Positions 1 to 34,955 of a DNA stretch of 34,955 nt are shown piece after piece. This stretch comes from an uncultured Clostridia bacterium (GTDB taxonomy: Bacteria > Bacillota > Clostridia > Oscillospirales > Acutalibacteraceae). Within the stretch, counting starts at the first letter, position 1. Each line of letters starts with the position of its first letter. A program made the translations under genes and the position numbers. Where the stretch lies: positions 1 to 34,955 of the forward strand of contig CAMKSB010000004.1 in NCBI GenBank assembly GCA_946415335.1. The letters run 5' to 3'. The notes under the pieces are model-generated. The model worked only from the letters and a program-made list of their open reading frames with translations, was not told the origin of the DNA and made no database searches.

Positions 1-3000
1 AGCGAATCGTCGTCCATCATCAGATCGTGCTCATGCGGCGTGTGGATCACCTGCATTTTCTCGATATCGCAGTAATTCTCATAGTTGCCGGCTTCGTATT
101 TCATCATGTCGTTCCAGTATTTGAGATTGTCGCCCGTCACGCCGGCAGGCACCTGATCGGGCTTGAAATAGGTGACGCTGCCGTGATACTTAGAAGGGAT
201 ATGGTTGTACAGATCCTCCGACACATGCGCGGCGTTGTTGACCATCGCTTCCAGCATACCGCTTTCGCGCAGCTCGGCAAAGAGGGGACAGGTCTCAAAG
301 TAATCGGCGTTGATCTCGGACAGCATGCCCTTTGACAGCTCGCGGAGACGCTCATTGCCCAGAGCGTGCGAATCCAGCATAAAGAGATGCGTCACTTTTT
401 CGCCTGCCTGCTCCAGCTGACAAGCCATCTCATGCGCCACGACGCCGCCGTAGCACCATCCGCCGAGGATATAGGGGCCTTGCGGCTGATATTCCTTCAA
501 AATGCGGATATAATTTGCCGCGATATTCTTGATACCATAAACCGCCGTGTCCGGATGATAGAGGTTATACGGCTCGATGACGGCAAAGGACACCCTGTCG
601 CCGATCCTGTCCGCCAGACGGTAGTAGGCGGAGCTGCCGGTGTTGCCGGTGTGGACAAAGACGACCTTGGGACCGTCGTTTTCCGAGTAGACGCAGATGT
701 CCGGCGGTATATCCTTCGTCAGTCCGAGCGGCTTTTTGGCAGCGGTAGGCTTGGGCTTTTCCTCTTCGCCGTCCATTTCACGGGCAAATTTCAGGACTTC
801 TACCCATCCGCTGATGGAGGTGTCGTCTGGGTAATCCTTTTCCAGCACTTCCATCATCCGTGTAACATAGTTTCGGATCTGACTGTCGCTGACCGCGATG
901 GAATGCGTCATAAAGTACAGATAACTCATGCCCTCGGCATGGGTGCAGACGACCTTCATCACGCTGTCATATTGCAAGTCGATCGGCGTGTTCAGCGTTC
1001 TCTGACGGAGCGCCTCGAGTTCCTCGATATCGCTTGTATCCGCTTCTACCATTTCCAACGGGATCTTGCGGTCGGTGATGACCTGCTGGATGACGCTGAC
1101 GTTGTGGAATACGATCGCCGAGCGCAGTTCCTCGTTTTCCGTTGCGACGATATCCAGCGCACGGCGCAGGTGCTGTTCGGAAACCACGCTGTCCACCTGA
1201 ATGAAGAAGGCGGATTTGAAGATGGTGGATTCGGGATAGATGATCTGCTCGAACAGCATTTCGTCCTGTGTGGAAGAGATCGGCAGCGTCTTTTCGATAT
1301 GCTCGCCGCGTGAGGCGAAGTCCTCGCGGATCGCTTCATATTCTTCCCGCGTCCAAAGCTGCTCGTAGGCGACGTCCGCCATTTCGGCGATCTTGCGCAG
1401 GGTGTTATACTGCAAGATCTGCGCGCCGCTGATCTTGATACCCTGCTCACGCAGCGCCACGGCGTATTCCATGGAGTTGAGCGAGGTGCCGCCGAGCTCG
1501 GTGAATTTGTCGTCGGGGGCGATCAGGTAGTCGGTACCCAGAACGTCCGCGGCGGTGATCAATACGCGCGTGACGACCTCGCTGTCGAGCACGCCGATCG
1601 TGCGGCGTTCGCGCTTGGGCTGCGGCAGCTCGTTGCGCATGACCTTGCCGTTGAGGTTGCGAGGCAGCGCGTCCATGCGCACCCATACGTCGGGGATCAT
1701 ATATTCCGCCAGATAACCGGCGATCTCCGCCATCATTTCTTTTTTGTCCAGTTCCTTCGCCGCCTCATAATAGCAGGAAAGGTGATCGGTGCCGTTGATG
1801 GTTTTGATGACGACCACGAGCTGTCCGACGTCGGTTCTGCCGGTTCTTGTCAGGGCGTTGGCGATCTGCGCTTCGACCTCGCCGGTCTCGATGCGGAAGC
1901 CGCGCAGCTTGACCATGTTATCGGTTCTGCCGAGAATGTCGATGTCGCCGTCAGGCGCGCAAACCGCGCGGTCGCCGGTGTGGAACCAGCGCCTGCCGTC
2001 TTTTTCGAACCATTTTTCGGCGCTCTGCTCCGGCAGGTGGTAGTAGCCGCTCGACATATAGTCGTTGGAAACGAGCAGCTCGCCGGGCGTGCCGGCTTCA
2101 ACGGGGTTCAGATCGTCGTCGACCACCATCGCCGCCGTGTTGCGGTAGGGCTTGCCGACAAAGATACGCTCCTCGTCGCCCTTGATCTTCTTGGAGATGA
2201 TCGCGCTCGTCTCGGTGCTGCCGTACATGTTGATGAGGATGTTGCCGGGAACCAGCGCCTGGAAATTGCGCAGCTTTTCTCCGGCGGCAAAGACAAACAC
2301 GCCGCTCAGGTCGTAGTCCTCTGCCATGATCGCGGCAAGACTGGACGGCATAAAAATATGCGTGACATGCGCTTCCCTGATGAACTGATAGAGATACCCC
2401 ATATCCCTTCGCGCGATCTTCGGCGCGATGCAGACGGTGCCGCCGTAATGGAGCGGCCCGATCAAAAACACCATCGTCGCCACAAAGGGAAAGCTCGACA
2501 TCACGCCGGAACGCGTGTGTTCGCTGAGCACCACGTCGTCGTGGACCTTGATAAAGTCCGCGATCTGCAGCAGGAAACGGTGGGAGTGCAGCACGCCCTT
2601 GGGCTTTCCGGTGGTGCCGGAGGTGTACAGCAGCATGGCAGGGGAGTCCCCTGAGAGCGAATCGCAAAAGACAGCGTTTTGCCCGTTTTCTGATATTTCA
2701 TCCAGAAAAACGACCTTTTCCGCCGCAACCTGCAGCGGCTTTTCCTGCCAGAAACCGCGGACGGTCAGCACAGCCGCCGCCTGCGCGTCCTCTAAAATAT
2801 ATTCCAGCCGCTTTTCGGGATACGCCTCGTCAAGCGGAATGAAAATGCAGCCTGTCTGCCATGCCGACAGAGCGCCGAGCATGATCTCCTTGACATAGGG
2901 AACATACACCGCGACCGCGTCGCCGGCCTTCACGCCGAGTGAAGCAAGCGCGCAGGTGACAGCTTTGCTCTTTTGCGCCAGTTCCCGGTAAGTCATTTCT

Positions 3001-3077
3001 CCGTATTCATCCGAAAGCGCCGTTTTGTCAGGAAACGCCGCGGCATGTTCATGGATCAGTTCATGGATCAGCTTCAT
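1..3077 (-). CDS. NRPS-like protein (A - PCP - partial C - TE), 3' end beyond window
   Basis: Open frame from ATG at 3077 to window edge (absent from ORF track because no stop lies in window). Starts MKLIHELIHEHAAAFPDKTAL; A-domain motifs LLYTSGTTGKPKG, NMYGSTETSA, HTGDRA, GRTDNMVKLRGFRIE, NGKVMRNEL; carrier motif LGGTSL (Ser codon about 1482-1484); condensation-like start LPISSTQDEMLFEQ; TE part PKVVFVHTGNTGSS...GGWCYGG...LFMLDSHA...HEHDLM. SD-like GAGG upstream of the ATG. Confidence 0.9.
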   Translation of the reverse strand, partial: MKLIHELIHEHAAAFPDKTALSDEYGEMTYRELAQKSKAVTCALASLGVKAGDAVAVYVPYVKEIMLGALSAWQTGCIFIPLDEAYPEKRLEYILEDAQAAAVLTVRGFWQEKPLQVAAEKVVFLDEISENGQNAVFCDSLSGDSPAMLLYTSGTTGKPKGVLHSHRFLLQIADFIKVHDDVVLSEHTRSGVMSSFPFVATMVFLIGPLHYGGTVCIAPKIARRDMGYLYQFIREAHVTHIFMPSSLAAIMAEDYDLSGVFVFAAGEKLRNFQALVPGNILINMYGSTETSAIISKKIKGDEERIFVGKPYRNTAAMVVDDDLNPVEAGTPGELLVSNDYMSSGYYHLPEQSAEKWFEKDGRRWFHTGDRAVCAPDGDIDILGRTDNMVKLRGFRIETGEVEAQIANALTRTGRTDVGQLVVVIKTINGTDHLSCYYEAAKELDKKEMMAEIAGYLAEYMIPDVWVRMDALPRNLNGKVMRNELPQPKRERRTIGVLDSEVVTRVLITAADVLGTDYLIAPDDKFTELGGTSLNSMEYAVALREQGIKISGAQILQYNTLRKIAEMADVAYEQLWTREEYEAIREDFASRGEHIEKTLPISSTQDEMLFEQIIYPESTIFKSAFFIQVDSVVSEQHLRRALDIVATENEELRSAIVFHNVSVIQQVITDRKIPLEMVEADTSDIEELEALRQRTLNTPIDLQYDSVMKVVCTHAEGMSYLYFMTHSIAVSDSQIRNYVTRMMEVLEKDYPDDTSISGWVEVLKFAREMDGEEEKPKPTAAKKPLGLTKDIPPDICVYSENDGPKVVFVHTGNTGSSAYYRLADRIGDRVSFAVIEPYNLYHPDTAVYGIKNIAANYIRILKEYQPQGPYILGGWCYGGVVAHEMACQLEQAGEKVTHLFMLDSHALGNERLRELSKGMLSEINADYFETCPLFAELRESGMLEAMVNNAAHVSEDLYNHIPSKYHGSVTYFKPDQVPAGVTGDNLKYWNDMMKYEAGNYENYCDIEKMQVIHTPHEHDLMMDDDS

Positions 3078-3114
3078 TGTTTTGTCCTCGTTCACAGAAA
3101 AATATTATATATTG

Positions 3115-3144
3115 ATTTTATCATATCAGCCTGTTTTAAGTCAA
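3115..3144 (-). promoter_or_regulatory. Putative sigma-A promoter of NRPS-like gene
   Basis: On minus strand TTGACT - 18 bp - TAAAAT, about 40 bp upstream of the ATG. Confidence 0.55.
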
Positions 3145-3176
3145 CATCTGATTCTGTAAAGTATACGAAAAAACTA

Positions 3177-3205
3177 TTGAAAATCAAATCTTTTTATAGT
3201 AAAAT
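3177..3205 (+). promoter_or_regulatory. Putative sigma-A promoter of alpha/beta hydrolase
   Basis: TTGAAA - 17 bp - TAAAAT upstream of ATG 3255. Confidence 0.6.
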
Positions 3206-3254
3206 AAAAAAAGCGCATCTCATGCGTCCGATGAACAGGGGAGGTTTTTCTGAC

Positions 3255-4190
3255 ATGGGTTTTGCAGAAAACATTGTATTGTCATTTATCAAACGAAATT
3301 TGAACAAGGCGCTCAAGCTGGATGAACTGCCGGTGATCTCGTCGGAGGGCTTGCGGGAGCACCGCGACATCCCTTACCGCAACCGTGCCGACAAGGAGCT
3401 GCTGATGGATATTTTTGAGCCGGTCGTTCCCAAGGGAACCGAACTGCCGGTCATTGTCAACATTCACGGCGGCGGCTTGATCGACGGCAACAAGAACATC
3501 TCCGCAGGCTTCTGCCGTCAGCTGGCAAAGAGAGGCTATCTGGTGTTTTCTCTGGAATACCGTCTGATCCCCGACGTCCGCGTTTACGAGCAGTTTGACG
3601 ACGTATGCGCCGGAATGGACTGCGTGGGCAGAAAACTTGTGGAATTCGACGTGGACATCACCAGGCTCTACATGGTCGCCGAAAGTGCCGGCGCGTATCT
3701 TGCCACCTATGTTGCCGCCATGAGGAATTCCAAGGCGCTTCAGGACGCGATCGGTTATCCGCCGACGAGGATGCAGTTCAAGGCGATCGGACTCATCAGC
3801 GGCATGTTCTACACCAACAGAAACGACGCGCTCGGATGGGTATTGTCGCGTTCCATCTACGGCAAAGACGAGCGCAACAAGAGCATGGAGCAGTACACCA
3901 ATCCGGAACACCCCGAGATCATCTACCATATCCCGCCGTGTTACCTGATCACCAGCAAGGAGGATATGCTGGAACGGTACACGCTGGATTTTGCCGGCGA
4001 GCTCGGCAACAAGGGCGTGGAGCACTTCCTGCGTCACATGGGCAGCGATAAAAAGCTGATCCACGCGTTCCCCGTCATACGCCCGGATTACCCCGAAAGC
4101 GAGAGGGTGATCGACGAGATCGTCACCTGGTTCCGCTTTCACGAGAAGAGCACCGACAGCATGAAGAATTTCTTCAAAACAAGACAATAA
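3255..4190 (+). CDS. alpha/beta hydrolase (esterase/lipase-like)
   Basis: MGFAENIVLSFIKRN...; HGGG oxyanion motif (NIHGGGLIDG) and GxSxG-like AESAGA; SD AGGGGAGG just upstream of ATG 3255 (internal to the listed longer ORF). Confidence 0.8.
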   Translation: MGFAENIVLSFIKRNLNKALKLDELPVISSEGLREHRDIPYRNRADKELLMDIFEPVVPKGTELPVIVNIHGGGLIDGNKNISAGFCRQLAKRGYLVFSLEYRLIPDVRVYEQFDDVCAGMDCVGRKLVEFDVDITRLYMVAESAGAYLATYVAAMRNSKALQDAIGYPPTRMQFKAIGLISGMFYTNRNDALGWVLSRSIYGKDERNKSMEQYTNPEHPEIIYHIPPCYLITSKEDMLERYTLDFAGELGNKGVEHFLRHMGSDKKLIHAFPVIRPDYPESERVIDEIVTWFRFHEKSTDSMKNFFKTRQ

Positions 4191-4197
4191 ACGAAAA

Positions 4198-4234
4198 AAA
4201 TCCCTGCAAACAGCTGCTTGCAGGGATCATTTTA
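4198..4234. terminator. Bidirectional rho-independent terminator
   Basis: ATCCCTGCAA ... TTGCAGGGAT flanked by A-run and T-rich tract, between convergent genes. Confidence 0.8.
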
Positions 4235-4238
4235 TATT

Positions 4239-5873
4239 CTATTTCGGTTCCGCTTTGGCGTTGATGACCTCTACCACATGTTTCAGGCGTGTGTACTTGC
4301 CTTCGAGCAGGGTATTGAGACCATACGCGGCGATTGGGAGCAAAAGGGGAAGATAGGTGAGCGCGTACTGTGACTTCGCTTCAAACAGCAGATGGTAGCC
4401 GAAGCCGCCGAGCAAAATCAGCGGCAGCAGGATCGTTTCCAGACTCAGCTTCCTGTGTACGAACATCAGATAGACGCCCGCGGCGAAGAGCAGCAGCGTA
4501 CACTGCATCTGAAAGTTGAAGTACAGTTCCAAAAACTGATTGGTGCCGCCGTTATAGAAGCTGTTGATGAAATCGGAGACCGGCGTCGAATGCTCCTTGA
4601 CCTGGCTGATCCAGAGGGATTCATACGTCGGCTCGTTCCACTGGCTGAGCACCTTGTTGCTGAAGAAGGTGAACATCACGTCGGGCTGTGAGGTAAAGAA
4701 GGACATGCGCTGATCAATATGCTGACCGGCGATCGTTTTTGCCATATCCGCGTCAAAGCCTGCCTGATAATAATCATTGACAGCCGTCTTGGTATACCAG
4801 CCGGAAGCCATCGGGGAATCCTGCAGTCCCATATCGAGGAAGCAGGACTGCGGCGCGCCTTTTTCGAATGGAACTTGTGTTTTTGTCTCGTACACCCTAG
4901 CCGGAATGGAAGGGATCAGTATGCACAGGATGCATATTGCAGCGCCGAAGGCGACGCTCTGCCATTTTTTCTCTCGGACAGCGTGTATGATCAAAACGAT
5001 CACGAACGCCGCCAGATAGATCAGGTTGTTGTACTTGACAAAGACGGAGAGCGTCAGCAGCAGGGCGGACGGGATCAGCCAGACGTATTGGTTCGTGCGG
5101 AAATACTTGATGAGGAACAGGCAAGCCCACAGCGCGGCGGACATGCCGATGATATTGCCGTAAACGTAGGTGCAGAAGAAGATCGGCTGCAGACATCCTG
5201 CGAGCATGATGACGGTGATGAACTCGACGCTTCTTCTGTTGAAAAGCAGATAGGCGATCTTGGCGACCGCGTAATAGGCGGAAGCCAGCGTGAGCACGTT
5301 GAAGATCTGGATCGGCATGGAGCTGCCGGTGCCGAAGATCCGGTAGAACAGTTCGCTGAATGCGACGAAGCTGAGCTGATAGGGGAAATAGTTATAATAG
5401 GAATGATTGTAATAATAATCCGCCATCGGAGAGGTCGGATCGTTGTTGAGCATCGAGGAATAGTTGCCCTGCGCGGCTTGCGTGGCAGTATGGTAGATCA
5501 TGCCGCTGTCCGCTGCCGGAACAGAGGTCACGCTGAACACCCAGAACAGTCCGAGCAGCAACACCCATCCGACAAGAACGATCTCCATGACGCGCAAATC
5601 GACCTTTGCAAAGAAATCATAGTACCTTCTCAGCCAAAAGAGCAGCGCAAAAAACAGCACGGTAAAGAACAGGTTCAGCAAAATGTTGTCCGGCTGATAC
5701 TGCACGACTTCAAGCGCGATGTTGGTTCTCTCAAACACCGAGGTCTGCAAAAAACTCATGACGGCGATGTAACCGAACGCGATAAAGGTGAGCACGCCGA
5801 GTATGGTGACGACGATCGTTTCCAATATGGACGATTTTTGCAGGGGCGCCGCCATAACGGGCTTAGTTCCCAT
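4239..5873 (-). CDS. Polytopic membrane glycosyltransferase-like protein (GT39/PMT-like)
   Basis: 544 aa with many hydrophobic segments; overall layout resembles PMT/ArnT-type membrane glycosyltransferases; family assignment from pattern only. Confidence 0.6.
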   Translation of the reverse strand: MGTKPVMAAPLQKSSILETIVVTILGVLTFIAFGYIAVMSFLQTSVFERTNIALEVVQYQPDNILLNLFFTVLFFALLFWLRRYYDFFAKVDLRVMEIVLVGWVLLLGLFWVFSVTSVPAADSGMIYHTATQAAQGNYSSMLNNDPTSPMADYYYNHSYYNYFPYQLSFVAFSELFYRIFGTGSSMPIQIFNVLTLASAYYAVAKIAYLLFNRRSVEFITVIMLAGCLQPIFFCTYVYGNIIGMSAALWACLFLIKYFRTNQYVWLIPSALLLTLSVFVKYNNLIYLAAFVIVLIIHAVREKKWQSVAFGAAICILCILIPSIPARVYETKTQVPFEKGAPQSCFLDMGLQDSPMASGWYTKTAVNDYYQAGFDADMAKTIAGQHIDQRMSFFTSQPDVMFTFFSNKVLSQWNEPTYESLWISQVKEHSTPVSDFINSFYNGGTNQFLELYFNFQMQCTLLLFAAGVYLMFVHRKLSLETILLPLILLGGFGYHLLFEAKSQYALTYLPLLLPIAAYGLNTLLEGKYTRLKHVVEVINAKAEPK

Positions 5874-6852
5874 CTTCGCTCACCTGCCGTTCAAATTCCT
5901 GCTTGACAGCGCGGACAAAGAGCTTGCGGATACTGTCCTCGATGTCGGCTCCCTCAAAGAGCACCTTGTAAACGCTCTCGACGATCGGCAGATCGACGTG
6001 GTGTTGCTGACCGAGCCGATAGAGCGCCTTGGAGGTCATCACACCCTCGGCGAGCTTCTCAAAGCGCTTGCCCTGAACGAACTCCTCGCCGAATTTGCGG
6101 TTGTGGCTCCAAGGGGAGAAGAGCGTCGCCTCGTAATCGCCGAGGTGGCACAGACCGTAGGCGCTGAACTCATTGCCGCCCAGAGCGGCGATCAGCCGGG
6201 CGATCTCTCGGGTGCCTCTCGCCATCAGCGCGCCCTTGAGCGAGGTGTAGTGCAGACCGTCGAGCATACCCGCGGCGATGCCGATGACGTTCTTCGCGGC
6301 TGCGCCGATCTCGCTGCCGATCAGGTCGGTGCCGAGATAAAAGCGGATCAAATCGCTGTTGAACGCCTTGACGAGCTTTTCCTTGACTTCCCGGTTGCTG
6401 CTGTCGATCACCATGCAGTTCGGGATCCCCTTCACGTAATCCTGCGGATGACCGGGGCCTACCCATACGGCGACGGGCGTTTTGCTCTCGTCCACAAAGT
6501 CGCCGACGACCTGACTCAGACGCTTGCCGGTGGCGACCTCAACGCCCTTCATACACAGGACGATGATCTTGCCGTCGAGGTTGTTTTTGGCGATATCCGT
6601 CATGTATTCGCGCAGGTGCTGTGAAGAGATAGAGATCACGATCACCTCGGCATGTTCCACAGCGACGGAGAGATCGCTCGTCATGCGGATCGAATCCGGA
6701 AAGCTGAGATAGTCGTTGTGACGTTCATCGCGAAGCTGAATGAATTCAGGCGCGTCCGCAAGACCGCTGCTGATCACGTCGTGACCGATCTTGTCGAGAT
6801 ACCACGCGATGCAGCTGCCCCAACGGCCGCAGCCCAAAACAGATATTTTCAT
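5863..6852 (-). CDS. gpsA: NAD(P)-dependent glycerol-3-phosphate dehydrogenase
   Basis: MKISVLGCGRWGSCIAWYL Rossmann motif; WVGPGHPQDYVKG; AAKNVIGIAAGMLDGL; ALMARGTREI. The ORF starts at 6858, but the SD AGGAG fits either Met. Confidence 0.88.
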   Translation of the reverse strand: MKISVLGCGRWGSCIAWYLDKIGHDVISSGLADAPEFIQLRDERHNDYLSFPDSIRMTSDLSVAVEHAEVIVISISSQHLREYMTDIAKNNLDGKIIVLCMKGVEVATGKRLSQVVGDFVDESKTPVAVWVGPGHPQDYVKGIPNCMVIDSSNREVKEKLVKAFNSDLIRFYLGTDLIGSEIGAAAKNVIGIAAGMLDGLHYTSLKGALMARGTREIARLIAALGGNEFSAYGLCHLGDYEATLFSPWSHNRKFGEEFVQGKRFEKLAEGVMTSKALYRLGQQHHVDLPIVESVYKVLFEGADIEDSIRKLFVRAVKQEFERQVSEDGN

Positions 6853-6894
6853 GTACATGTCTCCTGTAGTGTTAAAAATTGTCAGAAAAAAAGG

Positions 6895-7131
6895 GCAAGC
6901 AAAAAACCCGCCCGACCGTATGATTTAATAATAACCTGCCTACGAGTAGAACAGGTGGGTGCCCACCTCTGTGCTTCAGGCTCCCTTCTTCCGGGATATG
7001 GGAGGTCTGCACACCACACAGAGAGTAAAGCTCCCGATTTAAGAGTTGTAGGGTTATTTTAAAATCATTCACGAATCGGGCAGGCTGTTGTCTAACCCAA
7101 AGCGGTATAAAAAATACCATTCACTTTTTCT
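6895..7131 (-). ncRNA. ssrS: 6S RNA
   Basis: Rod-like fold by inspection on minus strand: closing helix CCUGCCCGA (7076-7084) / UCGGGCGGG (6907-6915), further pairings UGAUUU/AAAUCA and AUAACC/GGUUAU, inner CUCUGUG/CACAGAG and CUCCC/GGGAG, 3' bubble hairpin GGUGGGCACCCACC, ending in a U-tract. Sigma-A promoter upstream. Confidence 0.83.
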
Positions 7132-7137
7132 GATTCT

Positions 7138-7166
7138 ATTTTACATTGTTTTTTGCGATTCGTCAA
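7138..7166 (-). promoter_or_regulatory. Putative sigma-A promoter of 6S RNA
   Basis: Minus strand TTGACG - 17 bp - TAAAAT. Confidence 0.75.
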
Positions 7167-7223
7167 GGGGAAACTTGCAATAAAAAAGAATATAATAAAA
7201 ATTAATATTTTTTCAAAAAAGTG

Positions 7224-7252
7224 TTGACATATTACAAAGAGTGTGGTATAGT
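7224..7252 (+). promoter_or_regulatory. Putative strong sigma-A promoter of short intergenic transcript
   Basis: TTGACA - 17 bp - TATAGT. Confidence 0.75.
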
Positions 7253-7258
7253 ATACCC

Positions 7259-7347
7259 ATCGAAACAAAAACGACTTCCTTTCAATGTGCTTGATTACTC
7301 CATAAAATTACCTAAAAACCGACGGCGTTTGCTCCGTCGGTTTTTAC
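7259..7347 (+). ncRNA. Candidate small RNA (about 85-90 nt), unknown family
   Basis: Consensus promoter followed about 65 nt later by a strong intrinsic terminator, with no SD-preceded ORF between. Confidence 0.55.
7314..7346 (+). terminator. Rho-independent terminator
   Basis: AAAAACCGACGG - CGTTTGCT - CCGTCGGTTTTT. Confidence 0.85.
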
Positions 7348-7384
7348 GTTATGTAGATAATTGATGAAAGTTTTGATACGAAAC

Positions 7385-7413
7385 TTGTTTTTTACCCTTG
7401 CCGGGCATATAAT
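7385..7413 (+). promoter_or_regulatory. Putative sigma-A promoter of sugar transferase operon
   Basis: TTGTTT - 17 bp - TATAAT. Confidence 0.65.
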
Positions 7414-7456
7414 ATAAAATGAAATTTTATACCTTGAATAATATGCAGGTGTGCTT

Positions 7457-8140
7457 ATGATTGCTTTTGAAAAGCTGCCCCCGGAGTTTCAGACGCCGGC
7501 GGTCAGACCTTACTATGATATTTTGCGCAAAAAGCAGCTCTCGCTGGTCGTCAAGCGTCTATTTGATATTCTGGTGTCGCTTGTCATGCTGGTGTTTCTC
7601 CTCATTCCCATCGCCGTGATCGCTGTCGTGGTCAGGCTGGATTCCGAGGGTCCGGTGCTGTTTCGGCAGGAGAGAGTCACCACCTACGGCAAGCGCTTCA
7701 AAATCAATAAATTCCGTACCATGGTCGTTAACGCCGAGGCGCTCGGAACGCAGGTAACGACCAACGCAGACAGCCGCGTGACAAAAACCGGCCGTTTCCT
7801 ACGCAAATATCGTCTGGACGAGCTTCCCCAGGTGTTCAACGTCCTCGGCGGCAGCATGTCCTTTGTCGGAACGCGCCCGGAGGTGCCTCGGTATGTGGAA
7901 CAGTACGCGCCGGAGTATTACGCGACGCTGCTGCTTCCGGCAGGCATTACTTCGCTTGCTTCCATTCGCTACAAGGACGAGGAAAGGCTGCTTTCCGAGG
8001 CTGAAAATGCCGACGAGACCTATATCCAAAAAGTCCTGCCCGAAAAGATGAAATATAATCTTGATTATACGCGCGATTTCGGCTTTTTCTCCGATATCAA
8101 GCTGATGTTCCAAACCGTGTTTGAGGTTGCCGGCTCCTGA
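7457..8140 (+). CDS. Bacterial sugar transferase (polyprenyl-phosphate hexose-1-phosphate transferase family)
   Basis: VKRLFDILVSLVML...SEGPVLFRQERVTTYGKRFKINKFRTM...DELPQVFNVLGGSMSFVGTRPE, typical of the family. Start taken at the ATG two codons after the listed GTG. Confidence 0.92.
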   Translation: MIAFEKLPPEFQTPAVRPYYDILRKKQLSLVVKRLFDILVSLVMLVFLLIPIAVIAVVVRLDSEGPVLFRQERVTTYGKRFKINKFRTMVVNAEALGTQVTTNADSRVTKTGRFLRKYRLDELPQVFNVLGGSMSFVGTRPEVPRYVEQYAPEYYATLLLPAGITSLASIRYKDEERLLSEAENADETYIQKVLPEKMKYNLDYTRDFGFFSDIKLMFQTVFEVAGS

Positions 8141-8162
8141 CAGCCGCGCAAGAGGTTATGCT

Positions 8163-9638
8163 ATGACTGCTTTCAAGGAAAAACTGCGTGATACGTCGCT
8201 CTTCCGGACGATATACATATTTGATCTGTTTTTCTGCATGATATCCTTCGTTCAGGTGGCGGCATACGTGTGCCTGCCGTTCCTGTTTATATGGGGACTG
8301 TGGCTGGTTTTCTACAACCAGCGCCGCTACAACACCTTTTTCAAAATGCGCTTCGGGTTGTGGATCGGCGCGTTTCTGATCGTCTCGCTGTTCACCATGC
8401 TCCTGAATCTGACCGAAACGCTCCTGTTCTCGCTTGTCATGCAGCTGCACGTGCTGATATGCTTCTTCGTCTTTTACGGTATGCACACCGAGCCGGGCTT
8501 TGACTTCAAGCGCGAACTCAACCTGATCGCCAAGGGTTTGGTGATACTCACCACCGCGCTGAACGTCGTCGGCTTTTTCTGCCTGTTATTCGGCGTCTAT
8601 TTTGAGTGGAATTTCGAGGATCTCTACTGGATCTATTTCCCGATATACGAGAACCGCTTCACCGGCGTGTTTTTCAATCCCAATCTGCTCGGCTTCGTAT
8701 CGGTAGTCGCCGTCGTCTGCTGCCACATGATGACAAAGGACGGGCTCTACAGCAATTCCAACACGCGCAGGCTGGGCATGGGCTTTATCTACGCCTGCGT
8801 CGTCATCAATATCTTTGCCTTGATCCTCAGCGATTCCAACGCCTCCATCGTGCTGGCGCTGGGCTACGTCTGCGTCTACATCACCTACGTCTTTTTCGAC
8901 AGGAGAGAGGGCATGACGCCTTCGCGCGTCTTTATCAAGATCGTCACGCTGCTGCTCGTGCTCGCGGTGTTCGTCAGCTCGTCGCTGATGCTGCGCACGG
9001 TATTCAAGGCTGGCTTTACGGTGATCACCAGCAAGACAAACGCCCTGGTCGACGTGCTCTTTGACGACAAGCCCATCGAGGGGCTCCCGGACAAGGAGAC
9101 CGCGGAAGAGGAAGAAAAGCCGGAGATCACCTTTGACCACGAGAACACCAACATCGACAGCGGCAGGTTCAGGCTGTGGAAGGAGTCCATCGACCTCTTC
9201 AAGATCTCGCCGGTATTCGGTATCTCTCACGGCAATATCGTCTTTTACAGCGAGGAATACCTCAGCGGCGTGCTCGAATACAGCTATCACAAAAACGACC
9301 TGCACAATGGCTTTCTGACGATCATCGTCTCCACCGGCGTTATCGGCGCGCTGCTGTTCGGCACCTTTGGTTTCCGCTTTGCCAAGCACGCGGCGCAGCA
9401 TTTGTTCCTGCGGCGCAAGACCGTCCGCGCCGAGGTCTATCCCTGCCTGTTCTCATTCCTTGCCGCCTATATGGGCTACGCCTTTTTCGAGAAGGCGCTG
9501 CTCTATGACATATCCTTTTTGGTCATGTTTTTCTGGCTGATGATGGGCTACACTTCCTGCTACGTCGCCAAGTACGAGCACCTGATCGAGACGCAGTACC
9601 TTTTCCACCAGAAGCGTCTGCGCCGCACGATGCTTTAA
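8163..9638 (+). CDS. O-antigen ligase / Wzy polymerase-like membrane protein
   Basis: Multiple TM segments and large extracytoplasmic loop with SGRFRLWKESIDLFKISPVFGISHGN...HNGFLTIIVSTGVIGALLF, typical of the O-antigen ligase family. Confidence 0.82.
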   Translation: MTAFKEKLRDTSLFRTIYIFDLFFCMISFVQVAAYVCLPFLFIWGLWLVFYNQRRYNTFFKMRFGLWIGAFLIVSLFTMLLNLTETLLFSLVMQLHVLICFFVFYGMHTEPGFDFKRELNLIAKGLVILTTALNVVGFFCLLFGVYFEWNFEDLYWIYFPIYENRFTGVFFNPNLLGFVSVVAVVCCHMMTKDGLYSNSNTRRLGMGFIYACVVINIFALILSDSNASIVLALGYVCVYITYVFFDRREGMTPSRVFIKIVTLLLVLAVFVSSSLMLRTVFKAGFTVITSKTNALVDVLFDDKPIEGLPDKETAEEEEKPEITFDHENTNIDSGRFRLWKESIDLFKISPVFGISHGNIVFYSEEYLSGVLEYSYHKNDLHNGFLTIIVSTGVIGALLFGTFGFRFAKHAAQHLFLRRKTVRAEVYPCLFSFLAAYMGYAFFEKALLYDISFLVMFFWLMMGYTSCYVAKYEHLIETQYLFHQKRLRRTML

Positions 9639-9652
9639 GGTTAGAAAAACAC

Positions 9653-9681
9653 TTGTATAATTCCATATTTTGTAGTATAAT
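9653..9681 (+). promoter_or_regulatory. Putative sigma-A promoter
   Basis: TTGTAT - 17 bp - TATAAT. Confidence 0.65.
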
Positions 9682-9713
9682 AACCATAGGTATCATTTTT
9701 GCCTATGGTTATT
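9679..9713. repeat. 12-bp perfect inverted repeat overlapping -10/start site
   Basis: AATAACCATAGG - 11 nt - CCTATGGTTATT. Confidence 0.9.
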
Positions 9714-9733
9714 TTGATATGACGGTGATATGC

Positions 9734-10216
9734 ATGACGCTGTTTCTGAAAAGAACGATCTCCGCGGACGATCCGCTGTTTGTCATCTGCGATATGTCCG
9801 GCAATGAAACATACAGGGTGAGCTATGCTCCCGGCAGGATTTTTTCACAGCAGCGCCTGTCGGTGACAGACGCGCAGGGGAGAACAGCGGTCAGGATCCG
9901 CAGGCTCCCGATCGCCGGCAGCTGCACCTATGCGCTGCGCATGGGCAAAAAGCGCGTCACCTTCGTCAACATCATCACCGCAAAGGGTGTCTATTCCCAT
10001 TTCTACGGCATCAACTATCATATCCGCGGCGCCATCGCCGCCAAGAGCTTCGACGTCATCGACGTGGACAAAACGCTGGTGCTCTCACACCGCAGGCACA
10101 GCGGCTACTGCGAGCTCGATATCGCGGACGGCGCCGACGAGTTGTTCTGCGTGGCGGTTTCGGTCTGCGCGAATATGATGAATATTATCGAAAAAACTGC
10201 CCTGCAGGCAGTATAA
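9734..10216 (+). CDS. LURP-one-related (tubby-like fold) protein
   Basis: LFLKRTISADDPLFVICDMSGNETYRVSYAPGRIFSQQRLSVTDAQG...; beta-rich pattern like LURP-one-related proteins. Start uncertain (9719 or 9734). Confidence 0.55.
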   Translation: MTLFLKRTISADDPLFVICDMSGNETYRVSYAPGRIFSQQRLSVTDAQGRTAVRIRRLPIAGSCTYALRMGKKRVTFVNIITAKGVYSHFYGINYHIRGAIAAKSFDVIDVDKTLVLSHRRHSGYCELDIADGADELFCVAVSVCANMMNIIEKTALQAV

Positions 10217-10230
10217 TACGGGAGGTTACT

Positions 10231-10713
10231 ATGAACAAACTGTTACAGCTCATCAGAAAGAACGCCAATTTCACCACCGCCGAGCTTTCCGCCATGCTCG
10301 GAGAGCCGGAAAACCTGATCAAGGAAAAGCTCCGCGAATACCAGCAAAAGGGTATCATCAAGGGCTATCAGGCGGTTGTCAACTGGGAAGAGGCGGACGA
10401 CAACTATGTAGAGGCGCTGATCGAACTGAAGGTAACGCCCAAAAAGGAGACCGGCTTTGACGAAATGGCGCAGATGTGCATGTCGTTTGAGGAGGTCGAG
10501 TCCGTCTACCTCATGGCAGGCGTGTATGACTTCGCCCTGATCGTCCGCGGCGAGACGATGCAGGACATCGCCATGTTTGTCGCCAAAAAGCTCTCCACGA
10601 TCGACGGCGTGCTGTCCACCGGCACCCATTTCATCATGCGCCGCTACAAGGACAGGGGCATGAATCTCTTCGACGCGGACAACCAGACTGACGAGAGGAG
10701 CCTTATTCTCTGA
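10231..10713 (+). CDS. Lrp/AsnC family transcriptional regulator
   Basis: N-terminal HTH (FTTAELSAMLGEPENLIKEKLREYQQKGIIKGYQAVVNW) and RAM-like ligand domain (VYLMAGVYDFALIVRGETMQDIAMFV). Confidence 0.88.
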   Translation: MNKLLQLIRKNANFTTAELSAMLGEPENLIKEKLREYQQKGIIKGYQAVVNWEEADDNYVEALIELKVTPKKETGFDEMAQMCMSFEEVESVYLMAGVYDFALIVRGETMQDIAMFVAKKLSTIDGVLSTGTHFIMRRYKDRGMNLFDADNQTDERSLIL

Positions 10714-11891
10714 TGGATTACCAAAAATATATGAACACCCGGATCCAGAGCGTCCAGCCCTCCGGGATACGCAAATTCTTCGACATCGCCAACGAAATGA
10801 AGGACGTCATTTCGCTGAGCATCGGCGAGCCGGATTTCCAGACGCCGTGGCATATCCGCGACGAGGGTATCCGCAGCCTGACGAAGGGCAAGACATGGTA
10901 TTCGCCCAACCGCGGCTTCTCCGACCTGCTCAATGAGATCACCAAATACTACGAAAGACGCTTCGGCATTACATACAGCCCGACCAAGCAGGCGTTAGTG
11001 ACCGTCGGCGGCAGCGAGGCGATCGACCTCGTTCTCCGCGTACTGGTCGACGAAGGCGACGAGGTCATCATTCCGCAGCCTTCCTTCGTCTGCTACCATC
11101 CGCTGACCGTGATGGCAGGCGGCGTGCCGGTCGTCATCAATACCAAGGACGAGGACAACTTCCGTCTGAGAGCGGACGATCTCCGCGCGGCGATCACCGA
11201 CAAGACCAAGCTGCTTGTCCTGCCGTTCCCGAACAACCCGACCGGCGCGATCATGGAGCGCCATGATCTCGAGGAGATCGCCAAGGTCTGTATCGAAAAG
11301 GACATCCTTGTGCTCTCCGACGAGATCTATTCCGAGCTGACCTACGGCGGCAGGGATCATGTGTCCATCGCTTCCATCGACGGCATGTACGAGCGCACGG
11401 TCGTCATCAACGGCTTTTCCAAGTCCTACGCCATGACCGGCTGGCGGCTCGGCTACGCGCTCGGTCCCGTCGAACTGATCGGACAGATGACCAAGCTGCA
11501 CCAGTACGGCATCATGTCTGCGCCGACGACCGCGCAGTACGCCGCGATCGAGGCGCTGCGCAACGGCGACCGCGACGTGAACCGTATGCGTGATGAATAC
11601 GACATGCGCCGCCGTCTGGTGGTGGATGCTTTCAACGACATGGGCTTGACCTGCTTTGAGCCCCTCGGCGCGTTCTACGTGTTCCCCTGTATCAAGTCCA
11701 CCGGACTCAGCTCCGACGAATTCTGCACGCGCCTGATCATGGAAAAGCACGTCGCCGTCGTTCCCGGCAACGCCTTCGGCGAGTCCGGCAACGGCTTTGT
11801 GCGCGTTTCCTATTCCTACTCGCTCAAGCACCTCAAGATCGCGCTGGAGCGCATCCGCGAATTTTTAGAGGAGCTCCACCATGGAAATTAA
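10713..11891 (+). CDS. Pyridoxal-phosphate aminotransferase, class I/II
   Basis: SIGEPDFQTPWHI; NNPTGAI; LSDEIYSELTYGG; INGFSKSYAMTGWRLGY (PLP lysine motif). Confidence 0.93.
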   Translation: MDYQKYMNTRIQSVQPSGIRKFFDIANEMKDVISLSIGEPDFQTPWHIRDEGIRSLTKGKTWYSPNRGFSDLLNEITKYYERRFGITYSPTKQALVTVGGSEAIDLVLRVLVDEGDEVIIPQPSFVCYHPLTVMAGGVPVVINTKDEDNFRLRADDLRAAITDKTKLLVLPFPNNPTGAIMERHDLEEIAKVCIEKDILVLSDEIYSELTYGGRDHVSIASIDGMYERTVVINGFSKSYAMTGWRLGYALGPVELIGQMTKLHQYGIMSAPTTAQYAAIEALRNGDRDVNRMRDEYDMRRRLVVDAFNDMGLTCFEPLGAFYVFPCIKSTGLSSDEFCTRLIMEKHVAVVPGNAFGESGNGFVRVSYSYSLKHLKIALERIREFLEELHHGN

Positions 11892-12750
11892 GGTCAACGC
11901 GCCTGCCAAGATCAACCTCACCTTGGAGGTGCTCGGCAAGCGCCCGGACGGCTATCACGACATTGCCACGATCATGCAGAGCGTCAGTCTCAGCGACACC
12001 GTCACCGTCTCCGACAATGACAGCGGCAAGGTGACGATCTCCTGCGACTATCCCGGCGTACCCTGCGACGACAGCAATATCTGCGCCAAGGCGGCGTACC
12101 GCTTTTTTGACTATTGCCGCATGGAGCCGAAGGGCGTACACATCCATATCGACAAGACCATCCCCACCCAGGCGGGACTTGCCGGCGGCAGCGCGGACGG
12201 CGCGGCGGCTCTGATGGGCTTGAACGTCCTGTTCGACGCCATGCTCAAGCCGGCTGACCTTCGCGCGATCGGCGAGAGAGTCGGCGCGGACGTGCCCTTC
12301 TGCATCGAAGGCGGCACCAAGCTCTGCACCGGTATCGGCGCGGACATGAAGAAGCTGCCTTCCTTCCACTGCTCCGACATCGTGATCTGCAAGCCCGACG
12401 CGGTGAGCGTTTCCACCGCCGAGGCATACCGCAAGGTCGACGCGCTCGGCAAGCACCCGTCCTACTGCGACGAGATGGTGAAGGCGCTTTACAGCCGCGA
12501 CATGTTCATGATCTCCACCACGATTTTCAACGACTTTGAACTTGCACTTCAAATACCGGAGGTCAGCGAGATCAAGCGCGTCATGCTTCAGTGCAAGGCA
12601 AGGGGCTGCGGCATGAGCGGCTCCGGTTCCGCCGTGTTCGCGATCTTCACTTCAAGCAGACGTGCGCAGAAGTGCTATGAAACGCTCAAAGAAACTTATC
12701 CGCAGACATTTCTGTGCAAGCCCGTCAAAACCGGCTGCGCAGTTGAATAA
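11881..12750 (+). CDS. ispE: 4-diphosphocytidyl-2-C-methyl-D-erythritol kinase
   Basis: APAKINLTLEVLGKRPDGYHDI; PTQAGLAGGSADGAAAL; GADVPFCIEGG; ARGCGMSGSGSAVFAIF (GHMP kinase motifs). Confidence 0.95.
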   Translation: MEIKVNAPAKINLTLEVLGKRPDGYHDIATIMQSVSLSDTVTVSDNDSGKVTISCDYPGVPCDDSNICAKAAYRFFDYCRMEPKGVHIHIDKTIPTQAGLAGGSADGAAALMGLNVLFDAMLKPADLRAIGERVGADVPFCIEGGTKLCTGIGADMKKLPSFHCSDIVICKPDAVSVSTAEAYRKVDALGKHPSYCDEMVKALYSRDMFMISTTIFNDFELALQIPEVSEIKRVMLQCKARGCGMSGSGSAVFAIFTSSRRAQKCYETLKETYPQTFLCKPVKTGCAVE

Positions 12751-12756
12751 AACCCC

Positions 12757-12796
12757 AAAACCTGTCCATACTCTTGACGAAAGGACAGGTTTTTCT
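12757..12796 (+). terminator. Intrinsic terminator between ispE and spoIIR
   Basis: AAAACCTGTCC - 15 nt - GGACAGGTTTTTC; 3' arm overlaps the spoIIR SD. Confidence 0.75.
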
Positions 12797-12797
12797 T

Positions 12798-13394
12798 ATG
12801 AAACAAATCGTCAAAGCCGCCTGTGTGGCATTTATCCTGACCGTCATCTTCTCGCTGATACCTTTTCACGCGCAGTGTGAACGCATATCCGGCGATACCT
12901 TCCGGCTCCATATCCTCGCCAATTCCGACAGCGAGGCCGACCAGGCGTTGAAGCTGAAAGTCCGCGACCGTATTTTGTCCGAAATGCAGCCGCTGTTGTC
13001 CTCAGCGCCCGACAAGCAAACGGCAGAAGCTGTCGTCAGCGGCAATCTGCAACATTTCGCCGATATCGCCTGTGACGAGGTGCTGCAAAACGGCTGTGAT
13101 TACCCGGTAACCGCCGAGATCACCAACATGTATTTCAACACGCGCCGTTACGACAGCTACACCCTTCCGGCAGGCATGTATGACGCGCTGCGCATCCGCA
13201 TCGGCAAGGCGGAGGGACACAACTGGTGGTGCGTTCTCTATCCGGGAATCTGCCTTTCCGCCGCCGAAGACCGCGAAAGGCAGGCGAGAGAGAGCTTTGA
13301 CAGCGACGAATACGAAATCGTCCGCGGCGAACCCTATTCCTACCGCTTCAAGGCGGTGGAGTGGATAGAATATCTGCAAAATCTATTCGGATGA
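12798..13394 (+). CDS. spoIIR: Stage II sporulation protein R
   Basis: N-terminal TM/signal then FRLHILANSDSEADQALKLKVRDRIL, hallmark of SpoIIR; WWCVLYPGICL. Confidence 0.92.
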   Translation: MKQIVKAACVAFILTVIFSLIPFHAQCERISGDTFRLHILANSDSEADQALKLKVRDRILSEMQPLLSSAPDKQTAEAVVSGNLQHFADIACDEVLQNGCDYPVTAEITNMYFNTRRYDSYTLPAGMYDALRIRIGKAEGHNWWCVLYPGICLSAAEDRERQARESFDSDEYEIVRGEPYSYRFKAVEWIEYLQNLFG

Positions 13395-13447
13395 GACATG
13401 ATTACCCCATCTCATCCGATATCATAACCATAGAAAGAGGTGAGCGT

Positions 13448-16400
13448 ATGCTGCAATTCATACTCGGACGAACCGGCACCGGCAAAACGCGGTCGGTGTA
13501 CGCGCAGATCCGTGAAGCGATACAAAACGGCGCGGAAAACATCATCATGCTCATACCCGACCAGGTGAGCCTCGAAACCGAAAAAGCGGTGCTCGAATTG
13601 CTCGGAGCGCCCGACAAGCAAAAGGTCAACGTGTTCGGCTTCGGCAAGCTGTGCCGATACGTCTTTGAACAGACGCAAAATCCGCCGGGAGCCGTCATTG
13701 ACAACGGCACGCGCGCGGTCGTCATGAGCCGAACCCTTGACGATCTGGACGGCAAGCTGCGGATGCTTAATCCGCGCAATAACCGCAGCCTGACGCGGCT
13801 TATGCTCAGCACCATGTTGGACTGCAAAAAGGGCAGAGTCAGCACCGATCAGCTTCGTGACGCCGCCAACGCCGGAGAACTCGGCGATGATTCGCTCAAA
13901 AACAAGCTGCTTGATACCGCCGATATCCTCGACGTGTTCTACGGCAGACTTGCGCAGACGCACGTCGATCCGCTGGACGATATCGACCGTGCCGGAGAAC
14001 TTTTGCTGACGCATCCGGAGGTGTTTCGCGGCTTCACCGTGTTCATCGACGGCTACAGCGGCTTCAACGCCCAGCAGCTTCGGCTGGTGGAGTACCTGAT
14101 CGCAGCTTGCGACCGCGTGACGGTCGCTCTGACGCTTGATCCGGAATATACCCGGGACGAGGGCGTTTTTTCCGCTTCCTGCAAGACCTACGCGCGCTTG
14201 AAGCAGTACGCGCATTCACAGAATATCACTGTCAAACCGTCGATCCGGCTGACAGAGAACCGCCGTTTTCACAATCAGGAACTCACAGCACTGGAAGCAG
14301 CCGTTTTCCGAGGCGCCCAGTCGCCGGAGCCCTATGCCGATACGCCGGAGCACGTTTTTCTCTATCCGGCGCAGGATACATATGACGAATGCGAATTCGC
14401 GGCGCGTGAGATCCAAAAGCTGGTGATACAGCATGACTACCGCTATGCCGAGATCGCCGTGATTGCCCATGACACGTCCGAATACAGCGGTGTGATCCAC
14501 TCGGTATTCGAAAAATACCGCATTCCCTGCTTCCTCGACGAGCACAAGGAGCTCGACGTCAAGCCGATCGCGCGCGTCGTCAACGCGGTCTTTCGCATGG
14601 TGCTCGAAAACTTCGAGCGCAGCGATTTTCTTCTGCTGCTCAAAAGCGGTCTCCTGCCGTATACGGAAAGCGAGATCCGCGATTTTGAGGACTACATATT
14701 TGTTTGGAACATCGACAACAACGGATTCAAAAAGCCCTTTACTCAGAATTCCGCCGGCTTCGGAACGCCTTCGGAAACGGATGTGCGGCGCGATAATGCC
14801 GAAAAGATACGCAGGGAGGTCGTAACAGCCCTGCTTGCCTTCCGCGAGGATTCAAAGGACAGCACCGCCGGAAGGATAACCGAAAATCTGTATACCATGC
14901 TGACCGAAAGTCTCCGCGTCCGCGACGGCATGGACAAGCTCTGCCGTCGTCTTGAAAACGGCGAGGCGGAGGCGCTTTCCGACGAGCAGGTACGCATCTG
15001 GGAGCTGTTTTCGCGTTCGCTCGACCGTCTGGTGAGCGTGATCGGAGAGGAAGTGCTTCCTCTGCGGCGTTATTATGAGCTGCTCGCCATGCAGCTGAGC
15101 GCGATCGAGTTCGCCGAGATACCGCGCTACCTCGATTCCGTGATCGTCACCAACGCCCAGCGCGTCCGCGATCCGCATTACAGGGCGGTGTTCCTGATCG
15201 GCTGTACCGACGGCGTTTTCCCGGCAAATCCCACAGGCGGCGGACTCTTTTCCGAATACGAGCTGCAGCTGCTTCTCGACAGGGATCTGCAGCTCAGCGA
15301 CAGTCCGACCGATTTCGCCGACCTCGAAACCTTCATGGCGTACAACAGCCTTTCCGCTGCGTCCGATCTGCTCTATATGAGCTATCCCAAGCTCGAGATC
15401 GCCACCGGCGGCATGCTCAAGCCGTCCGTTCTGGTGACGGAGCTGTGCCGCATCTTTCCGAAGCTGCAGCCCACCGAATTTACCGATACACAGCTCTATA
15501 CGGATATGCTCGTCAACCGCGAGACGGCGTTTGAAGCCTACGCGCTGTCCTTACAGGACGGCAGCGCCGACCTGTCCTCTCTGCGCCCCTTCTTTGCAGC
15601 GGATGACGACTACAAAGAACGCCTTGCCGCCGTTGAAAGCGCCGTCGAACGCGCTCCCTTTGCGATGAAAGACACGGCGCATCCCGAGCAGCTGTTCGGC
15701 AAGGTGCTCGTCAATTCCGCTTCCAAGTTGCAGACCTTCTACCGGTGTCCGTTCTGCTATTTCTGCGCCTACGGACTGCGCATTGACGAAAAACGCCGCG
15801 CCGAGATCGATCCCATTGAGCGCGGCAATCTGGTACACAGCATTCTCGAGCAGTTCTTCAAGACCTACCCCGACAAGGCGGCATACACCACCCTGTCGGA
15901 GCAGGAGATCCATGATTTTGTCGAAAAATCCATCCGCAATTATCTCGACGCCTTCATGGGAGGCGGCAGCGACCAGCCCGGTTCGTTTGGATTCCAGCTC
16001 GAAATGCTCCTCGACAAGACTGTGCGCGTGATACGTTTTATCGTGGAAGAACTTGAAAACAGCGGTTACGACGTCGAGGACGCCGAGCTTGATTTTCCGC
16101 AGGACATGCGCGGCTACTCCATCATCCTGCCGGACGGTCATGAGATCGAGATCCGCGGAAAGGTCGACCGCGTCGACATTTCCGAGCAGAAGGACGGCCG
16201 CTACCTGCGCATCATCGACTATAAATCCAAATCCAAGGCGAAGGGCTTCAATTTCGCCGAGGTCTACTACGGACTTGATCTGCAGATGCTCATCTATCTG
16301 ATCGCGATCATCCGCAACGGCGCGGCGCGTTACGGCGATTTCCAGCCGGGAGGCGTGCTCTATTCCAACGTCCTTTTCAACGGCTTTTCCGAATCCGACA

Positions 16401-16783
16401 GCCGCGAAAAGACCACCGACCGTCTTGTGCATGATGCGTTCAAGCTGCGCGGACTCTATCTTGACAAAAAAGCCTTTACGATCGCCGACAAGGAGAGTCT
16501 TAGCACGCAGTCGAGCACCAAGGTCACGCCCGACGAGCTTGAAATGGTATTCAAAAAGGTCGATCAGCTCATCAGCCGGATGGGGGAGAACCTCTACGGC
16601 GGCGTGATACCGGCGCAGCCATTTAGCAGCGGCGCAGACAAGGCGTGCGATCAATGCGCCTACTTGGACGTTTGTGCCTATCGCCGGAGCGAACCGCGCG
16701 TGAATCAGTTTGCCGGCAGGACAAAAGGCAAGCGCGAAAAAATACTCAGCCAAATCGAGGAAGAGGTGAATGAAGATGCCTGA
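13448..16783 (+). CDS. addB: AddAB helicase-nuclease subunit AddB
   Basis: MLQFILGRTGTGKTRSVYAQI; LIPDQVSLETE; RecB-like nuclease motif IRGKVDRVDI...LRIIDYKS; Fe-S cysteines RCPFCYFC and CDQCAYLDVC. SD AGAGGTGAG. Confidence 0.95.
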   Translation: MLQFILGRTGTGKTRSVYAQIREAIQNGAENIIMLIPDQVSLETEKAVLELLGAPDKQKVNVFGFGKLCRYVFEQTQNPPGAVIDNGTRAVVMSRTLDDLDGKLRMLNPRNNRSLTRLMLSTMLDCKKGRVSTDQLRDAANAGELGDDSLKNKLLDTADILDVFYGRLAQTHVDPLDDIDRAGELLLTHPEVFRGFTVFIDGYSGFNAQQLRLVEYLIAACDRVTVALTLDPEYTRDEGVFSASCKTYARLKQYAHSQNITVKPSIRLTENRRFHNQELTALEAAVFRGAQSPEPYADTPEHVFLYPAQDTYDECEFAAREIQKLVIQHDYRYAEIAVIAHDTSEYSGVIHSVFEKYRIPCFLDEHKELDVKPIARVVNAVFRMVLENFERSDFLLLLKSGLLPYTESEIRDFEDYIFVWNIDNNGFKKPFTQNSAGFGTPSETDVRRDNAEKIRREVVTALLAFREDSKDSTAGRITENLYTMLTESLRVRDGMDKLCRRLENGEAEALSDEQVRIWELFSRSLDRLVSVIGEEVLPLRRYYELLAMQLSAIEFAEIPRYLDSVIVTNAQRVRDPHYRAVFLIGCTDGVFPANPTGGGLFSEYELQLLLDRDLQLSDSPTDFADLETFMAYNSLSAASDLLYMSYPKLEIATGGMLKPSVLVTELCRIFPKLQPTEFTDTQLYTDMLVNRETAFEAYALSLQDGSADLSSLRPFFAADDDYKERLAAVESAVERAPFAMKDTAHPEQLFGKVLVNSASKLQTFYRCPFCYFCAYGLRIDEKRRAEIDPIERGNLVHSILEQFFKTYPDKAAYTTLSEQEIHDFVEKSIRNYLDAFMGGGSDQPGSFGFQLEMLLDKTVRVIRFIVEELENSGYDVEDAELDFPQDMRGYSIILPDGHEIEIRGKVDRVDISEQKDGRYLRIIDYKSKSKAKGFNFAEVYYGLDLQMLIYLIAIIRNGAARYGDFQPGGVLYSNVLFNGFSESDSREKTTDRLVHDAFKLRGLYLDKKAFTIADKESLSTQSSTKVTPDELEMVFKKVDQLISRMGENLYGGVIPAQPFSSGADKACDQCAYLDVCAYRRSEPRVNQFAGRTKGKREKILSQIEEEVNEDA

Positions 16784-19700
16784 AAATGCAGTCAGATGGA
16801 CAGACGAACAGCAGGACGCGATCGATTCGCGCGGAACGGTGCTGGTGTCGGCAGCGGCGGGCTCCGGCAAAACCGCCGTGCTTGCGCAGCACGTCATCAC
16901 CATGATCACCGGCGATGAGCCCATCGACGTCGACAAGCTGCTGGTGCTCACGTTTACACGCGACGCGGCTGCGGAGATGAAAAAGCGCATCCGCGACCGT
17001 CTTGAAGAGTTGTTGGCGCGCGATCCGTCCGACGCGGCGCTGCTGCGGCAGAAGCAGCGGCTCTACAGCGCCCATATCTCGACGACCGACAGCTTTTGTT
17101 CTACGCTTGTCAAGGAGAATTTCTCCGCGCTCGCTGTGTCGCCTGATTTTCGCATTGCTTCCGACGCGGAGATCCAGACCGTCGCGGTCAAGGCGCTCGA
17201 CAACGCGATCGAGCCGTTTTACGCCGCCAATTCACCGGACTTCCGTGCCTTGCTTCGTGCTTTATCCTCCAACAACACCGATAACGGACTGCGCAAGGCG
17301 GTGATGGACGTCCATCAGTTCTTGCAGAATCAGCCCTTCCGCGAGGAATGGCTGGACGCGCTTGTGAGCAGCTATACAGAGAAGCCCTTCTATGAAACAG
17401 ATTGGGCGAGCGAGATAGAGCAGGAACTGCCTGCCACCGCCGACATGCTGACGGATAAGATAAAGCGCTGCATGGAAGAGACACTTCCGCAGCTTCCGCA
17501 AAAATATGCCGACCTCTTTGAACCCTATTTTACTTCCGATCTGAATGCTCTCCAAACCTTGCGCGAAGCGCTCCGTTCCGACGGCTTCAAGGGGTGGGTG
17601 TATGGAGTTAAAAAGCTGTTTGACGAGGATTATCAGCCCTTGCCGGAGCTTGACAAGTCAGCGAAAAAGGGAAAGAGCACCCAGTTCAATAAGGCATACG
17701 CCTGCCGCGAGCAGGTCAGGGCGGCAGTGCTCGAAAACAAGAACGCCGAGCAGGAACAGCGGGAGATCGGCAGGCTGATGATCACCTTCTGCGAGCTGAT
17801 ACGCGCCTACGACCGGGAACTGGAAAGCGTCAAGGCAAGGCGCAATATCCGCACATTTTCCGACGTCAGCCTGCTGGCAGTCCGTCTGCTGGCTCAGCCG
17901 TGCTCAGAGCAGGAAGCCGTCTATCACACCGGTGGTTTTGCCTACCGTCCGACGGCGCTGGCGCAGGAGATATCCAAACGCTTTCACCAGGTCATCCTCG
18001 ACGAATACCAGGACGTGAACCTCATCCAAGAGGTGCTCTACAACTGCGTTTCCGACGAGGGCAAGAACCTGTTCATGGTCGGCGACGTCAAGCAGAGCAT
18101 CTACGGCTTCCGACAGTCAAAGGCAAAGCTCTTTTCCGACCGTCAAAAAGCCTATGCTCCCTTTGACCGTCACGATCCGCAGTATCCGGCGACCATTTTT
18201 CTCAACGTCAACTTCCGCAGCCGCCGCGAGGTCTGCGACACGGTCAACTATATCTTTGCTCAGATCATGTCCTCCTACTGTCGGGAGGAATACCTCAATC
18301 CCGGAGCAACTTATCCGGAGAACCCTCAGTGCGACACGGAGATCGCCCTGATCGAAAAAAATAACTTCTCCGATGAGCTCTCCGTCGCGGCGCTGGAAGC
18401 CAAGTATGTCGCCGGCAGGATCTTGAAGTTGATGCAGTCCGGCTTTATGGTGAGCGACAAAGACGGTCAGCGGCCGCTGCGCTTCGGCGATGTCGCCGTA
18501 CTCATGCGCGCCAAGGCTGCCTCCAAGAGCGACGAGGATTCCAAGCAGAAGGGCAGCGCGGAATTTGTCCGTCAGCTTTCACATTATGGCATTCCGGCGT
18601 ACTGCGAGGAGAGCGAAAACTTCTTTGACGCCAAGGAAATTCGCCTGCTGCTCAATATCCTGCGCGTGATCGACGACCCGGCGAACGATATCGCCCTGTT
18701 GTCCGTGCTGATGAGTCCGCTGTTCGGCTTCACGCCCGACGATCTGACCGTCATGCGCATGAGCGACAGAAAAGCCGGACTCTACCGTACTCTCTTTATC
18801 TGCCGCAGCGACGACAGCCCGACCGGCAGAAAATGCGCGGACTTTCTCAACCGTCTGACGCGCCTGCGCGATCTCGCGGCGGTCAGCACCGTGGACGAAC
18901 TGCTCGAGATCATCTACCAGCGCACGGCGATCGTCGCCGTGACAGCCGCCGTCAATGAGGGCGCTTCACCGACCAAAAACCTCGATCTCATGCGCGTCTA
19001 TGCCCGTCAGTTCTGCACGAACGGCTACAAAACGCTCTCGGACTTCAATTCCTACATACAGCGCGTCATCGCCAGCGAAAAGCCGCTTCCGGCGGCTTCG
19101 GGCGTGAAGGCGGATACCGCCGACTGCGTGCACGTTATGAGCATCCACAAATCCAAGGGACTGGAATTTCCCGTCTGCTTCCTTGTGGATACCGCACGCA
19201 AATTCAACGAATCCGAATTCCACAGCGCGGTGCTCTCGGACAGCGAAGCCTTTGTCGGGTTCCGCCGTTTCCAAAATTACCGCAGCGTGTCCAGCTTGGC
19301 GTACCGCGCGATCAAAAGCAAGCATAAGCGCGAGAATCTGGATGAGGAAATGCGCATGCTTTACGTTGCGCTGACGAGGGCGAGAGAAAAGCTGATCCTT
19401 GTCGGCACCGACGAGGGGCTTGACGACAAGGTGCTCCCGGCAGCCGCTCAACCGGAATCTCCATATGAAGCCAAGCGTCTGCTGGACTGGATCCTGATGA
19501 CGGCGGCAAAGCACCCGTCCACCCGGGCAATCTTTGATCCGGAAGCGGAGCCGGAGGACACCGATAACCGCTGGATCCTGCGCAAGATCCTGACGGATGA
19601 CGAGTTGTTTTCAGCCGAGGTCACGGAACAGAAGCAGGATGATCGGCAAAACGCGGCCGCACAGCCGGACTACCTTTCGATTCTCCGGCAAAACCTCGCC

Positions 19701-20345
19701 TTTGACTATCCCGACAAGGACATCATCGGCGTTCCGCAGAAGGTCAGTCCGTCGCAGGTCTCCCACAGCGAGAGCCGCCGGTATACCGCCAAAGCACTGG
19801 TCGTACCCGGCTTTGCGCGCGAGAACACCAAGGCAGGCGCGACAGAGATCGGTACTGCGCATCATGAATTCCTGCACTACTGCGATTTTGCCGCCGCCGG
19901 CGACGATTTGGACGCGGAGATCAGCCGCCTGTTGAATATCGGCAAGCTGTCGCAGCGGCAGTGCGACTGCCTTGACCGCGACAAGCTCGCGGCGATTCTG
20001 AGCCATCCGCTCTTTGACCGCGTTCTGCGCGTGCCAAAGGACAAGGTTTGGCGCGAAAAGCAGTTCACCGTGTTTGTCCATCCGTCCTTCACCATGCCGG
20101 AGGGCATGACCTTCCGTCCGGACAGAAAGCAGATCGTTGACGGCGAACTCGACCTTTGCTTTGCCGAGGATGACGGACTGGTGATCGTCGACTACAAGAC
20201 CGACCGCGTCAGCGAGGTCGAAGAGCTCCGCCGTCACAAGCCGCAGCTCGATCTCTACGAACACGCCATGAAGCAGGTGATGAACCTGCCCGTCAAGGAA
20301 AAGATCGTCTTTTCCATCACGCTCAACGATTATATCACCGTCTGA
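16770..20345 (+). CDS. addA: AddAB helicase-nuclease subunit AddA
   Basis: WTDEQQDAIDSRGTVLVSAAAGSGKTAVL; ILDEYQDVN; VGDVKQSIYGFR; MSIHKSKGLEFPVCF; LYVALTRAREKL; nuclease motif IVDGELDLCF...VIVDYKTD. Confidence 0.96.
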   Translation: MKMPENAVRWTDEQQDAIDSRGTVLVSAAAGSGKTAVLAQHVITMITGDEPIDVDKLLVLTFTRDAAAEMKKRIRDRLEELLARDPSDAALLRQKQRLYSAHISTTDSFCSTLVKENFSALAVSPDFRIASDAEIQTVAVKALDNAIEPFYAANSPDFRALLRALSSNNTDNGLRKAVMDVHQFLQNQPFREEWLDALVSSYTEKPFYETDWASEIEQELPATADMLTDKIKRCMEETLPQLPQKYADLFEPYFTSDLNALQTLREALRSDGFKGWVYGVKKLFDEDYQPLPELDKSAKKGKSTQFNKAYACREQVRAAVLENKNAEQEQREIGRLMITFCELIRAYDRELESVKARRNIRTFSDVSLLAVRLLAQPCSEQEAVYHTGGFAYRPTALAQEISKRFHQVILDEYQDVNLIQEVLYNCVSDEGKNLFMVGDVKQSIYGFRQSKAKLFSDRQKAYAPFDRHDPQYPATIFLNVNFRSRREVCDTVNYIFAQIMSSYCREEYLNPGATYPENPQCDTEIALIEKNNFSDELSVAALEAKYVAGRILKLMQSGFMVSDKDGQRPLRFGDVAVLMRAKAASKSDEDSKQKGSAEFVRQLSHYGIPAYCEESENFFDAKEIRLLLNILRVIDDPANDIALLSVLMSPLFGFTPDDLTVMRMSDRKAGLYRTLFICRSDDSPTGRKCADFLNRLTRLRDLAAVSTVDELLEIIYQRTAIVAVTAAVNEGASPTKNLDLMRVYARQFCTNGYKTLSDFNSYIQRVIASEKPLPAASGVKADTADCVHVMSIHKSKGLEFPVCFLVDTARKFNESEFHSAVLSDSEAFVGFRRFQNYRSVSSLAYRAIKSKHKRENLDEEMRMLYVALTRAREKLILVGTDEGLDDKVLPAAAQPESPYEAKRLLDWILMTAAKHPSTRAIFDPEAEPEDTDNRWILRKILTDDELFSAEVTEQKQDDRQNAAAQPDYLSILRQNLAFDYPDKDIIGVPQKVSPSQVSHSESRRYTAKALVVPGFARENTKAGATEIGTAHHEFLHYCDFAAAGDDLDAEISRLLNIGKLSQRQCDCLDRDKLAAILSHPLFDRVLRVPKDKVWREKQFTVFVHPSFTMPEGMTFRPDRKQIVDGELDLCFAEDDGLVIVDYKTDRVSEVEELRRHKPQLDLYEHAMKQVMNLPVKEKIVFSITLNDYITV

Positions 20346-20349
20346 CAAA

Positions 20350-20376
20350 AAGCCTCCGGATCTTCCGGAGGTTTTT
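20350..20376 (+). terminator. Rho-independent terminator after addA
   Basis: CCTCCGGA - TCT - TCCGGAGGTTTTT. Confidence 0.85.
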
Positions 20377-20377
20377 C

Positions 20378-20406
20378 TGGACAACGGCGTTTTCATCTGT
20401 TATCAT
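20378..20406 (+). promoter_or_regulatory. Possible promoter of GNAT gene
   Basis: TGGACA - 17 bp - TATCAT. Confidence 0.4.
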
Positions 20407-20434
20407 AGTATTATCAAAAGAAAGGGGAGAGTCC

Positions 20435-20965
20435 ATGTCTGTTTTGATTCGTCAGGTCACACTCGGAGATACGCCGCGGCTGGTGGAGATTTACGACTAC
20501 TACGTTACCCATACCGCCGTTTCCTTTGAATATGAAACGCCGTCAGTGGCTGAATTTGAAAACCGCGTCCGGCAGATCTCCGCCGAATACCCCTATCTGG
20601 TGATCGAGGCGGACGGCAAGGTGCAGGGCTATGCCTACGCCCATGCCTTCATACCGCGCAAGGCATATCAGTTCTGCTGTGAACTGACGATCTACCTCGA
20701 CAAAGACGCCCGTCACCAAGGACTCGGCAGAGCGCTCTATACCGCCTTGGAGGAGGAGCTGCGGCAGCGCGGCTTCCGCAATCTCTACGCCTGTATCGGC
20801 GTACCGTTGGGCGACGATCCTCATCTAAGCATGGACAGCCCGAAATTTCACGAAAGACTCGGCTTCACGCTTGCCGGTACCTTCCGCAAAAGCGGCTGGA
20901 AATTCGGCCGCTGGTACGATATGATCTGGATGGAAAAGCTGATCAACCAGGAGGTATCGCCATGA
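20435..20965 (+). CDS. GNAT N-acetyltransferase (phosphinothricin acetyltransferase-like)
   Basis: IRQVTLGDTPRLVEIYDYYVTHTAVSFEYETPS...ELTIYLDKDARHQGLGRALYTALEEELRQRGFRNLYACI. Confidence 0.88.
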   Translation: MSVLIRQVTLGDTPRLVEIYDYYVTHTAVSFEYETPSVAEFENRVRQISAEYPYLVIEADGKVQGYAYAHAFIPRKAYQFCCELTIYLDKDARHQGLGRALYTALEEELRQRGFRNLYACIGVPLGDDPHLSMDSPKFHERLGFTLAGTFRKSGWKFGRWYDMIWMEKLINQEVSP

Positions 20966-22098
20966 TTCATGATCTATTCGAGAAAAAAGAGAAAAAGGTC
21001 GAATACCTCGAACTGATTTACGACCTGATTTTTGTCTATATCATCGGCAGGAACAACGAGCTGCTGCATCATTCCGGCAATGTCTTTGAAAATCCCGGTT
21101 TGTTTTTGCCCTATATCCTCTGCACCCTCGCGGTGATCCAGATCTGGAACTACACGACCTATTACGTCAACATCTACGGCAAAAACGGCGTGCGCGAGCA
21201 TGTGTTCATGTTCGTGAACATGTTCCTGCTGTTTTTCGTCGCGCAGGGAACGCGCGTGCAGTGGCAGGATCAGCACACCGTCTACCATGTCGCATGGGCG
21301 CTGATCCTGTGCAACATCGCCTTCCAATATTTAATGGAGCTGCGCAGCGCAGTCATGCCGATACAGCGGCAGCACATCTACCGCCAGTGCGCGATGTTGT
21401 TCGGGCAGGCGGCGGTGGTACTGCTTGCCATCGGTGAATTCGCCCTGTTCGGCACGTCCTTCCTCTCGGCGGTTGCGGTCATCGGCGGCATCGTCATGAG
21501 CTTTGCCGTCGGATGGGGAAAGGGAGAGGACGTCATTGATTTTCCGCATCTCTCCGAGCGCGCCATGCTCTATGTCGTCTTTACCTTCGGCGAGATGATC
21601 ATCGCCCTGTCGTCCTATTTTGAAGATGATCTCAGCCTCAACACCCTGTATTTTGCAGGCATGGCGTTTTTGATCGTCGTCGGGCTGTTTCTCAGCTACG
21701 GCGTGATCTACGATCATCTGATCGACCGCGAGAAGAAAACCAACGGTCTCGGCTATATGCTCATCCACCTTTTTCTGATTTTCGCGCTCAATAACATCAC
21801 CAACGCGCTGGAATTCATGCGCGACGAGGAGGTCAGCGTGCTGCCGAAGGTCGTCTTTATGGCGGTTTCGCTCCTGCTGCTGTACACCATGCTCTTTGCG
21901 CTCGGCAAATACGCGAAGGTCGTCTGTAGACCAAAGCCGTGGTTCTTCCCGGCGCTGATCGGCGGCGGTATCCTGTTCGGCGTGCTGATGGTGGTGTTCC
22001 ACGAGAACATGTATGTCAATATCGCGCTGACGGTGGTATTCGTATTTATGGTTTTCGCTGTGATTTATCGCTTTGCCCAGAAGTCAGAGCAAATATAA
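20962..22098 (+). CDS. LtrA-like (low temperature requirement A) membrane protein
   Basis: KVEYLELIYDLIFVYIIGR...; ERAMLYVVFTFGEMIIALSSYF; many TM segments; ATGA overlap with GNAT gene. Confidence 0.75.
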   Translation: MIHDLFEKKEKKVEYLELIYDLIFVYIIGRNNELLHHSGNVFENPGLFLPYILCTLAVIQIWNYTTYYVNIYGKNGVREHVFMFVNMFLLFFVAQGTRVQWQDQHTVYHVAWALILCNIAFQYLMELRSAVMPIQRQHIYRQCAMLFGQAAVVLLAIGEFALFGTSFLSAVAVIGGIVMSFAVGWGKGEDVIDFPHLSERAMLYVVFTFGEMIIALSSYFEDDLSLNTLYFAGMAFLIVVGLFLSYGVIYDHLIDREKKTNGLGYMLIHLFLIFALNNITNALEFMRDEEVSVLPKVVFMAVSLLLLYTMLFALGKYAKVVCRPKPWFFPALIGGGILFGVLMVVFHENMYVNIALTVVFVFMVFAVIYRFAQKSEQI

Positions 22099-22117
22099 TT
22101 CTATTATAGAAAAATAT

Positions 22118-22152
22118 CCGACCGCGTTTCCGTGTGGAACGCGGTCGTTCTT
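22118..22152 (+). terminator. Rho-independent terminator
   Basis: GACCGCGTTTCC - GTGT - GGAACGCGGTC followed by GTTCTTGTT. Confidence 0.75.
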
Positions 22153-22394
22153 GTTGTATAATTATACTATATTGCACGGATTCAGTGAATATTTTGTAAT
22201 ATACTGTCACGATTTTGCTATTTTCCTAAAAATACGGTAAAATATTTATCATTTTCCTATATTTAGACTTGTTATTGTGAGAGATTTGTGATATTATAGA
22301 TATATTCGATTGTCGGGAAATGCGTCTTTTTGTATTATGCGCGAGAAGGCAGTTGCGGTTGTCCGGCAAAAATAACAATAAGGTAGGATGAGAA

Positions 22395-23324
22395 ATGAAT
22401 TCCAAAACGCTGTTTTACATTCTGAAACGAATCCTTCTTGCTGTTTTTACCGTATGGGTTGTTATTACCATCACGTTTTTCGTTATGCACTCGGTTCCCG
22501 GCGGACCGTTTGTCGGCGAGAAGGCGACCACCCCGGCGGTTCAGGCGGCAATGGAGGCAAAGTACGGTTTGGACAAACCGCTGCATGAGCAGTATTTTAC
22601 GTATCTCGGCGACATCATCACCAAGTTCGACTTTGGTCCTTCGCTCAAGCAGAGAGGCAGAATGGTCATCGACATCATCGCTGACGGCATGAAGACCTCT
22701 ATGGCGCTCGGTCTGATCGCGGCGGCGGTGTCCACCATCTTCGGCGTCACGCTCGGCGCGATTGCGGCATTGCGGCGCAACAAGCTGATAGACCGTATCA
22801 TCATGGTCATTACGACAGCGTTTGTATCCATGCCGTCGTTTATCATGGGCTCGCTGCTATTGGCGCTGTTTGCGATACAGCTCAAATGGCTGCCGGCGAA
22901 CGGATCCACCCCGGCTGGTCTGGTGCTGCCGATCATCACGCTGGCGCTGTACCCGATGGCGTATATCACCCGACTCACGCGTTCCTCCATGCTCGACGTG
23001 CTCGGACAGGACTATATCCGTACCGCCAAGGCAAAGGGCGTTTCCGGCACAAGGATCATCTTCGGTCATGCGCTGAAGAACTCCCTGATCCCGGTACTGA
23101 CCTATCTCGGTCCCATGCTCGCCTATATCGTCACCGGTTCTCTCGTTGTCGAGCAGATCTTCGCGGTGCCCGGTATCGGCCGCGCGTTCGTCAGCAGTAT
23201 CACCAACCGTGACTATCCCATGATCATGGGCACGACGATTATCCTTGCTGCGCTGATCGTCATCATGAACCTTGTCACCGATATTCTGTACAAGGTCGTC
23301 GATCCGCGTATCACGCTGGAATAA
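22395..23324 (+). CDS. oppB: Oligopeptide ABC transporter permease
   Basis: LKRILLAVFTVWVVITITFFVMHSVPGGPF; EAA-like YIRTAKAKGVSGTRIIFGHALKNSLIP. Confidence 0.92.
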   Translation: MNSKTLFYILKRILLAVFTVWVVITITFFVMHSVPGGPFVGEKATTPAVQAAMEAKYGLDKPLHEQYFTYLGDIITKFDFGPSLKQRGRMVIDIIADGMKTSMALGLIAAAVSTIFGVTLGAIAALRRNKLIDRIIMVITTAFVSMPSFIMGSLLLALFAIQLKWLPANGSTPAGLVLPIITLALYPMAYITRLTRSSMLDVLGQDYIRTAKAKGVSGTRIIFGHALKNSLIPVLTYLGPMLAYIVTGSLVVEQIFAVPGIGRAFVSSITNRDYPMIMGTTIILAALIVIMNLVTDILYKVVDPRITLE

Positions 23325-23339
23325 AGGAGGGCGAGTATC

Positions 23340-24404
23340 ATGAATCCGAAAAAGAAAAAGTTTTCCTTCCATGTGGATCTGGACTCCTTTATGCCCGCTT
23401 CCGACAAGGATAAGGAATATATGGTGCAGATGCGCCCGTCAACGACCTTCTTCCGCGACGGCGTAAAGCGCCTCTACAAAAACAAGATCGCGTTTGTCAG
23501 CTTCATCGTCATCATTCTGATCACGCTGGCAAGTATCATTCTGCCGATGTTCTGGCCGTATTCCTACGAGACGCAGCTCGGCGTAACGCCCGGTCAGCCG
23601 GTTGATTCTTCCTACAACAACCTCGCGCCGTTTCAGTACGGCAAGACCGAGCAGGCGCTGATCGACAGCGGTGAAAGCGTCTTTCCGCATGTGTTCGGCA
23701 CGGACGCAGCCGGCAGAGACTACTTCATCCGCGTTATCTACGGAACGCGCGTTTCACTGGCGGTCGGCTTCTTCGCGAGCGTGATCGTCCTGCTGATCGG
23801 TACGCTGGTCGGCTCGATATCCGGTTACTTCGGCGGCAAGATCGATATGATCATCATGCGCATCGTCGATATCATCTATTCATTGCCCGACATGCTGATG
23901 GTCATCCTCTTGGCGACGGTGCTTAAGCTGACGCTTACGCCGCTGATCGAAGGCACCTTCCTCGAAGCCATCGGCTCCAACATCATCAGTCTGTTTATCG
24001 TGTTCGCCTTACTCTATTGGGTAAGCATGGCAAGATTGATCAGAGGTCAGATCCTCTCCCTGCGCGAGCAGGAGTACGTGCTGTCAGCGCGCGCTACCGG
24101 CGCAAAGGGCAATTGGATCATCAGAAAGCACCTCATCCCGAACTGCATCAGCGTCGTCATCATCTCCGCTGCGCTGCAGATTCCTTCCGCAATCTTCACG
24201 GAAAGTTATCTTTCCTTCCTCGGTCTCGGCGTCAACGCGCCGATGCCTTCGCTGGGCTCGCTCGCTTCCGACGCGCTCAACGGTCTTACAAGCTATCCCT
24301 ACCGTCTGGTAATCCCGGCTCTGGTGATCTCGCTCATCGTGCTCAGCCTCAACCTCTTCGGCGACGGACTGCGCGACGCGTTTGACCCGAAGCTGAACGC
24401 GTAA
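23340..24404 (+). CDS. oppC: Oligopeptide ABC transporter permease
   Basis: FGTDAAGRDYFIRVIYGTRVSLAVGF; EYVLSARATGAKGNWIIRKHLIPN. Confidence 0.92.
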   Translation: MNPKKKKFSFHVDLDSFMPASDKDKEYMVQMRPSTTFFRDGVKRLYKNKIAFVSFIVIILITLASIILPMFWPYSYETQLGVTPGQPVDSSYNNLAPFQYGKTEQALIDSGESVFPHVFGTDAAGRDYFIRVIYGTRVSLAVGFFASVIVLLIGTLVGSISGYFGGKIDMIIMRIVDIIYSLPDMLMVILLATVLKLTLTPLIEGTFLEAIGSNIISLFIVFALLYWVSMARLIRGQILSLREQEYVLSARATGAKGNWIIRKHLIPNCISVVIISAALQIPSAIFTESYLSFLGLGVNAPMPSLGSLASDALNGLTSYPYRLVIPALVISLIVLSLNLFGDGLRDAFDPKLNA

Positions 24405-24419
24405 AAGGAGGGAAGAGCA

Positions 24420-25433
24420 ATGGCATTATTAGAAGTCAGTCATCTGAAAACCTCCTTCTTCACCGATGCCGGTGAAGTCAAGGCGGTCAACGACGTATCC
24501 TTTACGCTCGACCGCGGCAAGGTGCTGGGCATCGTAGGCGAGTCCGGCTCCGGCAAATCCGTCACCGCCTATTCCATCATGCAGATCCTCGCCGGCACCG
24601 GCAAGATCGTCGGCGGTTCCATCAAATATAACGGAACCGAACTGGTCGGCGCAAGCGAAAAGGTCATGAAGAACATCCGCGGCAACAAGATCTCCATCAT
24701 CTTCCAGGATCCGATGACCTCGCTGAACCCGACCTACACCATCGGCAAGCAGCTGATGGAAGCCATCCTTCTGCACACCGACCGCGACCGCAAGCAGGCG
24801 CACGACAGAGCGGTGGAAATGCTCCGCCTTGTCAACGTCAACGAGCCTGAGCGCCGCATGAAGCAGTATCCCTACGAGTTCTCCGGCGGTATGAGACAGC
24901 GCGTCATGATCGCTATGGCGCTTGCCTGCGAGCCGGATATCCTGATCGCCGACGAACCGACCACCGCGCTCGACGTGACCATTCAGGCGCAGATCCTCGA
25001 GTTGATGGGCACCCTGCAGGAAGAACTGGGCATGGCGATCATCATGATCACCCATGACCTCGGCGTCGTCGCCCAGATCTGCGACGAAGTCGTCGTCATG
25101 TACGCCGGCTCCATCTGTGAGCAGGGCACTGCCGACGAGATCTTCTACAATCCCAGTCACGAATACACCAAAGGACTGATGCGCTCGATCCCGACCGCCG
25201 AAACGGCAGGCACCAAGCTGCAGCCGATCACCGGTACGCCGATCGACCTGCTCAACATGCCCAAGGGCTGTCCGTTTGCTCCGCGCTGTGATAACGCGAT
25301 GAAGATCTGCATCAATCACCGTGCCGAGCGCATGGTACTCAATGAAAACCACGCCGCGACCTGCTGGATGAACGTCAAGCAAGGCGTTGAAAGCGGCGAA
25401 ATCGAATTGGAAGGCGGTGATGACCGTGGCTGA
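24420..25433 (+). CDS. oppD: Oligopeptide ABC transporter ATP-binding protein
   Basis: GESGSGKSVTAYSIM; FQDPMTSLNPTYTIG; FSGGMRQRVMIAMAL; CPFAPRCDNAMKIC. Confidence 0.94.
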   Translation: MALLEVSHLKTSFFTDAGEVKAVNDVSFTLDRGKVLGIVGESGSGKSVTAYSIMQILAGTGKIVGGSIKYNGTELVGASEKVMKNIRGNKISIIFQDPMTSLNPTYTIGKQLMEAILLHTDRDRKQAHDRAVEMLRLVNVNEPERRMKQYPYEFSGGMRQRVMIAMALACEPDILIADEPTTALDVTIQAQILELMGTLQEELGMAIIMITHDLGVVAQICDEVVVMYAGSICEQGTADEIFYNPSHEYTKGLMRSIPTAETAGTKLQPITGTPIDLLNMPKGCPFAPRCDNAMKICINHRAERMVLNENHAATCWMNVKQGVESGEIELEGGDDRG

Positions 25434-26409
25434 GAAGCAATCGCTGATCGAGGTCAAGCACCTCAAGGAATACTTCAACATCAACACCGGCATGATCCGC
25501 ACAAAGCCGCTTAAAGCGGTTGACGACGTGTCGTTCACCATCAAAAAGGGCGAGACGCTCGGTCTGGTCGGCGAGTCCGGCTGCGGAAAGACGACCGTCG
25601 GCAGAACCATCCTGCACCTCTACAAGCCCACCGACGGCGAGATCATCTACGAGGGAAAGCGCATCAAATCCCGCGAGGATATCAAGAATTTCCGCAAGAA
25701 AGCCACCATGGTTTTCCAGGATCCGTATTCCTCGCTGAATCCCCGTATGACGGTTTCCGATATCATCGGCGAACCGCTGGATGTTCACAAGCTGACAAAG
25801 AATAAAAAGGAGCGCATGGAGCGCATCCTGGAGCTGATGAGCTACGTCGGACTGAACAGCGAACACGCCGCGCGTTACGCACATGAGTTTTCCGGCGGTC
25901 AGCGCCAGAGAATCGGTATCGCGCGTTCACTGGCTGTCAACCCGGACTTCATCGTCTGCGACGAGCCGGTATCCGCGCTGGACGTTTCGATCCAGGCGCA
26001 GGTCATCAATATGTTTGACGAACTGCAGGAAAAACTCAACCTGACCTACCTCTTTATCGCGCATGATCTGCTGGTCGTCCGCCATATCTCCAACAGGATC
26101 GCGGTCATGTATCTGGGCAGAATGGTAGAGTTAGCGCCTGCCGCGGAGATCTACGACCATCCGCTGCACCCGTATTCCAAGTCACTGCTCTCCGCCGTAC
26201 CGGTACCGGATCCCAAGGTCGCGCGCGCCAACAAGCGCATCGTGCTCACCGGCGATATCCCCAGCCCGCTCAACGCGCCCAGCGGCTGTCCGTTCAGAAC
26301 GCGCTGCAAATACGCGACGGCGAAATGCGCGGAGTCCATGCCGGAATTCGAGGAAGTCTCCACCGGCCATTTCGTGGCGTGTCACCGCGTCGGAGAGATC
26401 AACGACTAA
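25420..26409 (+). CDS. oppF: Oligopeptide ABC transporter ATP-binding protein
   Basis: GESGCGKTTVGRTIL; FQDPYSSLNPRMTV; FSGGQRQRIGIARSL; CPFRTRCKYATAKC; overlaps oppD by 14 nt. Confidence 0.94.
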   Translation: MTVAEKQSLIEVKHLKEYFNINTGMIRTKPLKAVDDVSFTIKKGETLGLVGESGCGKTTVGRTILHLYKPTDGEIIYEGKRIKSREDIKNFRKKATMVFQDPYSSLNPRMTVSDIIGEPLDVHKLTKNKKERMERILELMSYVGLNSEHAARYAHEFSGGQRQRIGIARSLAVNPDFIVCDEPVSALDVSIQAQVINMFDELQEKLNLTYLFIAHDLLVVRHISNRIAVMYLGRMVELAPAAEIYDHPLHPYSKSLLSAVPVPDPKVARANKRIVLTGDIPSPLNAPSGCPFRTRCKYATAKCAESMPEFEEVSTGHFVACHRVGEIND

Positions 26410-26469
26410 GGTACTAATGGCTGCATGCCATTACAATATTTTTCATCTTTTGAAAGGATTGAAGGTAAA

Positions 26470-28329
26470 ATGAAAATCAAACAAGTTATTGCTGCTTCAC
26501 TTGCCGGCATCATGACCCTGAGCCTGGCAGCCTGCGGCGGCAACAACGGCGGCGGAAACGCTACCAAGGACAGCGCTTCCTCCCAGACAGAGCAGAAGAC
26601 GTCTGCAAAGGAGATCAATGTATGTATCGCCAGTGAACCCGATACCATTGACCCTGCTCTTAACTCCGCAGTCGACGGCGCAACCCTGCTCGCGCATCTT
26701 TTCTCCGGTCTCGCAAAGTGGGATCAGACCCCGGACGGCAAGCTCGAGATCGTTGCCGACGCGGCGAAAGAACTGGTTGAAGGCGTTCAGAACGAGGACG
26801 GCACCGTAACCTACACCTACACCCTCCGCGACGGCCTCAAGTGGTCTGACGGCAAGGACGTTACCGCAGGCGATTATGCCTTTGCTTGGCAGCGCGCTGC
26901 TTCCACTGCTCTGGCTGCCGATTACGGCTACATGTTCGAGGTCGTTGACGGCTACGACAAGGTTTGGGAGACCAACGATAAGGAAGAGTATGTCAATCCC
27001 GACGCAAAGCTGAACGTCAAGGCGGTTGATGACAAGACTCTCGAAGTCACACTGAAAAACGCCGTTTCCTACTGGAATGAGCTGCTCGCATTCCCGAGCT
27101 ACTTCCCGGTACGTGAAGACGTTGTTTCCAACGAAGCATGGGCGACCGATCCCAAGACCTACGTCTGCAACGGTCCGTACACCCTCGCTTCCTGGGAGCA
27201 CAACAGCCTGATCACCCTCAAGAAGAACGATAACTATCCCGGCGCTGCCGACATCAAGATGGATACCATCAACTTCTATCTCTCCGACGACGCCAACAAC
27301 ATGCTCTCCAACTTCAAGAACGGCACATGGTCTCTGATCGACGACGTTCCCACCAACGAGATCGCCGCTCTCAAGACCGAGTATCCCGACGAGTTCTTCA
27401 ACGTCGGTCAGATCGGTACCTACTATGTATGCTGGAACATCAACGAGAACATCCTTCCCGCAGACTCCACTCTCACCGGCGTAGAGGCTGAGAAGGCGAA
27501 GGCTGAGATCCGCAACGCGGTATCCCTGCTGCTCGACCGTAACTACATCGTCAACGAGATCGCACAGGGCGGTCAGCTTCCCGCTTCCTCCTTCGTCGCG
27601 ATGGGACTTACCGACGCTGACGGTTCCCAGTTCTACAAGAACACCGGCGTATCCGACAAGTTTGACGGTTACTTCGACGCTTCCGAGGGCGCTCTCAAGG
27701 CGAACTATGATTCCGCTATCGAGACTCTCAAGAAGTACTACAAGATGGACGATTCCGGCAAGTTCACCAACTTCCCGAGCATGACCTACCTCTACAACAC
27801 CAGCGAAGCTCACAAGGCTATCGGCGAATACATCCAGAGCGCTCTTGCGGGCGTGGGCATCACCCTGAACCTCGAGAACCAGGAGTGGGCTACCTTCCTG
27901 AACACCCGTAAGAAGGGCGAATTCAGCATCGCTCGTAACGGCTGGCTGGCTGACTACAACGATCCGATCAGCTTCCTCGACATGTGGACGACCGCTTCCG
28001 GTAACAACGACGTACAGTTCGGCAAGGGCGCCAACGCTGCGATGAAGGGCTACAGCCTTGACCTCACTCCTTACGGCTATGACACCAAGGTTGCCGACGG
28101 TACTTGGGCAGAGACCTATGACGTGCTGATCGCCAACATCAAGAGCTGCACCGATAAGGATAAGCGCTACAAGATGATGCACCTCGCAGAGGATATGCTC
28201 ATGGCTACCGGCTGCCTCACTCCTATCTACTACTACACTGACCTCTACATGCTCAGCAAGAATGTAAAGGGCTTCTTCTCCAATCCTCTTGGCTACAAGT
28301 ACTTCATGTACTGCACCGTTGAGGGCTGA
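26470..28329 (+). CDS. oppA: Oligopeptide ABC transporter substrate-binding lipoprotein
   Basis: Lipobox LSLAAC; INVCIASEPDTIDPALNSAVDGATLLAHLFSGL; family 5 extracellular solute-binding protein pattern. Confidence 0.93.
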   Translation: MKIKQVIAASLAGIMTLSLAACGGNNGGGNATKDSASSQTEQKTSAKEINVCIASEPDTIDPALNSAVDGATLLAHLFSGLAKWDQTPDGKLEIVADAAKELVEGVQNEDGTVTYTYTLRDGLKWSDGKDVTAGDYAFAWQRAASTALAADYGYMFEVVDGYDKVWETNDKEEYVNPDAKLNVKAVDDKTLEVTLKNAVSYWNELLAFPSYFPVREDVVSNEAWATDPKTYVCNGPYTLASWEHNSLITLKKNDNYPGAADIKMDTINFYLSDDANNMLSNFKNGTWSLIDDVPTNEIAALKTEYPDEFFNVGQIGTYYVCWNINENILPADSTLTGVEAEKAKAEIRNAVSLLLDRNYIVNEIAQGGQLPASSFVAMGLTDADGSQFYKNTGVSDKFDGYFDASEGALKANYDSAIETLKKYYKMDDSGKFTNFPSMTYLYNTSEAHKAIGEYIQSALAGVGITLNLENQEWATFLNTRKKGEFSIARNGWLADYNDPISFLDMWTTASGNNDVQFGKGANAAMKGYSLDLTPYGYDTKVADGTWAETYDVLIANIKSCTDKDKRYKMMHLAEDMLMATGCLTPIYYYTDLYMLSKNVKGFFSNPLGYKYFMYCTVEG

Positions 28330-28342
28330 TAACTGAAAAACT

Positions 28343-28372
28343 GCCGTCGGGCTTATGCCCGGCGGCTTTTTT
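28343..28372. terminator. Bidirectional rho-independent terminator
   Basis: GCCGTCGGGC - TTAT - GCCCGGCGGCTTTTTT, with AAAAA on the other side. Confidence 0.85.
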
Positions 28373-29075
28373 CGTATCGTATCACCCGGACGATCCACCT
28401 GTCCGTATACCGTTGATTGAGCCGAAATAGTCCTCCTGCGATCAGAAACGCCCCCGAAAATACGATCACCCCTGCGAGGAGCACATACCACAGCGGCTGG
28501 TACCCGATATCCAGAAACGAGTAGGGGATATACCTCCGCGGGATCACGCCCATTGCGATCAGCGGTATCATGACCGCGGCGTAAGCGGCGATCAGCCAGA
28601 CGCTGCTGATGTGATGAAGCGGCTTCATCCTGTCCTCCGGCGTTTCGAACAGCAAAAACGAGATCACCGAAAGCAGCGGGATCACCACATGCATACAAAA
28701 CGAGTCATACCGGAGAATATCCGGGTTATCCGGTATGAACGGCAGAAACGACAGCGCGACTACCATGACGATCACGCATTCCGTCACCGCCGAGGAAAGC
28801 CGCAGACAGTAGAGAATGGTCTTGTATATTTCTTTATGAGAAATAAACTCCTTTGCGCTGACCGCTGCGGTCAAACCGGCGATCAGCACCGTGTACAGCG
28901 TGCCGTTGACCGTCATAAAGCGGAAATCCGTCAGCCAGTTCTCCGTATTCTGCGCAGCGCCGACCAGAAACGCGCTGATACCCAGCACGAGCACCGCGGT
29001 ACACAGGAGCATATTCATCATTTTTTTCCAGAAATAGTGAGAGAGCAGTTGCTCCTGCACAGCAGCCGTCATCAT
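28353..29075 (-). CDS. Integral membrane protein, possibly Pr6Pr-like
   Basis: 240 aa with about six hydrophobic segments; no motif identified with certainty. Confidence 0.6.
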   Translation of the reverse strand: MMTAAVQEQLLSHYFWKKMMNMLLCTAVLVLGISAFLVGAAQNTENWLTDFRFMTVNGTLYTVLIAGLTAAVSAKEFISHKEIYKTILYCLRLSSAVTECVIVMVVALSFLPFIPDNPDILRYDSFCMHVVIPLLSVISFLLFETPEDRMKPLHHISSVWLIAAYAAVMIPLIAMGVIPRRYIPYSFLDIGYQPLWYVLLAGVIVFSGAFLIAGGLFRLNQRYTDRWIVRVIRYEKSRRA

Positions 29076-29164
29076 CAGACCTCCGATCCATATTCTTTCC
29101 CTAGTATGCCGCCGAAAGCGGATCCTTATTCATAACTCCTTTGTCAAACTTTTTCAAATTCCTC

Positions 29165-29193
29165 TTGCAATCCTCGAACAAACGTGCTATAAT
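29165..29193 (+). promoter_or_regulatory. Putative promoter with embedded LexA (SOS) box
   Basis: TTGCAA - 17 bp - TATAAT; spacer contains CGAACAAACGTGCT (29175-29188) close to Gram-positive LexA box CGAACRNRYGTTYC. Confidence 0.65.
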
Positions 29194-29226
29194 GGTTATA
29201 ATATAGAACAAAGGAGCGAAAAACAC

Positions 29227-30699
29227 ATGAAACAGAAGCAATACATCGCCATTGACCTCAAATCCTTTTACGCTTCTGTCGAATGTGTCGACAGGGGGCT
29301 GGAGCCGCTGGAAACGAACCTGGTCGTCGCCGACGAAAGCCGGACGGAAAAGACCATCTGCCTTGCCGTATCGCCGCCGCTCAAGGAGTACGGCATACCG
29401 GGCAGGGCGCGGCTGTTTGAAGTGAACCAGCGCGTGCGCGAGGTCAACGCCGTCCGGCTGACCAACGCGCCGGCAGGCAAGCTGACCGGCGGCTCTCATT
29501 TTAAGTTTTTCCTCGACCGCTATCCGAACATGGCGCTGGAGTTCATCATCGCGCCGCCGCGTATGGCGCGGTATATGGAGGTCAGCGCCGCCATCTATCA
29601 GATCTATCTGCGCTATATCGCGCCGGAGGACATCCATGTGTATTCCATCGACGAGGTGTTCATCGACGCGACCGATTATCTCCAAACCTACGGCATGACC
29701 GCGCGTGAACTGGCGGATACCATGATTCGCGACGTGCTCGCGACTACCGGCATCACCGCGACCGCCGGCATCGGCACCAATCTCTACCTCGCCAAGATCG
29801 CTATGGATATCGACGCCAAGCACATCAAGGCTGACCGCGACGGCGTGAGGATCGCGGAGCTGGACGAAATGAGCTTCCGCGAGCGTCTGTGGAGTCACCG
29901 TCCGCTGACGGATTTCTGGCGGATCGGCAGGGGCATTTCCGCCCGGCTGGAGCGCTACGGCATGCTCACCATGGGCGACGTGGCGCGCTGTTCGGTGCAG
30001 AATGAAAAGCTGCTCTACAGTCTGTTCGGCAAGAACGCCGAGCTGCTCATCGACCACGCCTGGGGATGGGAGCCGTGTACCATGAAGGAGATCAAGTCCT
30101 ACACGCCGGCGAACACCTCCGTGAGCGTCGGTCAGGTCTTGCCAAAGCCGTACCCCTTTGAGAAAGCCCGTTTGATCGTCCGCGAAATGGCGGAGCAGCT
30201 GGCGCTCGATCTCGTCCGCAAGCGCCTTGTCACCGATCAGGTAGTGCTCACCGTCGGCTACGATATCAGCAGCGCCAAGGGCTATGAGGGAGAACTCGCC
30301 GCCGATTTCTACGGCAGGATCGCGCCCAAACGCGCCCACGGTTCCGAAAACCTCGGCAGCTTCACGTCCTCCGGCAGAATATTCGTCGAAGCGATGGTCA
30401 GACTATTTGAACGGATCACCGATCCCGATTTGATGGTGCGCCGCATGTACGTCGTCGCCAATCACACCGTTTCCGAGGAACAGGCGCGCCAAAGCGCCGC
30501 CGCGAGGCAACTCAGCCTGTTTGAACTGATCAAGCCGAAAGCCGAAGCTGTCCGCGAACAGAAGGAAAAGGATATCCAGTACGCCATTTTACAGCTGCAA
30601 AACCGCTACGGCAAAAACGCCGTCCTCAAGGGGATGAATCTCTGCAAGGGCGCCACCGCGATCGAGCGGAACAGCACCATCGGCGGCCATAAGGCATAA
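29227..30699 (+). CDS. Y-family DNA polymerase (UmuC/UvrX-like)
   Basis: YIAIDLKSFYASVECVDRGLEPLETNLVVAD; VYSIDEVFIDATDY; ATAGIGTNLYLAKIAMD; SD AAAGGAG. Confidence 0.92.
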   Translation: MKQKQYIAIDLKSFYASVECVDRGLEPLETNLVVADESRTEKTICLAVSPPLKEYGIPGRARLFEVNQRVREVNAVRLTNAPAGKLTGGSHFKFFLDRYPNMALEFIIAPPRMARYMEVSAAIYQIYLRYIAPEDIHVYSIDEVFIDATDYLQTYGMTARELADTMIRDVLATTGITATAGIGTNLYLAKIAMDIDAKHIKADRDGVRIAELDEMSFRERLWSHRPLTDFWRIGRGISARLERYGMLTMGDVARCSVQNEKLLYSLFGKNAELLIDHAWGWEPCTMKEIKSYTPANTSVSVGQVLPKPYPFEKARLIVREMAEQLALDLVRKRLVTDQVVLTVGYDISSAKGYEGELAADFYGRIAPKRAHGSENLGSFTSSGRIFVEAMVRLFERITDPDLMVRRMYVVANHTVSEEQARQSAAARQLSLFELIKPKAEAVREQKEKDIQYAILQLQNRYGKNAVLKGMNLCKGATAIERNSTIGGHKA

Positions 30700-30714
30700 A
30701 GGCAGGTGAGAGTT

Positions 30715-31116
30715 ATGCCGGACAACTATGAGGATATCATCCGTTTACCGCATCATCAGTCCGATGACCGCCAGCCCATGCCGCTGCGGGACAGAGCGGC
30801 GCAGTTTGCGCCCTTTGCGGCGCTGACCGGCTTTGACGGGGCGATCGCCGAGACCGCACGGCTGACAGACCGCCGTATCGAGCCGGACGAAGAGGCTGCC
30901 TCTATCCTCAATCTTCGTATCTGTCAGCTTCGCGAGCGCCTTCACGAGCGCCCGGCGGTCACCCTGACCTGCTTTATCCCCGACAAGCGCAAGAGCGGCG
31001 GCAGCTATGTCACGATACGCGGCTGCGTCCGCCGGATCGACGACGTCGCCGGAGAAATCGTGCTGACGGACAAAACCGTTATTCCCCTAGCCGATATTAT
31101 CCGCATCGACCTGTGA
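30715..31116 (+). CDS. YolD-like protein
   Basis: MPLRDRAAQFAPFAALTGFDGAIAETARLTDRR typical of YolD-like proteins encoded next to Y-family polymerases. Confidence 0.8.
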   Translation: MPDNYEDIIRLPHHQSDDRQPMPLRDRAAQFAPFAALTGFDGAIAETARLTDRRIEPDEEAASILNLRICQLRERLHERPAVTLTCFIPDKRKSGGSYVTIRGCVRRIDDVAGEIVLTDKTVIPLADIIRIDL

Positions 31117-31124
31117 TCAAAACC

Positions 31125-31153
31125 TTGCTTTTTGGTAGTCATTGTAGTATAAT
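31125..31153 (+). promoter_or_regulatory. Putative sigma-A promoter of suf genes
   Basis: TTGCTT - 17 bp - TATAAT. Confidence 0.6.
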
Positions 31154-31185
31154 AAGCGGAGATAATATGAAACTGGAGAATCAAT

Positions 31186-31914
31186 ATGCTGGAACTCAAA
31201 AACCTTACCTTCACGGTAGAGGAAAACGGCAGTGAAAAAACCATCCTGCGCGATTTGAACCTCACCATCGACAACAGCAAGTTCGTCGTCATCACCGGAC
31301 CGAACGGCAGCGGCAAGTCCACGCTTGCCAAGCTGATCATGGGCATCGAAAAGCCCACCTCCGGACAGATCTTCTTTGACGGCGAGGACATCACCGACCT
31401 GTCCATCACTGAGCGCGCCAGACTGGGCGTCAGCTTTGCATTTCAGCAGCCTGTCCGCTTCAAGGGCATCCGCGTGCATGATCTGCTGCGCCTTGCGTCC
31501 GGCAAGGACATTTCCATCACCGAAGCCTGCAATTACCTCTCTGAGGTAGGACTGTGTGCGCGTGATTATATCAACCGCGAGATCAACTCGTCCCTTTCCG
31601 GCGGCGAACTCAAGCGCATTGAGATCGCGACACTGTTGGCGCGTCAGACCAAGCTCAGCGTCTTTGACGAGCCGGAAGCCGGCATCGACCTGTGGAGCTT
31701 TCAGAACCTCATCCGCATTTTCGAGAACATGCAGCGCGATATCAAGGACAGCTCCATCGTCATCATCTCACATCAGGAGCGCATCCTGCGCATCGCCGAC
31801 GAGATCATTCTGCTTTCCGGCGGCACCATCAAGAAGCAGGGCAGCGTCGAGGACATTTTGCCCGAGTTGATCGGCACATCCGCGGCGGTAGACGCCTGCG
31901 AAAGACTGAAATAA
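31186..31914 (+). CDS. sufC: Fe-S cluster assembly ATPase SufC-like
   Basis: GPNGSGKSTLAKLIMG; FAFQQPVRFKGI; SLSGGELKRIEIATLLAR; FDEPEAGIDLWS, typical of SufC. Confidence 0.88.
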   Translation: MLELKNLTFTVEENGSEKTILRDLNLTIDNSKFVVITGPNGSGKSTLAKLIMGIEKPTSGQIFFDGEDITDLSITERARLGVSFAFQQPVRFKGIRVHDLLRLASGKDISITEACNYLSEVGLCARDYINREINSSLSGGELKRIEIATLLARQTKLSVFDEPEAGIDLWSFQNLIRIFENMQRDIKDSSIVIISHQERILRIADEIILLSGGTIKKQGSVEDILPELIGTSAAVDACERLK

Positions 31915-31927
31915 GGGGGAGAGCAGC

Positions 31928-32854
31928 ATGTTAGGCTTAGACGATATTTCCAAGATGATCCTGTCCGAGGTCGCCGACATCACCGACGAACCCCGGGGCG
32001 CGTACAATTTCCGTGTCAACAGCCAGCTCGCCGGCAGACACACCACCGAGAACATCGACATTTCCTCCAAGGAGGACGGCTCCGGCATCGACATCTTTAT
32101 CAAGCCGGGCACCAAGGGCGAGAACGTCCACATTCCGGTCGTCGTCAGCGCCAGCGGTATCAAGGAGACGGTCTATAACGACTTCTACATCGGCGACAAC
32201 TGCGACGTGACGATCGTGGCAGGCTGCGGCATCGACAACTGCGGCTCCCATGATTCCGAGCACGACGGCATTCACCGTTTTTACGTCGGCAAGAATTCCC
32301 ACATCAAATACGTAGAGAAGCATTACGGCTCCGGCAGCGGCGACGGCAAGCGCATTCTCAACCCTGTCACCGAGGTCTACATGGACGAAAACGGCGTGAT
32401 GGAGATGGAGATGGAGCAGATCAAGGGCGTGGATTCCACCGACCGCATGACCATCGCGGAGCTGAAAGCCGGCGCGAAGCTGCTCATCAAGGAGCGCCTG
32501 ATGACGCACGGCAGCCAGACGGCGGTCAGCGGCTACAAGGTCTCGCTCAACGGCGAAGGCTCCACCGCCGACGTCGTTTCGCGTTCCGTCGCGAGAGACA
32601 CTTCCTCTCAGACCTTCAACGCCTGCATCGCCGGCAACGCACCGTGCAGCGGCCATACCGAGTGTGATTCCATCATCATGGACAGCGGCAAGATCCTCGC
32701 GATCCCGTCGCTGGAGGCGAACAACGTCGACGCCATGCTGGTACACGAAGCCGCCATCGGCAAGATCGCCGGTGAACAGCTGATCAAGCTGATGACACTC
32801 GGTCTCACCGAAGCCGAAGCCGAGGAACAGATCATCAACGGCTTCCTCAGCTAA
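31928..32854 (+). CDS. sufB: Short SufB/SufD-family Fe-S scaffold protein
   Basis: C-terminal GHTECDSIIMDSGKILAIPSLEANNVDAMLVHEAAIGKIAGEQLIKLMTLGLTEAEAEEQIINGFLS matches the SufB/D core; 308 aa. Confidence 0.85.
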   Translation: MLGLDDISKMILSEVADITDEPRGAYNFRVNSQLAGRHTTENIDISSKEDGSGIDIFIKPGTKGENVHIPVVVSASGIKETVYNDFYIGDNCDVTIVAGCGIDNCGSHDSEHDGIHRFYVGKNSHIKYVEKHYGSGSGDGKRILNPVTEVYMDENGVMEMEMEQIKGVDSTDRMTIAELKAGAKLLIKERLMTHGSQTAVSGYKVSLNGEGSTADVVSRSVARDTSSQTFNACIAGNAPCSGHTECDSIIMDSGKILAIPSLEANNVDAMLVHEAAIGKIAGEQLIKLMTLGLTEAEAEEQIINGFLS

Positions 32855-32871
32855 AATTCCATAAAAGAAAT

Positions 32872-32903
32872 AAAAAGGGCGACCGTCATGGTCGCCCTTT
32901 TGT
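32872..32903. terminator. Bidirectional rho-independent terminator
   Basis: AAAAAGGGCGACC - GTCAT - GGTCGCCCTTTT between convergent genes. Confidence 0.85.
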
Positions 32904-32915
32904 GTTGCCTGAATT

Positions 32916-34241
32916 TTATGCCGCGTCAGAGGGGGAATATTCCTCTAATGTCAGTTGAAGCGTGCCGGTTCTGCCGTTGCGTTCCAACTCAAAGCTGAGC
33001 GTGTCGCCGACAGAATGCTCACTGATCACCGACTTAAGATCGCTGAAGGTGGTGATCTCCTTGCCGTCAACGGCTAAGACGCGGTCGCCGACTTGGAAGC
33101 CTGCCTTTTCGGCGTTAGAGCCGGTCTTGACGGAAGCGACATACACGCCGCCTGACGTGTTGCCGGACATGCCGAAGAGGTACTGCTCGTAAGACTGATC
33201 ACTGCCTTCGCTGTACGCCATGCCGGTAGAAGCCTTGCCGCGGACATAACCGTACTGTTTCAGGTCGCCGAGGATCTCCAGCGCGTTGTTGATCGGGATA
33301 ACAAAGCCGATGTTGTCAACAGTGGAGTCAGCGGACTTTGCCACCACGATGCCGGCTAACTCGCCCTGACCGTTGAACATACCGCCGCCGGAGTTGCCGG
33401 GGTTGACGGCGGCGTCTGTCTGCATCAGGTGCATGGTCTTGCCGTCGATGTCAAGGGTGCGGTCGACTGCCGAGATGATACCTTCGGTCACGGAACCGCC
33501 TAAGGTTCCCAGCGGATTGCCGATGATGACGGACTTATCGCCTGCCTTGATCGCGGAAGAGTCTCCGATCGGAGCCGCCGAAAGACCGCTTGCCTCGATT
33601 TTCACGAGAGCGATATCCACATCGGGATCCGTGCCGATCAGCGTCGCGTCGTAGCTTTCACCCGAGCGAAGTGCAACGGTGATTTTAGAAGCGCCGTCAA
33701 TGACGTGGTTGTTGGTGAGGATATAACCGTCCTCGCTGATGATCACGCCCGAGCCTGCGCCCTGTGCGACGGACTCGCCGTAGAAGGGATTGGACTGGAC
33801 AACTTCGACGGTGATCTCCACGACGGAATCGGCGACCTCGCTGACGATCTGGTTGGTGCTCTTGTCCGTCTGCTGAACCGACATGTTCGAAACACTGTTG
33901 TTATCGGTGCTCGCCTTGTTGACCTGAACCGCCGAGGTGTTATTTGCCGGAGCGTTCATCTTGGAAAACAGATAGCTGCCGCCGAATCCTGCAACGCCGG
34001 ACATCATCACGCATGCCGCGACCGTACCTGCCACAAAGCCTGCCGATTTCTTGGTTTTCTTCTTTCTGCCCTTCGGTTCGTGAGAAGCGTTGTAGGGATT
34101 CGCGTATCTTCTCTGATGCGGCGCGTAGCCTGCATTCTGTGTATACGCAGTCTGCTGCAGTTCCGTCCTGTACGCAGGCGTCTGACCGCCTTCGTTGTTG
34201 GTGTTGTTGTCAAATGGTTCATAATAACGATTATTCATCAT
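32916..34241 (-). CDS. HtrA/DegP-family (S1C) serine protease with PDZ domain
   Basis: N-terminal TM; LTNNHVIDGA, DVDIALVKIEA, QTDAAVNPGNSGGGMF catalytic motifs; PDZ-like KAGFQVGDRVLAVDGKEI. Confidence 0.94.
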   Translation of the reverse strand: MMNNRYYEPFDNNTNNEGGQTPAYRTELQQTAYTQNAGYAPHQRRYANPYNASHEPKGRKKKTKKSAGFVAGTVAACVMMSGVAGFGGSYLFSKMNAPANNTSAVQVNKASTDNNSVSNMSVQQTDKSTNQIVSEVADSVVEITVEVVQSNPFYGESVAQGAGSGVIISEDGYILTNNHVIDGASKITVALRSGESYDATLIGTDPDVDIALVKIEASGLSAAPIGDSSAIKAGDKSVIIGNPLGTLGGSVTEGIISAVDRTLDIDGKTMHLMQTDAAVNPGNSGGGMFNGQGELAGIVVAKSADSTVDNIGFVIPINNALEILGDLKQYGYVRGKASTGMAYSEGSDQSYEQYLFGMSGNTSGGVYVASVKTGSNAEKAGFQVGDRVLAVDGKEITTFSDLKSVISEHSVGDTLSFELERNGRTGTLQLTLEEYSPSDAA

Positions 34242-34366
34242 ACATCCTCCTTAGTGGTTGCGTTTTGTTTTGGTACAGCTATATACTAATCCCCCAAGGT
34301 GAAAGAAAAATGAACATCTCTTTAACGTTTTCGGAAAGAAACATAAAGAATGCGTGAACGAAAAAA

Positions 34367-34405
34367 CGGGCGGCTGACCGCCCGATGAAAGCAGTCAGCC
34401 GCCCG
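34367..34405. terminator. Terminator with two alternative hairpins
   Basis: CGGGCGGCTGAC...GTCAGCCGCCCG plus inner CGGGCGG-CTGA-CCGCCCG; T-run on minus strand. Confidence 0.7.
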
Positions 34406-34421
34406 AAAATTACGGATGTGC

Positions 34422-34955
34422 TTACTTCTTCTTTTTGTAACAAGCCTTGTCAAAGGATGGGTTGAACGCGTAGAAGTTCTTTTCATCCAGACTGTCCGTC
34501 AGCAGCCGCAGACTTTCGCCGAAGCGCTGATAGTGCACGACCTCGCGTTCGCGCAGGAACCGGATGACGTCCTTGACTTCATAATCGTCGCAGAACCGCA
34601 GAATGTTGTCATACGTCGTGCGTGCCTTCTGCTCAGCCGCCATGTTCTCGTGCAGATCGGTGATGGGATCGCCCTTGCTCTGGAGATACGCCGCGGTAAA
34701 CGGTGCTCCCGCAGCCGACTGGGGATAGATACCCGTCGTGTGGTCAACGAAGTAGTCCTCAAATCCGGCAGCCTTTACCTGCTCCTCGCTCAGATTTTTC
34801 GTCAGCTGGTACACGATCGCACCGATCATCTCCAAATGATTCAGTTCCTCGGTGCCGATATCCGTCAGCGTGCCCTTCAATTCCGGCATCGGCATGGTGA
34901 ACCGCTGACTCAGATATCGCAGAGAAGCCCCCAATTCGCCGTCGGGACCACCATA
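34422..34955 (-). CDS. Manganese catalase / CotJC-like protein (5' end beyond window)
   Basis: YGGPDGELGASLRYLSQRFTMPMPELKGTLTDIGTEELNHLEMIGAIVYQL, HENMAAEQKARTTYDNIL; frame stays open to the window edge. Confidence 0.9.
   Translation of the reverse strand, partial: YGGPDGELGASLRYLSQRFTMPMPELKGTLTDIGTEELNHLEMIGAIVYQLTKNLSEEQVKAAGFEDYFVDHTTGIYPQSAAGAPFTAAYLQSKGDPITDLHENMAAEQKARTTYDNILRFCDDYEVKDVIRFLREREVVHYQRFGESLRLLTDSLDEKNFYAFNPSFDKACYKKKK

Follow-up and report, generated by a model that had tools for sequence, protein, structure and literature searches.

Why would a nonribosomal peptide synthetase (NRPS) hold half of a condensation (C) domain between its carrier (T) domain and its thioesterase (TE)? 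The question is raised by a minus-strand gene at one end of a 34,955-nucleotide stretch of DNA (hereafter the window) from a gut or rumen bacterium, whose genome is represented by a fragmented MAG that is 76% complete. A preliminary description, made from the sequence alone, had read the encoded protein as an adenylation (A) domain, a T domain, the N-terminal half of a C domain and a TE, and had considered the half domain as a degenerate remnant, a docking or acceptor element, or a minimal acyl-transfer domain.

Domain organisation of the A-T-half C-TE protein

The gene occupies window positions 3-3095 when read from a GTG codon and 3-3077 when read from an ATG; the ATG at 3077 (MKLIHEL) is the start shared with the homologues and used by those that are complete. 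The contig end cuts the gene, and the last 15 codons and stop are supplied by contig C9 of the same genome, which overlaps the window contig exactly over 55 bp (window 1-55; L021, the end of contig C9 of assembly G000). Pfam matches on the protein fall in the order AMP-binding (15-352), PP-binding (513-572), Condensation (601-733) and Thioesterase (from 810). At the nucleotide level, always on the minus strand, the A domain (PF00501) spans 1611-3077, with the lysine of motif A10 at 1644-1646, and the T domain (PF00550) spans 1371-1577, with the phosphopantetheine serine of LGGTSL at 1482-1484. The half C domain, delimited by Pfam, AlphaFold, Foldseek and alignment with complete C domains, lies at 783-1298 (residues 600-771), and its C1-like motif LPISSTQDEM runs down from 1286. 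It is followed by a disordered, fast-changing linker (702-782, pLDDT below 50) and by the TE (PF00975), which fills 3-701 and, as the contig overlap shows, has its last 15 codons on contig C9. The order A-T-half C-TE given in the preliminary description was borne out by Pfam, AlphaFold and Foldseek.

The Pfam Condensation match is partial, covering only profile positions 2-140 of 456 (PF00668; 38.6 bits, E 7e-10, cut-off 30.6 bits), and as the TE follows the half domain after only some 27 disordered residues, there is no room for a C-lobe of about 270 residues. AlphaFold predicted the region from the end of T to the start of TE as a well-defined single lobe (pLDDT near 90 across its first 200 residues) that gives way to the linker. 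Foldseek matched this model to the N-lobes of C domains and to nothing more, including those of SrfA-C, RzmA, bacitracin synthetase and PvdL (2.0-2.5 Å over about 153-183 columns). No complete C domain was found in the protein, either by HMM or by structure. Set against a catalytic C domain (PF00668), the half domain shares the N-lobe of the CAT-like fold, the C1-like motif region and the position after a carrier, but it lacks the C-lobe that completes the usual 450 or so residues, its HHxxxDG motif is incomplete, and it is followed by a TE instead of an A domain. The full-length model reached a pTM of 0.32, which is unusable for domain arrangement or contacts, and no interface was predicted.

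The TE itself has the features of a type I NRPS thioesterase, with the Pfam match accompanied by a nucleophile-Asp-His triad (Cys881-Asp908-His1023, GTG numbering) that is invariant in the alignment. The cysteine lies within GGWCYGG (codon 453-455), the aspartate is encoded at 372-374 and the histidine at 27-29. AB3403, the closest solved relative of this TE by sequence, has the domain order C-A-T-TE and no half C domain. Its TE (PDB 4zxh) likewise uses a cysteine nucleophile, with the aspartate placed after strand beta-6 (PMC11298585).

The HHxxxDG motif is incomplete in every aligned member

The catalytic motif of the half domain was located by MAFFT alignment with 13 complete C domains from the same and related genomes. 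Where HHxxxDG is expected the window protein reads THSIAVSD, and the one histidine kept (H725, ATG numbering; codon 903-905) aligned with the first position of the motif, correcting the earlier assignment of this residue to the second. The first histidine is retained in eight of the nine aligned members and is replaced by asparagine in L011. The second, catalytic position is occupied by serine in six members, tyrosine in two and histidine in one, and the aspartate is retained only in L017. None of the nine has a complete HHxxxDG. The role of the second histidine is debated, and it is not absolutely required in all C domains (PMC11546977). Without a whole motif, and with the C-lobe that completes the active-site cleft missing, condensation or acyl transfer is unlikely, and the half domain is probably catalytically dead.

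The half domain is conserved and constrained

A single scan of GTDB representative genomes identified nine homologous loci, all in Clostridia MAGs and several of them from the rumen, with 59-85% identity. The half C domain is carried by all nine, so that the architecture is conserved as well as predicted. Eight loci are collinear with the window gene over the available sequence, among them L017, whose sequence starts inside the T domain. The ninth homologue, L016, is broken or mis-assembled but its half domain is intact; at this locus an open frame (L016:2479-9859) fuses the neighbouring NRPS and the half C gene out of register. No homologue was seen to carry a complete C domain. Intermediates, having either a full C domain or none, were sought with whole-protein, half C plus TE, and half C profiles in 392 genomes of the class, 398 of the family (including five of the same genus) and 396 of the order; at the thresholds used, these searches matched no half C domain other than that of the window. 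The class search recovered A-domain and A-T relatives, whose matches ended by profile position 663 of 1040. Judged from these searches, the A-T-half C-TE family is rare and clade-restricted.

Selection was measured within the close trio of the window, L009 and L015. Omega was 0.11-0.15 for the half domain, 0.13-0.14 for the A domain, 0.07-0.09 for the TE and 0.29-0.73 for the linker. The half domain is also of uniform length and contains a segment, QDEMLFEQ, that is invariant in nine members. The omega values place it under purifying selection. In a tree the half C sequences formed one clade (support 100/100) with short internal branches on a stem of 3.55 changes per site, a shape consistent with rapid change at first and constraint afterwards. 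The length of this stem means that the parent C domain cannot be named.

These data bear on the possibility that the half domain is an evolutionary scar, produced by an internal deletion in an A-T-C-...-TE ancestor that left the N-lobe as a spacer without a function of its own. The drifted catalytic motif and the very long stem would both be expected of such a scar, and partial C domains elsewhere have been termed remnants (PMC4041764, PMC7253712). A sequence without function would not, however, be expected to keep an omega close to that of the A domain, a uniform length, an invariant QDEMLFEQ and a well-predicted fold. While we regard the scar as a serious rival, we consider it unlikely, and omega and the uniform length speak against the simpler idea of a remnant still in decay.

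A separate NRPS adjoins the gene in most homologous loci

In eight of the nine homologous loci the half C gene directly adjoins a separate NRPS. This partner lies immediately upstream in L010, L011, L012, L013 and L014, and also in L016 next to the broken copy; the two genes are convergent in L009, and in L017 the half C gene comes first. The complete partners (L025-L028) are organised as C-A-T-C-A-T-R, with one extra module in L028, and each begins with a C domain whose HHxxxDG is intact, so that an outside donor would be needed. The L017 partner also begins with a C domain. At L015 there is no adjacent partner; an unlinked NRPS elsewhere in that genome begins with a C domain that groups, in the tree, with the one located after the loading A-T in the NRPS on contig C28 of the window genome. 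A small gene encoding a STAS domain lies ahead of the partner in L026 (by Pfam) and in L027 and L032 (by eye); in L030 it directly precedes the half C gene.

Gut peptide aldehyde synthetases of the ruminopeptin type have the architecture C-A-T-C-A-T-R, and we know of no A-T-half C-TE protein in their clusters. The partner NRPSs share this domain order and differ in having this second protein attached. The ruminopeptin type is named in PMC12327764.

A C domain split in trans, with the missing half on the partner, was also considered, as the L016 partner appeared to have the C-terminal part of a C domain at its start. This explanation was dropped, because each of the complete partners L025, L026 and L027 opens with a full C domain whose HHxxxDG is intact, and the L016 locus is either broken or mis-assembled.

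In the 76% complete assembly of the window's genome no partner NRPS was found. About 6 kb from the join, contig C9 carries an A-T-C NRPS (L021:8792-11791), beside which lie a small STAS-like gene and possible anti-sigma/phosphatase regulators, recognised by eye. A match to PF01648 (ACPS/PPTase) is absent from the same assembly, although NRPS genes need such an enzyme; its gene probably lies in the missing part of the genome. Next to the NRPS gene in the window is a divergent alpha/beta hydrolase gene (3240-4187, plus strand; BD-FAE/Abhydrolase_3), which was not seen next to the homologues examined. Further along, an ordinary AddB/AddA-type nuclease-helicase pair lies at 13361-20345 (plus strand), and the other genes look like housekeeping, sugar transferase/O-antigen ligase and oligopeptide ABC transport functions.

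The adenylation domain lacks Asp235

Alignment gave the specificity code of the A domain as VAVFFAMAIK. Its first position, equivalent to GrsA Asp235, is valine in the window protein (codon 2481-2483, minus strand); among the eight members covering this position seven have valine and one isoleucine. In the partner NRPSs, every A domain has aspartate here. Asp235 binds the alpha-amine of an amino acid substrate (PMC11355689), and an aliphatic residue in its place is typical of A domains that activate keto acids (PMC10949194; PMC10316625). Given the valine or isoleucine, the substrate that this A domain loads is probably not an amino acid.

Asp235 is likewise missing from the first A domain of each of the other three NRPSs in the window genome, so that loading with non-amino acyl caps seems to be widespread there. 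Two large NRPS genes of this kind lie on contigs C2 (L022:2529-11498) and C28 (L023:1245-7196); by motif they resemble A-T-C-A-T-C-A-T-R (L022) and A-T-C-A-T-R (L023).

A candidate trans-acting loading module

We infer a model in which the A domain would activate a carboxylate that bears no alpha-amine, whether an alpha-keto, an aryl or a fatty acid, and load it onto T, which would hand the acyl group in trans to the N-terminal C domain of the partner NRPS. The partner would extend it, typically through C-A-T-C-A-T-R, and its reductase would release an N-capped peptide aldehyde. The half domain would be a catalytically dead C N-lobe with a structural role, acting as spacer or adaptor either between T and TE or toward the partner, or both, and the cysteine-dependent TE may clear wrong or stalled acyl groups from T. 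We hold this reading tentatively, giving it somewhat less than an even chance. The 76% complete window genome has no visible partner and the L015 partner is not adjacent. In most loci the putative loading gene is placed after the partner, it is unusual for a loading module to carry a TE, the first C domain of the partner could instead be a starter C domain using acyl-CoA, and the interface prediction gave none.

The second serious rival, which we judge slightly less probable than the scar, is a self-sufficient A-T-TE type synthetase, in which the A domain would activate an alpha-keto acid, T and TE would couple two units of it to a quinone- or furanone-like product, as in fungal quinone synthetases, and the half domain would be a mere spacer. 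A-T-TE quinone synthetases dimerise aromatic alpha-keto acids. Valine at the first code position, as found here, is described as a mark of the alpha-keto acid A domains of these enzymes (PMC10316625), and neither the window nor L015 shows an adjacent partner. The described quinone synthetases, in contrast, lack any C-derived domain, whereas the half domain is present in the window and all nine loci and is constrained. The window protein further differs from them (PMC10316625) in its cysteine nucleophile and bacterial host, and its homologues are linked to another NRPS in eight of nine loci.

Much less probable again is a minimal acyl-transfer or condensation domain, acting alone or as a CAT-like oligomer. 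Its fold is indeed one CAT-like lobe and one motif histidine persists in eight of nine members, but the second histidine and the aspartate are each lost in eight, the first histidine is lost in L011, the motif is incomplete throughout and the entire C-lobe is absent. An assembly error or local deletion in this MAG, which the truncated gene and the fragmented, 76% complete assembly might suggest, is refuted, because the same half domain occurs in nine other assemblies at 59-85% identity and lies about 780 bp from the contig end.

Of the functions first proposed for the half domain, a docking or structural element is thus the one left plausible, through the linked NRPS. Rather than reflecting a sequencing error, the half domain has probably been put to a new structural or docking use. 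A further-reaching reading is that a C N-lobe has been turned into an autonomous NRPS domain that is non-catalytic and of a type so far unnamed, and that would recruit or orient carrier proteins where a stand-alone loading module meets a separate assembly line. This seems doubtful. A functional parallel may be the TomB adaptor of the tomaymycin NRPS, a PCP-like domain that lacks the canonical loading motif and brings the carrier of a separate initiation module to a C domain (PMC11186497). The TomB adaptor has a PCP fold and is on the acceptor protein, whereas the half domain is a C N-lobe on the donor, and the two are not homologous.

A literature search of incomplete coverage, which included few subscription journals, turned up no account of a conserved C N-lobe placed between T and TE, and the only half, partial, incomplete or degenerate C domains encountered were those of HcpA from Aspergillus, between two A domains (PMC4041764), and ThdA from Thermoactinomyces, at the N-terminus (PMC7253712). 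Both are partial and presumably inactive, and like the half domain they lie within NRPSs, but not between T and TE.

As a rule, partial C domains are set aside as inactive remnants or as errors of annotation. The half domain described here is kept in ten species, is predicted to fold by itself, has no working motif and is constrained, and it sits between a carrier and a thioesterase, where a C domain is unexpected. If it is an adaptor, it would offer NRPS engineers a small C-derived domain, and what the N-lobe of a C domain can do alone becomes directly testable.
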